From contig UBXV01000022.1 of assembly GCA_900469625.1 (NCBI GenBank), positions 1 through 64,000 on the forward strand: a stretch of DNA of 64,000 nt. Reading direction: 5' to 3'. Shown in pieces: positions 1 to 64,000 of the stretch (positions are counted from its first letter, which is position 1; every line of letters starts with the position of its first letter). This DNA is from Hyphomicrobiales bacterium. Lineage in GTDB: Bacteria > Pseudomonadota > Alphaproteobacteria > Rhizobiales > Rhizobiaceae. The position numbers and the translations under genes are program-made. The notes beneath the pieces were generated by a model. The model was given only the letters and a program-made list of their open reading frames with translations, had not been told where the DNA came from and ran no database searches.

Positions 1-57
1 ATGGGCACCGACGTCGACCAGCCCCGCAACCTCGCAAAGTCGGTTACGGTAGAGTAG
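1..57 (+). CDS. C-terminal end of an upstream gene (partial)
   Basis: The reading frame open from base 1 ends with TAG at 55-57 and uses codons with G/C third positions (GAC GTC GAC CAG CCC CGC AAC CTC), as the real genes here do. It gives an 18-residue tail, MGTDVDQPRNLAKSVTVE, most simply the end of a gene that begins outside the window. No function can be inferred. The ATG at base 1 need not be the start codon. Confidence 0.35.
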   Translation: MGTDVDQPRNLAKSVTVE

Positions 58-80
58 TCAATAGTGCCTGCGATGTGCCG

Positions 81-110
81 TTGACATAGATCGTGGAGCA
101 CCCCATAAAT
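81..110 (+). promoter_or_regulatory. sigma70-like promoter of the thi operon
   Basis: A perfect -35 box TTGACA lies at 81-86, and a -10-like CATAAAT lies at 104-110, with 17-18 bases between them. The predicted start of transcription, near 117-118, falls just before the first stem of the TPP riboswitch, which is where a riboswitch promoter should be. The position supports the call more than the -10 box does. Confidence 0.65.
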
Positions 111-118
111 ATCACATT

Positions 119-208
119 CCGAGGGGAGCACTTCATCAGTGCTGAGATGGCGTTGAGCCGGACCCTTGAACCTGATCCGGGTCATGCCGGCGTAGGAACG
201 GGAAAAGA
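119..208 (+). promoter_or_regulatory. TPP riboswitch (THI element)
   Basis: The conserved THI-box blocks are present in order: the left part of the basal stem (GAGGGGAGC from 121), CTGAGA at 152-157, GACCC at 171-175, and the long 3' block GAACCTGATCCGGGT followed by ATGCCGGCGTAGGAA from 178 on. These are the pyrimidine- and pyrophosphate-sensing helices of thiamine pyrophosphate aptamers. The downstream genes are thiamine salvage and transport genes, so TPP should shut off the whole operon. No strong terminator hairpin with a T-run follows, so control is more likely at translation initiation, as is common in Gram-negative THI elements. Confidence 0.93.
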
Positions 209-281
209 GCCGCTCTCGGCAAACTAATCGCGTCTTCGCTTTCACCTGGGTCTCCGTGATGTTTTGTCTGGAGATCGATCG

Positions 282-350
282 ATGTTGTCTTTTGCCTCGT
301 TGCCGCCGGATGGCGGAAATGCGCTTCGTCCAGGTCGCCGGGTCGGCTGA
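282..350 (+). CDS. 22-residue leader ORF or remnant ahead of the permease
   Basis: ATG at 282 is preceded by a good Shine-Dalgarno (GGAG at about 270-273, 8 bases away) and encodes MLSFASLPPDGGNALRPGRR followed by VG, then TGA at 348-350. It is in frame with the permease ATG at 357, only 6 bases after the stop, so the permease could be translated by re-initiation. The permease start itself has a poor ribosome site. This could be a leader peptide, the vestige of a deleted gene (an ABC ATPase would be expected here), or chance. No known family is recognised. Confidence 0.35.
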   Translation: MLSFASLPPDGGNALRPGRRVG

Positions 351-356
351 CCGGCG

Positions 357-1100
357 ATGCGCCTGGCGTTTCCATTCGCTCACAGCCTTGTGGTGCTTGC
401 CCTCGTCTGGCAGGGAGCCGTCGCCCTCTTTGCGCTTCCTCGATACCTGTTGCCGACGCCGCTTGAGGTACTGACCGTCTTTCAGCGCCAACCCGGGTTT
501 CTGATTGAGCAGAGCCTCGTGACGATTGCCGAGATGCTCGCCGGTCTTGTGGCGGGCACGGTGTTCGGCGTTGCAACGGCGATCGGGCTTGCGGCTTTTC
601 CGCGGGTCGGAAAGCTCGTCTGGCCCTTTGTGCTTGTCTTGCAGGCCTTCCCCGTTTTCGTCATCGCGCCCTTGCTGGTTGTATGGTTCGGCTTCGGGAT
701 TGTGTCGAAGATCGTGATGGCGGCGATCATCATCTTCTTTCCAGTCGTGTCCGCGTTTTCGGATGGCCTGCGCCGCACCGATGCGCAGATCCTTGATGCC
801 GTGGCGCTGACCAAGGCGAGCCACTGGCAGGCGCTCTGGCTCGTCCGGTTGCCGCTCGCCTTGCCCGGACTGGTGACGGGGCTGCGGGTTGCAGCGCCCC
901 TGGCGCCGCTTGGCGCTGTCGTCGGCGAATGGGTCGGGGCCTCGGCCGGGCTCGGATTCGTTATCGTCCAGGCCAATGCCCGCATGCAGACCGACGTCGT
1001 CTTTGCGGCGATGGCCATTCTTGCCGTTCTCGCCGTCCTGCTCCGGTTGATTGTCGAGGAGGCAACCCGTCCACTCGCGCACTGGGCGCGAGAAACCTGA
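357..1100 (+). CDS. thiX: ABC transporter permease, thiamine-precursor type (ThiX-like)
   Basis: Inner-membrane permease of 247 residues, the usual length for the SsuC/TauC/ThiX family. About six hydrophobic segments can be read, starting at residues 8-27. The cytoplasmic EAA-type loop near residues 140-165 (DAVALTKASHWQALWLVRLP) docks the ATPase. It is the first full gene after the TPP riboswitch and lies 34 bases before the ThiY-like binding protein, so it most likely imports the pyrimidine HMP or a thiamine breakdown product. The cognate ATPase (ThiZ) is not next to it. The start at 357 has a weak ribosome site and may depend on the ORF just upstream. Confidence 0.8.
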   Translation: MRLAFPFAHSLVVLALVWQGAVALFALPRYLLPTPLEVLTVFQRQPGFLIEQSLVTIAEMLAGLVAGTVFGVATAIGLAAFPRVGKLVWPFVLVLQAFPVFVIAPLLVVWFGFGIVSKIVMAAIIIFFPVVSAFSDGLRRTDAQILDAVALTKASHWQALWLVRLPLALPGLVTGLRVAAPLAPLGAVVGEWVGASAGLGFVIVQANARMQTDVVFAAMAILAVLAVLLRLIVEEATRPLAHWARET

Positions 1101-1134
1101 ATTACTGTTTTCGATTGGGAGAAATCACAGCATC

Positions 1135-2082
1135 ATGATCCGCAAATTTCTGCTTCCCGCCAGCCTCGCGCTCGGCGTCGTTCTTTCAGCCGGTGCGGCG
1201 ACCGCCGGCGAAAAGCTGACGGTGATGCTGGAGTGGTTCGTCAATCCCGATCACGCTCCGATCGTCGTCGCCAAGGAGCTCGGGCTGTTCGAAAAGGCAG
1301 GGCTCGAGGTCGAGCTCGTCCCGCCGGCCGACCCGTCAAGTGTGCCGAGGCTTGTGGCCGCGGGCAAGGCCGATATCGGCGTGCACTATCAGCCGAACCT
1401 CTATCTCGACCATGCCACCGGCTTGCCGCTGGTGCGCTTCGGCACCCTGGTCGAGACGCCGCTCAACACCGTGACTGTGCTCGACGACGGGCCGATCCGC
1501 AGCCTTGCCGATCTGAAGGGGAAGAAGATCGGCTTTTCCGTTTCCGGCTTCGAGGATGCGATGCTTGGCCGGATGCTCGCTTCGGCAGGCCTGAAGAAGG
1601 AGGACGTGGAGCTCGTCAACGTCAACTTCGCCCTGTCTGCCTCGCTGATTGCTGGCAAGGTTGATGCGACCATCGGTGGTTTCCGCAACTTCGAGCTGAC
1701 GCAGATGCGGCTCGAGGGACATGAGGGACGGTCGTTCTTCCCGGAGGAACATGGCGTACCCGTCTATGACGAACTGGTGTTTGTCACCGACAGGGCCAGG
1801 ATTGCCGACACGCGCCTGCGGCCGTTCCTCGCCGCAGTGGAGCAAGGCGCGATCTATCTCACCAACCACCCTGACGAAGCCTGGAAGCTGTTCATCAAGG
1901 CCTATCCGAACCTCGACGATGAACTCAACCGTCGCGCATTCACCGACACGCTTCCGCGTTTTGCCAAGCGGCCGGCGGCGCTTGATCTCGGCCGCTACGA
2001 GCGGTTTGGCGCGTTTCTCGCCGAAAGCGGATTGATCGGCAAGGCGCCGGCTGTCGACGATATCGCGGTGGACATCCGATGA
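1135..2082 (+). CDS. thiY: ThiY/NMT1-like periplasmic HMP-precursor binding protein
   Basis: Periplasmic solute-binding protein of 315 residues. A Sec signal peptide (MIRKFLLPASLALGVVLSAG...ATAG) ends near residue 23. The mature part opens with the family signature of THI5/NMT1/ThiY proteins: LEWFVNPDHAPIVVAKELG, then PADPSSVPRLVAAGKADIGV and HYQPN, the pocket that binds formylaminopyrimidine or HMP-like ligands. ATG 1135 is chosen over upstream in-frame codons because it starts the signal peptide and follows GGGAG. Its last bases overlap thiM (ATGA). The ligand class follows from the family and riboswitch; the exact ligand is inferred. Confidence 0.88.
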   Translation: MIRKFLLPASLALGVVLSAGAATAGEKLTVMLEWFVNPDHAPIVVAKELGLFEKAGLEVELVPPADPSSVPRLVAAGKADIGVHYQPNLYLDHATGLPLVRFGTLVETPLNTVTVLDDGPIRSLADLKGKKIGFSVSGFEDAMLGRMLASAGLKKEDVELVNVNFALSASLIAGKVDATIGGFRNFELTQMRLEGHEGRSFFPEEHGVPVYDELVFVTDRARIADTRLRPFLAAVEQGAIYLTNHPDEAWKLFIKAYPNLDDELNRRAFTDTLPRFAKRPAALDLGRYERFGAFLAESGLIGKAPAVDDIAVDIR

Positions 2083-2819
2083 ACGGCCTTTCGAACCTCG
2101 TTGAAGGCGCCGCCGCATCGCTGGCGCTTGTCCGGCGCCAGCGCCCTCGCGTGCATTGCCTGATGAACACGGTGGTGCAGAAGTTCGTCGCCGATGGGCT
2201 GGCGTCGCTCGGCGCAATTCCTTCGATGACATCGTCACCAGAAGAGGTCGAGGCCTTTGCCCGACGTGCCGATGCGCTTGTGGTCAATCTCGGTACGCTC
2301 AACGAAGAAAGGCGTGCGGTGATCCGCCTGGCGACATTAGTCGCGCGCGATGCTGGCAAACCGTGGATCGTCGATCCCGTGCATTGCGATTACTCGCCAT
2401 CACGGCTCGCTTTTGCCCTGGAGCTTATCGAGGTTACGCCCTCGGTCGTGCGCGGAAACGCGAGCGAGATGGAACTGATCGGTGATGTCGGCAGCGTGCT
2501 GACGATCAAGACGGGCCCGGTCGACGAACTGCGTCTCGATCAAGTCTGCGTCAGCGTAGCGAACGGCCACCCGCTGATGACGCAGGTCACGGGTACCGGG
2601 TGCCTTTCAGGCGCGCTGATCGCGGCCTTCATGGCGGTCGAGCCGGACCGGCTGACCGCAGCCACCGGCGCGTTGCTGACAACCGGCATTGCTGCCGAGA
2701 TCGCTGCAAAGCGTTCGAGCGGCCCCGGAACCTTTGAAGCCGCGTTTCGCGACGCGCTCGCAGCACTCCGCCCCGAAGATATCATTGCCAATGCCAGGAT
2801 TTCCAATGCCAAGGGTTGA
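2079..2819 (+). CDS. thiM: hydroxyethylthiazole kinase ThiM
   Basis: Phosphorylates the thiazole alcohol (HET) for thiamine salvage; cytoplasmic ribokinase-fold enzyme. The 246 residues carry the N-terminal ThiM signature (CLMNTVVQKFVADGLASLGA, then IPSM) and the C-terminal anion-hole and catalytic motif VTGTGCLSGA, whose cysteine is the ThiM active-site residue. The VDPV motif is present but continues HCDYSPSR, unlike the VGxGAT...R I expect, so the thiazole site may differ. The start overlaps the thiY stop, and thiE begins inside its last codons, so thiM-thiE-thiD form one translationally coupled unit. Confidence 0.93.
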   Translation: MNGLSNLVEGAAASLALVRRQRPRVHCLMNTVVQKFVADGLASLGAIPSMTSSPEEVEAFARRADALVVNLGTLNEERRAVIRLATLVARDAGKPWIVDPVHCDYSPSRLAFALELIEVTPSVVRGNASEMELIGDVGSVLTIKTGPVDELRLDQVCVSVANGHPLMTQVTGTGCLSGALIAAFMAVEPDRLTAATGALLTTGIAAEIAAKRSSGPGTFEAAFRDALAALRPEDIIANARISNAKG

Positions 2820-3468
2820 TTACCGCCTGAATGCCATCGTCGATGCCCGTCTTGCTGAAAACGCGAACCTGGCGGAACTGGCGCATGTCGCTGCGCTCAA
2901 CGGTGCAACGCTGATCCAGTATCGCGACAAGAGCAATTCGACACGCACGATGATCGATCAAGCGCGGGCGATCGGTGCGGCACTTGCCGATACCGGCGTG
3001 CCCTTCCTCGTCAACGATCGCGTTGACGTGGCGCTCGCAGCTGGTGCCGATGGCGTGCATCTCGGCCGCGACGATATGGAAGCCGCAATGGCGCGATCGA
3101 TTTTGGGCGAGGACGCGATCATCGGCCTGACGGTCAAGAACGAAACGGATGCGAAGGCCGCCATTGCCGCGCCGATCGCCTACGCCTGCATCGGCGGTGT
3201 CTACGAGACGCTGTCCAAGCACAACCCCGATCCGCCGGTTGGCGTTGATGGCTTCGCAAGGCTCCGTAAGATGCTGCTCGCAGCCAAACCGGACCTTCCA
3301 GTCGGCGCCATTGCCGGCATCGATCTCAAGCGTGCAAGCGAAATCGTCACCGCCGGTGCGGACGGCGTCGCGCTTATCTCGGCGATTTTTCAGGCGGCGG
3401 ATCCGGCCACGGCCACGCGTGAATTGCGTGCGTCTGTCGATCGCGCGTTGGCGGAGGCGCGCCGATGA
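2806..3468 (+). CDS. thiE: thiamine-phosphate synthase ThiE
   Basis: Joins HMP-PP and HET-P into thiamine monophosphate; TIM-barrel enzyme of 220 residues. Recognisable blocks are LIQYRDKS near residue 36 (the QLREK strand in other ThiE proteins), [20 protein letters not shown] (dinucleotide-like signature) and IGLTVKN. The usual Y-x-G-x-GP-x-x-T-x-TK segment is replaced by [20 protein letters not shown], an alphaproteobacterial-looking variant. The start is at 2806 ([14 protein letters not shown]); 2791 is an in-frame alternative five codons upstream, and both lie within the end of thiM. The stop overlaps thiD by four bases. Confidence 0.88.
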
Positions 3469-4274
3469 CCGCCATTGCCGTCACCATTGCAGGCTCGGAT
3501 TCCGGTGGCGGCGCCGGCATCCAGGCGGATCTGAAAACCTTCTCGGCGCTCGGCGTTTACGGCGCTAGCGTCATCACGGCAATTACTGCGCAGAATACGA
3601 GGGGCGTTACGGCGGTCGAGGACATATCAGCCGCGATCGTGCGAGCCCAGATTGACGCGGTGTTCTCAGATCTTGCGGTCGGCGCCGTGAAGATCGGCAT
3701 GGTCTCTCGCGAGGAGACGATCGCCGTCATTGCCGACGGCCTTTTACGACACGGTCGATTGGCTGTGCTCGATCCGGTGATGGTCGCCACATCGGGCGAC
3801 GCACTGTTGCGCCCGGACGCCATTGCCGCACTCAGGGAGCAATTGTTGCCGCTGGCGCTGGTCGCTACACCCAACCTTCCGGAGGCGGCACTGTTGACCG
3901 GCCGCGCGGTTGCCTCGGACGAGCGAGAAATGGCGCACCAGGCGGAGATTATTCTGAAAGCCGGCGCGCGATCGGTGCTGATCAAGGGTGGTCATGGCAG
4001 TGGCGTCGAGGCAACGGATCTCTTCTTCGATGGCGAGGAGCCACTTCGGCTGACGGCGCCGCGTATCAAAACGACGAACGATCATGGCACGGGGTGCACG
4101 TTGTCGGCGGCGATCACGGCCGGCCTGGCCCGCGGCGCGTCGCTGGCAACAGCCGTCACCGCTGCCAAGGATTATCTGCACGCGGCCATCGTTGCCGCGG
4201 GTGATCTCCAGGTTGGCGAGGGCAGGGGGCCGGTGCATCACTTCCATCATTGGTGGCAGAACGATGCTCACTAG
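3465..4274 (+). CDS. thiD: HMP/HMP-phosphate kinase ThiD
   Basis: Converts HMP to HMP-P and then HMP-PP. Ribokinase-fold protein of 269 residues, standard length. It shows the substrate-binding start [20 protein letters not shown], the [11 protein letters not shown] strand and the catalytic [11 protein letters not shown] with the proton-abstracting cysteine. Together with ThiM and ThiE it completes salvage from HMP plus HET to thiamine monophosphate. The de novo genes thiC, thiG and thiO are not in the window. ATGA overlap with thiE, and the TRAP gene begins 11 bases before the thiD stop. Confidence 0.95.
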
Positions 4275-6144
4275 TGCCGCGCAGGCGCTATCGTCGCGGC
4301 TAGAGCGCATGCTCGAGGCCGCGGGCGCCATGGTGCTCGCGGTGCTGCTTGCGACCGTCACGGCCTCTGTCGGCCTTCGGTACCTGGCGGCCAGCGGGTT
4401 GACGGGCGCGGATGAGGCGGCGAGCTGGCTGCTGGTGGCGCTCGTCTCGATTGGGGTGCCGCTTGCCTCGACCGCCAAGGGCTTGCGGATCGATCTGTTC
4501 GAGACGAGGTCGTCGTCTGGCTGCAGCACCGACCATGGGCGCGGCGCAGCGCGATGCGACGAGGAGAAAGAAGGGCAGGCGCTTTTCTCGGCGAGGCGTC
4601 TGACAGCGCGCGACGTGCGCGAGTTAGTTTCGGGCACCATCACGCTCTTTGCCTGCATCGTGCTCCTGTCCGGTAGCGGTCGGGCAGCGCTGGATCTCGG
4701 CGGCGTCTCGCCATCGCTCGGCCTGTCGGAGGGCCTGCGGCCGGCGATGCTCAGCGCTGGCGCTGGCGCGGCGATCGTCGCCATCTTGATCAGACGTATG
4801 GCAGAAAGGCGCATGGTCGCGTTTGGCCTGATGCTTGCGATCGCGCTCGGCTTGCATTGGGCGGTCGGCGCGGCGCCGCCGCTCGCCTCGTTGTCACCGA
4901 GCCTCACGCTCTGCTGCCTTGCGCTTGCGGCAATCCTGGCGGGAACGCCGCTTCCCCATGCCTTCGTCGCCGCGGCCTATGTTGCGCTTGCCTTCGGTGC
5001 GCCGATGCCGGAACAGGCGATGGCGGCTGCCACCTTGTCCGGGCTGTCGCGCTACCTGCTGTCAGCCATTCCCTTGTTTCTGCTCGCCGGCGCCCTCCTG
5101 ACAGCGTCCGGTATCGCCGGCGATCTGGTGTGTTTTGCCGCCGCCCTCGTCGGCCACCGTCGTGCCGGGCTCGGACAGACCGTGCTGTTGACGGGCGTGC
5201 TCTTTTCCGGAGCCTCCGGCTCGTCGATCGCCAATGCGGCGTTCGGCACAGCCGCGTTCATGCCGCAGCTGATGGCCCGCGGCACGCCGCCTGAGCGCGC
5301 CGGCGCGCTGATTGCTGCCGTGTCGGTGCTCGACAACATCATCCCGCCATCGATCGCGTTTCTCATTCTGGCCGCGGCGGCGGACCTGTCCACCGGCAAG
5401 CTCCTGGCTGGCGGGTTTGTCGCGGGGCTGGTCATGGCGGCAACGCTGGCGCTCGCCATCCATCTGAACCGCGCGACCGCCGCAGGCGCGGACAGGGCTT
5501 CAGGAGCGGAACGCCGGCGTTTTGCCGTGCGGGCGCTGCCCGCTTTCGGCCTCGGCATCATTGTTGTTGCCGGCATTCGCGCCGGCGTGGTTGCGCCGAC
5601 AGAGGCGGCCGCCCTTGCCGCCGTTTATACCTTGCTCGCGGCGATCCTGAAGCGAACAGGGTTTGGAGATATCGGCGCCGCCTTTCGGCAATCAGCAAGG
5701 GAAACGGCGGCGATCCTGTTGTTGATCGGGTCGGCCGCCCCGTTTGCCTTTCTGATCGCGGTCGACGGGTTGGCGGCCCAAATTTCGTCTGCCGCGAGCC
5801 TGCTCGGACACAATCCATTCCTTGTCATTGCGGCCCTCAACCTCTTGCTCCTCGGTGTCGGGCTGTTCCTCGATATCGGTGCGGCGATCCTGTTGTTTGC
5901 GCCACTGACGCTGCCGGTTGCCGTTTCGGCCGGCATCGATCCCATCCACTTCGGCGTCATTCTCGTCGTTAACCTGATGATTGGCGGCTTGACCCCGCCG
6001 GTCGGGATTTTGGTGCAAACGGTCGGAAACGCATCCGGTGTGCCTGTTATCGCGTTGTTTTCGGCGTCGCGGCCCTATCTCGTCGCGCTGCTTTCAGCGC
6101 TCGCACTTCTCAGCTTTTCCGCGGCGCTTGCCGCCTGTTTTTGA
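4264..6144 (+). CDS. TRAP transporter fused small and large membrane subunits (DctQ-DctM)
   Basis: A 626-residue inner-membrane protein joining the two TRAP membrane subunits. Residues 1-190 are the DctQ-like part (GADEAASWLLVALVSIGVPL, then STAKG). From about 200 onward is the DctM-like transport domain with repeated hydrophobic segments, including SGASGSSIANAAFGT, LDNIIPPSIAF and GGLTPPVGI, which match DctM half-repeats. Start 4264 sits inside the end of thiD, so the gene is part of the riboswitch operon. The loop at about residues 78-120 is long, charged and Ser/Arg-rich, unlike a normal DctQ loop. Substrate unknown; context suggests a thiamine precursor or thiazole. Confidence 0.88.
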   Translation: MLTSAAQALSSRLERMLEAAGAMVLAVLLATVTASVGLRYLAASGLTGADEAASWLLVALVSIGVPLASTAKGLRIDLFETRSSSGCSTDHGRGAARCDEEKEGQALFSARRLTARDVRELVSGTITLFACIVLLSGSGRAALDLGGVSPSLGLSEGLRPAMLSAGAGAAIVAILIRRMAERRMVAFGLMLAIALGLHWAVGAAPPLASLSPSLTLCCLALAAILAGTPLPHAFVAAAYVALAFGAPMPEQAMAAATLSGLSRYLLSAIPLFLLAGALLTASGIAGDLVCFAAALVGHRRAGLGQTVLLTGVLFSGASGSSIANAAFGTAAFMPQLMARGTPPERAGALIAAVSVLDNIIPPSIAFLILAAAADLSTGKLLAGGFVAGLVMAATLALAIHLNRATAAGADRASGAERRRFAVRALPAFGLGIIVVAGIRAGVVAPTEAAALAAVYTLLAAILKRTGFGDIGAAFRQSARETAAILLLIGSAAPFAFLIAVDGLAAQISSAASLLGHNPFLVIAALNLLLLGVGLFLDIGAAILLFAPLTLPVAVSAGIDPIHFGVILVVNLMIGGLTPPVGILVQTVGNASGVPVIALFSASRPYLVALLSALALLSFSAALAACF

Positions 6145-6164
6145 ACCTTTTGGAGGACTTGGAT

Positions 6165-7166
6165 ATGCTTCGCCTCGATCGCCGTCAGTTCAACCTCGGC
6201 CTGCTCGCCACCGGCGCAACAGCGCTTGCGGCGCCGGCGCTTGCCGGCCGGGCTGCCGCCGCACGCCCCGTTGTCATTGCTTCGCTGCTTGGCGAAACCA
6301 AGCCGGAAACCAGGGTCTGGCTGAAGATCCGTGATCTCGTCGAAGCAGCGCTTTCGGGGCGGTTCGCCTTCAACATCGTGCCGAATGCTGCCCTTGGCGG
6401 CGAGAAGGATGTCAACGAAGGCCTGCGTCTCGGGGCAATACAGGCAAGCCTTTCCACGCTTTCGGCCTTGTCCGCCTGGGCGCCTGAAAGCCAGCTGTTC
6501 GATATGCCGTTCCTCTTCCGTGATGCCGCGCATGTCCGCGCAACGGTTGCTTCGAAACCCGGCGACGCGCTGAAGACGAAACTGGAGGCGCAGGGCTTTG
6601 TGGTTAGCGATTACGTCAACTATGGCGCCCGCCATCTGTTGGCGAAAGAGCCGCTGACGCGGCCCGGCGACGTCGTCGGCAAGAGATTGCGCGTCATCCA
6701 GAGCCCGTTGCATTCTACCTTGTGGGAGAGTTTCGGCGCCGTTCCGGTGGGGCTGCCGATTACCGAAACCTACAACGCGCTCGCGACCGGCGTTGTTGAT
6801 GCCATGGATCTCACGAAATCCGCCTATGCCGGCTTCAAGCTTTATGAGGTCGTGCCTGATGTCATCGAGACCGGTCACATCTGGGCATCGGGCGCGCTCG
6901 TTTTTGCCAAGCCGTTCTGGAACGGTCTTTCCAGCGAAGAGCAGGCCGTCTTCCAGGAAGCGGCCACGCAGGGCGCCGAGCACTTTAACGCCTTGATCGT
7001 TGCCGACGAGGTTGCCTCCGTCGAGACGGCGAAGGCAGCAGGCGCTCGCTTTCATGTCGCCGAGGATCGGGACGGCTGGGTCGCCGGAGCCCGCAAAGTC
7101 TGGGCTGCCTATGCCGACAAGGTTGGCGGCATGGAGGCGATCGAGGCGGTGCGGGCGCTGGGCTAA
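6165..7166 (+). CDS. TRAP transporter periplasmic binding protein (DctP family)
   Basis: Periplasmic receptor of 333 residues for the preceding TRAP permease. The N-terminus LRLDRRQFNLGLLATGATAL looks like a twin-arginine signal (RRQFN) ending near AGRAAA. Mature features are typical of DctP: GGEKDVNEGLRLGAIQAS, the ligand carboxylate-binding arginine in GKRLRVIQSP, and PITETYNALATGVVDAMD. Start 6165 follows GGAGG by 8 bases; an in-frame ATG at 6141 would break the signal peptide. No terminator is evident after the gene. The arginine suggests a carboxylate ligand, while the operon suggests thiamine metabolism; these point to a carboxylated thiazole or an unknown ligand. Confidence 0.88.
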   Translation: MLRLDRRQFNLGLLATGATALAAPALAGRAAAARPVVIASLLGETKPETRVWLKIRDLVEAALSGRFAFNIVPNAALGGEKDVNEGLRLGAIQASLSTLSALSAWAPESQLFDMPFLFRDAAHVRATVASKPGDALKTKLEAQGFVVSDYVNYGARHLLAKEPLTRPGDVVGKRLRVIQSPLHSTLWESFGAVPVGLPITETYNALATGVVDAMDLTKSAYAGFKLYEVVPDVIETGHIWASGALVFAKPFWNGLSSEEQAVFQEAATQGAEHFNALIVADEVASVETAKAAGARFHVAEDRDGWVAGARKVWAAYADKVGGMEAIEAVRALG

Positions 7167-7391
7167 CGGCTAAGGAAGCGAGTTTCGATCACGCAAGCTT
7201 CCGTCAATCTCTCTCGCCAATCCGTCCGGCAGTGCCTTTTCTTCTGATCACTGTCGTGCAAGGCCAATGCACCTTCGTGTTTGGCAATCGTTGCATTCTT
7301 AAAATCAGTGCGATTCGTCTTATTGCCGCTCGCAATACACCTGCGCTGGAGACGCGTTAGAGCTCAGGGCCACGTGAACCACTTTACGGTG

Positions 7392-7727
7392 TTAGGAATT
7401 CTTTGTTGAGGCCAACGCTTCGATCATAACGACAAGCCGTTGGAGGTCATCGCTCTTTAGCGCCCGGAGCGCGGACGAAATTCTGTCTTGGAACTGTTCC
7501 TCGACTGTTCGGTTTTTTCCCTTTTCGTCACTGGTTCCAAGCAAATCATCTACCGTTGTTCCCAGAATGCCGGCGATACGGACAAGCGTAGATAGGTCTG
7601 GCTCTCGCCGACCATTAATGTAGTTGCCATAGCGGCGATCGCTTAGCCCCACTCGCCGAGCGACTTCGGCATTGGAAATCCCAAGCTGTTCTGCCCGCCG
7701 TTTCAGATTCGACGCGAATGTATCCAT
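7392..7727 (-). CDS. XRE-family transcriptional regulator
   Basis: A 111-residue DNA-binding protein. Residues 5-60 are a helix-turn-helix of the Cro/C1 type: LKRRAEQLGISNAEVARRVG, SDRRYGNYINGRREP, LSTLVRIAGILGTTVDDLLG. The acidic/basic tail (SSALRALKSDDLQRLVVMIE) is probably a dimerisation helix. Start 7727 (MDTFASN) is preferred because the codons before it read into a conserved leader repeat shared with the divergent LysR gene; a start at 7754 is possible. Such small XRE proteins are common on mobile DNA. Target unknown, perhaps the shared intergenic region. Confidence 0.8.
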   Translation of the reverse strand: MDTFASNLKRRAEQLGISNAEVARRVGLSDRRYGNYINGRREPDLSTLVRIAGILGTTVDDLLGTSDEKGKNRTVEEQFQDRISSALRALKSDDLQRLVVMIEALASTKNS

Positions 7728-7802
7728 ACCCACATTTTGTTCATGACAAACCAAACGGGTCCATGTACGTTATGTTTGCATTATAGCCAACGAAATGTGG
7801 GT
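7728..7802. promoter_or_regulatory. divergent promoter region with mirrored 14-base leader repeat
   Basis: The left arm 7728-7741 (ACCCACATTTTGTT) and right arm 7789-7802 (AACGAAATGTGGGT) are inverted repeats matching at 13 of 14 positions, 47 bases apart. Each arm touches a start codon: the left ends at the XRE ATG, the right 3 bases before the LysR ATG. The two genes therefore carry the same leader AAYRAAATGTGGGT, which could be a paired operator or a duplicated translation start. TTGTTCATGACAA at 7738-7750 is a further imperfect palindrome. Confidence 0.6.
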
Positions 7803-7805
7803 AAT

Positions 7806-8696
7806 ATGGAGCTTAGGCAGCTTAGCTATTTCGTTGCGGTCGCAGAGGAACTCCACTTCGGACGGGCGGCGTCGAGGGTGTGCATTGCACAGCCGGCCCT
7901 CAGTTGCCAAATACAGGCACTAGAGAAAGAGCTTGGCGTTCGGTTGCTAGAGCGTTCCACGAGGAAGGTGGAACTGACACGAGCCGGCGAGGTCTTCTAC
8001 GACAGATCTGTGAGGATCCTCAGCGACGTTGGTCAGTCGGCGGAAGTTACGCGGTCGGTCGCCGGGAAGGCTGCCCGTACCATTCGGATTGGAACTGTCT
8101 ATCCCGCGACGATCGGCGTCCTGCCAGCGTTCCTTACACGTATAGGGCGCAAGTACCCCGGTATCGAGCTACATGTTTCGAGCGGATCAACCGGCGATAT
8201 AATTCGTGGGCTGGAACATGGACAACTCAATCTAGGCTTCATTAGGCCGGTAGAAAACATCGGTTCATTACGCTTTTTTTCGATTGCTCATGAGCGCTAC
8301 CTATTGGCGGTACAAAAGACGAACTCACTTCTTGACCGAAATGAGATCGACATTGAGGATCTAAGGGGGGAAAAGATCATCTCGTTTACGCGACGCAACC
8401 TCTCTTACACAGAGCGCTACTTCGCGGAGGTGTTCGACACTCATGGGCTGACTGGCAACATCGCATACAGCTGCGACGACACATTCTCGCTCGTTTCACT
8501 CGTATCGGCCGGCCTTGGAATCGGCTTCGCACCGGAATGGACGAGGGACCTTCCTAATCGCAACTTCGAGCTTAGACCAGTTCGTGGCGTCGAATTGAAA
8601 TTGGGGCTCGGTGTGGCGTGGAATAAGGACGATCCCGCTACGTCGCGTGATGATATTATTGACATCGCCCGGTCTTTAGTTCAGGCGGGTAGGTGA
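7806..8696 (+). CDS. LysR-family transcriptional regulator
   Basis: Full-length LysR regulator, 296 residues. The winged HTH spans residues 1-60 (MELRQLSYFVAVAEELHFGR, AASRVCIAQPALSCQIQALE, KELGVRLLERSTRKVELT), the CbnR/BenM-like subtype. The effector-binding domain follows from about residue 90 (IRIGTVYPATIGVLPAFLTR). Start 7806 is the natural one, since the HTH begins there. It is divergent from the XRE gene. The codons are visibly less GC-rich than those of the thi and exo genes, suggesting recent acquisition with traA. No metabolic gene is adjacent, so the target is unknown. Confidence 0.9.
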   Translation: MELRQLSYFVAVAEELHFGRAASRVCIAQPALSCQIQALEKELGVRLLERSTRKVELTRAGEVFYDRSVRILSDVGQSAEVTRSVAGKAARTIRIGTVYPATIGVLPAFLTRIGRKYPGIELHVSSGSTGDIIRGLEHGQLNLGFIRPVENIGSLRFFSIAHERYLLAVQKTNSLLDRNEIDIEDLRGEKIISFTRRNLSYTERYFAEVFDTHGLTGNIAYSCDDTFSLVSLVSAGLGIGFAPEWTRDLPNRNFELRPVRGVELKLGLGVAWNKDDPATSRDDIIDIARSLVQAGR

Positions 8697-9124
8697 GGGG
8701 TATCCGGCAAGCTCATGCGCTTGGTTGGCGCTGTGTTCATGTCAAAGAAAGTTGTCGCTGACGGAATGACGGGCGTAGCGGCGTCGCAGCGAAACGGATG
8801 ACTGATTGAGTTTTCATCCATTTGCAGCAGCTCGCGAACTGCAAGCAGGCCTGATCGAATACCAGCCATCAAGACGACAAACTTGCGTCTAATCGAATTA
8901 CTCGGGCGGCCCTAGCAAAGGTCAGCGGCTACCAGCGCCGATCGGTTCCCCTAAAATGGGCTAGGGACAATTGTGCAGTAGCGCACTTCGCCAATCTCTT
9001 AGATCCTTCCTCTACGAGAAGTTGCTTCGAGCCTGACAGTCTCGGGCTCAACATGATGCACGCTCGCGATTCAAGCGCGAAAAATCCGACGCCTTGATGA
9101 AAACATGAAGGGGAGCGGATTGCC
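8697..9124. other. noncoding region upstream of traA, candidate oriT
   Basis: No convincing gene lies in these 428 bases. In Ti and rhizobial plasmids the transfer origin lies directly upstream of traA, so this is where an oriT would be. The best match by eye is 8973-8988: GTGC-loop-GCAC followed by TT. The lower strand reads GAAGTGCGC, close to the TAAGTGCGC nick region of RSF1010-type (MobQ) origins. The AGGGGAG at about 9110-9116 is the traA ribosome site. The oriT call is a guess from position plus a short motif. Confidence 0.3.
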
Positions 9125-12100
9125 TTGGTGAGTCCACATTTCGACGTGCGAGTGCTGAGCCGTGGATGCGGAAACAGCGCCGTGATGGCAGCTGCATATC
9201 ACCACCGCTCGAAGATGTATTTCGAGCGGGAGGCTCGATTGGTCGACTACTCCGGCAAGCAGGATCTCATTCATGAAGAGTTCGTTGTCCCGACCGATGC
9301 GCCTGAGTGGATACGCAAGATGATCGCCGACCACTCACCATTGTCACTGTCGGAAACGTTCTGGAACCGGCTCGAAAATTTCGAGAAGAGATTGGATGCT
9401 CAACTCGCCACGGACGTGACCTTGGCGCTACCAATCGAGCTTTCATTCACTCAAAATATCGCGCTGGTGCGCGATTTTGTTGAGCAATTCGTGCTGGCTA
9501 AAGGCATGGTCGCCGATTGGGTTTACCACGATGCTCCAGGTAACCCCCATGTCCACTTGATGAAAACGCTAAGACCGCTCACTAGTACTGGGTTCGGCTC
9601 TAAGCGGGTCAAGGTCCTTCTTGCCGATGGTAGTCCAAAGCGGAACCGCCACGGCCGCATCGTATACATGGTGTGGTCGCGCCCGCGGGAGTTCAACGCG
9701 TTTCGTGACGGCTGGTTCGCTTGCCAAAATAGACATCTTGCCGTTGCCGGCCTCGATGTTCGAATAGAAGGGCGATCCTATGAAAGCCAAGGCATCGATC
9801 TTGAGCCAATTATTAGATTCAGTGCCACCACAAAGGCAATCGAGCGACGAATTGAGGAGGGAACTCTCACCGGCAATCGAAAACCTAAGTCGCTTGAGCT
9901 GCAGTCAGAACGGCGAACTGAGAACGCCCGGAGAATTCAAAGGCGTCCCGAATTGGTCCTCGACCTGATCAGCCGGCAGAAAAGTGTCTTTGACGAGCGA
10001 GATGTTGCCAGGGTACTTGACCGCTACTTCACCGACGCCGCGTTGCTGAAACCTCTGCTGGCCCGTATCCTCCAGAGCCCGGAAGCGTTACGCCTCGAGC
10101 GCGAGCGCATCGATTTTGCAACGGGAATCCGCGTCCCTGATAAATACACGACTCGAGAACTGATCCGCCTAGAAGCCGAGATGGTAAAGCGAGCCGTCTG
10201 GCTCTCCGGGCGATCGACACATGGCGTCGGGGAACGCGTCCGAGACCTAATAACTGCACGCCATACGCTGCTATCGCAAGAGCAGCTAGCGGCGCTGGCA
10301 GGGGTCACCGATACAGGGCGGATGGCGGTGATCATTGGTCGGGCGGGTGCCGGAAAGACGACGCTGATGAACGCTGCGCGCGAAACCTGGGAGATGGCTG
10401 GATATCAGGTCCTCGGTGCGGCGCTTGCGGGCAAGGCTGCCGAAGCGTTGTCAATCGAGTCGGGTATTCGGTCGCGTACACTTAGTTCCTGGGAGCAACA
10501 CTGGTCGGAAGGACGACGTACGCTCAACGCTCGGACGATCTTTGTGCTCGACGAAGCCGGCATGGTCTCGTCACGCCAGATGGCGCTCCTCGTCGAAGCT
10601 GTAACGAAGGCCGGAGCGAAGCTTGTCCTCGTCGGGGACCCAGATCAATTGCAGCCAATCGAAGCGGGCGCCGCGTTCCGCAGCATAGCTGACCGCATAG
10701 GCTACGCGGAGCTTGAGACAATCTATCGCCAGCGTGAGGATTGGATGCGATCAGCCTCGATCGCCTTGGCACGCGGTAGAGTCGCCGATGCGCTCCATGC
10801 TTATGGCTCCAACAACAAGCTCATTGCTTCGGAACGCAAATCCGATGCTGTGGATCGACTGATCGCTGATTGGGACAGTGACTACGACCCGAAGAGAACG
10901 ACACTTATCCTTGCACATCTACGCCGAGATGTTCGTATGTTGAACGAGAAAGCGCGCGCAAAACTTATTGAACGTGGCGTTATCAATCACGGACATGCGT
11001 TTTCGACAATGGACGGTAAGCGACACTTCGCGGCAGGGGACCAGATCGTGTTTCTGAAGAACGAAGGCATGCTCGGCGTGAAGAATGGCACAATTGGCCG
11101 GGTGTTGGACGCAAGCATAAACCGGATCGTCGTCGAGGTCGGAAAAGGCGAAGGTTTCCGAGAGGTCACGGTCGAGAGTAGTTTTTATTCCAGCGTTGAC
11201 CATGGCTACGCAACTACGATCCACAAGAGCCAAGGGGCTACCGTCGATAGCGTAAAGATGCTCGCTTCACTCTCGCTCAATCGCCATCTCACCTATGTCG
11301 CCATGACGCGGCATCGCGAAAGTCTCGCAATCTACTATGGCCGTCGCTCCTTCGACAACGCTGGTGGACTGGTATCAATCATGTCCCGCTCTGACGTGAA
11401 GGAGACGACGCTCGACTATTCGCAGAGTCCATTCTACCGCCAAGCCCTTCGTTTTGCAGAAACGCGTGGCTTCCACTTGATTGCGGTTGCCCGGACAATG
11501 GTTCGTGACCGGCTGGACTGGACAGTTCGACAGAAAGAACGGCTCAGCAATCTTGTTGAGAGATTCACGAAAATCGGGAGGCGCTTAGAACAGGCTAGAT
11601 ACGTTTTGCTTTCCTCCGTCCCAAAATCAGTCGACAAAAATCGTCCTTTGGTTGCGGGTGTCACGACCTTTATCAGTTCATTCGAGCAGGCAATTGAAGA
11701 AAGACTTGAGGGTGATGCAGGCTTGACCGACCAATGGCAGAAGGTTTCCTTTCGTTTCCACCTTGTCTACCAGGACGCGCAGGCTGCGTTCAGAGTGATT
11801 GACGTTGACCGGATGCTAAAGAACCACGAGGAAGCGAAAGTCACGATCGATCAAATTGCTCGGGAACCGGAGCGTTTCGGCGCGCTCAAGGGAAAGACCG
11901 GACTGTTCGTCTGGAAGGCTGATCAAGTTGATCGCGAACGGGCACTTGTCAACGCGCCTATGCTTGGTCGCGACCTTGAGCGTTATCTTCAAATGCGCGC
12001 ACTGGCCTCGACGAGGTGCCAGGAAGAGGAGCGCATTCTCCGCGAGAAGGCATCGATTGATGTTCCGGACCTTTCAGCAAATGCGCGCCAGGTGTTGGAG

Positions 12101-12439
12101 AGCGTACGCGACGCCTTAGAGCGAAGCGATCGGACAGGCGCGCTTGACCTCATGCATGGCAACAGCGAAGTAACCATGGAGCTAAGGGCGTTTTGCAAGA
12201 CTGTGGCAGATCGATTCGGCGAGCGAACTTTCTTAGGAAACGCAGCAAGTGATGCCGGTGGGGAAACCTTCGATAAAGTGGCGCGGGGTATGACATTCAA
12301 TCAAAAAGCTGAACTGCGTTCGGCATGGGGCCTTTTGAGAACCGCCCAGCAGCTTGCGGCTCAGGAGCGAACAAGCCTTGCCATCAAGCAAGCGGAAACA
12401 CTTCGAAACACCAAGAGCCGCGGCCTTTCTCTGACGTAG
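9125..12439 (+). CDS. traA: Ti-type conjugal transfer relaxase/helicase TraA
   Basis: A 1104-residue MobQ relaxase fused to a RecD-like helicase, the same length as Ti plasmid TraA (about 1100). Residues 1-220 are the nickase: GNSAVMAAAYHHRSKM with the likely catalytic tyrosine, and the metal-binding DAPGNPHVHLMKTLRPL. The helicase follows with Walker A GRAGAGKTTL (about 405-414), Walker B IFVLDEAGMVSS (about 475), LVGDPDQLQPIEAGAAF and the UvrD-like HGYATTIHKSQGATVD plus YVAMTRHRESL. The start is TTG 9125 or GTG 9128 after AGGGGAG. No traC, traD, traG or mating-pair genes adjoin it, so it is an orphan that could mobilise the replicon in trans. Lower GC by eye than the neighbours. Confidence 0.94.
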   Translation: MVSPHFDVRVLSRGCGNSAVMAAAYHHRSKMYFEREARLVDYSGKQDLIHEEFVVPTDAPEWIRKMIADHSPLSLSETFWNRLENFEKRLDAQLATDVTLALPIELSFTQNIALVRDFVEQFVLAKGMVADWVYHDAPGNPHVHLMKTLRPLTSTGFGSKRVKVLLADGSPKRNRHGRIVYMVWSRPREFNAFRDGWFACQNRHLAVAGLDVRIEGRSYESQGIDLEPIIRFSATTKAIERRIEEGTLTGNRKPKSLELQSERRTENARRIQRRPELVLDLISRQKSVFDERDVARVLDRYFTDAALLKPLLARILQSPEALRLERERIDFATGIRVPDKYTTRELIRLEAEMVKRAVWLSGRSTHGVGERVRDLITARHTLLSQEQLAALAGVTDTGRMAVIIGRAGAGKTTLMNAARETWEMAGYQVLGAALAGKAAEALSIESGIRSRTLSSWEQHWSEGRRTLNARTIFVLDEAGMVSSRQMALLVEAVTKAGAKLVLVGDPDQLQPIEAGAAFRSIADRIGYAELETIYRQREDWMRSASIALARGRVADALHAYGSNNKLIASERKSDAVDRLIADWDSDYDPKRTTLILAHLRRDVRMLNEKARAKLIERGVINHGHAFSTMDGKRHFAAGDQIVFLKNEGMLGVKNGTIGRVLDASINRIVVEVGKGEGFREVTVESSFYSSVDHGYATTIHKSQGATVDSVKMLASLSLNRHLTYVAMTRHRESLAIYYGRRSFDNAGGLVSIMSRSDVKETTLDYSQSPFYRQALRFAETRGFHLIAVARTMVRDRLDWTVRQKERLSNLVERFTKIGRRLEQARYVLLSSVPKSVDKNRPLVAGVTTFISSFEQAIEERLEGDAGLTDQWQKVSFRFHLVYQDAQAAFRVIDVDRMLKNHEEAKVTIDQIAREPERFGALKGKTGLFVWKADQVDRERALVNAPMLGRDLERYLQMRALASTRCQEEERILREKASIDVPDLSANARQVLESVRDALERSDRTGALDLMHGNSEVTMELRAFCKTVADRFGERTFLGNAASDAGGETFDKVARGMTFNQKAELRSAWGLLRTAQQLAAQERTSLAIKQAETLRNTKSRGLSLT

Positions 12440-12539
12440 CCAACTGGTAGCTGGGAGCTATACGCCTCACGCCAACGTCTCGCTGGCCGATTTGCTTGAA
12501 TGACATGACAGCGGCGTGTCTTCCGACAGTTTGTCGCTT

Positions 12540-13592
12540 TCACGACACGCGTTTGCCGTTCCCGTCAAACACATGCAGGTCTTTGGCTAGCGCTCCGACG
12601 GTCACGTGATCGTCGATCTGCCGCGCCGAGCGCCCGGGCACGCGGAACACCAGGTCCTGGCCATTGCCGAACTTGCCGTGCACATAGCTTTCAGCGCCCA
12701 CGAGCTCGATGCTGTCGATGCGGACATTTGCCGTGAAATCATACGCCATTTCGTTCGGTTCGCACACGGACAGGTCCTCCGGCCGGATGCCGATCGTGAA
12801 TGCGCCCGTCGGTTTCGGCACGTTGGGCGAAACACTCCAGCCCTCAAGCGTTTCGGCGTGTGCGAGCAGGTTCATCGACGGTGAGCCGATGAAGGTCGCC
12901 ACAAAGGTCGTGGCCGGCTTTTCATAGAGCTCGATCGGCGAGCCAACCTGTTCGATCTGGCCGCCATTGACGACGACAAGCTTGTCGGCAAGGGTCATCG
13001 CCTCCATCTGGTCATGGGTAACATAGACGCTGGTGGTGCCGAGAGACCGCTGCAGGCGCTTGATCTCGATGCGCATCTGGCCCCTCAGCTTGGCATCTAG
13101 GTTGGACAGCGGCTCGTCGAACAGGAAGGCGGCCGGTTCCCGCACGATCGCGCGCCCCATTGCCACGCGCTGGCGCTGACCGCCTGAAAGCTGGCGCGGC
13201 TTGCGGCTGAGATACTGCTCGATTTCGAGCGTCTTGGCGGCCTTGGCTATACGGCGCTCGATCTCGTCTTTCGGCGTGTTCCGGTTCTTCAGCCCATAGG
13301 CGAGGTTCTGGTGCACTGTCATATGCGGATAGAGCGCATAGTTCTGGAAGACCATTGCGATGTCGCGTTCGGCTGGCTCCAGGTCGTTGACCGTTCTGCC
13401 GCCGATGGCGATTTCACCGGAGCTGATGCTTTCAAGGCCGGCGATCATGCGCAGAAGCGTGGACTTGCCGCAGCCGGAGGGACCGACGAGAACGACGAGT
13501 TCGCCATCGTTGATCTCCAGCGACACGCCCTTGATCGCCTCGATATTGCCGCCATAGACCTTGCGGACGTTGTTCAGGGTAATTTGAGCCAT
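12540..13592 (-). CDS. ugpC: sn-glycerol-3-phosphate ABC importer ATPase UgpC
   Basis: Cytoplasmic ATPase of 350 residues of the MalK/UgpC class, last gene of ugpBAEC. Walker [10 protein letters not shown] (residues 37-45), Q-loop [10 protein letters not shown], signature LSGGQRQR, Walker [16 protein letters not shown] and the H-loop YVTHDQ are all intact. The TOBE-type regulatory domain occupies residues 235-350 (GIRPEDLSV). The start overlaps the ugpE stop by one base. The MalK group also includes sugar importers; the UgpC call rests on the linked UgpB-, UgpA- and UgpE-like proteins. The downstream gene, traA, is convergent with a 100-base gap. Confidence 0.9.
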
Positions 13593-14440
13593 TACTTTTC
13601 AGTCTCCACTAGGCCCTTGACGAACCAGCGCTGCATCAGGACGACGACGAGGATGGGCGGGATGATCGCAAGGATCGCCGTCACCATCACATAATTCCAG
13701 GGCGTCGAGGCGTCGGTGAAATCGACCATGCGCCTGAGGCCGATGATGATTGTGTTCATCTTGGCGTCGTTGGTCACCAGCAACGGCCAGAGATATTGCG
13801 TCCAGCCATAGATGAAGAGGATGACGAACAGCGCCGCGATATTGGTTTTGGAGAGCGGCAGCAGGATATCGCGCATGAAGCGAAAGGGTCCTGCATTGTC
13901 GATACGTGCGGCCTCCACCAGTTCGCCAGGGATTGTCAGGAAGAACTGGCGGAAGAGGAAGGTCGCGGTTGCCGACGCCATCAGCGGCAGCGTCAGGCCG
14001 GCATAGGTATCGATGAGGCCGAGGTCGACGATCACCTTGTAGGTGGGCAGGATGCGCACCTCCACCGGCAGCATCAGGGTGATGAAGATCATCCAGAAGA
14101 AGAGCATCTTCAACGGAAAGCGAAAGAAGACGATTGCGAAGGCCGACAGGAAGGAAATGACGATCTTGCCGACCGCGATCGCAATCGCGACGACGGTCGA
14201 ATTGAACAGGAGACGTTCAAGGCTGACGCCGACGACGCGCTCGACGCCGCCGGCCATAGCCTCGGTGTAGTTCTCCGTCAGATGATCGCCGACGGTGAGC
14301 GACATTGGCGGACGGATGATCTCGACCGAAGTCCGACTGGAGGCGACGAAGGTGTAGTAGATCGGAAAGGCGACGATGATGACGCCGATGATCAATACGA
14401 GATGGCCGATGAAGTTGGCGATGGGACGTTTTTCAATCAT
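13592..14440 (-). CDS. ugpE: glycerol-3-phosphate ABC permease UgpE
   Basis: Inner-membrane permease of 282 residues (MalG family). About six hydrophobic segments, the first at residues 13-33 ([20 protein letters not shown]). The EAA loop is [20 protein letters not shown], followed by [20 protein letters not shown] and the conserved W-N-Y segment near the end. It pairs with UgpA; a 9-base gap separates the genes and ugpC overlaps its stop, so the three are translated as a unit. Substrate by context: glycerol-3-phosphate or its diesters. Confidence 0.9.
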
Positions 14441-14449
14441 CTGATCGCC

Positions 14450-15331
14450 TCACGAATAATGAACCCGCTTCTCGACGAAGCGGAACTGGAAGGCGGTCAA
14501 CGCGATGACGATGACCATGAGGATGACCGACTGCGCGGCGGAACTGCCGAGGTCGAGATTGACGAAGCCGTCATTGTAGACCTTGTAGACGAGTGTTTCC
14601 GTCGCCTTGGCCGGGCCGCCGCCGGTCACCGCATGGATGATGCCGAAGGTATCGAAGAAGGCGTAGACGGTATTGACCACCAGCAGGAAGAAGGTCGTCG
14701 GCGCAAGCAGCGGGAAGACGATCGTCCAGAACCGCCGCGCGCCGCGCGCGCCGTCGATTGAGGCGGCCTCGATCAGCGATTTCGGGATCGCCTGCAGGCC
14801 GGCGACGAAGAACAGGAAATTGTAGCTGATCTGCTTCCAGGCGGCGGCAACGATGACGAGCGCCATGGCCTGATCACCGTTCAACAGCGGATCCCAGGCA
14901 ATGCCGTTGCGCCGTAGGATATAGGCAAATGTGCCCATCGCCGGATTGAACATGAAAAGCCAGAGCATGCCGGCGACGGCAGGTGCGACGGCATAGGGCC
15001 AGATCAGCAGCGTGCGGTAGACGTTCTTGCCGCGAACGACGCGGTCGGCCGCCGTTGCCAAAAGCAAAGCTACCGCCATCGACAAAAGTGCGGTGGCCAG
15101 GCTGAACACCACCGTCACCTGCAGGGAATGCAGGTAATCCGGATTGGAAAGAACGGAACGAAAATTGGCAAGCCCGACAAAGCCGGACTTCAGGCCGAAG
15201 GGATCCTCCCGCAGCACCGACTGATAGAGCGCCTGGCTCGCAGGCCAGAAGAAGAAGATGACCGTGAGCACGATCTGCGGCGCGAGCAGCAGGTAGGGCA
15301 GGATCTTGTTGGGAAAGACGACAGGCTGCAA
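14450..15331 (-). CDS. ugpA: glycerol-3-phosphate ABC permease UgpA
   Basis: Inner-membrane permease of 293 residues (MalF family) beginning [20 protein letters not shown], which resembles UgpA N-termini. The EAA loop is [20 protein letters not shown]. The start codon is TTG at 15331, with AAGGG about 8 bases upstream, so a non-ATG start may lower its translation relative to the binding protein. A stable hairpin lies between ugpB and this gene. Forms the channel with UgpE. Confidence 0.9.
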
Positions 15332-15359
15332 AGCGACACCCTTCTTTGCGCGAGGATAT

Positions 15360-15389
15360 GGCCTGCCCCAGTTCGCGCCGAGGCAGGCC
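15360..15389 (-). terminator. intercistronic hairpin between ugpB and ugpA
   Basis: GGCCTGCC at 15360-15367 pairs with GGCAGGCC at 15382-15389 (8 bp, 14-base loop), 13 bases after the ugpB stop. There is no T-run, so it is more likely an mRNA-stabilising or partial-termination element that raises ugpB mRNA above the permease genes, as seen in many binding-protein operons. Confidence 0.55.
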
Positions 15390-15402
15390 CGCTCATGCTT
15401 CG

Positions 15403-16710
15403 TTAGTTGCCGACGGCCGCCGCGATTGCGGCGTTTGCCTTCTTGACGCCTTCGGAAAGGGCTGTCTGGGCATCTTTCTGGCCGGCGAGCATCGCCTCGA
15501 ATTCTTCGTTCAGGATGTCTCGGACCTGGGGAAGATTGACGAGCCGAACGCCCTTGGAATTTTCCGTCGGCGCCTTGCCCATCATCTGCAGGATCGGCGT
15601 TTCGCGGCCCGGATTCTTCTCATAGAAGCCCGACTTCTTGGTCTCGTCATAGGCGGCGATCGTGACGGGCAGGTAGCCCGAGACCTGATGCAGCCGCGCC
15701 TGCGTTTCCGTCTTCGACAGGAAGTTGAAGAACTCGGCGATGCCCTTGTACTCGTCGTCGGATTTGCCGCCGAACACCCAGAGGCTGGCGCCACCCGGAA
15801 TGGTGTTCTGCGGACCGTTGCCCTCGTAATAGGGCAGCTGGCCGATGCCGTATTTGATGCCAGACTTGATGATGTCGCCGAGCCCGCCGGAGGATTCCGT
15901 CAGAATGGCGCATTCGCCCGACATGAACAGCTGCTTTGCCTCGGAGGTGCGGCCGCCATAGCGGAAGGTGCCATCCTTGGCGAGGTCGGCAATTGCCTGG
16001 AAATGCTGGACGAACAGCGGCGCATCGATCTTCAGTTCGACGTCGGGGGCGGCAAGGCCGTTTTCGTGGGTGCCGTAAGGCACATTGTTCCAGGCGGCGA
16101 AGTTCTCCGTCTGGATCCAGGTGAGCCAGGTCGAGGTGAAGCCGCACGCCGATGCGCCGCTCGCCTTGATCTTCTTGGCGGCGTCGAACACTTCCGGCCA
16201 GGTCTTCGGCGGCTTTTCGGCGTCGAGCCCGGCCTTGGTGAAGGCGTCCTTGTTGTAGTAGAGGATCGGCGACGACGAGTTGTACGGGAACGACAGCATC
16301 GTGCCGTCGGCCTTCGAATAATAGGCGACGATACCTGGCAGGTACTGGTCCTTGTTGAACTCGAAGCCACCCTTCTGCAGCACCTCGGCCACAGGCAGGA
16401 TTGCGCCTTCTGCACCCAGCATCACACCACTGCCGGCATCGAAGACCTGCAGGATTGCGGGCGCCTGCTTGGACCGGAACGCGGCGATGCCGGCGTTCAA
16501 CGTCTCCGGATAGGTGCCCTTGAACACCGGCACCACCTTGTAGGCGCTCTGGCTGTCGTTGAATTCCTTGGCGAGCTTGTCGACCACTTCGTTGTTGGCG
16601 CCGGTCATGGCGTGCCACCAGGAAAGCTCAGTGGCGGCCAACGCGTTCGAGGCAAAGCCGGCTGAGATTGCGGACGCGACCACGACGGTCCAGTTCAAAT
16701 GTCTGAACAT
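15403..16710 (-). CDS. ugpB: glycerol-3-phosphate periplasmic binding protein UgpB
   Basis: Periplasmic receptor, 435 residues from the chosen start. The signal peptide runs [20 protein letters not shown] to NALA, and the mature protein begins [20 protein letters not shown], the UgpB hallmark (WWHAM and the glycerol-3-phosphate pocket). Further family features are [20 protein letters not shown] and the long C-terminal lobe with [20 protein letters not shown]. Start 16710 follows GGGAGGAAT closely; an in-frame ATG four codons upstream would lie inside that ribosome site. First gene of ugpBAEC, the order of the rhizobial phosphate-responsive operon. No convincing PhoB box was found upstream. 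Confidence 0.92.
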
Positions 16711-17178
16711 GATTCCTCCCATTTTCTAAGATGGCCAGGCCGAAAGACCCGCCTGGCAAAATCGATCCTCCTCGACCGAAGCTTGCGCAGCCTTCGCTGC
16801 GAAACTAAAAAGTAGTAGAAACGAAATGAAATGAATATGCAACGAAAATATGACAATGGAATTTGCATTCCATTGAGGCGAAAGCGCTCGCCTCGGCTTT
16901 CGCCAGTAAACGCTTCCCTGACGTTTTGCCTCGACACCTTGCGGAAACAGGCAGCAAGGTGTCCGCCAAGGTCATGGCAACTACACCCCGAGTTCGAAGC
17001 ACAGACGCCGAACTGCATCACGACTGAGTATGACGCGAGGAAGAACGCCCGGGAACAAGGTCTCGAACGTCGCCGGCCGGCGAATTCCCTTGGAACGCTC
17101 GCCGTGATCGTCGGCACAAGTCGGCCCCTTTAACAGGACCGATTTCGACCTAATTGTTTCGAGCAGGAGGATTCCGCG
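16711..17178. other. intergenic region upstream of ugpB and of a small membrane protein gene
   Basis: 468 bases without a credible gene. The first part (16800-16880) is A/T-rich with repeated TTTCAT/ATGAAA words on the ugpB strand and is the probable ugpB promoter. A TTGTCAT word appears there but no second half at the 11-base spacing of a PhoB box. The right half holds the leader of the 27-residue protein. The open frames in the region have weak codon bias and no ribosome site. Confidence 0.5.
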
Positions 17179-17262
17179 ATGTCAGGAGAATGGCCCATGT
17201 TCATCCTGCAATGCGTGGTCGTGATCGGTCTGGTCGGCGCTCTGTTCATCAGAGCGGACTAA
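17179..17262 (+). CDS. 27-residue single-span membrane miniprotein
   Basis: ATG 17179 is preceded by a near-perfect Shine-Dalgarno (AGGAGG at 17165-17170, 8 bases away). The product starts MSGEWPMFILQCVVVIGLVG and ends ALFIRAD, then TAA: a short polar head, about 18 hydrophobic residues forming one membrane helix, and a charged tail, consistent with a real inner-membrane miniprotein. Function unknown. It stands alone between ugpB and a small unknown gene, so no operon partner is evident. The evidence is the ribosome site plus the helix-like composition; conservation was not tested. Confidence 0.6.
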   Translation: MSGEWPMFILQCVVVIGLVGALFIRAD

Positions 17263-17303
17263 GCCTTGCCGAAATAGCCGGTTGATCGCGAGCGAGCCGC
17301 TGG

Positions 17304-17492
17304 TCAGCCTCGCCACTTCGGCGTGCGCTGTGCGTTGTGGAGCAATTCGCGGGCCGTCGCGAAGTGACCGAAAAGATGCCTCAGTCTCTTTTCCTCTTCG
17401 TAGCAGAGACGGTGACGTTTGCAGAAGTCGCTCACGGACCAGACCTTGGTCGTTGCCTCAACCGCGAGTTTCTCGGTTTCAACGCGCTCCAT
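17304..17492 (-). CDS. small conserved-looking protein of unknown function
   Basis: A 62-residue basic protein. ATG 17492 follows GGGAGG by 5 bases, a strong ribosome site. The sequence contains WSVSDFCKRHRLCYEEEKRL then RHLFGHFAT, in which the first part resembles a helix-turn-helix start (SVSDFCKRHRL) and two cysteines are present. The composition (Arg, His, Glu, Leu with few stop-prone codons) looks like a real protein. I do not recognise the family; a small regulator is one possibility. The gene is convergent with the miniprotein gene at 17179. Confidence 0.6.
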   Translation of the reverse strand: MERVETEKLAVEATTKVWSVSDFCKRHRLCYEEEKRLRHLFGHFATARELLHNAQRTPKWRG

Positions 17493-17870
17493 GTTCGCCT
17501 CCCAACAAGCTGCCTCTGCTCACTCTACTAAAGTCTAATGTAGTGGGAAATAAACTAAGACATAGCCACTTTGGGCTATTCGGCGGTCTGAGCCACTGCG
17601 CTCAGGAGTGCGCCTCTCGAACGTGACACCATCATCCGCCAAAGCGACATCACTTTGGAGATCTATACGAGCGGCTGAAGCAGCAGAGCGAATATGCGAA
17701 TGCCCTCGCCCATACTCGGCAGGGCACGTCGATGACAATCATGCGGTGTCAAGGTTTGGCACGCGCGCACCGCAAAGCAGTCGCGTTCGGCTGGGCGCCT
17801 CAAACGTCCGCGGTCAGAAAACTGCGGCGGCGAAAATCTCTGCCGGAGCCGGGCCTGATCTCGACGGCTC
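17493..17870. other. intergenic region, nothing recognised
   Basis: 378 bases between two small minus-strand genes. It should hold the promoter of the 62-residue gene near 17500-17560, where the sequence is A/T-rich (AGTCTAATGTAGTGGGAAATAAACTAAGACATAG). Open frames on both strands lack ribosome sites and were not accepted. Confidence 0.4.
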
Positions 17871-18113
17871 CTAGCGCCGTGCCGCTCGGCTTGTCGCGGG
17901 CTCAAGGCCCTTGCCGCGATAGGCGACGGGGATGCCCAGCGTCTCATGCGCGGTTGCCAGTGCCTCGAGCCAGGTGGCGAGTTCCGCAGGTACCTTTTCG
18001 TCACCCGTCTCCATAGCCTCGATCCACGCCAGGTTGCAATGAAGCGCGCTTGCAAGGTTGATCGGTGTCCAGCGAAGGGCAAGCAGGCATTGGGTAAATC
18101 GTGCGGGGGTCAT
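17871..18113 (-). CDS. small HTH-like protein
   Basis: An 80-residue product starting MTPARFTQCLLALRWTPINL. The pattern ARFTQCLLALRW-TPINLASALHCNLAWIEAME-TGDEKVPAELATWLEALATAH matches a minimal Cro/C1-type helix-turn-helix domain: a first helix, the turn TPINLA, a recognition helix and the VPxxLxxWLxxL dimer helix. It is therefore probably a small DNA-binding protein of unknown target. ATG 18113 is preferred; a TTG at 18125 would add four residues. No strong ribosome site for either. Divergent from trkH, 274 bases away. Confidence 0.65.
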   Translation of the reverse strand: MTPARFTQCLLALRWTPINLASALHCNLAWIEAMETGDEKVPAELATWLEALATAHETLGIPVAYRGKGLEPATSRAARR

Positions 18114-18387
18114 ATTATGGCTCAATGAAAAAGGTGCATTTGTTCAATGAGGCTTTACACGTGGAAATGAGTCAAGGCGATGACGTGTCGCACCACGATC
18201 GCGTGATCGGCGAATTGGTCCACCGCAATGATCGGAACCGCGCGTAACATGGCCGTAATCCATGTGGGAGGGTGGCGGAACTTGCCTTTGTCTGCCCTGC
18301 CCGGTAATGCCGATGATGATGGCAGGCGATCGCGACTCGCGCAGTGCGGGCGGACACGAGGACAGCCAAGACCGGGGCGATTGACCG

Positions 18388-19842
18388 TTGAACGCGACCA
18401 CCTACCAGTCCGCCATCAACATTGCCGCAAAGGTCGGCCTCTACCTCTCGCTGACGATGTTCATCCCCGCGCTGGTCGATATCTACTACGGCCATCCCGA
18501 CTGGATGGTGTTTGCACTCTCTGCCTGTCTGATGGGCGGCCTTTCGCTGGTGACGGTTGCAGCGACGCAAGGCGGGCCGCCACCGTTCAACCGCAAGATG
18601 GGCTTCCTGCTCGTCAATCTTCTGTGGCTCGTCGTCTCCCTGGTCGGTGCCGTCCCTTTCTGGCTCTCCTCCGTCAATCTCGATTTTTCGGAGGCTTTGT
18701 TCGAATCGGTGTCGGGCATCACGACAACGGGTTCGACCGTGATTGCCGGCCTCGACAACGCACCGCCCGGCATCCTCGTCTGGCGCTCGCTGCTGCACTG
18801 GCTCGGCGGCATCGGGATCGTGGCGCTCGGCCTGTTCGTCATGCCTTATCTCAGGGTCGGCGGGCTTTCGTTCTTCAAGATGGAATCGTCCGATACCACC
18901 GAGAAGCCTTTCGCGCGCATCGTGACCTACACACGGGCCTTCGTGCTGATCTACATCGTGCTGACGATTACCTGCGCTTTCATCTACGGCGCCCTCGGCA
19001 TGAACCGGTTCGATGCAATCAACCACGCGATGTCGACGATCGCGACAGGCGGTTTTTCGACCCATGATTCGTCGCTCGGCTACTACAACAGCCTACCGAT
19101 CCTGTGGGTGGCGACCTTCTTCATGACGGTGAGCAGCCTGCCGTTTTCGGTGCTCATCCTTTTCATCGTCCGCGGGCGGCTCGATACGCTCAAGGACCCG
19201 CAGATCATGGTGTTCCTGTCCTACCTCACCGTGCTTGCGATCGCTGCCAGCCTGTATCAACGACTGGAGAACGGCGTCCCGTTCCACGAGGCGCTGGCGC
19301 ACGGCTTCTTCACCGTCACGTCGATCCTGTCAACGACGGGATTTGCCAGTGACGACTACATGCTGTGGGGCGAGTTCGTCGTTGCGCTCGCCTTTGCCGC
19401 CACCTTCATGGGCGGTTGCTCCGGCTCGACCGCCGGCGGCATGAAGGCCTATCGTTTCATCATCATCTTCAATTCCATACGCGCCGGGCTCTACAAGCTG
19501 ATCTATCCGAGCGGCATCCACACGGTTCGCTACGGCAAGGCGCTGGTCGACAGCGACGTGCAGCGCGCGGTGTTCCTGTTTTTCACCGCCTATATGATGA
19601 TCTGGGCCTTCGGCAGCATGGCCATGGGTGCCTTCGGTTATGATTTCCTGACGTCCATGTCGTCGATTGCGACCGCGCTTTCAAACGTCGGCGCCGGGCT
19701 CGGCCCGATCATCGGGCCGGCCGGCAACTTCTCGACCTTGAACGATCCGGCGCTCTATTTGCTGTCGCTGATGATGCTGCTCGGCCGCCTCGAGATCTTG
19801 ACCGTTCTGGTGGTGCTGACGCCGCTGTTTTGGAAGGAATGA
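18388..19842 (+). CDS. trkH: potassium uptake membrane protein TrkH
   Basis: Inner-membrane potassium-conducting subunit of the Trk system, 484 residues, the standard length. The four pore-loop filters of the SKT superfamily are visible in order: GITTTGSTV, STIATGGFST, SILSTTGFA and ALSNVGAGLG, each with the central glycine. GGCSGSTAGGMKAYRF is the TrkH-specific segment after the third pore. It needs the cytosolic NAD-binding TrkA, not encoded here. The start is TTG 18388 (NATTYQ...), with GGGGCG upstream; no better ATG precedes the first helix. Convergent with exoP; a 6-bp stem (19864-19876) at the junction is a weak terminator candidate. Confidence 0.94.
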   Translation: MNATTYQSAINIAAKVGLYLSLTMFIPALVDIYYGHPDWMVFALSACLMGGLSLVTVAATQGGPPPFNRKMGFLLVNLLWLVVSLVGAVPFWLSSVNLDFSEALFESVSGITTTGSTVIAGLDNAPPGILVWRSLLHWLGGIGIVALGLFVMPYLRVGGLSFFKMESSDTTEKPFARIVTYTRAFVLIYIVLTITCAFIYGALGMNRFDAINHAMSTIATGGFSTHDSSLGYYNSLPILWVATFFMTVSSLPFSVLILFIVRGRLDTLKDPQIMVFLSYLTVLAIAASLYQRLENGVPFHEALAHGFFTVTSILSTTGFASDDYMLWGEFVVALAFAATFMGGCSGSTAGGMKAYRFIIIFNSIRAGLYKLIYPSGIHTVRYGKALVDSDVQRAVFLFFTAYMMIWAFGSMAMGAFGYDFLTSMSSIATALSNVGAGLGPIIGPAGNFSTLNDPALYLLSLMMLLGRLEILTVLVVLTPLFWKE

Positions 19843-19867
19843 CGCTGAGCGCAAGCACCCCTGCCGG

Positions 19868-22225
19868 TCAGACCGGTTCTACCTCTCGGCGCGTGGCGGC
19901 GTTGTCGACGTAATATTTCTCGAAGCGGTGGCGATAGTGTTCTGCGGCGCCGTAGTCGCTGTATTTCGCCAGTTCCCGCATGTCGGTCTTGTTGAGGATC
20001 ACGCCCAGGATCTTGGCATTGATCTGTGGTTCGGCGTGGAGCAGGTCGCGCACGAGCCGCGACGGCGTCCGCCCCCACTCGGCAACGAACAGGAAGCCGT
20101 CGGCGAGCGGCGAAAACGCCTTGGCGTCGACGACGGGTGCGAGGGCCGCCAGATCGACGATGACATAATCAAACGACTTGCGGGCGTTCTCGATGAGCTC
20201 CGCCATGGCCGGCGAGGCAAGCAGATCGTGGCTGTCGTGCGGGTAATGGCTGGTGGCGTCACCACCAACGGGAAAGATCGCAAGCTTCGTCTGGTGGTCG
20301 ATCTTGATGCCCGCCGGCCAGGACGTCTCTCCCGTCAGCGCTTCGACGAGGCCGGACTTCGGCGCCGGGTTGATCATCTTGCTGAGACCGGGCTTGCGGA
20401 TATCGGCGTCGATCAGCAACGTCCGCTTGCCGCTGGCGGCGAGAAGTGCGGCGAAATTGGCCGCGACGATCGATTTGCCTTCGTCTGGAACCGCCGAGAC
20501 GATGCCGACCACCCGGCAGGCATTGCCATGCAGCATCTGGTCGCAGGCGAGCTTGGCGTTGCGGAAGGTTTCCGTAAACGACGAGCGCGGCGCGTCGAGC
20601 ACGATGCGGCTGACGCGCTCGAAAGGTACTGGTTCCGGTGCCGGTTGCGGCGGCCCCTTGTCCTTCACCAGGCGTGCGCGCATCTGGTCGGCCGTCGTCA
20701 GCGGACGCGGGCCGATCAACGGAACGTAGCCGAGCGAGCGGTGGCCAAGCAGCGAGCGTACATCGCCCTCGAGCCGGAACGTCCGCTCGCGGAATTCCTG
20801 GAATGCGGCAAACGCGCCGCCGGCCATCATGCCGAGTACGGCGGAAAGCGCGAGGATCATCGTCTTTTTCGGGCTTGAGGGCGAGACCGGTACGCCTGCC
20901 TCGGAAATCACCCGCGCCTTAGCGATCGGGAAGGAGCGCTGCTGCGCTGCCTGCTCGTAGCGGCCGAGATAGGATTCGTAGAGCGTCTTCAGCGCGGCCG
21001 CCTTCTGTTCGAGTTCGCGTAGATGCACGAGTGAACGGTTGGCGTCGGAGTTCCGGCCCGCGGTGCCTTCGATGTTTTCGCGCAACGAGGATTCGCGCGA
21101 TTTCGCGACCTCGTATTCGTTGCGATAGCTCGACGTCAGCTGCTGCAGTTCCTGGTAGATCTGGCGGCCGATATCGTCCTTCTCGGTCCTGAGCGACACG
21201 GCCTGCGGGTGGTCGGCGCCGAAATTCTGGGTGACGTCCTTTTCGCGCTTTCCGACCGCGAGATAGCGGGTGCGGAGATCGCGGATAACCGAGTTGTCGC
21301 CGTCCTTGGAAGAGATCGTGGCGTTGTCGACGGCTTTTTCCTGGCCCTGCTCGACGATTGCCTGAAACTGCTTGTAACGGGCGGATGCGGTGGCGGTATC
21401 GGCCTGGGCGATGATCAGCTGGCTGTTGAGGTCGGCGAGCTGCTGCTCCGACATCAGTTCGCCGCGCGCGGAGGTCAGGCCGTTGTCGGTGCGATATTTC
21501 TCGACTTCGAGCGAAGCGACTTGCGCGCGCTGCCTGAGGTCATCAAGGCGTTCCTGCAGCCAGACGGATGCCCGCTCAGTCGCTTCGAAATTGGCGTTCA
21601 GCTGGTCGGTCAGGTAGGCGTCGGCATAGGCACGCACCACCTGTGCGGCCAGCTGCGGATCGCTGGAGCGGTAGGAAAGGGCAACGACCGAGCTTCGTGA
21701 TACGCGCTCGACGGCAAGGCCCTGCTGGATGAGGGCTGCGGCCTTTTGTCGGCGACCGCTGCGCGCGGCTTCCTCCGACACCGAAGGGCCCCCGGAAAAG
21801 ACGCCGGTGACCGACTTCATCCAATCCTTGACGACGCCGAACGGCGAGCGAGGCGGATTGAGGATCGTGTCATTGTCGGCAAGGTTGATCTTGTCGACGA
21901 CGCGCAGCGCCAATTCGCCCGATTTCAGGATTTCTACGGCACTGGCGATCTGGGTATCGAGCAACTGGCTGTTCTGCGGCGACGCCTCTTCCTCGGCGTA
22001 TTTGGAGAGGTTCTCGTCGAGCAGGATCTGTGTCATCGACGTGTAGTTCGGCGTGGCGAAAAGCAGGTAGATCCCGCCGAGCGCGATGAACAGGGCAACG
22101 AAAAGACCGACGCTCCTGGCGCGGCGAACCACGATCGAAAAAAGCCGGTCGAGGTCGATGAAGCCATCGGGCTCTTCGGCTTGTCGGGGCAAGACGCTGC
22201 TGAACGGTAGACTTCTTTGTTTCAT
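19868..22225 (-). CDS. exoP: ExoP, succinoglycan chain-length regulator and tyrosine autokinase
   Basis: Inner-membrane polysaccharide co-polymerase fused to a BY-kinase, 785 residues (S. meliloti ExoP about 786). The Wzz part has a first membrane helix at about 38-57 (SVGLFVALFIALGGIYLLFA), a long coiled periplasmic region and a second helix near 455-475, preceded by the proline-rich VPVSPSSPKK. The kinase has Walker A VSAVPDEGKSIVAANFA (about 578) and Walker A' TLLIDADIRKPG. The C-terminus carries a tyrosine cluster (YSDYGAAEHYRHRFEKYY) for autophosphorylation. It controls the ratio of high to low molecular weight succinoglycan. Last gene of the exoH-K-L-A-M-O-N-P series. Confidence 0.97.
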   Translation of the reverse strand: MKQRSLPFSSVLPRQAEEPDGFIDLDRLFSIVVRRARSVGLFVALFIALGGIYLLFATPNYTSMTQILLDENLSKYAEEEASPQNSQLLDTQIASAVEILKSGELALRVVDKINLADNDTILNPPRSPFGVVKDWMKSVTGVFSGGPSVSEEAARSGRRQKAAALIQQGLAVERVSRSSVVALSYRSSDPQLAAQVVRAYADAYLTDQLNANFEATERASVWLQERLDDLRQRAQVASLEVEKYRTDNGLTSARGELMSEQQLADLNSQLIIAQADTATASARYKQFQAIVEQGQEKAVDNATISSKDGDNSVIRDLRTRYLAVGKREKDVTQNFGADHPQAVSLRTEKDDIGRQIYQELQQLTSSYRNEYEVAKSRESSLRENIEGTAGRNSDANRSLVHLRELEQKAAALKTLYESYLGRYEQAAQQRSFPIAKARVISEAGVPVSPSSPKKTMILALSAVLGMMAGGAFAAFQEFRERTFRLEGDVRSLLGHRSLGYVPLIGPRPLTTADQMRARLVKDKGPPQPAPEPVPFERVSRIVLDAPRSSFTETFRNAKLACDQMLHGNACRVVGIVSAVPDEGKSIVAANFAALLAASGKRTLLIDADIRKPGLSKMINPAPKSGLVEALTGETSWPAGIKIDHQTKLAIFPVGGDATSHYPHDSHDLLASPAMAELIENARKSFDYVIVDLAALAPVVDAKAFSPLADGFLFVAEWGRTPSRLVRDLLHAEPQINAKILGVILNKTDMRELAKYSDYGAAEHYRHRFEKYYVDNAATRREVEPV

Positions 22226-22260
22226 TGGGTCGCTCTGTCCGTTTCCATACAGTCGATCGG

Positions 22261-22286
22261 CCGGCGCCCCTGGTCGAGGGCGCCGG
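22261..22286 (-). terminator. intercistronic hairpin between exoN and exoP
   Basis: CCGGCGCCC (22261-22269) and GGGCGCCGG (22278-22286) form a perfect 9-bp GC stem with an 8-base loop, 8 bases after the exoN stop and 35 bases before the exoP ATG. No T-run follows, so it probably acts as an mRNA end-protecting or attenuating element rather than a full terminator. Confidence 0.5.
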
Positions 22287-22294
22287 AACCGGGC

Positions 22295-23200
22295 TTATGC
22301 CGCGCGGATGCGGCCTTCATGAGACAAAACCATGTCCTTGACGGACACATAGACCTGGTCACCGATATCCTGGCGGGCAAGGGCGAAGGCGACGTTCGCC
22401 TCGATGAACCCGTGCTTGGAACCACAATCGAAGGTCCGGCCATCATAGGGATGGGCGTGGAACGCCTGGTTCTTCGAGAGTTTCAGCATGCCGTCGGTCA
22501 ACTGGATTTCGTTGCCGGCGCCGCGCTGCTGGCGGGCGAGAATGCCGAAAATTTCGGGCTGAAGCACATAGCGGCCGTTGAGGTAGAAATTCGACGGCGC
22601 TTCGCCGGATTTCGGCTTTTCGACCATTTCGGTGACCGCGAACCCATGCGGAACGCTCGCGCCCTTGCCGACGATGCCATATTTCGAGGCGTCCTCGGGC
22701 GCACATTGCTCGACGCCGACGACGTTGCCGCCGGTTTGACGGTAGAGATCGATCAGGCCCGCCATGCAGCCGCGCGCGCCGTAGGAGAGCATGTCGGGCA
22801 GGAGCAGCGCGAAAGGCTCGTCGCCGATCACGTCGCGCGCGCACCAGACGGCATGGCCGAGGCCGAGCGGCGCCTGCTGCCGGGTGAAGCTGACGGAGCC
22901 GGCCTTCGGCAGCATGCTCTCGAGCTCGGAAATCTGGGCGTTCTTTCCCGAGCGCGTCAGCGACGAAATCAGCTCGGGCGTGTCGTCGAAGTGATCTTCG
23001 ATTGCCTGCTTGTTGCGGCTGGTGACGAAGACGATGTGCTCGATGCCGGCCTCGCGGGCCTCATCGACGGCATATTGCACGACCGGGCGGTCGACGATCG
23101 TCAGCATTTCTTTCGGTATAGCCTTGGTCGCGGGAAGGAAACGCGTGCCGTTGCCGGCAACCGGAATGACTGCTTTTCTGACAGCTCTGATACGGTCCAT
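22295..23200 (-). CDS. exoN: ExoN, UTP-glucose-1-phosphate uridylyltransferase
   Basis: Makes UDP-glucose, the donor for most succinoglycan sugars; cytoplasmic GalU-type enzyme of 301 residues. The nucleotide-binding start [20 protein letters not shown], then [20 protein letters not shown], and the [20 protein letters not shown] strand are diagnostic. Start 23200 (MDRIRAVRK) is preferred over an upstream in-frame codon at 23245 because it matches GalU N-termini and follows AAAGGAT. It lies 4 bases after exoO. A chromosomal galU-like gene may share the function. Confidence 0.95.
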
Positions 23201-23204
23201 TGCA

Positions 23205-24221
23205 TTATCCTTTTCTCGTATGGGGGCTTTTGCCCGAAGTGGCACGTTCAGCCGCCACCTTCATCGTGGCGGGCTTCAAGCGCGACAGCGGCGCAACGAG
23301 GCGGCGCAGTCGCACGGCGATCGGCATCCTGAGATGCCGGAGCGCACGGGGGCTGGAGAGCGCCGTCCTGACGGCGCCGACCAGCGATCTGGATTTGATG
23401 TGTTCGACAAGCGTGAGGAAGGCGCGCGCCTCCTCAAGGCTGCGGCTGCGCTTGCGCTGCATCGCCATCGCCTCTGGCTCCAGCGCGTGGCCGCGCACGA
23501 AATCCGCATCGGCCGCGATCATCGCATCGACATGGCCAAGTTCGAGGACCCGCGAGATCGAGCCCTCGCGAATGTGGTAGCGATAGCCGGCCGAGGGGTC
23601 GACCGCACAGCGCCCGCCTTTTGCCAGCGCCGAAGCGAGCAGGATGTAGTCCTCGCCGATGCGGATATCGGGCTTGAACCGCAGCTGTTTTTCTTCGAGA
23701 AAGCGCCGCGCGAAGACCGGCTTCATGTAGCCGAAATTGTAGGTCGAGCGGAAAAGCACGTTCGAGCCGATGAATGCGGCAAGCGTGAGAACAGGCGTCT
23801 TTTCAAGCGCCGCTTCCGAAAACATGCGTTCGCGCCGGCCATCGAGGTTCATGACCTCAAGATTGTCGACGACGATATCGGCGTTCTCGCTGCCGGCGCG
23901 GGCAATCATTCTTGCTAGCCGTGCGGGGCGGATCGTGTCGTCGGCATCGAGTACGGCAACCCAGTCGCCGCAGGCGGCATCGATGCCGGCGTTGCGCGCG
24001 CCCCCCGGACCGCGGTTGTCCGGAAGCCGGATCAAGCGGATGCGCGGATCGGTCATCCCCTCGACGACGGCTGCGGTATCGTCGGGCGAGGCGTCGTCGA
24101 CGACGATCACCTCAACCTCGAGGTCTTCCTGGGCGAGCGCGCTGTCGATGGCGCGCGTGATGGTGTCGGTTGCCTTGTAGGCGGCGATGACGAAGCTGAC
24201 GTCCGGATTGGTTTTCGTCAT
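23205..24221 (-). CDS. exoO: ExoO, succinoglycan glucosyltransferase
   Basis: GT-A fold family 2 glycosyltransferase of 338 residues, cytosolic face of the inner membrane. It has [54 protein letters not shown] and the DxD-type [12 protein letters not shown]. In S. meliloti ExoO and ExoM act after ExoL in extending the lipid-linked octasaccharide; the specific step here is inferred from cluster order. Overlaps the exoM stop (ATGA). A paralog of the ExoU and ExoW proteins in this cluster. Confidence 0.93.
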
Positions 24222-25165
24222 GGTGCAGCCACTTCCGATCCACCGTATTGCTCAAGCTCGCGAATGCCGCAGAGGCCGCTGACCACGCCCGCATGCATGA
24301 TGGCACGCAGCGCGTAGCGCGAGCGAGCAACCGGGGAGACGATCACGAGCAGGCACGCTGCCGCGCAGTAACCGGACTTGGCCGCAGCCCTGACGATCTC
24401 GACAGGCCTGCTTGCGCCCGTCGCTGCTTCTGCCAGCAGGCGACCGTGGGTCTGGCCCGAGCGATAGCGTCGCTTGGCCAGCCATTCGAAACTGGCGCGC
24501 TTTTCCGGCACGATCTCATAGACGAGCGCGTCCGGTGCATAGGCGATCTTGCCGCCATCCTTGTGCATATGGGCGAAGAACTCCGTGTCCTCGCCGCCGG
24601 TGCGCCCTAGCGCTAGGTTGAAGCGCCGGCCTTGAAGCGATGGCCGCTTGCGATCGAGAAGCACGTTGCAGGTATAGCCCGTGACGATCTCGCCCTTGAT
24701 CCAAACCGGTCGCGTCGAATGAAAATCGCCGCGCCGCATCCACGAGGGCGCGTCAAGGTCGTATCCGGCGCGCACCGGCCCGAGCACCGCCTCGGCGCCA
24801 GTGGCAGTGGCGGTTTCGAGAAGCCGGACCAGCCAGTCGCGCGACACCGTCTCGTCGTCGTCGACGAAGGCAAGGTAGTCGCCCGTGGCGTTGTCGAGGC
24901 AGGCGTTGCGCGCGATCGAGATGTTGCCCGAGGGGCAATGAACGTAGTCGATCGCGAAGGGAATTTCCGGTCGCAATGTGTCGACAAGCCCAGCCGCACT
25001 CGGCTCGACGTCGTTGTCGGCGACGATAATGCGGATAGCCACGTCATCGGGCACCGCCATCGCCGCCAGAGAATGCAGGGTTTCGGCGAGCTCAGGCCGA
25101 CGAAACGTGCAGACGGCGATGTCGATCCGCACCGTTCGGGCGCTTTCCAGGTTTGCCGCACTCAT
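24218..25165 (-). CDS. exoM: ExoM, succinoglycan beta-1,4-glucosyltransferase
   Basis: Family 2 glycosyltransferase of 315 residues (S. meliloti ExoM about 309). IDIAVCTFRRPELAETLHSL opens the domain. The metal motif is in YLAFVDDDETVSRDWLVRLL, and a C-terminal hydrophobic stretch (YCAAACLLVIVSPVARSRYA) suggests membrane attachment. ExoM is known to add the fourth sugar, a beta-1,4-linked glucose. Start 25165 (MSAANLES) overlaps the exoA stop by four bases; 25222 would run far into exoA and was rejected. Confidence 0.93.
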   Translation of the reverse strand: MSAANLESARTVRIDIAVCTFRRPELAETLHSLAAMAVPDDVAIRIIVADNDVEPSAAGLVDTLRPEIPFAIDYVHCPSGNISIARNACLDNATGDYLAFVDDDETVSRDWLVRLLETATATGAEAVLGPVRAGYDLDAPSWMRRGDFHSTRPVWIKGEIVTGYTCNVLLDRKRPSLQGRRFNLALGRTGGEDTEFFAHMHKDGGKIAYAPDALVYEIVPEKRASFEWLAKRRYRSGQTHGRLLAEAATGASRPVEIVRAAAKSGYCAAACLLVIVSPVARSRYALRAIMHAGVVSGLCGIRELEQYGGSEVAAP

Positions 25166-26160
25166 GGCGCGACCCGCCTGTTGCGCAGGTCGAGCAATTC
25201 GCGCCAGAAGCCGGCCGACCACGCGAAATGCATCACCATGGCCGAGATCGCCGCAAGCGGACCGTAGGGGTTCTTCTGGCCGAGCGCCATCCAGGCACCG
25301 TAGCCAATGCAGGCGGCCGCCCAGAGAACGACCGGAACGACGGCGATCCAGTTGATGACGGCGAGAAGCGCGCCGATGGCAACAGGTGCGACTGCGAGCG
25401 GCAGAAGCTGTCTGAGGCTCGGCACGACGCGATGCTTCAGGACATTGCGTGCGCGCCCGCGGCCATAGCTGAAATATTGCCGGAACAGCGGGCCGACCTT
25501 GGCGCGGGGGTAGTAGACCATGCTGGTCCGGTCGGTCATCCAGATGCGGTACCCGGCCTTGCGGAAGCGATAGTCGAACTCGGCGTCCTCATTGTGGCTG
25601 AAGCCTTCGTCATAGCCGCCGATCGCCTGGAAGGCGTGAATGCGCATCAACGCATGATGGCCGTGATCGGCCCAATGGCTCGTTGCGCCGAGCCGATGCT
25701 TGGCGCCGCCATTCCCGAGTTTGGAGTTCTGGGCGTAAGCCGTTGCCTTTTGAAACGGTGTGAAGCCGACCGTCTCCATGGCAACGACGACGGAGTCGGC
25801 GCCGGTTGTAATCGCTTCTTCGACCAGCCGCTCGCAATAGTCATCGGGATAGGTGCCGTGTGCGTCGATGCGGATCAGAAAATCGAAGGACGAGCCATGT
25901 TCGGCGACCGCAAGGTTGATCGCCGCGCTCTGGATGCGCCTGGGATTGTCGAGCAGCAGGACATTCGGATCGTCCTTCGTCAGCCGCGCTGCGATTTCGC
26001 GGGTGCCGTCGGTGCTGCCGCCATCGGCGACCAGGATGACGGCATTGAGCACTGCCAGCGACGGCCGAAGCTTGGCGACCAGCGCCTCGATATGGTCCGC
26101 CTCGTTGAGGCAGGGAATGACGATCAGGCTGCGCGTCGTCGTCAGATTTGTCGGGTTCAT
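25162..26160 (-). CDS. exoA: ExoA, succinoglycan beta-1,3-glucosyltransferase
   Basis: Family 2 glycosyltransferase of 332 residues with C-terminal membrane helices (about 250-310, e.g. LLPLAVAPVAIGALLAVINW). It has SLIVIPCLNEADHIEALVAK, VADGGSTDGT, FLIRIDAHGTYP (the DxD equivalent) and HNEDAEFDYRFRKAG, where the ED pair is the catalytic-base region, plus the QxxRW-like YGRGRARN. ExoA adds the second sugar, glucose, to the ExoY-primed galactose lipid. ATG 26160 overlaps the exoL stop as TGATG; a GTG one codon upstream is also possible. Confidence 0.94.
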   Translation of the reverse strand: MNPTNLTTTRSLIVIPCLNEADHIEALVAKLRPSLAVLNAVILVADGGSTDGTREIAARLTKDDPNVLLLDNPRRIQSAAINLAVAEHGSSFDFLIRIDAHGTYPDDYCERLVEEAITTGADSVVVAMETVGFTPFQKATAYAQNSKLGNGGAKHRLGATSHWADHGHHALMRIHAFQAIGGYDEGFSHNEDAEFDYRFRKAGYRIWMTDRTSMVYYPRAKVGPLFRQYFSYGRGRARNVLKHRVVPSLRQLLPLAVAPVAIGALLAVINWIAVVPVVLWAAACIGYGAWMALGQKNPYGPLAAISAMVMHFAWSAGFWRELLDLRNRRVAP

Positions 26161-27359
26161 CACAAACCACCTTCGTTTTGACGGGCGTGGGATAGGGGCG
26201 CTGTCGGCTCCGGGGCGCTACGGGTGATCGCCGACAGGCGCCGCACGAGGTTTTCGCAATCGTTGCGACCGAAGACCCAGGTGTCGGAATTGCAGGCCGC
26301 GACACGGCGTGACGCATCGGCGTAGCGCTCAGTGTCGATGTCGCCGAGAAGCGAAACGAGATTGTCGGGCCCGGCCTCATCGAGCAGAAGGCCGAGGCCG
26401 CGCACAGCGAGGAAACGCGCCGTCTCCGTGCCGCGCATGGCGATCGGAACCCGGCCGAAGCGGCAGCCCTCGTAGAGCCGGTTCGGAAGCAGCCAATTGG
26501 AATTCTGGCCCTCCTCGAAGAAGTCGATGGCCCAGGTGAAATCGACCTCTTCGTAGATCGCACCAAGCTCTTCCGGACTGCGATAAGGACCGTGGAAGGT
26601 CATGTGTGGCTCGTTGCGGACGAAGCCTTCGAAATCGTCGAATTCGGAGTGGGCGGGACGCCCGCGCAGAACGATCTCGAATTTGCCCTGCATGTGCCGG
26701 GAGAACGCCGCAAGCAGCTCCAGCGACTTGCGGCAGCGCAGCGCACCGAACCATCCGATCCTCCAGGGCGCGCCCGATCGTTCCATGGTGGCCGCCGCAA
26801 CCGTAGCCGCGTCGCGCTCGTGAAGTTCCAGTACCTTGTTTTCGAGCAGCATGACGGGAAGATCGAGGCCGGACAGCGGACGGAAGTAGCGCTCGACGAA
26901 GGCGGGAGAGCTGGTGATCAAAAGCCGCGCATGGCGCCCGAGATAGGCTTCGCTCGCCCGCACCGCGCGCCCGGCCACATCCTGGCGCAAAAGCAGGCGG
27001 TGGATGTCGAGGCACTCGTAGACAACGGGCACGTCGCTGCCGAACAGCCCGACCGCCCTGTTGGCAATCGCGAGCATATCGAGGTTGCGGGCGAGGATCA
27101 GGTCCGGCCTTTCGACCGTGCGCAGCTTTGCCGGCAGCGTCAGGCAGGCTTTGGTGACCGCAGCCACGCGCTGGGCAAAGCGACCGTCGCGTGTCGTGCC
27201 GAGTTCGATCGGGGCGATGCCTTCGACGGCCGCGAGCGCATTGGCGTCCCGGCGAAAGCCGGCGAGCGTGACGTCGGCGCCGCCGGCTTTCAGCATCAGC
27301 ACCCGACGGCGCACCGCGGGGTCGGCCAGATCCTGTGCCAGATAGAGTATCTTCAGCAT
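26160..27359 (-). CDS. exoL: ExoL, succinoglycan glycosyltransferase
   Basis: GT-B-like glycosyltransferase of 399 residues acting on the third sugar of the succinoglycan repeat. The N-terminal Rossmann-like start is MLKILYLAQDLADPAVRRRV with LKAGGADVTLAGFRRD. The acceptor/donor half contains WRIGWFGALRCRKSLELLAA (glycine-rich nucleotide-sugar site) and NRLYEGCRFGRVPIAMRG (the E-x7-E-like region). ExoL is weakly conserved outside rhizobia, so the assignment rests on its place between exoK and exoA as well as these features. Preceded by a perfect 10-bp hairpin in the gap after exoK. Confidence 0.92.
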   Translation of the reverse strand: MLKILYLAQDLADPAVRRRVLMLKAGGADVTLAGFRRDANALAAVEGIAPIELGTTRDGRFAQRVAAVTKACLTLPAKLRTVERPDLILARNLDMLAIANRAVGLFGSDVPVVYECLDIHRLLLRQDVAGRAVRASEAYLGRHARLLITSSPAFVERYFRPLSGLDLPVMLLENKVLELHERDAATVAAATMERSGAPWRIGWFGALRCRKSLELLAAFSRHMQGKFEIVLRGRPAHSEFDDFEGFVRNEPHMTFHGPYRSPEELGAIYEEVDFTWAIDFFEEGQNSNWLLPNRLYEGCRFGRVPIAMRGTETARFLAVRGLGLLLDEAGPDNLVSLLGDIDTERYADASRRVAACNSDTWVFGRNDCENLVRRLSAITRSAPEPTAPLSHARQNEGGL

Positions 27360-27411
27360 GAAACGTCCGTTTTTCCACTCAGCTTGAGCCGAGCGATATT
27401 CAAGAAATCGC

Positions 27412-27434
27412 GCATCGCGGCGTTGCCGCGATGC
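27412..27434 (-). terminator. hairpin between exoK and exoL
   Basis: GCATCGCGGC (27412-27421) and GCCGCGATGC (27425-27434) form a perfect 10-bp stem with a 3-base loop in the 102-base gap. On the minus strand it is followed by GCGATTTCTTG, only weakly T-rich. It could partly terminate exoHK transcription or stabilise the upstream message, uncoupling glycanase and succinylase levels from the glycosyltransferases. Confidence 0.55.
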
Positions 27435-27461
27435 ACGGATGCGGGCGGCACCTTGCCGTCC

Positions 27462-28244
27462 TCAGTCCAGCTTGCAGGCGACGGATTCGGCGAACTGGCA
27501 CTTGTCGCCAGGCGCGGTGAAAGCGATCCGGTCGACCTGCAACGCGGTCGGCCCCTTGTAGTTGAAGGTCCCCATCCAATCGCTGAGCGTGTCGGTGCCC
27601 CAGAGGCTGAAGAAGATCTTCTGGGCATTGGCCGGGATCTTGGCGGGATCGGTCACTTCGTGGACCAGTTCGCCATTGACGTAATAGCGGATCCGTTCTT
27701 TCTCCCAGACGAAGGCGTAGTCGTTGAAACCCTGGTTGGCGCCGCCCGGCACATCGGCGAGCTTCTCGTTGCCACCCTTGGCCGCGACGTACTGGTTGAG
27801 TTGCACCTTGGCCGGGTTCTTGCCGAGCACCTCGAAGTCGATCTCGTCGTGCTGTTTCTTGTCGGCGGGGCCGATGTAGGTAAAGAAAGCCGAATTCAGG
27901 CCGGATCCGTCGGCGGCCTTGATGCGGGCCTCATACGTGCCGTAGCCGAAGCGCTTGCGGGTCTGGACTTCGCCGCAGGCATAGTTGCGCTCGCCCGTCT
28001 TGCCTTCCTCGAACTTGAGCTCGAGGATGCCGTCGACGACGGCCGCATGCTCCTTCGACCAGGTGCAGTTCTGGTGCGGGCCGTTGTTCCAGCCATCGGA
28101 GATGTACCAGCGACCGGTATCGAGCGTGTCGAAACTGTCGAGGAACGAAGTGCCGGTGGCGCCTTGCTGCGCCGAAGCGATGCCGGCGTTGCCGGCAACG
28201 AGGATTGAGAGAAGGGCGAGGCGGTGAGGTCGGATCGATCTCAT
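27462..28244 (-). CDS. exoK: ExoK, secreted endo-1,3-1,4-beta-glycanase
   Basis: Glycoside hydrolase family 16 enzyme that cuts nascent succinoglycan to lower molecular weight forms. 260 residues with a Sec signal (MRSIRPHRLALLSILVAGNA to ASA). The GH16 catalytic motif HDEIDFEVLG supplies the nucleophile and acid/base glutamates, preceded by GYGTYEARIKAADGSGLNSA and followed by FVWEKERIRYYVNGELVHEV. The start 28244 follows AAGGA and lies 2 bases after exoH; longer in-frame extensions are antisense to exoH and were rejected. Known ExoK is exported by the PrsDE type I system, so the role of the signal peptide is less clear. Confidence 0.95.
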   Translation of the reverse strand: MRSIRPHRLALLSILVAGNAGIASAQQGATGTSFLDSFDTLDTGRWYISDGWNNGPHQNCTWSKEHAAVVDGILELKFEEGKTGERNYACGEVQTRKRFGYGTYEARIKAADGSGLNSAFFTYIGPADKKQHDEIDFEVLGKNPAKVQLNQYVAAKGGNEKLADVPGGANQGFNDYAFVWEKERIRYYVNGELVHEVTDPAKIPANAQKIFFSLWGTDTLSDWMGTFNYKGPTALQVDRIAFTAPGDKCQFAESVACKLD

Positions 28245-28246
28245 GG

Positions 28247-29362
28247 TCAGGTCCTTTGCTGAGGCGAGTAGTCGGTGCGTCGTCCTGCGTCCGGGCGCGC
28301 ACCGGTTTGGGAGGAGCCGGTGCGGCTGCCGGTCAGGACGGCGGTGAAGCCCGGTGCCATGCGCTTGGCAAAACCATGCGCGGCAACGAGAAGGGCGATC
28401 GTGATGACGGGGCTGGCGAAGTAGAACAGCCGGTAGTCTGCTATCCCGGTCCGGTTCCAGATCATCCAGAACAGGATGAGCAGGGGGTAATGAGCGCAGA
28501 AGATAAAGAAGCTGAGGCCGCCGGTCCGCGTCAGCCGTTCGCCGAGCCGGGTGCGAACGAGTAGGGCGGAAATGGCCCAGGAACCGAGGATGCCGGAAAG
28601 CGCCACAAGGCTGCGCAGCATGTCGACCCAAACCGGAAATTCCGGGCCGGTCTGATAAAGAACAAGTGAAAGCGCCACGGCTACGGCGAGGAAGATAGCG
28701 GCAATCCATCGGGCATGGGCGTCGAACCGCTTCACGTCGATGCGATGGAGGCTCAGATAGATGCCGGCCGAGAAGCCGAAGAGGATCGATTTCTTCAGGA
28801 AAATTCCATTCGGCAGCGGAAGAACCGCATAGGCAAACAGGACGAACAGCGTCGGCAACGGATAGCGCTTGATCAGCCATGCCAGCAGCGGCGAGAGCAG
28901 AATGCAGAGCATCAGATCGCGCAGAAAATAGAGCGGAACGTTGATCGGCAGACCTTCGAGAGCAAACGCAAGACTCAGCCATTCGCGCGGGCTTGCATCG
29001 ATCACATCAGGCAGATAGCCGAAGCCGATCGCCTTGAGCTGCGCGATGCAGACGAGCGCCAGAAATGCCAGGTTCCACAGAAGGAACGGCAGCATAACAG
29101 TGCGCGCCTTGGTTCGGATTGTCTTGCCGTAGTCGAATGTCTCAAGGCCGCGGCGGAACAGGAGGTAACCCGATATCGCGCTGAGGCAGGGAACGCCGAC
29201 GCGAAACAGGCTGTCGCCCAGAAACACGCGCAACCAGTCCCAGAAACCGTAGATCCCGAGGAATGGGCTCGTCGAGGGATCATGCGGCACATGCACGAAG
29301 ACGATGCCGGAGATCAGCACGATGCGCATCAGATTGATCCGCGAGGAGATGTTCGCGTCCAT
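28247..29362 (-). CDS. exoH: ExoH, succinoglycan O-succinyltransferase
   Basis: Inner-membrane acyltransferase family 3 protein of 371 residues (about 370 in S. meliloti) with some ten hydrophobic segments. The N-terminus NLMRIVLISGIVFVHVPHDP holds the likely catalytic histidine. GVPCLSAISGYLLFRRGLET and the FFIFCAHYPLLILFWMIWN region are family features. Succinylation by ExoH is needed for symbiotic activity and for cleavage by ExoK. Start 29362 (MDANISSR) is chosen because the codons before it lack a ribosome site. First gene of its operon, with about 400 bases of leader. Confidence 0.94.
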   Translation of the reverse strand: MDANISSRINLMRIVLISGIVFVHVPHDPSTSPFLGIYGFWDWLRVFLGDSLFRVGVPCLSAISGYLLFRRGLETFDYGKTIRTKARTVMLPFLLWNLAFLALVCIAQLKAIGFGYLPDVIDASPREWLSLAFALEGLPINVPLYFLRDLMLCILLSPLLAWLIKRYPLPTLFVLFAYAVLPLPNGIFLKKSILFGFSAGIYLSLHRIDVKRFDAHARWIAAIFLAVAVALSLVLYQTGPEFPVWVDMLRSLVALSGILGSWAISALLVRTRLGERLTRTGGLSFFIFCAHYPLLILFWMIWNRTGIADYRLFYFASPVITIALLVAAHGFAKRMAPGFTAVLTGSRTGSSQTGARPDAGRRTDYSPQQRT

Positions 29363-29772
29363 AGCCACGATATCCGTCACTCCTATCTGCCGGCGCCATT
29401 TTCGGCGCCGTTTCAACAGAGCAGACTAGAGCCCGCATCCCCTAAGCTAGGGCAGGGGCGTGGCTGAAAATATGGCGCTGCAGCAAAAGAATCGGCCACC
29501 ATCTGCTGCAATGCAGCATTCGCCACAATTCAAAATCACTGCAATTTGATCACGATTTGACCGGCCCTATCGCCAAAAGTCCACCGGTTGTCGCGTCTTG
29601 CGGCATATGCGCATATTCTGATGGAGTGCTGCCGATGGTTGTGGCGGCGATCGAAATCAGCAAGCAAAAATTGCTGATTTTTCTGCGTTGACGATGGTCA
29701 ATTCGGCATATTTTGCCGCGCCCGCTGGGAAATGCGGCGAGTGTAAGGCACTGTCGGCTTTGCCGACCGCCC
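29363..29772. promoter_or_regulatory. exoH leader and exoT-exoH gap, with no exoI gene
   Basis: 410 bases with no gene. In the S. meliloti map I recall, the nuclease-like gene exoI lies between exoT and exoH; here only regulatory-looking A/T-rich sequence remains. It holds a perfect odd palindrome TGCTGCA-A-TGCAGCA at 29504-29518, an A/T-rich segment near 29519-29560 (CAAAATCACTGCAATTTGATCACG), and the hairpin listed at 29654. It should contain the exoH promoter. Confidence 0.6.
29654..29682 (-). terminator. probable terminator downstream of exoT
   Basis: AAATCAGCA (29654-29662) pairs perfectly with TGCTGATTT (29672-29680); loop of 9 bases. It lies about 90 bases after the exoT stop on the minus strand. 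The tail is more T-rich on the plus strand (ATTTTTC), so it may work in both directions. It would separate exoT transcription from the exoH operon. Confidence 0.5.
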
Positions 29773-31266
29773 TCATTCTGCGGGTTCTGGTGCCGGCGTC
29801 GGTGCGCCGCGCTGGCGGAGCATCTGCACGAGTTTCCGCAGCAGCTGGCGCTCCATCAAAGCCATCAGCACGAGGTAGATCAGCCCACCGACAGCGGCGC
29901 CAAGCAGCATCTGCACGATGGCGTTGGGAGCAAGCGACCCGAAGCGTTCAAGCAGGAAACGCACGGCAAGGGCCATGGCAAGGGCTGCAAACATCGGGCG
30001 GGTCGTAACAAGGAAGCCTCTTGCAAACGGCAATCGATCGGCCCGGAACACGACCCAGGAATAACCGACGAGCGTCAGCACGTTGACGATACAAAGCGCC
30101 ACCATCGCATCGATCAGCGAGCCGTTGATGGCGCTGTAGGCCACGGCAACGGTGGTGATGACGGCACGGATCACGGCCCACCAGAACAGGATGCCTCCCT
30201 TACCGATGCCCTTGAGATAGGGCACGTAGGTGCTGCAAGGGGTCAGGATGCCCTTGGACAGTGCCAGCAGACCGAGCACCGGCCAGGCGGCGACCCATTG
30301 GCTGCCGAAGAGCACGAGCATCGCCGGTTCGGCAAGCGCCCACAGCCCGAACATCATCGGCGCGAGCAGGACGGTGGTCACTTGCGTGCTCAGCATCAGC
30401 GCCTGCGACCGGCGCTCGCGATCCTCGCCCATATGGCTGAAGGCGGGGAAGAGCACGCCCATGACGGCCGAAAGCACGATCTGGTTGGGAATGCTGGAAA
30501 ACCGGTTGGCGGCGGAATAGGCGCCCGCGTCGGAAAGGCCGAGATAGCGCGAGATGATCACCATCGGCGATTGGAATGTGATGAAGTTGGCGAATTCCGA
30601 GCCCATCATGCCGAGGCTGAAGCGGCTCAAGGCCCAGACGCGGCGGAATGAGAACACCAGTTTCGGCACATAACCGGAAACGGCATAGAGTCCCGCAAGC
30701 CGGATCAGCGCCGAGACGAAGAGCTGCCCTAGCAGCGACCAGACGCCGAAGCCGGCAAGCGCCATGGCGACGGCGACGAGCGCGCCGATCGTTTCGGAAA
30801 TCATGCTCCAGGCGGCATCCTTGCTGAAATTCATCCGCCGCGCGAGCAGCGCGTAGGCGACATCGCCGCCGAGTTGAAGCGGGATGAGCAGGCTCATGAT
30901 CTCTAGAAGATAGGCGGCATCAGGCGCGCCAAGCAGCGTTGCCAGGGGGGCTGCAAAGACGAAAAGGCCAAGCGCCATGGCCATGGAAATCGCCAGATTG
31001 GCCCAGAAAGCCGAGTGCACGAGATCCATTTCCTCGTCGCGCTGAATGATCAGCGCGGAGGCAAGACCGGCTCCGCCGATCATCGCCAGAAACTGCACGA
31101 CGGTGAGTGCTACAGCCACCGTTCCGAACTCTTCCGGCGTCAGGATACGCGCAAGAATAGGCACGGTGACAAATTTCAGCCCGAATGTGCCTGTCTTTGA
31201 GAGCACGCTCCAGCCGACGTTACGGGTGACAGATTTGACATTGACGGTTGAGGGCAAGGCGAACAT
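29773..31266 (-). CDS. exoT: ExoT, lipid-linked succinoglycan repeat flippase (Wzx-like)
   Basis: Inner-membrane MOP-superfamily polysaccharide transporter, 497 residues with about 12-14 hydrophobic segments. It moves the finished octasaccharide on its lipid to the periplasm. Typical features are the amphipathic N-terminus VKSVTRNVGWSVLSKTGTFG, PILARILTPEEFGTVAVALT and the repeated SALIIQRDEEMD-like loops. Start 31266 (MFALPSTVNV) has AAGGG about 9 bases upstream; in-frame ATG 31287 is less likely. Divergent from exoW across 114 bases. Confidence 0.93.
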   Translation of the reverse strand: MFALPSTVNVKSVTRNVGWSVLSKTGTFGLKFVTVPILARILTPEEFGTVAVALTVVQFLAMIGGAGLASALIIQRDEEMDLVHSAFWANLAISMAMALGLFVFAAPLATLLGAPDAAYLLEIMSLLIPLQLGGDVAYALLARRMNFSKDAAWSMISETIGALVAVAMALAGFGVWSLLGQLFVSALIRLAGLYAVSGYVPKLVFSFRRVWALSRFSLGMMGSEFANFITFQSPMVIISRYLGLSDAGAYSAANRFSSIPNQIVLSAVMGVLFPAFSHMGEDRERRSQALMLSTQVTTVLLAPMMFGLWALAEPAMLVLFGSQWVAAWPVLGLLALSKGILTPCSTYVPYLKGIGKGGILFWWAVIRAVITTVAVAYSAINGSLIDAMVALCIVNVLTLVGYSWVVFRADRLPFARGFLVTTRPMFAALAMALAVRFLLERFGSLAPNAIVQMLLGAAVGGLIYLVLMALMERQLLRKLVQMLRQRGAPTPAPEPAE

Positions 31267-31380
31267 CCCGTGAGCCCTTTGAAGCATGAGTGACAAAGGG
31301 CAAGCATTAGATATACGGCCGCGACCCGGTGGGAGGTGACCACGCAAGACTCTTCATAGAGAAACCGCAGGGGCGAAAAG
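31267..31380. promoter_or_regulatory. divergent exoT / exoW promoter region
   Basis: 114 bases separate the two outward-facing genes, so both promoters must lie here. The exoW ribosome site is GCAGGGGCG before ATG 31381. The only short A/T-rich word is ATTAGATATAC near 31305-31315, a possible -10 region. No clear operator was seen. Confidence 0.5.
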
Positions 31381-32346
31381 ATGGCAAAGCTTACGATTAT
31401 TATTCCTTACTATCAGAAGGAACCGGGAATTCTTCGGCGGGCGCTGAAGTCCGTTTTCGACCAGACATTTCAGGACTTTCACGTCTTGGTTGTCGACGAT
31501 CAGTCACCATATCCTGTTGATGAAGAACTGGCTCCGCTCGGTGACGATCTTCGCGCGCGCATCACCGTTATCAGGCAGGAAAACCAGGGGCCGGGCGGCG
31601 CGCGCAACACCGGGCTCGACCATGTTCCCGCTGATTGCGAATATCTCGCCTTCCTCGATTCGGACGATCTATGGACGCCGGATCACCTGAAGAACGCCTA
31701 CCAGAGCCTGACGCGCTTCGGTGCCGATTGCTACTGGGCGTCGATCTCGGGAGGCGATGCATTCTATTATCATTTCGGCGTCGCCGACCTCCTGAAGAGC
31801 GACACCTGCATTCGGTTGCAGGAGAGCCCGTTGGTGGTCGAAATTCCCGATCTGTCCCAAGCGATGTTGCGCAACTGGAGCTTCCTGCATCTGTCGTGCA
31901 TGGTGATCGGGCGCCCGCTGTTCGAGACGATCCGCTTCGATGCAGCACTTCGGCTGGCGGCTGAAGACGTCCTGTTTTTCTGCGACTGCGTGCTTGCGGC
32001 CAAGCGGGTGGTATTGTGCGATGCCGCAGGTGCCGAGCGCGGCGAGGGCATCAACATCTTCCATTCGATCGACAGCGACTCGCCTGAATTCCTGCAACAG
32101 CAGTTCAACACCTTCGTCGCGCTCGAAACGCTCGAAGGTCGCTTTTCGCGCCGGCCGCAGGAAGTTGCCTCGATCCGCTCCTACCAGCACACGGCCCGCC
32201 GACAGGCCCTGTGGAGCCAGGCGCGGCGGCTGCGTCGCAAACAATCGCCTCAGTTCAGGCTTCTGGCGCGCTGGGTATTGCGCGACCCGAAGCTGCTGAA
32301 AAGCGCCATCGAACTGGCCGTCGGAAAACTGTCACCACAACGCTGA
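31381..32346 (+). CDS. exoW: ExoW, succinoglycan beta-1,3-glucosyltransferase
   Basis: Family 2 glycosyltransferase of 321 residues (about 319 in S. meliloti). It has the start LTIIIPYYQKEPGILRRALK, VLVVDDQSPYPVDEEL, QGPGGARNTGLDHV, the metal motif YLAFLDSDDLWTPDHL and LAAEDVLFFCDCVLAAKRVV with the catalytic-base region. ExoW adds the seventh sugar of the repeat. Upstream of exoV on the same strand with an 83-base gap; the two probably share the promoter facing exoT. Confidence 0.94.
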   Translation: MAKLTIIIPYYQKEPGILRRALKSVFDQTFQDFHVLVVDDQSPYPVDEELAPLGDDLRARITVIRQENQGPGGARNTGLDHVPADCEYLAFLDSDDLWTPDHLKNAYQSLTRFGADCYWASISGGDAFYYHFGVADLLKSDTCIRLQESPLVVEIPDLSQAMLRNWSFLHLSCMVIGRPLFETIRFDAALRLAAEDVLFFCDCVLAAKRVVLCDAAGAERGEGINIFHSIDSDSPEFLQQQFNTFVALETLEGRFSRRPQEVASIRSYQHTARRQALWSQARRLRRKQSPQFRLLARWVLRDPKLLKSAIELAVGKLSPQR

Positions 32347-32429
32347 TCGAAAAGACAGCATCCCCGAGGAGGGAACGGACTCGCCGCTTGTGGCGCCGGA
32401 CATATTCTATTCGAGAGAAGGGACCGCCT

Positions 32430-33380
32430 ATGAAGCCCTATTACTGGGAATCACATCACGGAAATTTCGGAGACGACCTCAATCTTTGGCTCTGGGATTT
32501 CCTCTTGCCTGGTTTCCGCGACAGCCATGACGACATTCTGCTCGTCGGCGTCGGTACGGTGCTCAACCGCGCGTTATTGCCCGACGGCATGCGAAAACTG
32601 GTGCTCGGCAGCGGCTTCGGCTACGGGATGCTGCCGGACATGCGCGACACGGCGGAGTGGGATATCCGCTGCGTGCGTGGCCCGCTCACGGCCGAGAAGG
32701 TCGGGATCTCGCCGGAACTCGGTATTATCGATCCGGCGGTGATGGTTGCCGAAATGCCGGAATTCCGGGACCTGCCGAAGACCCACAAGGCCAGCTTCGT
32801 GCCCCATTGGGAAAGTGCCATCGCCGGCATGTGGCCGCAAACCTGCGGCACGGTCGGCCTTCACTATATCGACCCGCGCGGCGAGGCCGGAGCGGTGATC
32901 CGGGAGATCGCCCAATCCGAGTTGATCGTGGCGGAATCGATGCATGGCGCGATCCTGGCAGACGCGTTTCGCGTTCCCTGGGTTGCGGTCACGACATCGA
33001 ACAGCATCAACAGCTTCAAGTGGAACGACTGGGCGCAAACTGTCGGCGTCAGCTACCGCCCGCGCCACGTTCCCGTTTCAAGCCGCGCCGAGGCGATGAT
33101 CAAGGGCACGCGCTTCTGGGGCATGGACTTCGAGATGCCCGAAACCTATGGCGAGGATCCGAACCGCCGTCAGATCGACGGCGAACTGGTTGTCGGCACG
33201 ATGCAACCGCGACAAACCTTCCTGCGCGGGGCGGCCAAGCAGTTACTTGCCGCACCCTCGACGCTGGCCTTATGGCAGGCGAGCAGGGCAGCGCCGCAAC
33301 TGAGCGACGATCGTGTGCTTGCGGAGCGCAAGGCGCGCTTCCGCGACGTGTTGGATACGGTCCGCCGCGATTACTTCTAG
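32430..33380 (+). CDS. exoV: ExoV, succinoglycan ketal pyruvyltransferase
   Basis: Adds the pyruvate ketal to the terminal glucose of the octasaccharide. 316 residues, the length of ExoV. It has the polysaccharide pyruvyltransferase family start YYWESHHGNFGDDLNLWLWD (the N-GDD motif), CVRGPLTAEKVGI and the C-terminal IAQSELIVAESMHGAILADA, whose SMHG belongs to the active site. Start 32430 follows AGAAGGGA; the open frame extends upstream into exoW but without a ribosome site. Meets exoU tail to tail, with a terminator between. Confidence 0.95.
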   Translation: MKPYYWESHHGNFGDDLNLWLWDFLLPGFRDSHDDILLVGVGTVLNRALLPDGMRKLVLGSGFGYGMLPDMRDTAEWDIRCVRGPLTAEKVGISPELGIIDPAVMVAEMPEFRDLPKTHKASFVPHWESAIAGMWPQTCGTVGLHYIDPRGEAGAVIREIAQSELIVAESMHGAILADAFRVPWVAVTTSNSINSFKWNDWAQTVGVSYRPRHVPVSSRAEAMIKGTRFWGMDFEMPETYGEDPNRRQIDGELVVGTMQPRQTFLRGAAKQLLAAPSTLALWQASRAAPQLSDDRVLAERKARFRDVLDTVRRDYF

Positions 33381-33392
33381 CCGGATGAGATC

Positions 33393-33417
33393 AACGGCGC
33401 CCTCGCCGGGCGCCGTT
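33393..33417. terminator. bidirectional terminator between exoV and exoU
   Basis: AACGGCGCCC (33393-33402) and GGGCGCCGTT (33408-33417) form a perfect 10-bp stem with a TCGCC loop, centred in the 45-base gap between the convergent stops. A terminal A/T pair on each side gives a short TT tail in both directions. Confidence 0.8.
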
Positions 33418-33425
33418 GCAGGGGA

Positions 33426-34475
33426 TCAGTTCCGTTCTGCGCTGGCAGGAAGCAAATAGCGCAGGCGGCGTGCGCCGTCGCCGCGTTCGTCATGCGCCTC
33501 CGGCCCGGTGGTCCTCAGCCGCTCCGTCTTGTCAGCCAGAATCCCACCGGCGACTGCGGGAAATGCCCCCGGCTTGCCGAGCAGGTAGCGAATGGCGGCA
33601 ATCGGGCCACCATCGCGTTTCAGGTCGAGAAAGCGCCGGTGCTCGTAGCGCCCTCGGATATGGCGTTCGTGCCGGCGGATGACCGCGGCAGCCTCCACGC
33701 TTAGTCGGTTAGCGGCGAGAATGTCCCGATCGGCCTCGTAGAGCCTCTTCAAGTCGTCGGTGCGGTGACTGCCGCTCAGTGAATTGCCGCGCACGATTGC
33801 CGCGTAACCGCAGCTGTGAATGATGCTATAACGCGCACCCTTGGCGAGGGCCCGCAGGTAAAGATCGTAGTCTTCGCCCAGCCGAAGCGTCTCGTTGTAG
33901 ACGAGCTCATGGGCGGACAGAAACTCACGCCGCATCAGGGGCTTCAGAAACCCGATCTCGCCCCGCTTGACCCCGCGGCGCGAAATATTGCCCTCGACGA
34001 AACCCGTGAGATCGAGACGGCGCGGCTCCGGCTGAAACCGGCCGATATCACCCGCAGCGCTTGCAGCGGTCACCTCGTCCATGAAGGCGATGTTGTCGGC
34101 CACGAAATCCCAGTCCTTCACGGCGAGCAACTGCGCGAGCCTTCCGGGCAGAAAGAAATCGTCGGCGTCGAGGATGGCAAGGACCGGCGAGCGGCTGATC
34201 GAGATTGCATGGTTTCGCGCAGCTGATGGCCCGCGATTTGTTTCAAACCGCACCACCTGCAATCGTCCGGTGTCGTCGGCAGCGGAAAGGGCAGCTGCGG
34301 CTGTTTTGTCGGTCGAACCGTCGTCGATGACGATGACTTCTGCGGTTTCAGGTTCGGCGAGCGCCGATGAGACCGCGCGTGCGATCGTTTCAGCGGCATT
34401 CTTGGCGGCGATGATGACACAGACGTCCATCGTTGCAGCTGCGGTCATTGTGGCCTCCAGCGTTCCATCGGTCAT
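33426..34475 (-). CDS. exoU: ExoU, succinoglycan glucosyltransferase
   Basis: Family 2 glycosyltransferase of 349 residues. It has VCVIIAAKNAAETIARAVSS, VIVIDDGSTDKTAAAAL, ETNRGPSAARNHAISIS, the metal motif VLAILDADDFFLP and RLGEDYDLYLRALAKGARYS with the catalytic-base region. ExoU adds the sixth sugar, a beta-1,6 glucose. Start 34475 (MTDGTLE); an in-frame ATG at 34499 is possible. On the same strand as exoX, 115 bases downstream of it. Confidence 0.93.
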   Translation of the reverse strand: MTDGTLEATMTAAATMDVCVIIAAKNAAETIARAVSSALAEPETAEVIVIDDGSTDKTAAAALSAADDTGRLQVVRFETNRGPSAARNHAISISRSPVLAILDADDFFLPGRLAQLLAVKDWDFVADNIAFMDEVTAASAAGDIGRFQPEPRRLDLTGFVEGNISRRGVKRGEIGFLKPLMRREFLSAHELVYNETLRLGEDYDLYLRALAKGARYSIIHSCGYAAIVRGNSLSGSHRTDDLKRLYEADRDILAANRLSVEAAAVIRRHERHIRGRYEHRRFLDLKRDGGPIAAIRYLLGKPGAFPAVAGGILADKTERLRTTGPEAHDERGDGARRLRYLLPASAERN

Positions 34476-34590
34476 GCCGGCTGCGCCGGCGTGCCGCACG
34501 ATGCAACGGGATCATGTCGCAACAGCGTCAAAACATTGGCCATTTTGGTGATTGTGCCGGTGGTCGCGCCATCGCACCACCTGATAAGCG

Positions 34591-34875
34591 TCAGGGATTG
34601 AAGTGTCCCGGCCGGTTCAGGCGGCCGGTCGTAACCTTGCCGGTCTGCTTGTCCTCGGGCGCCGCGCGTGCGCTCTCGGCCGCCTTCCTGTCGCGTTCGC
34701 GTGCCTTCTTCCAGACGAGGAAGACGACGGCCAGGAAATAGCCGACCTGCATCAGGACGGCACAGATCAAGGTCTGTATCAGGGTCGAGCTCAGGGAGCC
34801 GTTCAGCAGATAGGTGACGATGGCAAAGACCGTCAAGGCGCCGATCATGCTGACAAAGACACGGGGGGCGAACAT
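34591..34875 (-). CDS. exoX: ExoX, post-translational inhibitor of succinoglycan synthesis
   Basis: Small inner-membrane protein of 94 residues (98 in S. meliloti). Two membrane helices, at about 6-26 (VFVSMIGALTVFAIVTYLLN) and 33-54 (IQTLICAVLMQVGYFLAVVF), are followed by a charged cytosolic tail (KKARERDRKAAESARAAPED). ExoX lowers succinoglycan output according to its dosage relative to ExoY. The divergent exoX/exoY pair, separated by 771 bases, is the expected regulatory arrangement. Confidence 0.9.
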   Translation of the reverse strand: MFAPRVFVSMIGALTVFAIVTYLLNGSLSSTLIQTLICAVLMQVGYFLAVVFLVWKKARERDRKAAESARAAPEDKQTGKVTTGRLNRPGHFNP

Positions 34876-35646
34876 CGCGCTACCCAGCCTTCCGGTCGAC
34901 TGTCGGAGTGTTCATCGGAGCAAATGCCCTCCCTCCATGGAATTTCAATATATTGGCCGTTTCCGCCCGGTTCAACCGGCAACAGCCACAGATGCGACAG
35001 AAGCGGCTATAGCCCCGAAAATGTTTATGTCGCCTTTAGAACAGGCAGGCGCCAATCAAATTCCGTTGATCTGCCGGTCGGATGCTCTGCTGAAGAATCG
35101 TTTTCTGCCGCTCGACAGGGCGTCGGGGCTTGAGACGACTGGTCCGGTCCACCTTCCACTCCCTGTGGGTTTCGCCTTGTTTGGCTCGTCTTGCAGTTGG
35201 CTTCGATCAACCCGGACTATCAACTTTTGTTACAAGATTCTTGCCTGTGAAAGTTTTGTGCGTGCAATGCAAAATATTGCTGCGGCGCAAAATGCCGCTC
35301 GGAAATTGACGGATTGCAATTCTCGAGGGCCGAAATCTACGAGGCGCAAGACCAAAGCAAACATCCTCCGCTCGATGTATGGCCGATTATTTCATGAGTA
35401 ATTTGGATTTATTGCCAAAATATATCGAATTAAACTCGGCGCCACTTGGCATTCCATGAATAGATGATCGTCGATTGGGCGAAAATATTACATATTCGCG
35501 ATCAATGATATACGCCTGCGGCTCGCTACCGGGGCGGCGGTCATCTTTTCGCCTTTAAAAAGCAAATCCTAACCATACACTCATTCTTGGATACGAGTGC
35601 GCCCCAAGGGGACCGACCAATCGCCAACGTAAATGGAGTCTTCTCT
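34876..35646. promoter_or_regulatory. long exoX-exoY regulatory region
   Basis: 771 bases without an accepted gene, becoming strongly A/T-rich from about 35230 on. It must hold the divergent exoX and exoY promoters, known in S. meliloti to integrate MucR and ExoS/ChvI control. Visible elements are A/T-rich tracts (TTTTGTTACAAGATTC near 35224; GCCAAAATATATCGAATTAA near 35415), an imperfect palindrome CGAAAATATTACATATTCG at 35480-35498 (14 of 19 positions) and CCTTTAAAAAGC near 35553. The exoY ribosome site is GGAG 8 bases before 35647. Open frames crossing the region are antisense or low-quality. Confidence 0.7.
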
Positions 35647-36327
35647 ATGAAGTCTGCGACTCGATCGGCCAATTCGCCGTTTTTCAGTACCGCAGAGTCG
35701 GGAGCATATCGTCCGGTAGGGGGAATTTCGAAGCGTGGCTTCGACGTCTTCACCGCTTCGCTGGCTCTCGTCTTTCTCAGTCCGCTCTTCCTGCTCTTGA
35801 TGATGCTCGTCAAGTTTTCAGACGGCGGGTCCGTTTTTTACGGACACCGTCGCATCGGCCATAACGGCCGGGTGTTCCGTTGCCTCAAGTTCCGCACGAT
35901 GCGGGCAGATGGGGATCGGATCCTGCAGGACTATATCCGCAACAATCCGGCCGCCTACGAGGAATGGCGCGCGACGCGCAAGCTGCAGGACGACCCGCGC
36001 GTCACCGTCGTTGGAAGCGTTCTGCGCAAGCTCAGCCTCGATGAACTGCCTCAGCTCTTCAACATCATCCGTGGTGAAATGAGCATCGTCGGGCCTCGTC
36101 CCGTCGTCGAAGACGAACTCGAGCTCTACGACGCCGCTGCCGTGTTCTATCTGCAGTCCCGTCCCGGCCTCACGGGTCTTTGGCAGATCAGCGGCCGCAA
36201 CGACGTTTCCTATGCCGCTCGCGTCGCCTTCGACACGCACTATGTTCAAAACTGGTCGCTGATCCGCGACGTCTCCATCGTCTTCAAGACGATCCCCGCA
36301 GTCTGCTTTTCCCGCGGCAGCTACTGA
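35647..36327 (+). CDS. exoY: ExoY, undecaprenyl-phosphate galactosyl-1-phosphate transferase
   Basis: Initiating enzyme of succinoglycan synthesis: transfers galactose-1-phosphate from UDP-galactose to the lipid carrier. 226 residues from the chosen start, equal to S. meliloti ExoY. It begins MKSATRSANSPFF. One membrane helix at about 40-62 (FDVFTASLALVFLSPLFLLL) precedes the catalytic domain with RIGHNGRVFRCLKFRTMRAD, KLSLDELPQLFNIIRGEMSI, VGPRPV and RPGLTGLWQISGRND, the bacterial sugar transferase signature. An in-frame upstream ATG at 35587 was rejected because the region before 35647 has no coding bias and the ribosome site lies at 35647. First gene of exoYFQZ. Confidence 0.97.
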   Translation: MKSATRSANSPFFSTAESGAYRPVGGISKRGFDVFTASLALVFLSPLFLLLMMLVKFSDGGSVFYGHRRIGHNGRVFRCLKFRTMRADGDRILQDYIRNNPAAYEEWRATRKLQDDPRVTVVGSVLRKLSLDELPQLFNIIRGEMSIVGPRPVVEDELELYDAAAVFYLQSRPGLTGLWQISGRNDVSYAARVAFDTHYVQNWSLIRDVSIVFKTIPAVCFSRGSY

Positions 36328-36403
36328 CGAACGCTGCGCCACGGATCCTGACGGCCACGGCTGTCGGCCGGCGGCGCGCGCGACCAGCAACCAGGACATT
36401 GTC

Positions 36404-37675
36404 ATGAAGAACCCAAGTGCAAGCGGGAGATCGCGGATCTCCCCTAGAAAGACATATTCACTGAAGGTCGCCCTGCTGGCGGCCATCACCGTGTTGGGCA
36501 CGCTGCCTGTTCACGCCGACGAGTACCATCTCGGCGTCATGGACAAGCTGAAGATCCGGGTTGCCGAATGGCAGACGGCCGAAGGTGCGGTGCGCGACTG
36601 GTCGGTCGTGAGCGGCGACTATACGGTCGGTGCGTCTGGTATGGTCTCCATTCCCTTCATCGGCGAACTGCCGGCAGCCGGCAAGACCACCAACGAGATG
36701 AGCGAGGCGATCGGCGTCAAGCTGCAGACGCTGTTCGGCCTGCGCGATCGTCCCTCGGCGTCGGTCGAACTCGCCCAGTACCGTCCGCTCTATCTTGCAG
36801 GCGAGGTCCAGAAGCCTGGCGAGTATCCCTACGCGCCGAATCTGACGGTGCTGAAGGCCGTCAGCCTTGGCGGCGGCCTGAGGCGATCGGAGAGCGGGCA
36901 GCGTTTTGCCCGCGACTACATCAATGCCCGCGGCGATTCCACCGTGCAGGTGTCCGAGCGCAATCGGCTGTTGATCCGGCGCGCCCGCCTGCAGGCGGAG
37001 ATCGCGAGCAAGGACAAGATCGAGCTGCCGAAGGAACTGAAGGACGCCCCCGATGTTGCGGGCCTGCTCGAAAGCGAGACGGCCCTGATGGTCTCGCGCG
37101 ACAAGAGACAGAAACGCCAGTTGGCATCGCTCGCAGACCTCAAATCGCTGCTCGAAAACGAAATCGAGGCGCTGGCGAAAAAGGCCGAAACCCAGAACCG
37201 GCAGCTCGATCTGGTGATCGAGGATCGCGACAAGATCGAGGGTCTTGCCGAAAAGGGGTTGGCGCTGGCTGCACGAAAGCTCGCTCTCGAGCAACGCGTG
37301 GCCGAGCTGCAGAGCGCGGTTCTCGATATCGATACCGCGTCTCTCAAGGCGAAGCAGGATGTCAGCAAGGCGACGCAGGACGATACCAACCTGCGCAACG
37401 ACTGGGACGCGCAACTGGCCCAGGACCTGCAGAACACCGAGGCCGAACTCGACACGCTGGCTATCAAGCTCGGCACCAGCCGCGACCTCATGACCGAGGC
37501 GCTGCTGCAATCGGCCGAGGCCGCTCAGTCCAAGGATAACACCTCGGACGCCGTCATCAGCTATTCGATCGTCCGGGAGAAGGACGGGAAGGCGCAGGAG
37601 ATTTCCGCCGACGAGAACACGCCGGTTCTGCCCGGCGACGTTATCAAGGTCGAGGCCAATCTGGCGATGCAATAA
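36404..37675 (+). CDS. exoF: ExoF, outer-membrane polysaccharide export protein
   Basis: OPX/Wza-class exporter of 423 residues (421 in S. meliloti). A signal peptide covers about residues 20-38 (LKVALLAAITVLGTLPVHAD). The polysaccharide export domain follows: YHLGVMDKLKIRVAEWQTAE, VSIPFIGELPAAGKTTNEMS. A SLBB-like segment is LAGEVQKPGEYPYAPNLTVL. Residues 190-370 are a long coiled-coil (ETQNRQLDLVIEDRDKIEGL). The C-terminal VLPGDVIKVEANL is the end of the second export motif. ExoF is needed for the first steps as well as export. No lipobox cysteine is evident. Confidence 0.95.
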   Translation: MKNPSASGRSRISPRKTYSLKVALLAAITVLGTLPVHADEYHLGVMDKLKIRVAEWQTAEGAVRDWSVVSGDYTVGASGMVSIPFIGELPAAGKTTNEMSEAIGVKLQTLFGLRDRPSASVELAQYRPLYLAGEVQKPGEYPYAPNLTVLKAVSLGGGLRRSESGQRFARDYINARGDSTVQVSERNRLLIRRARLQAEIASKDKIELPKELKDAPDVAGLLESETALMVSRDKRQKRQLASLADLKSLLENEIEALAKKAETQNRQLDLVIEDRDKIEGLAEKGLALAARKLALEQRVAELQSAVLDIDTASLKAKQDVSKATQDDTNLRNDWDAQLAQDLQNTEAELDTLAIKLGTSRDLMTEALLQSAEAAQSKDNTSDAVISYSIVREKDGKAQEISADENTPVLPGDVIKVEANLAMQ

Positions 37676-37733
37676 CACGTTGCCAGCAAGGGCCACGATG
37701 CGGCTCAATCGAAACACGCTCTGAAGGATCGGC

Positions 37734-39017
37734 ATGAGAATTTCCAAGGCGAGCCTCGTTTCTCCTGGTTCCAACCAGGCCTACGGGATCTTTGCGCTGG
37801 CGATATCGTTCTTCGTCTTTGCCTATTCCTCGCGGTTCGGGCAGGCGTCGATCCTTGCCTATTATGCGCTGTGGCTGCCGCTGGTCCTCGTCGACTACAG
37901 GCGGGTGCTTGGCAATTACGGCCGCTACATCTGGATCCTCGCCTTCGCCGTTCTTGCCTGCCTATCGGTCTTCTGGTCGGCAGCGCCGGGAATGACCGCA
38001 AGGACGGGGATACAGTATCTCTCCCATGTCGTTTGCGCCCTGATCGCCATGCGCACGATCGACATTCGCACGCTCGTGCGCGGCGCGCTTGCGGGTGTCG
38101 GCATCGTGCTCGTCTATTCGCTGCTTTTCGGCGTCTACCATCTCGATCCGCTTGACGGCACCTACAGTTTCGTCGGTGCCTTCGCCTCGAAGAACCAGCT
38201 TGGATTTTATGCGTCGCTCGGGATCTACTTCGCCTTTATCGCGCCGTTCGCGCTTGGGGAGCGTGGAGCCTGGCTTGGCGTTGCGGGCGCCGTCGGGCTG
38301 ATCTCTGCCTATTCGCTGTTTGCTTCGCAATCGGCCACATCGGTCCTCACGGCCGTCGCCATCGTCGCCTGCTGGCTCGGCATGCGCGCCGTCGGGACGT
38401 TGTCACCCGGTCACCGCAAGGGCCTGTTCCTCGCCGTCGTCGTGATGGGCGGGATCACCGCGATCGCGGCGGTCTATGGCGGCGGCGTCGATCTCGTTCT
38501 CGGCCTCTTCGGCAAGGACTCGACGCTGACTGGCCGTACCTATCTCTGGCAGCAGGGCATCGAGGCCGCTTTGTCCTCGCCTGTCGTCGGCGTGGGCTAC
38601 CAGGCCTATTGGGTCCAGGGCTTTTCGGAGCCGGAGCGTCTGTGGGAGGAGTTTTTCATCGCCACGCGGTCAGGCTTCCATTTCCACAACACCTTCATCG
38701 AGGCGATGGTGGAAACAGGCGCGATCGGGCTGTTTCTGCTCTGCGCCGTGCTGTTGGTGACCGTCTTCGGTCATATCAAGCGGCTGCTCACCCACGATCA
38801 CCACACCGAATCCTCCGTCCTGTTCGGCGTCGCAATGCTGCTCTTCGTGCGGGCCTTCGTCGAGATCGACATCATGAACCCCTACCACGTCGGCTCCTTC
38901 CTGCTCTATTTCGCGGCGGGAAAGCTGACGATCCGCAAGGCGGGGCGCGTCGTCAGCGAGCGGCGGCTGGCAGAAGGCAGGGTGATGGCGAGCCATCACC
39001 CGCAGTTGAGGTTCTGA
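37734..39017 (+). CDS. exoQ: ExoQ, succinoglycan polymerase (Wzy-like)
   Basis: Inner-membrane O-antigen-ligase/Wzy-family polymerase of 427 residues with about ten hydrophobic segments. The periplasmic catalytic-type loop has FGKDSTLTGRTYLWQQGIEA and VGVGYQAYWVQGFSEPERLW, then SGFHFHNTFIEAMVETGAIG, the H-N motif typical of the family. Together with ExoP and ExoT it forms the Wzy-dependent polymerisation system. The stop and the exoZ start share a base (TGATG), so the genes are coupled. Confidence 0.94.
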   Translation: MRISKASLVSPGSNQAYGIFALAISFFVFAYSSRFGQASILAYYALWLPLVLVDYRRVLGNYGRYIWILAFAVLACLSVFWSAAPGMTARTGIQYLSHVVCALIAMRTIDIRTLVRGALAGVGIVLVYSLLFGVYHLDPLDGTYSFVGAFASKNQLGFYASLGIYFAFIAPFALGERGAWLGVAGAVGLISAYSLFASQSATSVLTAVAIVACWLGMRAVGTLSPGHRKGLFLAVVVMGGITAIAAVYGGGVDLVLGLFGKDSTLTGRTYLWQQGIEAALSSPVVGVGYQAYWVQGFSEPERLWEEFFIATRSGFHFHNTFIEAMVETGAIGLFLLCAVLLVTVFGHIKRLLTHDHHTESSVLFGVAMLLFVRAFVEIDIMNPYHVGSFLLYFAAGKLTIRKAGRVVSERRLAEGRVMASHHPQLRF

Positions 39018-40033
39018 TGGCCGGGACCCCGATGCAAACCATTCACGGCATCCAGTATCTGCGCGCGCTTGCCGCGCTTGCGGTGGTGCTGTTTCACGCC
39101 GCGGAGCGGACCGGCCACCACTTCGCGATCGGTGCGGCCGGTGTCGACGTCTTCTTCGTCATCAGCGGTTTCATCATGTGGGTGATCAGCGACCGCCGCC
39201 CTGTCGCTCCTCTTGCCTTCCTTGGAGAGAGGCTGCGCCGGATCGCGCCGGTCTATTGGCTCGCCACGATGGTGATGATCGGCGGCGGAATTGGCGGCCT
39301 CTTTCCCAACCTCGTCCTGTCGCTCGATCACGTCGTCGCATCCCTCCTGTTCGTGCCTGCGCGCTCGCCGAGTAGCGGCGAAATCTGGCCGGTGCTGGTG
39401 CAGGGCTGGACGCTCAATTTCGAGATGTTCTTCTACGTCGTCTTTGCCGCCTCGCTGATGCTGCCGCGGCATCGCCGGCTGCCGGTGATGGCGGCGATCT
39501 TCGTGTCGCTGGTCCTGCTCGGGCTCGCCATCGATACGGACAATGCCCTGTTTCTGACCTACACGCGCCCGGTCATCCTGGAATTCGTTGCCGGCATGAT
39601 CGTTGCCGAGTTCTGGTTGCGGGGCAGGGTCGCAGGTCCTCGTTCCGGCATCGCGCTCGTTCTCGGCGCACTGGCCGGCTTTGCAGCGCTCGCCGTTCTG
39701 CGCCTGCCGTTCGACGAACGCATCCTCGGTCCACTGGCGGTGATGCTCGTCGTCGGGACCTTGGCGCTCGAGGCGGCCGGCTGGGTCCGCAAATGGGCAT
39801 TGCCGACCTTGCTCGGCGATGCCTCCTATTCGATCTATCTATGGCACACCTTCGCGATATCGGTGGTCGTCAAGGTGGCGGGCATGATCGGCTTCGGCTC
39901 GGTGCCGACACTGCTCGTCGCGCTGGTCGCCGGTACACTTGCCGGCCTTGCGGCATATTTCCTGGTCGAACGGCCGCTTGTGCGACGTACCCGCTCCAGA
40001 ATGCCTCTGAACCGGGTACGCCAGGCATCCTAG
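39017..40033 (+). CDS. exoZ: ExoZ, succinoglycan O-acetyltransferase
   Basis: Inner-membrane acyltransferase family 3 protein of 338 residues. The N-terminal IQYLRALAALAVVLFHAAER carries the conserved R-x10-H catalytic pair, followed by AAGVDVFFVISGFIMWVISD. About ten membrane segments can be read; the last part AYFLVERPLVRRTRS has the family E-x-P-x-x-R ending. It acetylates the third sugar of the repeat. ATG 39017 overlaps the exoQ stop; the in-frame ATG 39032 (MQTIHG) matches the N-terminus I recall for S. meliloti ExoZ. Confidence 0.94.
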   Translation: MAGTPMQTIHGIQYLRALAALAVVLFHAAERTGHHFAIGAAGVDVFFVISGFIMWVISDRRPVAPLAFLGERLRRIAPVYWLATMVMIGGGIGGLFPNLVLSLDHVVASLLFVPARSPSSGEIWPVLVQGWTLNFEMFFYVVFAASLMLPRHRRLPVMAAIFVSLVLLGLAIDTDNALFLTYTRPVILEFVAGMIVAEFWLRGRVAGPRSGIALVLGALAGFAALAVLRLPFDERILGPLAVMLVVGTLALEAAGWVRKWALPTLLGDASYSIYLWHTFAISVVVKVAGMIGFGSVPTLLVALVAGTLAGLAAYFLVERPLVRRTRSRMPLNRVRQAS

Positions 40034-40061
40034 CCATTGCGGCCAGAGAGCGGTCAGTCGA

Positions 40062-40081
40062 GGCGCCTGATCTCAGGCGCC
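40062..40081. terminator. bidirectional terminator between exoZ and exoB
   Basis: GGCGCCTGATCTCAGGCGCC is a perfect palindrome (9-bp stem, 2-base loop, or 8 bp with 4) lying 28 bases after the exoZ stop and overlapping the exoB stop codon at 40073-40075. It serves both convergent genes. Confidence 0.7.
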
Positions 40082-41059
40082 CTGGTTGCGGCGGGAATGC
40101 CAGTTCCAGGCCGTGCGCGTAATCGCCGCCAGGTCATATTGCGGTTCCCAGCCGAGCACTTCGCGCGCCCTGTCGTTGTTGGCGACGAGCGTGGTGGAAT
40201 CGCCCTCGCGGCGATCGACATAGTCGATGCCGAACGTGCGGCCGGAGACCTCGGTGATGGCGTTGAGCAGTTCCTTTACCGTCGTGCCGGTGCCTGTACC
40301 CAGATTGAGCTCGACGCTGTCACCGCCTTCGAGCAGGTACTCGACGGCGCGCACATGAGCGTCGGCAAGATCGAGCACGTGGATATAGTCGCGCACGCAG
40401 GTGCCGTCGCGGGTATCGTAGTCGGTGCCGAAGACCTTGAAGCCGTCGCGGCGGCCGAGAGCCGCATCGATCGCCAAGGGGATTGCGTGGGTCTCGGGTT
40501 CGTGCCACTCGCCGATCCGCCCCTCAGGGTCGGCGCCGGCGGCGTTGAAGTAGCGCAGGATCACCGAGCGCAGGCCCTTGTACTGCCCGTAATCCTTCAA
40601 TGCCTGTTCGCAGACCCATTTGGTGCGGCCATAGGGATTGATAGGCGCCTGACGGTGCTGTTCGTCGATCGGGACGCTTTCCGGCAGGCCATAGGTGGCG
40701 CAGGTGGACGAAAACACGAAAGCTTCGACACCTGCCGAAAGGGCCGCCGACAAAAGCGTCAGGGTGCCGATGACGTTGTTGTCGTAGAATGAAACCGGAT
40801 CCTTGACGGACTCGCCGACCTCGATCATCGCCGCGAAATGCAGGATCGCCCGCGGCTTGTGCCGTGCCAGCACCTCGTCAAGCCGCTGCCGATCGCGGAT
40901 ATCACCCTTTTCCAGAACGCCCCATTTGACGAATTCCTCGTGCCCGTTCGACAGGTTGTCGTAGACCACGGGTTCGAACCCCTTGGTGGCCAGCTGAAGG
41001 CAGGTGTGCGAGCCGATATAGCCGGCGCCGCCGACGACAAGAACCTTGTTATTTGTCAT
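40073..41059 (-). CDS. exoB: ExoB, UDP-glucose 4-epimerase
   Basis: Makes UDP-galactose, the donor for ExoY and for galactose in LPS and EPS II. 328 residues, equal to S. meliloti ExoB. Rossmann motif VLVVGGAGYIGSHTCLQLAT, the SDR catalytic tyrosine and lysine in NPYGRTKWVCEQAL, and GRIGEWHEPETHAIPLAIDA are GalE features. Start 41059 (MTNNKVLVVGG) is chosen; an in-frame extension to 41104 would put 15 extra residues before the nucleotide-binding strand. Own promoter region, divergent from the next operon. Confidence 0.96.
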   Translation of the reverse strand: MTNNKVLVVGGAGYIGSHTCLQLATKGFEPVVYDNLSNGHEEFVKWGVLEKGDIRDRQRLDEVLARHKPRAILHFAAMIEVGESVKDPVSFYDNNVIGTLTLLSAALSAGVEAFVFSSTCATYGLPESVPIDEQHRQAPINPYGRTKWVCEQALKDYGQYKGLRSVILRYFNAAGADPEGRIGEWHEPETHAIPLAIDAALGRRDGFKVFGTDYDTRDGTCVRDYIHVLDLADAHVRAVEYLLEGGDSVELNLGTGTGTTVKELLNAITEVSGRTFGIDYVDRREGDSTTLVANNDRAREVLGWEPQYDLAAITRTAWNWHSRRNQGA

Positions 41060-41372
41060 GAATATCTCAATCTCGGGCTTGGAAGGAATTGGCAAAGTTT
41101 TCAATGGATAGGGGGCATATTGTCAATGCCTCGCGGAGCGTTTCGCCCACGTTAAGAGGCGGTCTTTCGACGCCCCGATCCGCATGTCGCTTGAGACCAG
41201 CAAAAGAAGGCGAGGAAACGGCCGGGGGAGAAATATCTCCATCGGCCATGGGGATCGAGATGCTTCTTTCATCTCGACCGAAAGATAGAGTATATTAATT
41301 TACTAGATTTAGTTGATGATCCGCCGTGTCGTCGTACGATAGCCTTCATAGATTTGAAGGAAGGCTTCTCCC
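41060..41372. promoter_or_regulatory. divergent region between exoB and the peptide-type ABC operon
   Basis: 313 bases without a gene. The part nearest the ABC operon is strongly A/T-rich (AGTATATTAATTTACTAGATTTAGTTGATGA at 41288-41318, given as composition) and is the likely promoter and operator site of that operon. The ribosome site GAAGGAAGG precedes ATG 41373. TCATCTCGACCGAAAG near 41269-41284 could be part of an operator. No regulator gene adjoins. Confidence 0.5.
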
Positions 41373-43004
41373 ATGACGACGAAACTGAAACGGCTCGCGC
41401 TGACACTGGCGACACTGACCGCCTCCGGACTTTTCCTGCCTGGTGCTTTTGCGAGCGATCCGGTCAAGGGCGGCACGCTGATCTATCTCGAGCAACAGGC
41501 CCACACCGTTCTTTATCCGCCGGCCGGCGGCTTTTATCCGAATGGCGGGATCCTCAACCAGATCACCGACAAGCTGACCTACCAGAACCCGAAGACGCTC
41601 GAGATCGAACCCTGGATTGCCGAATCCTGGACGGTGAACGCCGACGCGACGGAATACACCTTCAAGATCAGGTCGGGGGTCACCTTCTCCGACGGCACGC
41701 CGCTCGATGCAGCAGCTGTCGCGAAGAACTACGACGTCTTCGGTCTCGGCAACAAGGCGCTGAAACAGCCGGTCTCCGAGGTCATCAACAACTATGCGCG
41801 CAGCGAGGTCGTCGATCCGCTGACGGTCAAGTTCTACTTCAAGAAGCCGTCGCCGGGCTTCCTGCAGGGAACTTCGGTCATCGGCTCCGGCCTTGTCGCG
41901 GCAAGCACGCTGGCGCTTCCTTTCGAGCAACTGGGCGATGCCACCAAGATCATCGGTTCCGGTCCGTTCGTCGTTGACAGCGAGACGATCGGCAAGGAGC
42001 TGAACCTGAAGGCGCGTGAAGAATACGCCTGGGGCCCGGCCAAGCTGGAACATCAGGGCAGGGCCTATCTCGACGGCATCAAATACATCATCACCGGCGA
42101 AGACAGCGTGCGCATCGGGGCGCTGCTTGCAGGCCAGGCCGATTTCATTCGCCAGGTGCAGGCCTATGACGAGAAGCAGGTCGAAGCGCAGGATTACCAG
42201 ATCTATGCACCCTCGACGCGCGGCGTGAACAACAGCGTCGTCTTCCGGCCCGACAATCCGTTGGTCGCCGACATCAAGGTGCGCAAGGCGCTCTTGCATG
42301 CCACCGACACCAAGGAAATCGTGACGACGCTGTTTTCGGCAAACTACCCGCAGGCGACGTCGATCATCGCATCAACAGCGCTTGGCTACCGCGATATCTC
42401 GGCCAAGCTCGCCTTCGATCCGGAAAAGGCAAAAACGCTCCTTGACGAAGCCGGCTGGACGGTTGGTGCCAACGGATTGCGCCAGAAGGACGGCAAGGAG
42501 CTGGTGCTGACGGCGTATGAATCGCTGCCGCAGCCGCAGAACAAGGAAACGTTGCAGCTCGTTGCCCAGCAATGGGGCAAGCTTGGCGTCAAGCTGACCG
42601 TGCTTGCCGGAGATAGCGGCAGCCGGGTCGTCGACGATCTCGATCCCTTGAAGACGCCGGTCTCGCCGGCCATGGTCGGCCGCGCCGATCCTGACGTCAT
42701 CAAGAGCCAATATTACCCGAAGAACCGCGACGTGCTGCGCCAGAAGGGCGGGCAGAGCGACAAGATCCAGAGCTTTGCCGACGACAAGCTGAATGGCCTG
42801 CTCGAGGCGTTGACCTCGGAGCCTGATCGCGAAAAGCGGCTGGCGATTGCCGGCGAGGTCCAGGACTATGTTGTCGACCAGGCCTATGCGATCCCGATCT
42901 TCGAGGAGCCGCAGGCCTTCGCTGGCGCCCCTTACGTCCAGGGCATCGCTTTCGAGGCGGTCGGTCGTCCGAGCTTCTACAGCACCTGGCTCGCCGAACA
43001 CTAA
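41373..43004 (+). CDS. ABC transporter solute-binding protein, peptide/nickel class, cassette of unknown substrate
   Basis: Periplasmic receptor of 543 residues (SBP family 5). Signal peptide MTTKLKRLALTLATLTASGL to AFA; the mature part starts SDPVKGGTLIYLEQQAHTVL. Family features are LTYQNPKTLEIEPWIAESWT, YTFKIRSGVTFSDGTPLDAA and the RKALLHATDTKEIV region. The following genes (two permeases, fused ATPase, luciferase-like oxidase, CMD-domain and AhpD-like proteins) recur together in Agrobacterium and Klebsiella; from memory this receptor matches the family named for KPN_01854. The substrate is not known; a small oxidisable compound rather than a peptide is likely. Confidence 0.88.
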   Translation: MTTKLKRLALTLATLTASGLFLPGAFASDPVKGGTLIYLEQQAHTVLYPPAGGFYPNGGILNQITDKLTYQNPKTLEIEPWIAESWTVNADATEYTFKIRSGVTFSDGTPLDAAAVAKNYDVFGLGNKALKQPVSEVINNYARSEVVDPLTVKFYFKKPSPGFLQGTSVIGSGLVAASTLALPFEQLGDATKIIGSGPFVVDSETIGKELNLKAREEYAWGPAKLEHQGRAYLDGIKYIITGEDSVRIGALLAGQADFIRQVQAYDEKQVEAQDYQIYAPSTRGVNNSVVFRPDNPLVADIKVRKALLHATDTKEIVTTLFSANYPQATSIIASTALGYRDISAKLAFDPEKAKTLLDEAGWTVGANGLRQKDGKELVLTAYESLPQPQNKETLQLVAQQWGKLGVKLTVLAGDSGSRVVDDLDPLKTPVSPAMVGRADPDVIKSQYYPKNRDVLRQKGGQSDKIQSFADDKLNGLLEALTSEPDREKRLAIAGEVQDYVVDQAYAIPIFEEPQAFAGAPYVQGIAFEAVGRPSFYSTWLAEH

Positions 43005-43020
43005 GGCGCGCACCGATCTC

Positions 43021-43046
43021 CCGGCCACGCCAATCGCCGTGGCCGG
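43021..43046 (+). terminator. intercistronic hairpin after the solute-binding protein gene
   Basis: CCGGCCACG (43021-43029) and CGTGGCCGG (43038-43046) form a perfect 9-bp stem with an 8-base loop, followed by CTTTCTC, 16 bases after the binding-protein stop and 32 bases before the permease start. Position and form suggest partial termination or 3' protection that favours the binding protein. Confidence 0.6.
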
Positions 43047-43078
43047 CTTTCTCAATGAGACCAAGCAAGGGAACGGCG

Positions 43079-44023
43079 ATGTCCGGATATTTGCTCAATC
43101 GCCTGGGGCAGGCGTTGTTCGTCCTATGGGCGGCCTTTACCATCTCGTTCGTGCTGCTCCAGGCGATGCCCGGTGATGCCATCCTCATCAAGTTCCAGAA
43201 CCCGGAACTCGGCCTCACGCCGCAGCAGATCGCCGAGATCCGCGCGTCCTATGCTGCCGACAGCGCCGTTTGGGTGCAGTATATCCAGACGATCAACCGG
43301 TTCCTGACCGGCGACTTCGGCTATTCGGTTCAAGCAGGCGTTCCCGTCGGCACGATACTGGCCGCGCATCTGCCGGCCACGCTGAAACTTGCATCGCTCG
43401 GTTTCCTGCTCGCCGCCACATTCGCGGTCGTGATTGCCTTCGTGGCGAGCTTGACGCCATTCGCCTGGCTGCGCGGTGCCATCCAGTCGGTGCCATCGCT
43501 CTTCATCTCGATCCCGACCTTCTGGATCGGCATCATGCTGATCCAGATCTTCTCGTTCCGGCTGAAGCTCGTGCCGGTGATCAATCCCGGCCCCTGGCAG
43601 GAACTGATCCTGCCGGTCATTACGCTTGCGATCCCGATTTCCGCGCCGCTTGCCCAGGTTCTGGTGCGCAACATCGACGATGTGCTGACACGTCCTTTCG
43701 TCGCCGTTGCCCGCGCCAAGGGCGCGACGCGCCACTGGGTGCTGTGGCGGCATGTGGCCAAGAACGCGCTTCTGCCGACACTGACGATTGCAGGCGTCCT
43801 CTTCGGCGAACTCATCGCAGGCGCCGTCGTCACCGAGACGGTCTTTGGCCTCAATGGCATTGGCGGGCTCACCGGCAGGGCTGTCGGCAGCCAGGACGCG
43901 GCCGTGCTTCAGGCGATCGTGGTGTTCTCGGCACTCGCCTTCGTCGTCATCAATCTCATCGTGGATCTGCTCTTCCCCGTGCTCGATCCGCGTCTTCGGA
44001 CAAAAGCTGGAGCCACCGCATGA
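43079..44023 (+). CDS. ABC transporter permease, DppB family
   Basis: Inner-membrane permease of 314 residues with six helices. N-terminus MSGYLLNRLGQALFVLWAAF; FVLLQAMPGDA is the typical DppB start. The EAA loop is ARAKGATRHWVLWRHVAKNA with LLPTLTI. The C-terminal VVINLIVDLLFPVLDPRLRT is also standard. Start 43079 follows AAGGG by about 8 bases; an in-frame codon at 43055 has no ribosome site. Overlaps the next permease gene by four bases. Confidence 0.92.
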   Translation: MSGYLLNRLGQALFVLWAAFTISFVLLQAMPGDAILIKFQNPELGLTPQQIAEIRASYAADSAVWVQYIQTINRFLTGDFGYSVQAGVPVGTILAAHLPATLKLASLGFLLAATFAVVIAFVASLTPFAWLRGAIQSVPSLFISIPTFWIGIMLIQIFSFRLKLVPVINPGPWQELILPVITLAIPISAPLAQVLVRNIDDVLTRPFVAVARAKGATRHWVLWRHVAKNALLPTLTIAGVLFGELIAGAVVTETVFGLNGIGGLTGRAVGSQDAAVLQAIVVFSALAFVVINLIVDLLFPVLDPRLRTKAGATA

Positions 44024-44904
44024 CCACGTTCGATACGATCCACGACGATGCCATCGCGTCCGCGCGCGGCCAGCGGGCCGGCAAGCGCTTCTCGCTTCCT
44101 CTGTCGTTTCGCCGACTGCCGGTCGGCCTCATTCTATCCTCGCTGGTGCTCGCCGTCGCCTTCCTCTGGGCGCTCGCGCCGTGGCTTTTCACCAGCTACA
44201 ATCCGCTCGAAGGCGTGGGCGGAGAACAATTGCGCCGGCCGGACGCAAGCCATCTTCTGGGTACCGACGCGCTGGGGCGCGACCTTTATGCCCGCATCGT
44301 TTATGGCGCGGTCCATTCGTTGACGGGCGCGTTTGTCGCCGTGGCGCTCGGTCTTGTTGTCGGCACCAGCATTGGGGTCATCGCCGGTTCGGTCCGACGT
44401 CGGGTGGACGACGCGATCATGCGTCTCGTCGATGTCTTGTTGTCGATACCGTCGCTCATGCTCTCGCTCAGCATCATCATCCTGCTCGGTTTCGGCACCG
44501 TCAACGCCGCCATTGCGGTTGGCGTGACTTCGGTTGCGCGCTTTGCCCGATTGTCGCGTTCGGAAGTCGTGCGTGTCCGGCGCAGCGACTATGTCGAGGC
44601 GGCTTTCGGCAGCGGCGGCACCTTCGCGGCGGTTCTTTGGCGGCACGTGCTGCCAAATTCGCTGACGTCGGTTCTGGCGATCGCGGCCCTGCAATTCGGT
44701 TCGGCGGTCCTGCAGATCTCGACGCTGGGGTTCCTTGGCTATGGCGCTCCGCCGCCAACACCCGAATGGGGCCTCTTGATTGCCGAAGGCCGCAACTACA
44801 TCTCGACGGCCTGGTGGCTGACGACCGCACCCGGGATCATCGTTGTCCTGGTGGTGCTCTCCGCCAATCGCGTCAGCCAGTCCTTCGGCAAGGTGGCCGC
44901 ATGA
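44020..44904 (+). CDS. ABC transporter permease, DppC family
   Basis: Second permease of the heterodimer, 294 residues. It has the DppC N-terminal cytosolic arm and LRRPDASHLLGTDALGRDLY, the canonical H-x-L-G-T-D-x-x-G-R-D motif, then DVLLSIPSLMLSLSIIILLG. The EAA-type loop is SDYVEAAFGSGGTFAAVLWR and the end reads PTPEWGLLIAEGRNY. Start ATG 44020 overlaps the upstream stop (ATGA). The fused ATPase follows with another ATGA overlap. Confidence 0.93.
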   Translation: MTTFDTIHDDAIASARGQRAGKRFSLPLSFRRLPVGLILSSLVLAVAFLWALAPWLFTSYNPLEGVGGEQLRRPDASHLLGTDALGRDLYARIVYGAVHSLTGAFVAVALGLVVGTSIGVIAGSVRRRVDDAIMRLVDVLLSIPSLMLSLSIIILLGFGTVNAAIAVGVTSVARFARLSRSEVVRVRRSDYVEAAFGSGGTFAAVLWRHVLPNSLTSVLAIAALQFGSAVLQISTLGFLGYGAPPPTPEWGLLIAEGRNYISTAWWLTTAPGIIVVLVVLSANRVSQSFGKVAA

Positions 44905-46547
44905 GTGCCTCGGGTTTCACACCGCCGGTGCTCGAGGTTGAGAACCTGTCGATCGCCTATCATGACGGCGTCACCCATCGCCGGGTCGTGCACGACGTTT
45001 CGTTCCGGATCGATCCCGGCGAGGTGGTCGCGCTGGTCGGCGAGTCCGGCTCCGGCAAGACAACGACGGCGCAATCGATCATCGGCCTCCTCCACGCCAA
45101 TGGGCGCATCGAAGGCGGTAGCATCAGTCTCAATGGCACGGACATTTCGCGCTGGTCGGATCGCCAGCTCGATGCGGTGCGTGGGGCAAAAATCAGCCTG
45201 ATACCGCAGGATCCGGCAAGCTCGCTCAATCCGGTCAAGACGATCGGCGCGCAGGTTGGCGAGATTCTCCGAATTCACGGCGTCGCAAGCGGCCGGGATC
45301 TGGAGGCTCAGGTGATCTCGCTTCTGGGGCGCGTCGGGTTGAGCGAGCCTGCACTGCGGGCGCGACAATATCCGCACGAGCTTTCCGGCGGCATGCGCCA
45401 GCGTGTGCTGATCGCGATCGCCGTTGCGCTGAAGCCGCAGCTGATCATCGCCGATGAGCCGACGAGCGCGCTTGATGTGACGGTGCAGAAGCGCATCCTC
45501 GACCTGATCGATGAATTGCGCACCGAATATGGAACGTCGGTTCTGCTCGTGACCCATGATCTCGGCGTTGCCGCCGACCGGGCCGACCGGCTCGTCGTCC
45601 TGCAGGGCGGGCGCGTGCAGGAGCTCGGAGCGACCAAGGTGGTGCTCGCCGCGCCGCGGTCCGCCTACACCCGGCAGCTTCTCGCCGATGCACCGTCGTT
45701 CTCGGCCGTTGTGCGCACCGCGCCTGCCACCGCGCGCGACAGGCACCCAACATCGGGCGATGATGTCGTCATCGTCGATGGCCTTGTGCAGGACTTCTCT
45801 CGGACCGATGATCGGGGCAAATCGTTTCGCGCCGTTGACGACCTCAGCTTCCGCGTCCGTCGCGGCACGACGCACGCCATCGTCGGCGAATCCGGTTCCG
45901 GCAAGACCACGACAATCCGCGCGATCGTCGGGTTTCAGAAGCCGACGGCCGGCCGCATCGAGATCGATGGCACCGACCTGTCGACGCTTCGCGGAGAGAC
46001 GCTGCGCCAGTTCCGGCGCAAGATCCAGCTGGTTTACCAGAACCCCTATGGTTCACTCGATCCGCGCCAGACCGTGTTCGACATCGTCGCCGAGCCGCTC
46101 CTGAACTTCGGCAGGCTTGTCCGCCCGGCACGGGAGGAGAAGGTAAGGGCGATCCTCAGCCGCGTCGGCCTGCCGGAGGCAGCACTTGACCGCCGTCCGC
46201 ATGCGCTTTCGGGCGGTCAGCGGCAACGGGTGGCGATTGCGCGCGCGCTGGTGCTCGACCCTGACGTCGTCGTTCTCGACGAGGCGGTATCCGCCCTCGA
46301 CGTCACCGTGCAGGCCCGCATCCTCGATCTTCTCGACGAACTCCAGCGCGACCTGGGGCTCACCTACCTCTTCGTGTCGCACGACCTCGCGGTCGTCAGG
46401 CAGATTTCGGACACGGTGTCCGTGCTGAAGGACGGCCGGCTGGTCGATGGCGGCACGGTCGAGGACGTCTTTGTGCGACCCCGCAGCGACTACACCCGCG
46501 AACTCATCAACGCCATTCCCGGACAAAAACGAGCTGCCTTCGTCTGA
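44901..46547 (+). CDS. fused double ABC ATPase (DppD-DppF type)
   Basis: 548-residue protein with two complete nucleotide-binding domains. The first has Walker A GESGSGKTTTAQS (about residues 45-57), LSGGMRQR and LIIADEPTSALDVT. The second has GESGSGKTTTIRA (about 330), [15 protein letters not shown] and VVVLDEAVSALDVTVQ. Note DEAVSALD rather than DEPTSALD in the second Walker B/D-loop, which keeps the catalytic glutamate. Fusion replaces two separate genes and fixes 1:1 stoichiometry. Start 44901 overlaps the permease stop; the long open frame upstream is only a shadow of the permease genes. Confidence 0.93.
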   Translation: MSASGFTPPVLEVENLSIAYHDGVTHRRVVHDVSFRIDPGEVVALVGESGSGKTTTAQSIIGLLHANGRIEGGSISLNGTDISRWSDRQLDAVRGAKISLIPQDPASSLNPVKTIGAQVGEILRIHGVASGRDLEAQVISLLGRVGLSEPALRARQYPHELSGGMRQRVLIAIAVALKPQLIIADEPTSALDVTVQKRILDLIDELRTEYGTSVLLVTHDLGVAADRADRLVVLQGGRVQELGATKVVLAAPRSAYTRQLLADAPSFSAVVRTAPATARDRHPTSGDDVVIVDGLVQDFSRTDDRGKSFRAVDDLSFRVRRGTTHAIVGESGSGKTTTIRAIVGFQKPTAGRIEIDGTDLSTLRGETLRQFRRKIQLVYQNPYGSLDPRQTVFDIVAEPLLNFGRLVRPAREEKVRAILSRVGLPEAALDRRPHALSGGQRQRVAIARALVLDPDVVVLDEAVSALDVTVQARILDLLDELQRDLGLTYLFVSHDLAVVRQISDTVSVLKDGRLVDGGTVEDVFVRPRSDYTRELINAIPGQKRAAFV

Positions 46548-46576
46548 CGGCGCGGGACAGAATGACAGGACAGAAC

Positions 46577-47623
46577 ATGACGACGTCGACGCCACGCAAG
46601 CGCCTTGGGTTCTTTACACGTCTGCTCGACGACGTGCCCGCCGGTGCCCGCTACCACTATGCCGCCGAGCAGATCGCAACTGCCGAACGCTTCGGCTTCG
46701 ATACAGCCTGGGTGGCGCAACACCACTTCCACGCCGACGAGGGCGGTTTGCCGGCACCGCTCGTCTTTCTCGCCCACGTCGCCGCGCAGACGTCGCGGAT
46801 CCGGCTGGGCACCGGCGTCGTCACCCTGCCGCTCGAAAATCCGATCCGGGTGGCAGAAGACGCCGCGGTTCTCGATCTTCTCTCCTGCGGCCGTGTCGAA
46901 ATCGGCTTTGGCACGGGCGGCACGCCATCGTCATTCACGGCTTTTGGTCTCGAGAGTGCGGAACGCGGCGAGATTTTCGCCCGACATCTGCGCGTCGTGC
47001 TCGACGCATGGGCCGGCCGCAGCCTTGCAGGCGGCGACCGGCTTTATCCGGCGGCGCCGCAATTGCTCGACCGGATCTGGCAGGCGACGTTCTCTGTGGC
47101 TGGTGGTGAACGGGCAGGGCGCGCGAGCGACGGGCTGATGCTGTCACGCACGCAACCGCGGAGCGTGGATCGGCCTGACGCATCGCTGGCAGACCTGCAG
47201 CACCCGATCATCGATGCCTATCTGGCGGCATTGCCTGCGGGCCGCACGCCGAAGATTCTCGGATCTCGCAGCCTTTTCGTCGCCGACAGCCGCGCCGAGG
47301 CGCTGCGCCTTGCCGAAATCGGCCTGAGGCGGGGTGCCGAGCGGTTGATCGCATCCGGCCTCAGGCCAGCCGGCACGTCGCTTTCCGACCTGATCACCGC
47401 CTTCGACGTTCATGTTGGCACGCCTGAGGACGTGATCGAAAGCCTGCGCGCCGATACGACGCTCGACCGGGTCACCGACCTCGTCTTCCAGGTGCACTCG
47501 GTCGATCCGCCGCACCCGCTCATCCTGCGCTCGATCGAACTGATCGCAACGAAAGTCGCGCCGGCGCTCGGCTGGTTGCCCGAGGAGAAATTCAGCCCCC
47601 GACGGCTCGGCGCCGTCGGTTGA
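46577..47623 (+). CDS. luciferase-like FMN-dependent monooxygenase of the ABC-linked cassette
   Basis: 348-residue bacterial-luciferase-fold (LLM) flavoprotein. Diagnostic segments are the start RLGFFTRLLDDVPAG, FDTAWVAQHHFHADEGGLPA (the luciferase QHH motif), IRLGTGVVTLPLENPIRVAE, AVLDLLSCGRVEIGFGTGGT and RASDGLMLSRTQPR. It probably uses reduced FMN and oxygen to oxidise the imported compound. From memory it fits the KPN_01858-type family. Start 46577 (MTTSTPRKR) follows AGGA; ATG 46562 would add five residues. No partner flavin reductase gene lies nearby. Confidence 0.87.
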   Translation: MTTSTPRKRLGFFTRLLDDVPAGARYHYAAEQIATAERFGFDTAWVAQHHFHADEGGLPAPLVFLAHVAAQTSRIRLGTGVVTLPLENPIRVAEDAAVLDLLSCGRVEIGFGTGGTPSSFTAFGLESAERGEIFARHLRVVLDAWAGRSLAGGDRLYPAAPQLLDRIWQATFSVAGGERAGRASDGLMLSRTQPRSVDRPDASLADLQHPIIDAYLAALPAGRTPKILGSRSLFVADSRAEALRLAEIGLRRGAERLIASGLRPAGTSLSDLITAFDVHVGTPEDVIESLRADTTLDRVTDLVFQVHSVDPPHPLILRSIELIATKVAPALGWLPEEKFSPRRLGAVG

Positions 47624-47670
47624 CCATTTCGGCGCCGCAGGCGTCGTTCATTGAAGGAAGGAGACCTCTC

Positions 47671-48288
47671 GTGACCACATCGACACCCGATATCATCGAC
47701 CTCCTGGCCGGCATCAAGCCGGGCTCGTCGCTCGACCGCATCCGGACACAGCGGCCGGAAACGCGCGAACAGGCGCAGAAGAGCTACCTCGCACTCTTTG
47801 AGCCCGCGACCACAGGCGACGTCTCGCTGGTCGAACGGCAGGCGATCGCCAGCTTCGTCGCCGGGCTTCATCGCCAGCCTGACATCTTTGAATTCTATGC
47901 CAGCCCGCTCGAGGAAAGCGAAGCAAACCGGTGGCTCGCTGAAGTGCTGAAGGCCGAGATCGGTGTCGCGCAAGCAGCGGGGCCATATGGCCACTATCCG
48001 AGCGGTCCCTTAAGCGTTGAGAACACGGAAGGGCCGATCTACCGGGTTTCGAGCACCAGCCGTGAGGCGCTCGGGGAAAAGCTCTCCGCGGGCCTGGAGC
48101 ACGCACATCTGCTGGTCTTCCATCTGCGTGATGCCAGCCCGAAGGCGCTGCAGGCGCTTCTTGATGCCGGATGGACGACAAACGGCATCGTGACGCTGTC
48201 GCAGCTCGTCTCGTTCGTCGCGTTCCAGATCCGCGTCATCGCCGGTCTCGGGCTGCTTGCAGCCTCCGCCCGGCGCGTCGCGGCCTAA
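47671..48288 (+). CDS. CMD-domain protein of the ABC-linked cassette (Avi_7170-like)
   Basis: 205-residue helical protein of the carboxymuconolactone-decarboxylase/AhpD superfamily without the CxxC pair. It contains SFVAGLHRQPDIFEFYASPL and WTTNGIVTLSQLVSFVAFQI with RVIAGLGLL, the CMD helix pattern. The start is GTG 47671, with GGAAGGAG 8 bases upstream; the longer frame from 47620 lacks a ribosome site. It pairs with the next gene, which does have the redox cysteines. From memory, proteins of this family occur only beside the LLM oxidase and AhpD-like protein. Exact reaction unknown. Confidence 0.82.
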   Translation: MTTSTPDIIDLLAGIKPGSSLDRIRTQRPETREQAQKSYLALFEPATTGDVSLVERQAIASFVAGLHRQPDIFEFYASPLEESEANRWLAEVLKAEIGVAQAAGPYGHYPSGPLSVENTEGPIYRVSSTSREALGEKLSAGLEHAHLLVFHLRDASPKALQALLDAGWTTNGIVTLSQLVSFVAFQIRVIAGLGLLAASARRVAA

Positions 48289-48307
48289 GGCTTCAGAAGG
48301 ACATCTC

Positions 48308-48913
48308 ATGACCGACCATATCATCACGCCGGTGATCGAAAACCGCCCCGTCGCTTTCACGCAGGCCGAGATCGGCTGGACGCCCTGGCTGGAGCCACTT
48401 GCCGAGGAAGACCTGACGGAAGCGCATCTTGCGGGCCTCGTCGAAGCTGCGCGGGCGAAATCGCCCTATTTCCGCCTCCTCGTTCGTGATCCCGCCGTGC
48501 TCGAGGCGCGCACGAAGACCGACAAGGATATCTTCTACAACACCCGCACCGGCCTGCCGCGTGCCGAGCGCGAGCTGGCGGCCACGGCCGCGTCGCGCTC
48601 GAACGGCTGCATCTTCTGCGCTTCGGTGCATTCGCGTTTTGCCGCGCATCATTCCAAGCGGGGCGACGATGTGCAGACGCTGCTGGACGAGGGTGTGGAA
48701 GCCGATCTCGGCGAGCGCTGGAATGCGATCGTCGCGGCCTCGGTCGCCCTGACGGCGACGCCCCCGAGCTTCAGCGAGGAGCATATCGCGCGCCTGTCGG
48801 CGGCAGGCCTTGACGAACTCGAGATATCGGACGTCATCCACGGTGCTGCCTTCTTCAACTGGGCGAACCGCCTGATGCTGTCGCTGGGCGAGCCGACGCC
48901 GCCGACGCAATGA
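48308..48913 (+). CDS. AhpD-like alkylhydroperoxidase-domain protein (Avi_7169-like)
   Basis: 201-residue peroxidase-related protein. The AhpD active site CxxC is in SNGCIFCASVHSRFAAHHSK, with the following H and the upstream glutamate of the proton relay (ERELAATAASR). It may reduce a peroxide or peroxyflavin-derived product formed by the luciferase-like enzyme. Start 48308 follows AGAAGGAC by about 7 bases. Last gene of the cassette; a strong terminator follows at 48936. Confidence 0.86.
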   Translation: MTDHIITPVIENRPVAFTQAEIGWTPWLEPLAEEDLTEAHLAGLVEAARAKSPYFRLLVRDPAVLEARTKTDKDIFYNTRTGLPRAERELAATAASRSNGCIFCASVHSRFAAHHSKRGDDVQTLLDEGVEADLGERWNAIVAASVALTATPPSFSEEHIARLSAAGLDELEISDVIHGAAFFNWANRLMLSLGEPTPPTQ

Positions 48914-48935
48914 TCTGAGAACAAATCGGCTGACC

Positions 48936-48976
48936 AACGAAACAAGGCGCAGACATCGTCCGCGCCTTGTTTCGTT
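48936..48976. terminator. strong bidirectional terminator
   Basis: The stem 48936-48950 (A + ACGAAACAAGGCGC) pairs perfectly over 15 bp with 48962-48976 (GCGCCTTGTTTCGT + T), loop of 11 bases, followed by TT on the plus strand and preceded by AA, giving a T tail on the minus strand. It lies between the AhpD-like gene and the convergent DUF983 gene. Confidence 0.88.
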
Positions 48977-49042
48977 TACGCATTTGCGGCCACCATAAGG
49001 GGGAGCTGCCGGATGCCGAAGTATCCGTCTCGTGACCGGTCG

Positions 49043-49453
49043 CTATTGGCTCGGAGCGAGCGGCTGCTCGACCTGCCTTCGCACCAGCTTTCCTTCCTCT
49101 GCCTTGTAGAAGAACTGGCTCGCAACCAGCCATCCTTTCAAGGGGCGAAGTGGCGGGATGCATGTCAAGAGCATGAACGGTCCGGTCACCAGCAGATGGA
49201 CCCAGAGCGGCGCGCTGAACTGCACCTCCAGCCAGACACCCAAAAGCACGCTCGGCACGCAGCCGAAGCAGATGACGAAGAACGCCGGGCCGTCGGCCGG
49301 ATCGGCGAACGAATAGTCGAGATCGCAGACTTCGCATTTCTTGCGCATCTTCAGGAAACCTTCGAAAAGATGCCCCTGGCCGCAACGCGGACAACGGCCG
49401 CGCAAGCCTGTCTGCATGGGAGGAATGGGAGGCCAATCGTGATCCGAAGACAT
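49043..49453 (-). CDS. DUF983 family zinc-ribbon membrane protein
   Basis: 136-residue protein. An N-terminal zinc ribbon with two CxxC pairs (GRCPRCGQGHLFEGF and KKCEVCDLDYSF) is followed by two membrane helices at about 60-80 (FFVICFGCVPSVLLGVWLEV) and 86-106 (WVHLLVTGPFMLLTCIPPLR). This matches DUF983, widespread in alphaproteobacteria, often near cytochrome oxidase genes, function unknown. Start 49453 follows AAAGGA; the open frame upstream to 49570 has no ribosome site. Same strand as the MocR regulator gene, whose stop lies 186 bases upstream, with a possible MocR site between. Confidence 0.88.
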   Translation of the reverse strand: MSSDHDWPPIPPMQTGLRGRCPRCGQGHLFEGFLKMRKKCEVCDLDYSFADPADGPAFFVICFGCVPSVLLGVWLEVQFSAPLWVHLLVTGPFMLLTCIPPLRPLKGWLVASQFFYKAEEGKLVRRQVEQPLAPSQ

Positions 49454-49589
49454 GTGCGTTCCTTTCAGGCGTCTGCGGCGCAACCTTTGCCGGTGCGCCT
49501 GCTGATATGCCTGTGTGCGGTCACCGATCATTCCGTGCCGCCTCAGGCCTTGCAAAAGCTGTGCGCCCAAACCGCCAAATTGTCAATTT

Positions 49590-49605
49590 ATTGTATGCAT
49601 ACATT
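49590..49605. promoter_or_regulatory. candidate MocR-type operator upstream of the DUF983 gene
   Basis: ATTGTATGCATACATT contains the perfect 12-base palindrome TGTATGCATACA (49592-49603). Its half ATTGTATG is identical to the first box upstream of the MocR gene (51057-51064). It sits 137 bases before the DUF983 start and just after the MocR stop, suggesting both genes answer to the same regulator. Confidence 0.45.
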
Positions 49606-49638
49606 GCTGCGACAATTTCGCCGACCTCAACGAAGGCC

Positions 49639-51036
49639 TTAAACGACGAGGCTCGAAGCGGCTGGAGATTGCTGCAGCAAGTCGGCGATCGCCATCAGGC
49701 TGCGGTGGAGCTCGTCGTGCGTGCGCGCCGCGCCGAGCCCGACGCGCACGGCCTCGGGCGCCGGGCCGATGGCAAACGCATCGCTGGTCACGACGCTGAT
49801 GCCCGATGCCCTGAGCCGGTTGGCGAAGTCGCCGCGCGTCCAGGGAGACGGAAGGTGCAGCCACAGATGGAAGGCCTCCGGATCCGTCTGGACCATGTGC
49901 CGCGGCAGCAGCCGCGTCACCATTTCCTGCCGGATCGTCACCTCGCGGCGAATGACGGCAAGAACCTCGGCGGCCGTGCCATCCTCGATCCAGCGCGTTG
50001 CGACGGCTGCATTGAAGGGTGGGGCCATACCGCTTGTCGCCCGGATCGCGCCTTCGAGACGAATGCTGCTTTGGCGATCCGGCACGACGAGATAGGCGAT
50101 CCTGAGCGCGGGCGAGAGGCATTTGGCCAGGCCCGCGATGTGATGGACAATATCGGGCGCAAGCGATGCCAATGGCGGCGGTCCATCCGTCGGTATCGCG
50201 CCATAGGCGTCATCCTCGATAACAGCGACGTCATGGGCCCGAGCAATGGCGGCGATCGCCTTGCGTCGCTCAAGCGGAAGCGTTGCCGTCGTCGGGTTAT
50301 GCAGTGTCGGATTGCAGTAGAGCGCTCTTAATTTTTTGGATTTGCAGATTGCCTCAAGTGCCTCGGGTATCATGCCCTTTTCATCGATGGGAACACCGAC
50401 AAGATCGATACCGAGGTGGGTGGTGAGGGCCCGCAAGCCGGGATAGGCGATGGCCTCCGCCGCGATGGTGTCGCCGGGCTTGGCGAGCGTGCTGACGGCG
50501 GCCAGCAGCGCGCTCTGCGCGCCGGCGCAGATCAGCACCCGCTCCGCGGGGATCTCTCCAAGGCGCGGTCGCAGCCAGGCAGCGCCGACAGCCCGATTGT
50601 GCGGCGCGCCTCCCGCCGCCTGATAGCGCATGAGGAGGTCGAGCCCATGCTCACCCTGCAGGCTGGCGATGTCGTTCCAGAGGCGCATCGTCAGCGCTGC
50701 GTCGTCGAACAAAGGTGGCAGGTTCATGCTCATGTCGACCAGGCCGTCGGCTGCCGGCTGCAGGCCCTTCATCCGTCGCGCCTTGACGTAAGTTCCCTGA
50801 CCGACGCGGCCCTCCACCAGTCCGCGGTGCCGGGCCTCGTTGTAAGCGCGGCTCACGGTGGTGAAGTCGATACCCAATGTGCCGGCAAGGGCGCGCTGGG
50901 GTGGCAGTCGCGCGCCTTCGGGAAGTCGGCCCTCCGCGATATCGGCAGCGATCGCGTCGGCGATCGCGATGTAGAGCGGTCCCTTCGCTTTGCGGATCGC
51001 CGGCAGCCAGGTGGTTTCCGGTGCGTCCAAAGTCAT
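49639..51036 (-). CDS. MocR-family (GntR HTH plus aminotransferase) regulator
   Basis: 465-residue regulator. Residues 18-85 are a GntR winged HTH (PLYIAIADAIAADIAEGRLP, RLPPQRALAGTLGIDFTTVS). The rest is an aminotransferase fold I domain: DLLMRYQAAGG, LICAGAQSALLAAVSTLAKP, the aspartate in VIEDDAYGAIP and the PLP lysine in AGLAKCLSPALRIAYLV. Such regulators sense PLP or an amino compound bound to it. The S. meliloti ectoine regulator EhuR is of this class, but no ehu genes are here. Direct repeats at 51057-51075 in front of its start suggest self-regulation. Confidence 0.92.
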   Translation of the reverse strand: MTLDAPETTWLPAIRKAKGPLYIAIADAIAADIAEGRLPEGARLPPQRALAGTLGIDFTTVSRAYNEARHRGLVEGRVGQGTYVKARRMKGLQPAADGLVDMSMNLPPLFDDAALTMRLWNDIASLQGEHGLDLLMRYQAAGGAPHNRAVGAAWLRPRLGEIPAERVLICAGAQSALLAAVSTLAKPGDTIAAEAIAYPGLRALTTHLGIDLVGVPIDEKGMIPEALEAICKSKKLRALYCNPTLHNPTTATLPLERRKAIAAIARAHDVAVIEDDAYGAIPTDGPPPLASLAPDIVHHIAGLAKCLSPALRIAYLVVPDRQSSIRLEGAIRATSGMAPPFNAAVATRWIEDGTAAEVLAVIRREVTIRQEMVTRLLPRHMVQTDPEAFHLWLHLPSPWTRGDFANRLRASGISVVTSDAFAIGPAPEAVRVGLGAARTHDELHRSLMAIADLLQQSPAASSLVV

Positions 51037-51691
51037 GGCATGTCCTTACTCGGAATATTGTATGGATATTGCATGCAATCTGACAACGTGGCAAGTTCGA
51101 TTTCCGCATCGGTCGGCCGACATCGATCCCTATCACGAGAGGTCGGCAATCGCTGTAGCCTGACAACCGTGCGCATCGTCTCCAACAGCTGACCTGTCGT
51201 GCCGGCGTGCATCGCCGGCCTGATCCACTCCGCTCCCGACGAAGCCTTGATCTTGCGCTGTCTGCGCACAAACGGCGGGATCGTTCCAAGTCGAGCCTTC
51301 GGGCCTTTGACTGCATGCTGCTCCAGTCAGTCTTCGCGCCACAGCCGCCCTCGACGCTCGGGCTCGGAGGCTCCTGGGGGCAGCGCGGCTGGATTGGCCT
51401 TTCGATGATGGCGGCACTGGCCTGGTTGAGCGTCACACCGGCCTTGCCGCGCCTTCGGGCATGACCAGCGAACAGCGACAGAGCGACACTGTCGCGATAA
51501 AGAAGAGCCCGTGCAAGGTTGCGGGCGGGCAAATCACTTTTGCCATATCGCGCGGCTGTCATTTGCGCGAAGAGCAACAATGTCATACGCTTACGCCGCG
51601 ATGCGCTCTTCTTCCGAATGTGTCGGGCATGAGGCGCGCAAACGAGAAATGCAACAGGACCGGTCCACTTGAAGGGCCGTGGAGCAGCGCC
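51037..51691. other. intergenic region between MocR gene and pentapeptide protein gene
   Basis: 655 bases. The left end holds the MocR operator and promoter. From 51180 to 51465 there are overlapping open frames on both strands, for example 51207-51464 on plus, but none has a ribosome site, a recognisable domain or consistent codon bias, so none was accepted. The last 40 bases contain GGAG for the ATG at 51692. A decayed gene in the middle cannot be excluded. Confidence 0.4.
51057..51079. promoter_or_regulatory. candidate MocR autoregulatory operator
   Basis: Direct repeats ATTGTATG (51057-51064) and ATTGCATG (51068-51075) start exactly 11 bases apart, one helical turn, 21-43 bases upstream of the MocR start. 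The second box is part of the perfect palindrome ATTGCATGCAAT (51068-51079). Tandem direct repeats at this spacing are the usual form of MocR operators. Confidence 0.55.
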
Positions 51692-52480
51692 ATGCACATC
51701 CCCAAACAAAAAGCCATTCGTTCGTCTGTCGCAAACGGGGAGGGTGGCATTGGCACTGCTGCCGGCGTCAGGCGCGCCATTCGCGCCGGCGGGAAATCTT
51801 CGGCGATCGGCCTGTCCGCTTTGCTCGCCGCGCTCACGTTTTCCGATCTCGCTTCTGCGGCCAATTGCAAGGGGCCGTCGGCACCGGGTGCCGACTGGAG
51901 CGATTGCAACAAGAAGCAGCTGATGCTGGGCGGCATCGATCTTGCAGGCGGCAACCTGACCAACACCGATTTCACGCTCACGGATCTGAGGGGCGCCAAT
52001 CTGACCGAGGCCAATCTTGAGAAGGCGACGCTGGTGCGTTCTTCGCTCGCCGGCGCCCGGGCAGACAAGGCGAATTTCGCCAAGGTCGAAGCCTATCGCA
52101 GCAGTTTTGCGGGTATCTCTGCAGAAGGCGCTTCCTTCAACAGCTCTGAACTTCAGCGCACCAATTTCAGCGGCGCCAAGCTGACAGGCGCCGACTTCGA
52201 AAAGGCCGAGCTCGGCCGCGCCAATTTCGACAAGGCCGTGATCACCGGCACGCGCTTCCCGATGGCCAACCTGTCGCGCGCCACCTTCGCCGGCTCCAGC
52301 TTCGAAGGACCGATCGACTTCACCGACGCTTTCATGTTCCTGACGCGGATCGAAGGCGTCGATCTGTCGGCGGCGACCGGGCTTGAGCAGGAACAGGTCA
52401 ACCTCACCTGCGGCGACAGCGCCACCAAGCTACCGCAAGGCTTGACCACGCCGACCAACTGGCCGTGCCCGGTCGACTGA
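51692..52480 (+). CDS. exported pentapeptide-repeat protein
   Basis: 262-residue protein. After a basic N-terminus there is a secretion signal (SSAIGLSALLAALTFSDLAS, then AANC), so the mature part is probably periplasmic. Residues 85-225 are pentapeptide repeats of the A(D/N)LXX type: LAGGNLTNTDFTLTDLRGAN, LTEANLEKATLVRSSLAGAR, GAKLTGADFEKAELGRANFD, which form a right-handed quadrilateral beta-helix. Function unknown. Start 51692 follows GGAG; the frame stays open to 51461 but without signal or repeats. Convergent with the next gene with only 13 bases between. Confidence 0.85.
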   Translation: MHIPKQKAIRSSVANGEGGIGTAAGVRRAIRAGGKSSAIGLSALLAALTFSDLASAANCKGPSAPGADWSDCNKKQLMLGGIDLAGGNLTNTDFTLTDLRGANLTEANLEKATLVRSSLAGARADKANFAKVEAYRSSFAGISAEGASFNSSELQRTNFSGAKLTGADFEKAELGRANFDKAVITGTRFPMANLSRATFAGSSFEGPIDFTDAFMFLTRIEGVDLSAATGLEQEQVNLTCGDSATKLPQGLTTPTNWPCPVD

Positions 52481-52493
52481 AGCAGACGATCGC

Positions 52494-53063
52494 CTAGGCG
52501 AGATGCTGCCTTGCGGCAATCGCCAGGCATTCCTTGAAGGCCTCGAGGTCGGTCAGCCGGTCGGCTTCGGCGACCTCGCGCTTCACGAACGTTCCGCCGC
52601 GCGCCAGGATGCCGCCGTCGAGCATCAGGTTGTCGGACATGTCGAAGTCCTCGATGCTCACACCATCCGGGCCGGCCATGCGGCCATCGGCGCGCGCCGC
52701 GGCCGAACCGGCGTAGTGGCCGTGCAGGATGCGATCATAGTAGCTGCGCGCCGTATTGGTATAGGCATAGACGTGACGGCCGCGGCCGCACATGAAGCCG
52801 AGTTCGAACGCCGTGCCGACGTCGGCGCTGATGCCGCGAAACGGGGTCAGATTGGCGATGATCATGTCGCTCGCGAGCATCATGCCCTCGTCGACGCCGT
52901 AGATGGCACGGCCGCGGGCATGCTTGGTCTCGGCCGGCGGGATTTCCAGGTCGCCCGGCACAAGTGGCGTAAAGCCGGCCGCGCGGGCAAGCGCTGCCTT
53001 CTGCGCCTGGATCTCCACGGCATTGCTCAGGAACACCTCGGGCCCCGCCAGATACACTTTCAC
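52494..53063 (-). CDS. nucleoside 2-deoxyribosyltransferase-like protein
   Basis: 189 residues of the nucleoside 2-deoxyribosyltransferase superfamily, which cleaves or exchanges the N-glycosidic bond of (deoxy)nucleosides or nucleotides. KVYLAGPEVFLSNAVEIQAQ is the conserved start. MIIANLTPFRGISADVGTAF then ELGFMCGRGRHVYAY carries the catalytic glutamate (AFELG) and the aspartate of the binding site. The start is GTG 53063, about 8 bases after AAGGAG; another GTG at 53069 lies too close to it. The family also includes nucleoside-drug and NAD-related hydrolases, so the substrate is open. Confidence 0.87.
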   Translation of the reverse strand: MKVYLAGPEVFLSNAVEIQAQKAALARAAGFTPLVPGDLEIPPAETKHARGRAIYGVDEGMMLASDMIIANLTPFRGISADVGTAFELGFMCGRGRHVYAYTNTARSYYDRILHGHYAGSAAARADGRMAGPDGVSIEDFDMSDNLMLDGGILARGGTFVKREVAEADRLTDLEAFKECLAIAARQHLA

Positions 53064-53264
53064 GATCACGTCTCCTTGCAGATTTGGTCGGCAGCCTAGG
53101 GAGCTCGCGGGCGAGTGCCTAGTGGGCGTCCACGCCCCCGCGACGCTTGCCCACCGATATTTCGGTCCACGCGCGCGTCCCTGCCGGGGCCGATGGACAG
53201 CCGGCTCGGTCTTCCGCTATCTCTCGATCGATTCGTCGAGACATATCCTTCTGCGAGGTCCAGC

Positions 53265-53687
53265 ATGTCGAGCCAGCCTTTGACCACCTATGTCGGCGTT
53301 GCCCATCCGTGGATGTGCGACACGATGGGGCACATGAACGTGCGCCATTATGCGGCAATGTTCGACGATGCCAGCTTCCAGTTGCTCGGCCATATTGCTG
53401 GCCTGGAAACCGAAGGCGAGAAGGCCAGGGGCTGGGCCGACGTACGCTCGGAAACGGAATACAAGCACGAAACCAAGGCCGGGGCGCTGATCACCATCCG
53501 ATCGCGGGTCGTCAAGCTCGGCCGTTCCTCCGTGACCTTCGAGCAGATCATGTCCGGAACGCTCGATGACGTCGTTCATGCGGTCAACCGGACGGTCACC
53601 GTCCGCTTCGACCTCGACGCGCGCGCAGCGACGGCCCTTGAACCTGCGGCCCGTTCCCGTGCTGAGGCCCTGCTGCCGGTGGAATGA
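53265..53687 (+). CDS. 4-hydroxybenzoyl-CoA thioesterase-like hotdog protein
   Basis: 140-residue single hotdog-fold acyl-CoA thioesterase. The active-site segment is VAHPWMCDTMGHMNVRHYAA then MFDDAS, in which D, H and N of the D-x-M-G-H-M-N motif match the 4HBT/YbgC group. The rest (RSRVVKLGRSSVTFEQIMSG) follows the fold. Start 53265 (MSSQPLTTYVG) is preceded by GAGG; longer in-frame extensions to 53115 have poor coding character. Stands alone and converges on the LysR gene. Substrate unknown. Confidence 0.85.
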   Translation: MSSQPLTTYVGVAHPWMCDTMGHMNVRHYAAMFDDASFQLLGHIAGLETEGEKARGWADVRSETEYKHETKAGALITIRSRVVKLGRSSVTFEQIMSGTLDDVVHAVNRTVTVRFDLDARAATALEPAARSRAEALLPVE

Positions 53688-53707
53688 GCCGTCGGTCGGC
53701 GAAGGTT

Positions 53708-54667
53708 TCAGTCGGCGTAGATGCGCTCTTCCGCCGGTGTTTCGGCGATCAATGTCTGCAATCCGGCAATCAGCGCCTTTTCGGCCCGGTTCAGCGCCTT
53801 GTCGGGATTTGTCAGCATGAAGATGTCGATGGCGGGCGGCGCCTCGTAAGGGGGTAGCCGCCAGAGCGCGCCATCGGCAACATCGCGTCGCGCAACGTGC
53901 AGCGGCAGCGGGCCGACACCAAGGCCGGCCATGATCATGCGGCGCACCTCTTCGAGACTGGAGGAGACGCCGACGACGTTGGCATTGAGCTTGGCCTCGC
54001 TGCGCAGCAGCGCCACCGGGCGAAGCGCGTCGGCGATATGGTCGGTGTGGAACGAGACGGAGGTCTCGCCCTTGAGGTCGGCGAGCTTCAGCCCTTGCTT
54101 GCCGAACAGTCGATGGTGCGGACCGCAGAAGAAGCCGAAGAACTCGCGAAACACCAGCAGATAATCGAGCGCTGGATCGCGAACGCTGACGAGGCAGAGG
54201 CCGAAGGATGCGCGCTTCTCCCGCACCTGGCGGGTGACGTCGCCGCTTGCAGCCACCGAGATGTTCAGCGTCGCGCGCGGATAGTCGCGATGGAATTGCA
54301 TCAGGGCCCGGTCGAAGAGCGGCGATACCACGTGGCTGGCAACGGCGATGGTCACGTGGCCGGTCACGTCGTCGCTGACGCCGCGCACCAGTTGCGGCAG
54401 CTGCGATATGGTTCCGAACACCTCGACGGCCTGTTCGTAGAGCAACTGGCCGACTTCGGTGAGGTCGAAGCGGGTCGCGTCACGTTCGACCAGACGCCGC
54501 CCGACCCTGTCCTCCAGCCGCTTCAAGGCATTGCTGACGCTCGGCTGCTTCAGGTTCAGCCGCTCGGCGGCGCGTGTGATGCTTTTCACCTCCGCGATCA
54601 CCACAAAGGTGCGCAAGAGGTTCCAGTCAAGCTCCCAGACAAGCCGTTCTGACCGCGGTGTCGCCAT
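53708..54667 (-). CDS. LysR-family regulator of the divergent amide/polyamine operon
   Basis: 319-residue LysR regulator. HTH at residues 14-75 (DWNLLRTFVVIAEVKSITRA, AERLNLKQPSVSNALKRLED). Effector domain from about 100 (GHVTIAVASHVVSPLFDRAL) to the end. It is divergent from the binding-protein gene at 54809 across 141 bases, the classic layout for a LysR protein controlling the adjacent operon and itself. The effector is probably the operon substrate or an intermediate. Confidence 0.92.
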   Translation of the reverse strand: MATPRSERLVWELDWNLLRTFVVIAEVKSITRAAERLNLKQPSVSNALKRLEDRVGRRLVERDATRFDLTEVGQLLYEQAVEVFGTISQLPQLVRGVSDDVTGHVTIAVASHVVSPLFDRALMQFHRDYPRATLNISVAASGDVTRQVREKRASFGLCLVSVRDPALDYLLVFREFFGFFCGPHHRLFGKQGLKLADLKGETSVSFHTDHIADALRPVALLRSEAKLNANVVGVSSSLEEVRRMIMAGLGVGPLPLHVARRDVADGALWRLPPYEAPPAIDIFMLTNPDKALNRAEKALIAGLQTLIAETPAEERIYAD

Positions 54668-54808
54668 TCTTCAAATCTATGCCTTCTATTCCCATTATCT
54701 ATTTGCGCAATGCTGAAGCAAAGGCAATCATGAAATTCGGAAGGCGCCTCGATGCCCGTCCCAAGCGCACGAGAAGGCGCATTTGCCCAGAGGATCAAGG
54801 AACATTTC

Positions 54809-55591
54809 ATGAAGACCATTTTCTCCGGCCTGCTGGCCGCTACACTGACCATTGCCGCAACTTTCTCCGCCGCATCAGTGCGTGCAGACGATCTGGAAGC
54901 CGTGAAGTCTGCCGGCGAGCTGAAGATCGCGATGAGCGGCCAGTACCCGCCCTTCAACTTCGTCAACGAACAGAACGAGGTCGTCGGTTTCGACGCGTCG
55001 ATCGGCAAGGCGATTGCCGAGCGCGTCGGCGTCAAGGGCACACTGGTGACGACGGCCTGGGATGGCATCATCGCCGGTCTGCTTGCCAACAAGTACGACA
55101 CGGTCGTCGGCTCCATGACCATCACGCCAGAGCGCGAGAAGGTCGTCGATTTCGTCGGTCCTTACTATCACGCCGGCCGCGCCGTCTTCGTCTCCGAGGA
55201 CTCGGCCGTTGACAAGCTCGAAGACCTCAAGGGCAAGACGCTGGGTGTGACGCTCGGCGAAACCCATGAAAAGTGGGCGCGCGAACAGGGCGGCTGGGAT
55301 GTGCGCACCTACAAGGGCCTGCCCGAGCTGATGATGGAACTGAAGAGCGGCCGCGTCGATGCCATCGTCGTCGACAACATCCCCGTCATGGTCGCCGTCA
55401 AGGAAACCGGCGAGAAGGTTCGCCGCCTGGAAACGCCTGATATCGAAGGCGGCAGCGTCGCCATCGGCATTGCCATCCGCAAGAACAATCCGGAGCTGAA
55501 GGCAGCGATGCAGAAGGCGCTCGAGGACATGCTGGCGGACGGCTCCTACGAGAAGATCGCCATGGAATGGGTCGGCAGCGACATTCGCTGA
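54809..55591 (+). CDS. polar amino acid-type ABC binding protein of the amide/polyamine operon
   Basis: Periplasmic family 3 solute-binding protein of 260 residues. Signal peptide MKTIFSGLLAATLTIAATFS to VRA. The mature part has GELKIAMSGQYPPFNFVNEQ, VVGFDASIGKAIAERVG, the ligand-carboxylate region VVGSMTITPEREKVVDFVGP and SGRVDAIVVDNIPV. The S-x-T-I-T-x-E-R motif, with arginine, implies an amino-acid-like ligand with a free carboxylate. Start 54809 follows AAGGA by 7 bases. First gene of a nine-gene operon; a stable hairpin follows it. Confidence 0.92.
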   Translation: MKTIFSGLLAATLTIAATFSAASVRADDLEAVKSAGELKIAMSGQYPPFNFVNEQNEVVGFDASIGKAIAERVGVKGTLVTTAWDGIIAGLLANKYDTVVGSMTITPEREKVVDFVGPYYHAGRAVFVSEDSAVDKLEDLKGKTLGVTLGETHEKWAREQGGWDVRTYKGLPELMMELKSGRVDAIVVDNIPVMVAVKETGEKVRRLETPDIEGGSVAIGIAIRKNNPELKAAMQKALEDMLADGSYEKIAMEWVGSDIR

Positions 55592-55606
55592 TCGCTTGCT
55601 TCTATC

Positions 55607-55642
55607 GTCTCCGGCCGTCCGCTGACGGTGGCGGCCGGAGAC
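55607..55642 (+). terminator. intercistronic hairpin after the binding-protein gene
   Basis: GTCTCCGGCCG (55607-55617) and CGGCCGGAGAC (55632-55642) form a perfect 11-bp stem, 15 bases after the stop of the binding-protein gene and 28 bases before the permease. No T-run. The same placement is seen in the ugp and peptide-type operons of this window. Confidence 0.6.
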
Positions 55643-55670
55643 CGTCGCATCCTCCTCCCGGAGTTTTCTC

Positions 55671-56318
55671 ATGGACTTTTCGCTGGTGCAGCGCGTCTTC
55701 CCGTTCTTCGTGGAAGCGGCGTGGATCACGATCGAGATTTCGGCACTTTCGCTTGCCCTCGGGCTTGTCGTCGCCTTTCTCGTTGCGGCGGCAAAGATGT
55801 CGCGCTCCTTGCCCTTGCGCATCCTCGGTTCTGCCTATGTCAGCCTGTTTCGCGGCACGCCATGCCTGATCCAGCTGTTCGTTCTCTATTTCGGTGGTCC
55901 GCAGATCGGCATCAATCTCGAGCCGTTTGCCGCCGGCGTGATCGGGCTTGGTCTCAACATCGGCGCCTATATGGCCGAAGCCATCCGCGGCGCCATCCAG
56001 TCGGTCGACCGCGGCCAGACCGAGGCTGCCCGCTCCATCGGCTTCAGCCGGTTCCAGACGATGCGCAAGGTGGTGTTGCCGCAGGCCGCACGTCTGATGA
56101 TCCGGCCGCTCGGCGTCAATGCCGTCGCCCTGGTCAAGGGGTCGGCACTGGTCTCTACGATTTCGGTGGTCGAGCTCACCTACACGGCCCAACGTTACAT
56201 CGGCTCGACCTACAAGCCGTTCGAGATCTTCGGTGTCGCCGCCGTGCTCTACATGCTCATCGTCTATGTCGTCGCGCGGGTCGTCGATCTCATCGACCGA
56301 CGCTACGCCATAGCCTGA
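55671..56318 (+). CDS. polar amino acid-type ABC permease 1
   Basis: 215-residue HisM/GlnP-family permease with about five membrane segments. FFVEAAWITIEISALSLALG is the standard family start, SLFRGTPCLIQLFVLYFG the conserved R-G-T-P-x-x-x-Q motif, and AARSIGFSRFQTMRKVVLPQ with A the EAA loop. Works with the next permease as a heterodimer. Ribosome site CGGAG before ATG 55671. Confidence 0.93.
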   Translation: MDFSLVQRVFPFFVEAAWITIEISALSLALGLVVAFLVAAAKMSRSLPLRILGSAYVSLFRGTPCLIQLFVLYFGGPQIGINLEPFAAGVIGLGLNIGAYMAEAIRGAIQSVDRGQTEAARSIGFSRFQTMRKVVLPQAARLMIRPLGVNAVALVKGSALVSTISVVELTYTAQRYIGSTYKPFEIFGVAAVLYMLIVYVVARVVDLIDRRYAIA

Positions 56319-56331
56319 GAGGAAACCCCGC

Positions 56332-56991
56332 ATGCAAGGCCTCGATTTCAGCGTCGTTCCGCCCTATGCCGATATCCTGTGGATGGGTGTGTGGTGGACG
56401 GTCGTCCTCACCGTCTCGGCAGCCGCCATCAGCTTCATCTTCGGCGTGATGTTCGCGCTCGTCGTTCTCTATGCGCCGAAGGCCGTCGCTTTGCCGGTCA
56501 GGGCGTTCATGTGGCTGTTCATGGGCACGCCGCTGCTGTTGCAGCTGTTCCTGATCTATTACGGGCTGGGGCAGCTCGGCTTCAAGATCCCGGCGCTGAT
56601 TGCCGGCATCATCGGCCTCGGGCTGCACTTCGCGGTTTATAACGCCGACATTCTGCGCGCCGGCATCGTCGCGGTGGATGTCGGCCAGACCGAAGGCGCG
56701 CGTAGTCTCGGCTTCGGTCGCTTCCAGACGCTGCGCTATTTCGTCGTGCCGCAGGCCGTGCGCAACACCATCCCGGCCATGGGCAACAACCTGATCGTGC
56801 TGTTGAAGGAATCCTCACTGGTGTCGATCATCGGCATTGCCGAACTCGTTCATGCGGCACAGCTCGCGATCAGCGAGACCTTCCGACCGTTCGAGTTCTA
56901 CATCACGGTCGCCGCCCTCTATTACATCCTAAACCTCGTGCTCGAAGCGGGTCTGCGCCGGGTCGAACAGAACGTGGAGGTATCACGATGA
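56332..56991 (+). CDS. polar amino acid-type ABC permease 2
   Basis: 219-residue partner of the previous permease. [40 protein letters not shown] (here M-G-T-P instead of R-G-T-P) and the EAA loop [20 protein letters not shown] are the family marks. 13 bases after the previous gene; it overlaps the ATPase gene by four bases (ATGA). Confidence 0.93.
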
Positions 56992-57752
56992 ACGCCGAGC
57001 GACCCATGGTCGAAGTGAAGGGGGCCCGCAAGGCCTATGGCGAGCTTCAAGTCCTGAAGGGCATCGACCTTTCGGTCGACCGCGGCCAGATCGTTGCCAT
57101 CATCGGCCCGAGCGGATCGGGCAAGAGCACGCTCCTTCGCTCGATCAATCACCTCGAAACCTTGAATGGTGGCGAGATCTGGCTTGATGGCGTCCAGGTC
57201 AACCAGGATCTGCGCGGCCAGGCCTTCGAGCGCCACATCAATGCGGTGCGCCAGCAGATGGGCATGGTGTTCCAGCATTTCAATCTGTTCCCGCATCTGA
57301 CCGTGCTCGAAAACGTCACCATGGGGCCCATCATCCTGAAGGGCATGGCAAAGGCGGCGGCGCGCGCGCTGGCGGTGGAACTTCTGTCGAAGGTCGGCCT
57401 TGCGGAGAAGGTCGATGCCTATCCCTCCAGGCTTTCCGGCGGCCAGAAGCAACGTGTCGCCATCGCGCGAGCGCTGGCCATGCAGCCGAAGGTGATGCTC
57501 TTCGACGAGGCAACTTCGGCGCTCGATCCCGAGCTGGTCGACGAGGTCAACGCGGTCATGAAGCAGCTTGCCGCCGAACACATGACGATGCTGATCGTCA
57601 CCCACGAAATGCGCTTTGCCGGTGAAGTCGCCGATCGGGTGCTGTTCATGGATGGCGGCGTTGTCGTCGAACAGGGGCCTCCGAGCGAAATCTTCCGCGA
57701 GCCGAAGCAGGAGCGCACGCGGACATTCCTCAAGAAATACCTGGCGGCGTGA
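56988..57752 (+). CDS. polar amino acid-type ABC ATPase
   Basis: 254-residue GlnQ/HisP-class ATPase. Walker [16 protein letters not shown] (about residues 43-57), Q-loop [11 protein letters not shown], signature [16 protein letters not shown], Walker [17 protein letters not shown] and H-loop IVTHEM are intact. Completes the importer formed with the two permeases and the binding protein. It overlaps the preceding gene, and its stop overlaps the dimethylformamidase-like gene (TGATG), tying import to catabolism. Confidence 0.95.
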
Positions 57753-59398
57753 TGGATGCGATGAAGACGAGCAGCGACCAGTTTCCCGATTTCGGGCTGA
57801 CGCCCGATGAGCGCCGCGAAGCGGTGCTCGGCCACTACTACGAATATCCTGGAATGGACGGCGAGCGCGGCGAGATCTGGTGCTATACCGACGCCTATGC
57901 CTATCCGCCGGGCGCAACCGTGCGGCTTCAGGTAAGCTCGACGGCCCAACAGTTCGCGCTGGAGATCGTGCGCGACGGCGCGATCGAAACGACCGTCATG
58001 ACACGTCAGGGGATCGCGGCCCGCTGGCAGGATACGCCGGATCAGTGTTCCGTCGTTGGCTGCGGTTGGGAGACGACGTTCGAGTTCGCGGTCGATGCGA
58101 GCTGGCCGTCCGGTGCCTACCGCATTACGTTGACGGCGGCCGGCCGCAATGGCGCGCCCATTCGCTGCCATCACCTCTTCATCGTCCGTCCCGAGGCCGG
58201 CCGCAAGCCGGGCCGCGTGCTGCAGGTGGCGGCGACCGGGTCCTGGACCTCCTACAACACCTGGGGCGGTTCGAACCACTACCAGGGCATCACCGGTCCC
58301 AACCGCGACCAGTATGCGACGACCGTCAGCATCGAGCGGCCGTTCTGCCGCGGCTTTGTACAACTGCCGGCCGATGCGCCGCGGGTTCCGCTGGAAATCT
58401 ACTCGCCGATGGCGGTCGCCCCGCGCTACCCGCACATGGAATGGGCCTATGCCAACGGCTATTCCAAGAAATACGCCTCTTCAGGCTGGGCGAGCTATGA
58501 CAGCCATTTTTTCCGCTGGGCCGAGCGCGAAGGCTACGCCGTCGATCTCGCCAGCCAGCACGAGCTGCATTTCAACCCGGAAATCCTCGACGGCTATGAT
58601 TGCGTCGCCTTCGTGGGCCACGACGAATACTGGACCTGGGAGATGCGCGACGCGGTCGACGGTTACGTCGAGCGCGGCGGGCACGCGGCCCGCTTTGCCG
58701 GCAACTTCATGTGGCAGACGCGCCTGGAAGACGGCGGCAAGCGGCAGGTGTGCTACAAGTATCGCGCGCGTGCAGAAGACCCGGCTTTTCGGTCCGACGA
58801 TCCGACCCGCATGACCGGCTCCTGGGAGGATAGGACAATCGGTCGTCCCGGTTCGTCCACCTTCGGGCTCATTGCCACACGCGGGCTCTATGTCGGCTGG
58901 GGTGGTTGCGCTCCGCGCGGCGCCCGCGGCTTTCCAGTCTATCGCCCCGAGCATTGGGCTTTTGCTGGGACCGGTATCTACTATGGCGATATCCTCGGCG
59001 CCGAGGGCCATGCCTTCGGCTACGAGGTCGACGGCCTCGACTACATCATCCGTGGCGGCCTGCCGGAACCGACGGAGGACAGCGGCGCACCGGACGGACT
59101 GGAAATCCTGGCGCTCGGCATGTCGTCGCTGAAGGAAGAAAGCGCCGACATTGCCGCCGATGATCAGTTCCTCTCCGACGCGGACGCCAAGTTCGTGGCG
59201 GAAACGCTGATCGGCGATGCCGGCGAAGCCTCGGTCGACAAGGTCAAGCGCGGTTGCGGCATGATCGTCAATTTCCCGCGCGGCAAGGGCGAGGTCTTCC
59301 ACGCCGGCAGCTGCGAATGGGTGGCAGCCCTCAAGCGCGGCGATACGATGGTCGAACGCGTCACCGCCAATGTTCTCAACCGTTACCTCAAACGCTGA
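57752..59398 (+). CDS. N,N-dimethylformamidase large-subunit-like amidohydrolase
   Basis: 548-residue protein resembling the large (beta) subunit of N,N-dimethylformamidase, which uses a mononuclear iron held by two tyrosines and a glutamate to cleave amides. Family-like segments are GEIWCYTDAYAYPPGATVRL (N-terminal beta-sandwich), VLQVAATGSWTSYNTWGGSN, HYQGITGPNRDQYATTVSIE, CVAFVGHDEYWTWEMRDAVD, ERGGHAARFAGNFMWQTRLE and GKGEVFHAGSCEW near the end. True DMFase large subunits are longer (about 760) and need a small subunit; no small-subunit gene is present. The start is ATG 57752, overlapping the ATPase stop; GTG 57749 is possible. Substrate probably an amide or formamide imported by the linked transporter. 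Confidence 0.83.
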   Translation: MDAMKTSSDQFPDFGLTPDERREAVLGHYYEYPGMDGERGEIWCYTDAYAYPPGATVRLQVSSTAQQFALEIVRDGAIETTVMTRQGIAARWQDTPDQCSVVGCGWETTFEFAVDASWPSGAYRITLTAAGRNGAPIRCHHLFIVRPEAGRKPGRVLQVAATGSWTSYNTWGGSNHYQGITGPNRDQYATTVSIERPFCRGFVQLPADAPRVPLEIYSPMAVAPRYPHMEWAYANGYSKKYASSGWASYDSHFFRWAEREGYAVDLASQHELHFNPEILDGYDCVAFVGHDEYWTWEMRDAVDGYVERGGHAARFAGNFMWQTRLEDGGKRQVCYKYRARAEDPAFRSDDPTRMTGSWEDRTIGRPGSSTFGLIATRGLYVGWGGCAPRGARGFPVYRPEHWAFAGTGIYYGDILGAEGHAFGYEVDGLDYIIRGGLPEPTEDSGAPDGLEILALGMSSLKEESADIAADDQFLSDADAKFVAETLIGDAGEASVDKVKRGCGMIVNFPRGKGEVFHAGSCEWVAALKRGDTMVERVTANVLNRYLKR

Positions 59399-59410
59399 CA
59401 GAGACCGGAC

Positions 59411-60778
59411 ATGCTCAAGACGACAGCTTCCAACGAACGGCCCGCCTCACACCTGTTCTACCAGTCGCGCCTGCGCCGGCCGCTGGTCGACCGGGCCGAG
59501 GGCATCTATCTCTTCGACCAGGATGGCCGACGGGTGATCGACGGCTCCAGCGGCGCGATGGTGGTCAATATCGGCCATGGCAATCGCAACGTGATCGAAG
59601 CCATGAAGCGGCAGATGGACCGCGTGACCTTCGCCTATCGCCTTCACTTTGAAAACGAACCGGCCGAAGAATTGGCGCGCCGCGCCGCCGAAAAGCTGCC
59701 CGAGGGCATGGACAAGATCTTCTTCGTCTCCGGCGGGTCAGAGGCGGTCGAGTCCTGCCTGAAGCTCGCCCGGCAATGGGCCGTCGCGACCGGTCAGAAG
59801 GATCGCTGGAAGGTGATCTCGCGCTTTCCGTCCTACCACGGCGGCACGCTCGGCGCGCTGGCTGTCACCGGTTATGCGGCGCTCTCCGATCCGTTCTCGC
59901 CGATGATGCGCGAAATGCCGAAGGTGCCGGCACCGACCGCCTATCTCGACCGTGACAACCTGACGATGGAGCAGCGCGGCATCAAATATGCCGATATGCT
60001 GGAAGACAGGATCCAGTCCGAAGGCCCGGAAAGTGTGCTCGCCTTCATCATGGAGCCGATCGGCGGCGCGTCGACCGGGGCGCTGGTGGCACCCGACAGC
60101 TACTACCGGCGCATCCGCGAGATCTGCGACAAGTATGGCATCCTGCTCATCCATGACGAGGTCATGAGCGGGGCTGGTCGGACCGGGAAATTCCTTGGTG
60201 GCGATCATTGGGGCTGCAAGCCGGACCTGATCGCGCTGTCGAAGGGCTTTGCTTCCGGCTATTGCCCGCTCGGTGCCATGGCGGCGCCCTCAAGGCTGGT
60301 GCAGCCGGTGCTCGACGCCGGCGGCTTCCAGCATGGCTTCACCTATGCTGGCAATCCGCTTGCCTGCGCCGCTGGCCTGGCGGTGCTCGACGAAATCGAC
60401 CGGCTCGGGCTGATCGACAATGCGGCCGTCATGGGCGACGCGCTCAAGGCCGAACTGGTCACCCTTTCCGAACGCTTCCCGTTCATCGGCGACGTCAGGG
60501 GCAAGGGGCTGCTGCTTGCCGCCGAGTTCGTCTCGGATCGCGAGACGATGAAGCCCTTGCCGAAGGAGTTGAACGCGCACCAGCGGGTTGTCGATCTCGC
60601 CTATGAGCGTGGGCTGATCATCTATTCCAGGCGGACCCGTGGGGGTGTCGAGGGCGATCATTTCCTGGTCTGCCCGCCGATGATCATCACAAGGGAGCAG
60701 ATCGGCGAAATCGTCGCAATCCTCGGCGACGTGCTCGAACAGCTCGCGGCCGAACTCAACCTTCCCGTCAACCGCTGA
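59411..60778 (+). CDS. class III (omega/beta-amino acid) aminotransferase
   Basis: 455-residue PLP-dependent fold-type I aminotransferase. It has YLFDQDGRRVIDGSSGAMVV, NIGHGNRN, the cofactor-binding FFVSGGSEAVESCLKLARQW, FPSYHGGTLGALAVTG, the carboxylate-sensing LIHDEVMSGAGRTGKF and the PLP lysine in LIALSKGFASGYCPLGAM (about residue 280). Class III enzymes act on amino groups away from the alpha carbon (omega-, beta-amino acids, diamines). Next to a BKACE gene, a beta-amino acid substrate giving a beta-keto acid is the attractive reading. 12 bases after the previous gene. Confidence 0.93.
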   Translation: MLKTTASNERPASHLFYQSRLRRPLVDRAEGIYLFDQDGRRVIDGSSGAMVVNIGHGNRNVIEAMKRQMDRVTFAYRLHFENEPAEELARRAAEKLPEGMDKIFFVSGGSEAVESCLKLARQWAVATGQKDRWKVISRFPSYHGGTLGALAVTGYAALSDPFSPMMREMPKVPAPTAYLDRDNLTMEQRGIKYADMLEDRIQSEGPESVLAFIMEPIGGASTGALVAPDSYYRRIREICDKYGILLIHDEVMSGAGRTGKFLGGDHWGCKPDLIALSKGFASGYCPLGAMAAPSRLVQPVLDAGGFQHGFTYAGNPLACAAGLAVLDEIDRLGLIDNAAVMGDALKAELVTLSERFPFIGDVRGKGLLLAAEFVSDRETMKPLPKELNAHQRVVDLAYERGLIIYSRRTRGGVEGDHFLVCPPMIITREQIGEIVAILGDVLEQLAAELNLPVNR

Positions 60779-60788
60779 GATCGACACC

Positions 60789-61736
60789 ATGACGAAAACC
60801 AAGACGTCGCGCAGGAAGGTCATCATCACCTGCGCGGTGACGGGCTCGGTGCATACGCCGACCATGTCGCCCCATCTGCCGATCACACCGGACCAGATCG
60901 CCGCCGAGGCAATTGCCGCTGCCGAGGCCGGCGCCTCGATCCTGCACCTGCATGCGAGAAACCCGGTGGACGGTCGTCCCTCGGCAGACCCTTCGCTGTT
61001 CATGCAGTTTCTGCCGCGCATCAAGCAGTCGACCGACGCCGTCATCAACATTTCGACCGGCGGCTCGTCGCTGATGGCGCTCGAAGATCGCCTGGCGGCC
61101 TCATTGCGGGCCGAGCCCGAGATGTGCTCGCTTAACATGGGATCGATGAATTTCGCCCTGTTTCCGGCACTGGACAAGCCCGCCGAATGGAAGCACGCCT
61201 GGGAGCCGGAGCTGCTGGAGGCAACACGCTCGTCGATCTTCAAGAACACCTTTGCCGACATGGAATTCATCCTGACGCGGCTTGGGCAGGGATGCGGGAC
61301 ACGCTTCGAGTTCGAATGCTACGATGTCGGCCATCTCTATTCTCTGGCGCATTTCCGTGACCGTGGGCTGGTTTCCGGCCATCTGTTCATCCAGTTTGTC
61401 TTCGGCATTCTGGGAGGCATCGGCGCCGATCCCGAGAACCTGACGCACATGAAGCGGATCGCCGACAAGCTCTTCGGCGACGACTATTCATTCTCGGTGC
61501 TGGCGGCCGGCCGACACCAGATGCCGATGATCACGATGGCGGCGGCAATGGGCGGCAACGTTCGCGTCGGGCTCGAAGACAGCCTCTACAACGGCCGCGG
61601 CCAGCTTGCGACGAGCAATGCTGAGCAGGTGCAGCGTATTCGCACCGTGCTCGACGCCTTGTCGCTGGAGGTTGCCACCCCTAAGGAAGCACGTGATCTT
61701 CTCGGCCTCAAGGGCGGTGATCAGGTCGCATTCTGA
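60789..61736 (+). CDS. beta-keto acid cleavage enzyme (BKACE, DUF849)
   Basis: 315-residue TIM-barrel zinc enzyme of the DUF849/Kce family, which condenses a beta-keto acid with acetyl-CoA to give acetoacetate plus a new CoA thioester. KVIITCAVTGSVHTPTMSPH and LPITP match the N-terminal signature. H53 and H55 in GASILHLHARNPVDGRPSAD are the likely zinc ligands, with E263 in VRVGLEDSLY as the third. AAAMGGNVRVGLED is a family hallmark. Family members differ widely in substrate, and here it is unknown. Ten bases after the aminotransferase, so the transamination product may be its substrate. Confidence 0.93.
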   Translation: MTKTKTSRRKVIITCAVTGSVHTPTMSPHLPITPDQIAAEAIAAAEAGASILHLHARNPVDGRPSADPSLFMQFLPRIKQSTDAVINISTGGSSLMALEDRLAASLRAEPEMCSLNMGSMNFALFPALDKPAEWKHAWEPELLEATRSSIFKNTFADMEFILTRLGQGCGTRFEFECYDVGHLYSLAHFRDRGLVSGHLFIQFVFGILGGIGADPENLTHMKRIADKLFGDDYSFSVLAAGRHQMPMITMAAAMGGNVRVGLEDSLYNGRGQLATSNAEQVQRIRTVLDALSLEVATPKEARDLLGLKGGDQVAF

Positions 61737-61796
61737 TGCCGTAGGCCCCGGGCGAGATCGCCCGCGGCTTCGGTCGCTGCAGTAAAGGGGAAGACA

Positions 61797-62300
61797 TTGA
61801 CAACGACGCACGGTTCGACCGCGGTCATCCGCATTCGCTCAGGTGAAATCGGCGATGCCGAGACGATCCATGGTGCAATCCTGGCCATGGGGCGCGGGCT
61901 CGACATGGTAGGCAAGGTGACTTGCACCGCAGACGACTATCGCCGGTTCGGCTTCGGCCCGGGCGCGGCCTTCGGCAGTCTGATTGCCGAGGTGGACGGC
62001 GCGTTTGCCGGTCTCTGCCTGTTCTTCCCGATCTTTTCGACCTGGCGTGGGCGGCCCGGAGTCTTTGTGCAGGATCTCTATGTCGAAGATCGCTTTCGCG
62101 GCCTCGGGATCGGCGAGCGCCTGCTGCGCGACGTGGCGGCCTGGTCGAGGGCGCGCGGTGGGGACTATCTGCGTCTGGAAGTCGACGTGGAAAACACGAC
62201 CGCCCAGCGCCTCTACGAGCGGCTCGGTATCACCTGGCAGGTGAAGGACCGCGCCCATGCCGCCTACGGCGATGCCTTCGTGGCACTCGCTGGAAAATGA
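61797..62300 (+). CDS. GNAT N-acetyltransferase, diamine-acetyltransferase-like
   Basis: 167-residue GNAT enzyme. The acetyl-CoA pyrophosphate loop is in VQDLYVEDRFRGLGIGERLL, preceded by LFFPIFSTWRGRPG and followed by YLRLEVDVENTTAQRLYERL. The run F-F-x-x-F-S-T-W-x-G-R...x-D-L-Y-V is close to the spermidine/spermine (SSAT) and thialysine acetyltransferase group, pointing to a primary amine substrate. The start is TTG 61797 with AAAGGGGA about 8 bases upstream. It lies 60 bases after the BKACE gene, the widest gap in the catabolic half of the operon. Confidence 0.87.
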   Translation: MTTTHGSTAVIRIRSGEIGDAETIHGAILAMGRGLDMVGKVTCTADDYRRFGFGPGAAFGSLIAEVDGAFAGLCLFFPIFSTWRGRPGVFVQDLYVEDRFRGLGIGERLLRDVAAWSRARGGDYLRLEVDVENTTAQRLYERLGITWQVKDRAHAAYGDAFVALAGK

Positions 62301-62330
62301 ACGTCCGAAGCCGCAGGAATTGGAGTGACC

Positions 62331-63362
62331 ATGAAAGCCTTCTACGCCCGGGAACAGAAGCGACACGATCCGAAGGCTTTCCTTTCGAGTGGCGCGCCGC
62401 AGCCGAACCCGGAGCAGCCCGAACGGGTCGAGCGGTTGCTTGCCGGCGCTCGCGAAGCCGGTTGCACCATCCTTCGGCCAAGCGATCACGGTCTTGGGCC
62501 GATTGCCGCCGTTCACACCCCAGAATATCTCGATTTCCTCGAACATATCTATGCGCGCTGGCAGCGGATCGCCGAGGCCTCGGATGAAGTGATCCCGAAC
62601 ATCCATCCGCTCGCCCGTGATGGCCGGTACCCGGCGTCTGCCGTGGGCCAGGCCGGATATCACATGGCCGACACGGCGTGCCCGATTTCCGGGGAGACAT
62701 GGGAAAGTGTGCGCTGGAGCGCCTGGAGTGCTGTCGACGCGGCAGACGCAATCCTTGCTGGCGACCGTGCCGCCTATGCGCTGTGCCGGCCGCCTGGCCA
62801 TCATGCCTTTGCCGATGTTGCCGGTGGCTTCTGCTTCCTCAACAATTCCGCTGTTGCAGCACAGCGCTTGCTGTCGAACGCCGCCCGCGTCGTGATTCTC
62901 GACATCGACCTGCACCACGGCAACGGTACGCAGGGCATCTTCTACCGGCGCTCCGACGTGCTGACGGTGTCGATCCATGCAGATCCCGTGCGGTTCTATC
63001 CGTTCTTCTGGGGCCATGCCGACGAGCGCGGCGAGGGGCCGGGCCTTGGCTACAACCTCAACCTGCCACTTGATCGCAAGTCGGGAGATACAGAATTTCT
63101 GGCCGCCCTCGACGTCGCTTTTCGCCGCATCCGTGCCTATGCCCCGGATGCGCTCGTCGTGGCGCTTGGCCTCGACGCCTTCGAGGGCGACCCTTTCGGC
63201 GGGCTGTCCGTGTCGACGCCGGGCTTTGCAAGGATCGGTGCGGCTATCTCCGGCCTCGGCCTGCCGACGGCGATCGTCCAGGAAGGCGGCTATCTCTGCG
63301 ACGCGCTGTCCGACAATCTGACGTCTTTCCTCACAGGTTTCGGCGCGGCTGCCACGATCTAA
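62331..63362 (+). CDS. acetylpolyamine amidohydrolase-like deacetylase (HDAC superfamily)
   Basis: 343-residue zinc deacetylase. The active-site series is complete: HTPEYL, CRPPGHHAFADVAGGFCFLN (charge-relay histidines), VVILDIDLHHGNGTQGIFYR (zinc ligands D and H) and LGLDAFEGDPFGG (third zinc ligand), then VQEGGYLCDAL. Length and the insert HPLARDGRYPASAVGQAGYH then MADTACPIS resemble acetylpolyamine amidohydrolases rather than histone or acetoin deacetylases. Start 62331 follows GGAG; GTG 62325 is an alternative. Last gene of the operon. Removing an acyl group from an imported or GNAT-made N-acyl amine is the likely role. Confidence 0.92.
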   Translation: MKAFYAREQKRHDPKAFLSSGAPQPNPEQPERVERLLAGAREAGCTILRPSDHGLGPIAAVHTPEYLDFLEHIYARWQRIAEASDEVIPNIHPLARDGRYPASAVGQAGYHMADTACPISGETWESVRWSAWSAVDAADAILAGDRAAYALCRPPGHHAFADVAGGFCFLNNSAVAAQRLLSNAARVVILDIDLHHGNGTQGIFYRRSDVLTVSIHADPVRFYPFFWGHADERGEGPGLGYNLNLPLDRKSGDTEFLAALDVAFRRIRAYAPDALVVALGLDAFEGDPFGGLSVSTPGFARIGAAISGLGLPTAIVQEGGYLCDALSDNLTSFLTGFGAAATI

Positions 63363-63978
63363 GGCTCACGTAACGTCAACTGAGGATCCAAGCTATTCAT
63401 CGCCGACAGAAACGTTGTTTATGAGGCGTCGGCTTTCCGGGTAGGCGCCAAACGTTCAAGGCCTTATTTCCCGCCGGCAAGTCCGACGATGCTGGGGTGT
63501 TTCGTCACGCCCTTGATGGCCCCCGACCATCGCGCTCCCTGGATGGCGCGCCATTTTTCATGGCCGGAACTGGTCGATCACGCCCGAGCCCGCCCGATCC
63601 CGTTGTCCGATCAGGAGGGAGCGGCTGTGTGTCGGTCCCGAGGCCGGCCCTCTCATTTTCTTCAAACACTGCAGCCTCAAGGGCGGCCATTCGCGGCCCA
63701 ATCCGCACGTTGCCGGGGGTGAAAGACGTGAACGTGAAAGGGATACTCCCAATTTTCACGTCAGGATTGCAAGCCCTTCCTTGATCCAAAGCCACTGAAA
63801 TTACGTGGTTTTCCCCTTCAAGTTCGCGATTGCGTTTCATTGGCAACATAATTGTCGACAAAATAGTTGACATTAGCGCCAACAACTTCAAATCTAGCAC
63901 CGTCAGCCTCCAGCGATCGAAGGATCGTGGACCGACCGGATCGGCACGGCGACGAATGGGAAAAACAGAGGGAACCAC
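63363..63978. promoter_or_regulatory. intergenic region before a new gene at the right edge
   Basis: 616 bases without an accepted gene. Open frames on both strands from 63490 to 63780 lack ribosome sites, and their sequences look random. The right part (63840-63900) is A/T-richer and carries a palindrome and a TTGACA word, listed separately, so it is the promoter of the gene at 63979. No strong terminator was seen after the deacetylase gene. Confidence 0.5.
63852..63872 (+). promoter_or_regulatory. candidate GntR-type operator and -35 box
   Basis: TTGTCGACAA (63852-63861) is a perfect 10-base palindrome of the T-x-GT-xx-AC-x-A form bound by FadR-subfamily GntR regulators. It is followed at 63867-63872 by TTGACA, a consensus -35 box. 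The -10 box is not clear. The site is about 110 bases before the gene starting at 63979. Confidence 0.45.
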
Positions 63979-64000
63979 ATGAAACTGAGAAAGCATCTCC
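63979..64000 (+). CDS. start of a gene cut by the window edge
   Basis: ATG 63979 is preceded by AGAGGGAACCAC, a good ribosome site about 7 bases away, and gives MKLRKHL, which looks like the beginning of a signal peptide such as that of a solute-binding protein. Only seven codons are visible, so no function can be stated. Confidence 0.5.

Follow-up and report, generated by a model that had tools for sequence, protein, structure and literature searches.

As judged from its gene content, the nine-gene operon described here may serve the catabolism of a beta-amino acid whose chain ends in another amine. The best candidate is beta-lysine (3,6-diaminohexanoate), and we give this reading an even chance of being correct. 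The operon lies in the window, by which we mean the whole stretch of 64,000 nucleotides analysed (contig UBXV01000022.1 of a Hyphomicrobiales bacterium). In the proposed route, the ABC importer would take up beta-lysine, free or as a small amide, and the dimethylformamidase-like protein would cleave the amide bond, where present. The GNAT would then acetylate the 6-amine to give N6-acetyl-beta-lysine, which would keep the subsequent 3-keto acid from cyclizing. Next, the class III aminotransferase would turn the 3-amine into a 3-keto group, yielding 6-acetamido-3-oxohexanoate, from which BKACE, with acetyl-CoA, would produce acetoacetate and 4-acetamidobutyryl-CoA. Finally, a thioesterase would free 4-acetamidobutyrate from its CoA ester and the HDAC-like deacetylase would convert it into 4-aminobutyrate (GABA). 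We infer the substrates of all these enzymes, the order of the two acetyl steps and the role of the amidase-like protein from the sequence. Protection of the second amine in the meantime would explain why one catabolic operon encodes both an acetyltransferase and a deacetylase.

Layout and conservation of the operon

The arrangement reported by the first-pass annotation, nine genes on one strand with a divergent LysR gene, and the families named in it were all borne out by the Pfam analysis and the coordinates (Table 1). Specifically, the nine products match SBP_bac_3, BPD_transp_1 (two genes), ABC_tran, DMFA2_C, Aminotran_3, BKACE (PF05853), GNAT and Hist_deacetyl. The gaps measure 79 bases between the solute-binding protein and permease genes, 13 between the two permease genes, and 12, 10, 60 and 24 from the end of the dimethylformamidase-like gene onward; the upper limit of 79 bases given earlier stands, while the "several" stop/start overlaps are reduced to two, of 4 bases each, before the ATPase gene and before the dimethylformamidase-like gene. 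The nine genes are presumably co-transcribed.

Table 1. Features of the operon and of its surroundings, in window positions.
Feature	Position	Strand	Basis and remarks
4HBT_2-type acyl-CoA thioesterase	53265..53687	+	Pfam; tail to tail with LysR
LysR-type regulator	53708..54667	-	PF00126/PF03466; conserved partner of the operon
AT-rich motif with repeated CTAT, candidate regulator site	54675..54712	.	Alignment of LysR-SBP gaps
Family 3 solute-binding protein (SBP), polar-amino-acid importer	54809..55591	+	PF00497
Importer permease 1	55671..56318	+	PF00528
Importer permease 2	56332..56991	+	PF00528
Importer ATPase	56988..57752	+	PF00005
Dimethylformamidase-like metal amidase, large-subunit type	57749..59398	+	PF20254
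Class III aminotransferase	59411..60778	+	PF00202
BKACE	60789..61736	+	PF05853; NF053538
GNAT acetyltransferase, start codon uncertain	61797..62300	+	PF00583
HDAC-like deacetylase, acetylpolyamine amidohydrolase branch; start possibly 62331	62325..63362	+	PF00850

A relative of the amidase-like protein with at least 83% identity was found in 13 of 61 genomes (its own included), and all 13 carry the nine genes and the LysR gene in the same order. Among 80 named Rhizobiales loci, 58 have a BKACE gene and at least 4.5 kb of sequence past the aminotransferase gene; 57 of these have the HDAC gene, 56 the GNAT gene and 53 the amidase-like gene, and in 50 the aminotransferase, BKACE, GNAT and HDAC genes are adjacent. 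In eight of the named loci that are long enough, BKACE and CoA-transferase are both missing. The gene-neighbourhood check suggested earlier thus found that the genes stay together, in the close relatives as well as in the named Rhizobiales BKACE loci, and this arrangement is not due to chance.

The gap between the LysR and solute-binding protein genes is 141 bases long; of 30 such gaps measured, 10 could be aligned over its AT-rich CTAT motif, in genera ranging from Ensifer to Tistrella. On the other side of the LysR gene, the thioesterase gene, missing from the gene set listed earlier, adjoins the operon in Ensifer, Nitratireductor and some Mesorhizobium, and directly follows the HDAC-like gene in nine fetched loci (L032, L161 and L205-L211). 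It occurs near the aminotransferase gene in 27 of the 58 named BKACE loci and in 6 of 70 loci outside the genus, and it probably belongs to the operon gene set.

Enzyme families and their replacement in relatives

The aminotransferase retains K278 and D249, which we take to be functional residues of the class III family, in 82 of 82 relatives (two of less than 60% identity being left aside), and it scores 428.2 against model NF005375, below the cut-off of 535. BKACE reaches 522.6 bits against NF053538 (3,5-dioxohexanoate-type BKACE), over the curated cut-off of 430, and its presumed metal ligands H53, H55 and E263 are kept in 57 of 57 sequences (L108 and L111 omitted). In Kce, Glu14 binds the 5-amino group (PMC10470551); at the corresponding place, located by count as residue 21, BKACE has Val or Ile in 57 of 57 sequences.

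A beta-keto acid can be cleaved in two known ways, by BKACE or by a CoA-transferase together with a thiolase. Among 70 loci outside the genus, BKACE is encoded within 9.5 kb of the aminotransferase gene in 45 and a two-subunit CoA-transferase in 15, while no locus has both and 10 have neither. A thiolase gene accompanies 13 of the 15 CoA-transferase loci, as against 0 of the other 55. Since the two systems cleave the same kind of compound, the aminotransferase very probably makes a beta-keto acid, and the core of the scheme proposed earlier, transamination to a beta-keto acid followed by cleavage, is strengthened by this replacement. A deacetylase, HDAC-like or M20, is present in 60 of the 70 loci; the sister operons L080 and L081 combine aminotransferase, GNAT, CoA-transferase subunits A and B and an M20 deacylase. 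On an aminotransferase tree built by a quick method, leaving out eight Ensifer loci, L110 and L111, the cleavage enzyme was swapped in at least 3 changes and the deacetylase in at least 4, the latter count omitting rows with both types or neither. These tree-based numbers are more reliable than Fisher tests on the loci, whose p-values take no account of relatedness. Among the aminotransferase relatives of other Alphaproteobacteria, the predicted chemistry is kept and the enzymes are swapped.

These counts are defined as follows. The 70 loci include near-duplicates (e.g. L109/L115 and L066/L067) and contig ends truncate at least four of them (L157, L177, L197 and L198). The 82-locus table excludes twelve stretches, L084-L095, whose aminotransferase is 44-57% identical; two of these have a 25% BKACE-like match beside the aminotransferase and one a 24% amidase-like match. 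Also excluded were two places at 49-51%, two at 47-48%, and L110 and L111 (aminotransferase about 50%). Of 18 plasmid records, nine were examined. Six of the ten loci with neither cleavage system lie in searched genomes, and 6 of 6 have a BKACE of 60-71% identity elsewhere, a comparison that covered only genomes lacking BKACE in the cluster. In the Tistrella-type loci, GNAT and deacetylase genes are both missing from the surroundings; of HDAC, the deacetylase family searched for in the rest of these genomes, the best match is 46-47% identical.

The closest solved relative of the amidase-like protein is 8i5a/8huy, an N-acetyl-(R)-beta-phenylalanine acylase. Y169, H291 and E293 are invariant in alignments of 14 and 16 sequences; the counterparts of the dimethylformamidase Fe ligands Y399 and E521 and of the nearby H519 are invariant, and the third Fe ligand, Y440, lies beyond the alignment. 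The protein shares the DMFA2_C domain and these three counterparts with both the Paracoccus dimethylformamidase and the acylase, but it has 549 residues versus about 775, the match covers mainly about 220 residues, and no small-subunit gene was found in the operon, where the largest gap is 79 bases. An amide-opening role, as proposed earlier, is plausible for this protein in view of its acylase relative.

Among solved GNAT relatives with a named substrate, thialysine and diamine acetyltransferases score best, and ornithine N5- and nourseothricin acetyltransferases lower; the best solved match overall carries no named substrate, and aminoglycoside, phosphinothricin and protein acetyltransferases also appear among the matches. 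The HDAC-like protein matches the acetylpolyamine amidohydrolases 3men (best, 338 bits), 6phr and 3q9b over its full length and shares all six residues checked, H159, H160, D195, H197, D284 and Y323 (presumably the His-His pair, the metal ligands and the Tyr), which are kept in 53 of 53 relatives (L114 and L200 omitted). Unlike in those amidohydrolases, its gene sits with BKACE and a transaminase. Outside the genus, a GNAT gene lies near the aminotransferase gene in only 33 of 70 loci, together with the HDAC-like gene in 26, while 17 have the HDAC-like gene and no detected GNAT.

The solute-binding protein has R109 and D189, taken by us as the residues that hold an alpha-amino acid in this family, in 37 of 37 relatives (one of less than 50% identity omitted). 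Scores against the Ehu models all fall below the cut-offs: 345.0 versus 345.4 for EhuA (ATPase), 80 versus 190.9 for EhuB (binding protein) and 184.7 versus 196.95 for EhuC.

Comparison with known lysine and beta-lysine pathways

Work of Barker's group on Pseudomonas (Bozler 1979; Ohsugi 1981) reportedly established a route from beta-lysine through N6-acetyl-beta-lysine and 6-acetamido-3-oxohexanoate to acetoacetate and 4-acetamidobutyryl-CoA, and on to GABA. The activities in common with the L-beta-lysine route are an acetyltransferase, a transaminase, an acetyl-CoA-dependent cleavage to acetoacetate, a deacetylase with thioesterase and GABA as the end product; at the level of families, GNAT, class III aminotransferase, BKACE, HDAC-like and 4HBT proteins could account for them. 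In stating that no pathway with this set was known, the first-pass annotation passed over this route. The Pseudomonas route differs in being known from another organism and as enzymes, not genes, and we know of no genes, dedicated importer or amidase assigned to it. Among open-licence papers, a weak basis for a negative, no title or abstract was found on this gene set or on genes for aerobic beta-lysine breakdown.

In B. subtilis, kamA and yodT lie close together by locus number (PMC6522883). NF005375 and NF005373, second- or third-ranked models for two proteins of the sister operons, pass strict limits in B. subtilis only among 14 control genomes; NF005375 gives loose matches in all 14. Compared through family models and gene functions, the window shares with the Bacillus kamA-yodPQRST locus an NF005375-related class III aminotransferase, and the sister operons resemble it also in GNAT, two-subunit CoA-transferase and M20 deacylase, all these scores being below curated cut-offs. 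The window instead has BKACE and an HDAC-like protein, an importer and an amidase-like gene, and no aminomutase gene nearby. A viral-contig scan with the CoA-transferase gave no relative. An M20 deacylase is also encoded in two Peribacillus plasmid loci, neither of which is the kam locus.

In lysine fermentation, the BKACE-family enzyme Kce cleaves a beta-keto acid that originates from a lysine isomer into acetoacetate and a CoA ester (PMC3149608). The keto acid of that pathway, 3-keto-5-aminohexanoate, is the product of a dehydrogenase and carries a free amine, whereas the window encodes a transaminase. A Kce-type fermentation was rejected, as no dehydrogenase or 5,6-aminomutase is among the nine families and Val or Ile occupies the Glu14 place.

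If the beta-lysine reading is true, the operon would offer candidate genes for a pathway described decades ago at the enzyme level only, including the 4-acetamidobutyryl-CoA deacetylase step, for which we know of no assigned gene. It would also place an acetylpolyamine-type deacetylase and a dimethylformamidase-like amidase in definite metabolic steps, and show a pathway that persisted through several replacements of the enzymes for cleavage and deacetylation. Beta-lysine is familiar mainly from antibiotics, osmolytes and protein modification; it would have to be common enough as a nutrient to sustain a dedicated operon in many rhizobia.

Alternative readings

Counting against the beta-lysine scheme are the patchy GNAT and the mixed substrates of its solved relatives, the rare thioesterase, the alpha-amino-acid-type residues of the binding protein, the named loci with neither cleavage system, the Tistrella-type loci and the lack of an aminomutase gene in the fetched loci. 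In the first-pass annotation, the amidase-like and HDAC-like proteins both deacylate an imported N-acylated or amidated beta-amino acid or polyamine conjugate before the transaminase and BKACE act, leaving GNAT as a side activity without any step. The amidase-like protein's nearest solved relative, which cuts an N-acetyl beta-amino acid, agrees with such an order, as do the 17 loci with HDAC and no detected GNAT and a Sinorhizobium terangae locus where a related aminotransferase adjoins an M20 aminoacylase and BKACE and thioesterase genes lie close by. However, one bond needs no two deacylases, and the adjacency of GNAT and HDAC in most named BKACE loci would be futile if deacetylation came first; the GNAT partner of the HDAC-like protein in 26 loci fits a late deacetylation instead. 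We regard this order of events as possible but unlikely. The core idea of the earlier scheme holds; the roles it gave to the HDAC-like protein and GNAT are probably wrong.

The sequences indicate a beta-amino acid with an amine that can be protected and leave its chain length free, and the relative BKACE15 takes several neutral C5-C6 keto acids (PMC11961710), which would also accommodate beta-ornithine, 3,5-diaminohexanoate or a hydroxylated or longer relative. Val or Ile at the Kce 5-ammonium place argues against a free 5-amine, and protection should bring the greatest chemical benefit where the amine could otherwise close a five-membered ring, as a 6-amine could; another diamino substrate thus seems rather improbable to us. 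Very improbable is a catabolism of acetylpolyamines or diamines in which the aminotransferase and deacetylase act on N-acetylputrescine or a similar compound and BKACE serves a neighbouring step. The amidohydrolase branch of the HDAC-like protein and the PotD/PotA-like importers of some loci speak for it, but it leaves BKACE without a role, and the exclusive swap between BKACE and CoA-transferase plus thiolase places a beta-keto acid in the main line. The near-cut-off EhuA score of the ATPase and a distantly DoeB2-like amidohydrolase in Parasedimentitalea recall an ectoine- or acetyl-diaminobutyrate-type pathway, with its Ehu-like importer and acetyl handling; with the binding protein far from EhuB, no ectoine hydrolase among the nine families and again no role for BKACE, we consider it extremely unlikely.

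Within the beta-lysine reading, a lysine 2,3-aminomutase gene was found in none of the 170 fetched loci, which suggests that the cell would obtain beta-lysine from its surroundings, perhaps in amide form. EpmA and EpmB put beta-lysine on a lysine side chain of elongation factor P, as an amide. Of 20 carrier genomes, 3 have a KamA-family gene that reaches the cut-off, and that of the window's genome lies in a cluster resembling, by eye, efp-epmA-epmB. It is conceivable, at a low probability, that the operon salvages N-epsilon-beta-lysyl-lysine from decaying bacterial protein, the importer taking it up, the amidase-like enzyme splitting the isopeptide and the remaining enzymes leading to GABA. 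Such a salvage role would explain why the binding protein has alpha-amino-acid residues, why an amidase-like gene is present and why there is no aminomutase. In addition, a polyamine-type (PotD/PotA-like) importer in 24 of the 70 loci outside the genus and an FAD oxidoreductase in 19 of them have no place in the proposed scheme.

Operon layout and conservation in Rhizobiales

The gene set described in the first-pass annotation was confirmed in the window, all on one strand with gaps of at most 79 bases, two 4-base overlaps and a divergent LysR gene. A motif in the gap between the LysR and binding-protein genes, a candidate regulator site, is kept in 10 aligned gaps from Ensifer to Tistrella (30 measured). 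Consensus promoters (2 versus 1.9 in shuffles) and terminators (8 versus 7.3) occurred about as often as in shuffled sequence.

Features of the operon region in the window
Feature	Position	Strand	Description
Nine-gene operon	54809-63362	plus	solute-binding protein, two permeases, ATPase, dimethylformamidase-like (amidase-like) protein, class III aminotransferase, beta-keto-acid cleavage enzyme (BKACE), GNAT, HDAC-like protein
LysR gene	53708-54667		divergent from the operon
Thioesterase gene	53265-53687		PF13279, tail to tail with the LysR gene
Kept motif	54675-54712		candidate regulator site

The amidase-like protein was searched in 61 genomes (the window's own plus 15 from its genus, 21 from its family and 24 from its order). 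Matches of at least 83% identity were found in 13 of them, namely 12 of the 16 genomes of the genus, own included, and G031, from another genus; all 13 carry the nine genes and LysR in identical order. In G031 (locus L032), as well as in L161 and L205-L211 (Ochrobactrum, Brucella and Falsochrobactrum), a thioesterase gene directly follows the HDAC-like gene on the same strand.

An aminotransferase-alignment scan of species genomes gave 526 candidates. The best 80 named loci come mostly from Mesorhizobium, the remainder including Ensifer, Ochrobactrum/Brucella, Shinella and Phyllobacterium. In 58 of these 80, BKACE is present and the sequence runs for at least 4.5 kb past the aminotransferase; the partners found there are HDAC (57), GNAT (56), the amidase-like gene (53), an amino-acid importer (32) and a thioesterase (27). 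The aminotransferase, BKACE, GNAT and HDAC genes are contiguous in 50 of the 58, non-contiguous in six and incomplete as a set in two. Among the other 22, four have a CoA-transferase, eight match neither BKACE nor CoA-transferase although their sequence is long enough, and ten are truncated. The genes stay together, and the operon is both real and conserved, with a wide spread across Rhizobiales.

Enzyme replacement beside the aminotransferase

Aminotransferase searches covered samples from the class (385 genomes), the phylum (398) and the order (249). Relatives of about 62-77% identity form a group well separated from paralogs near 44%, with a few sequences between 47 and 58%. This upper group occurs in 20 of the 385 class-sample genomes, own included, and in the phylum sample of 398 genomes nothing outside the class exceeded 47% identity. 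Partner genes were scored within 9.5 kb of the aminotransferase at 82 loci, drawn from fetched flanks and plasmid records, 70 of them outside Ensifer.

At these 70 loci the cleavage gene is BKACE in 45, a two-subunit CoA-transferase in 15, neither in 10 and both in none, and a thiolase is present at 13 of the 15 CoA-transferase loci versus 0 of the 55 others. The deacetylase is HDAC-like at 43 loci and an M20 deacylase at 20, three having both and 60 at least one, while importers are of the amino-acid type at 25 and of the polyamine type at 24, never both. The contrast shows most clearly between Parasedimentitalea and Rhodobacteraceae M382. Both have an importer, aminotransferase, amidohydrolase and alanine racemase, to which the former adds BKACE and HDAC and the latter CoA-transferase A and B, M20 deacylase and thiolase. 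In a 74-sequence aminotransferase tree, the minimum number of changes was three for cleavage type, four for deacetylase type and 16 for importer type.

Beta-keto acids can be cut either by BKACE with acetyl-CoA or by CoA-transferase activation and then thiolase, both established chemistry. The mutual exclusion of the two routes beside one aminotransferase argues that this enzyme makes a beta-keto acid, and so would act on a beta-amino acid; it is the strongest evidence here for such a product. The first-pass interpretation, an operon for an amide or polyamine-like compound, is supported in part, its core of transaminase and beta-keto-acid cleavage being well supported.

Among the ten loci with neither cleavage gene, contig ends truncate three (L177, L197, L198) and a fourth comes from a plasmid record. 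For each of the six others the genome has a BKACE of 60-71% identity at another place, a count taken among genomes without a cluster BKACE; in genome G975 it adjoins a second aminotransferase copy (L200). Rhizobium sp. CB3171 (L108:10354-10755) has a shortened BKACE remnant in place between aminotransferase and GNAT.

On a Sinorhizobium terangae plasmid (L111:7959-13479), possibly a sister module, a 48% aminotransferase adjoins an M20 aminoacylase, and both a PaaI thioesterase and BKACE lie close by. On pSymA of Sinorhizobium meliloti (L284:7431-9030), the genes for CoA-transferase that adjoin an ArgE/DapE deacylase look broken, since they are annotated in five short pieces.

A likely protected second amine and the proposed opening of an amide

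The top solved match of the GNAT lacks a named substrate and is followed by a thialysine and a diamine acetyltransferase; also among the 41 solved matches listed are ornithine N5-, nourseothricin, aminoglycoside, phosphinothricin and protein acetyltransferases. The HDAC-like protein falls within the acetylpolyamine amidohydrolase branch (3men is its best solved match, at 338 bits), and all 53 relatives compared keep six catalytic residues. To attach an acetyl group and take it off again within one catabolic operon would be futile unless the group shields an intermediate, and such protection of a second amine is likely. In a 6-amino-3-keto acid, closure of a five-membered ring would be the obvious hazard, averted by the acetyl group.

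Among 57 BKACE sequences, residue 21 is Val 26 times and Ile 31 times. By count, assuming a six-residue tag on 2y7d, it would take the place of Kce Glu14, which binds a 5-amino group (PMC10470551). The window's BKACE matches BKACE15 (E 2e-114), an enzyme whose substrates are neutral C5-C6 keto acids (PMC11961710).

Among solved structures, the amidase-like protein comes closest to N-acetyl-(R)-beta-phenylalanine acylases and dimethylformamidase (E 7e-14 to 1.3e-7). It has counterparts of Y399, H519 and E521, which do not vary in any of 14 sequences, nor in any of 16 that make up a partly overlapping set; Y440 lies outside the aligned region. The protein would be a metal amidase of the dimethylformamidase fold, opening an amide bond in the compound taken up. 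When its small subunit is missing, dimethylformamidase is reportedly inactive (PMC7686228); no small-subunit gene was found within the operon. The amidase-like gene, present at 15 of the 70 non-Ensifer loci, is missing near the aminotransferase at the other 55 and in Shinella, and therefore represents an entry branch, not the core.

A Sinorhizobium medicae plasmid (L285:3434-13453) groups an amidase-like gene with LysR, CoA-transferase, M20, thiolase and GNAT genes; its aminotransferase shares only 25% identity with that of the window, so the transaminase itself may also be a replacement there.

Beta-lysine as a candidate substrate

For a Pseudomonas, Barker's group reportedly described a beta-lysine route that starts with N6-acetylation and goes on by transamination to 3-keto-6-acetamidohexanoate; acetyl-CoA-dependent cleavage then yields acetoacetate and 4-acetamidobutyryl-CoA, and a deacetylase-thiolesterase leads to 4-aminobutyrate. 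No genes for these activities were found in the open-licence papers searched, judged by titles and abstracts; the locus in the window has a candidate gene for each. Beta-lysine is our best single guess for the substrate, at roughly even chances.

The nearest gene-level relative of the operon is the B. subtilis kam/yod cluster, and the sister operons L080 and L081 have a similar content, with aminotransferase, GNAT, both CoA-transferase subunits (A and B) and M20 deacylase. The window aminotransferase ranks NF005685 first (455 bits) and NF005375 second (428 bits), and NF005373 is the second- or third-ranked model for the M20 proteins; these proteins fall below both curated cut-offs and are therefore not filed in NF005375 or NF005373. 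Under strict limits (E 1e-160, E 1e-80) B. subtilis alone of 14 control genomes matches either model, while at a loose limit NF005375 is matched in all 14. KamA makes beta-lysine, and kamA and yodT are both under sporulation control (PMC6522883); in Bacillus thuringiensis, kamA and the six genes upstream of it lie in two operons (PMC4428206).

Several results weigh against this reading, including the eight named loci that lack both cleavage genes although their sequence is long enough. No lysine 2,3-aminomutase gene was found in 170 fetched loci. Within 9.5 kb, GNAT was found at 33 of the 70 non-Ensifer loci and went undetected at 37, which would need a pre-acetylated substrate or a GNAT elsewhere, and a thioesterase was found at six and not at the other 64. 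In Tistrella and its kin the loci show no GNAT and no deacetylase close by, and HDAC relatives elsewhere reach only 46-47%; in genome G117, a 70% HDAC lies beside an ABC importer at a separate place. A DAO-type FAD oxidoreductase (e.g. L075:13259-14359), present at 19 of the 70 loci, 16 of them with a polyamine-type importer, has no place in the proposed scheme. In addition, 37 of 37 binding proteins keep an Arg and an Asp, residues that usually bind an alpha-amino acid in this family; a conjugate carrying one fits better than free beta-lysine.

The window's genome has a cluster reading by eye like efp-epmA-epmB (L281:4632-7492, G000:C43), a setting in which the KamA-family gene probably serves elongation factor P, not the operon. 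The importer clusters of L159, L209, L241 and L245 have two solute-binding-protein matches side by side, possibly reflecting two ligands or a broken copy. A record titled Bacillus subtilis strain SK6B4 (L250, JAHREI010000001.1) has an aminotransferase 75% identical to the window's and the gene order of Pseudochrobactrum L245, and is probably mislabelled or contaminated.
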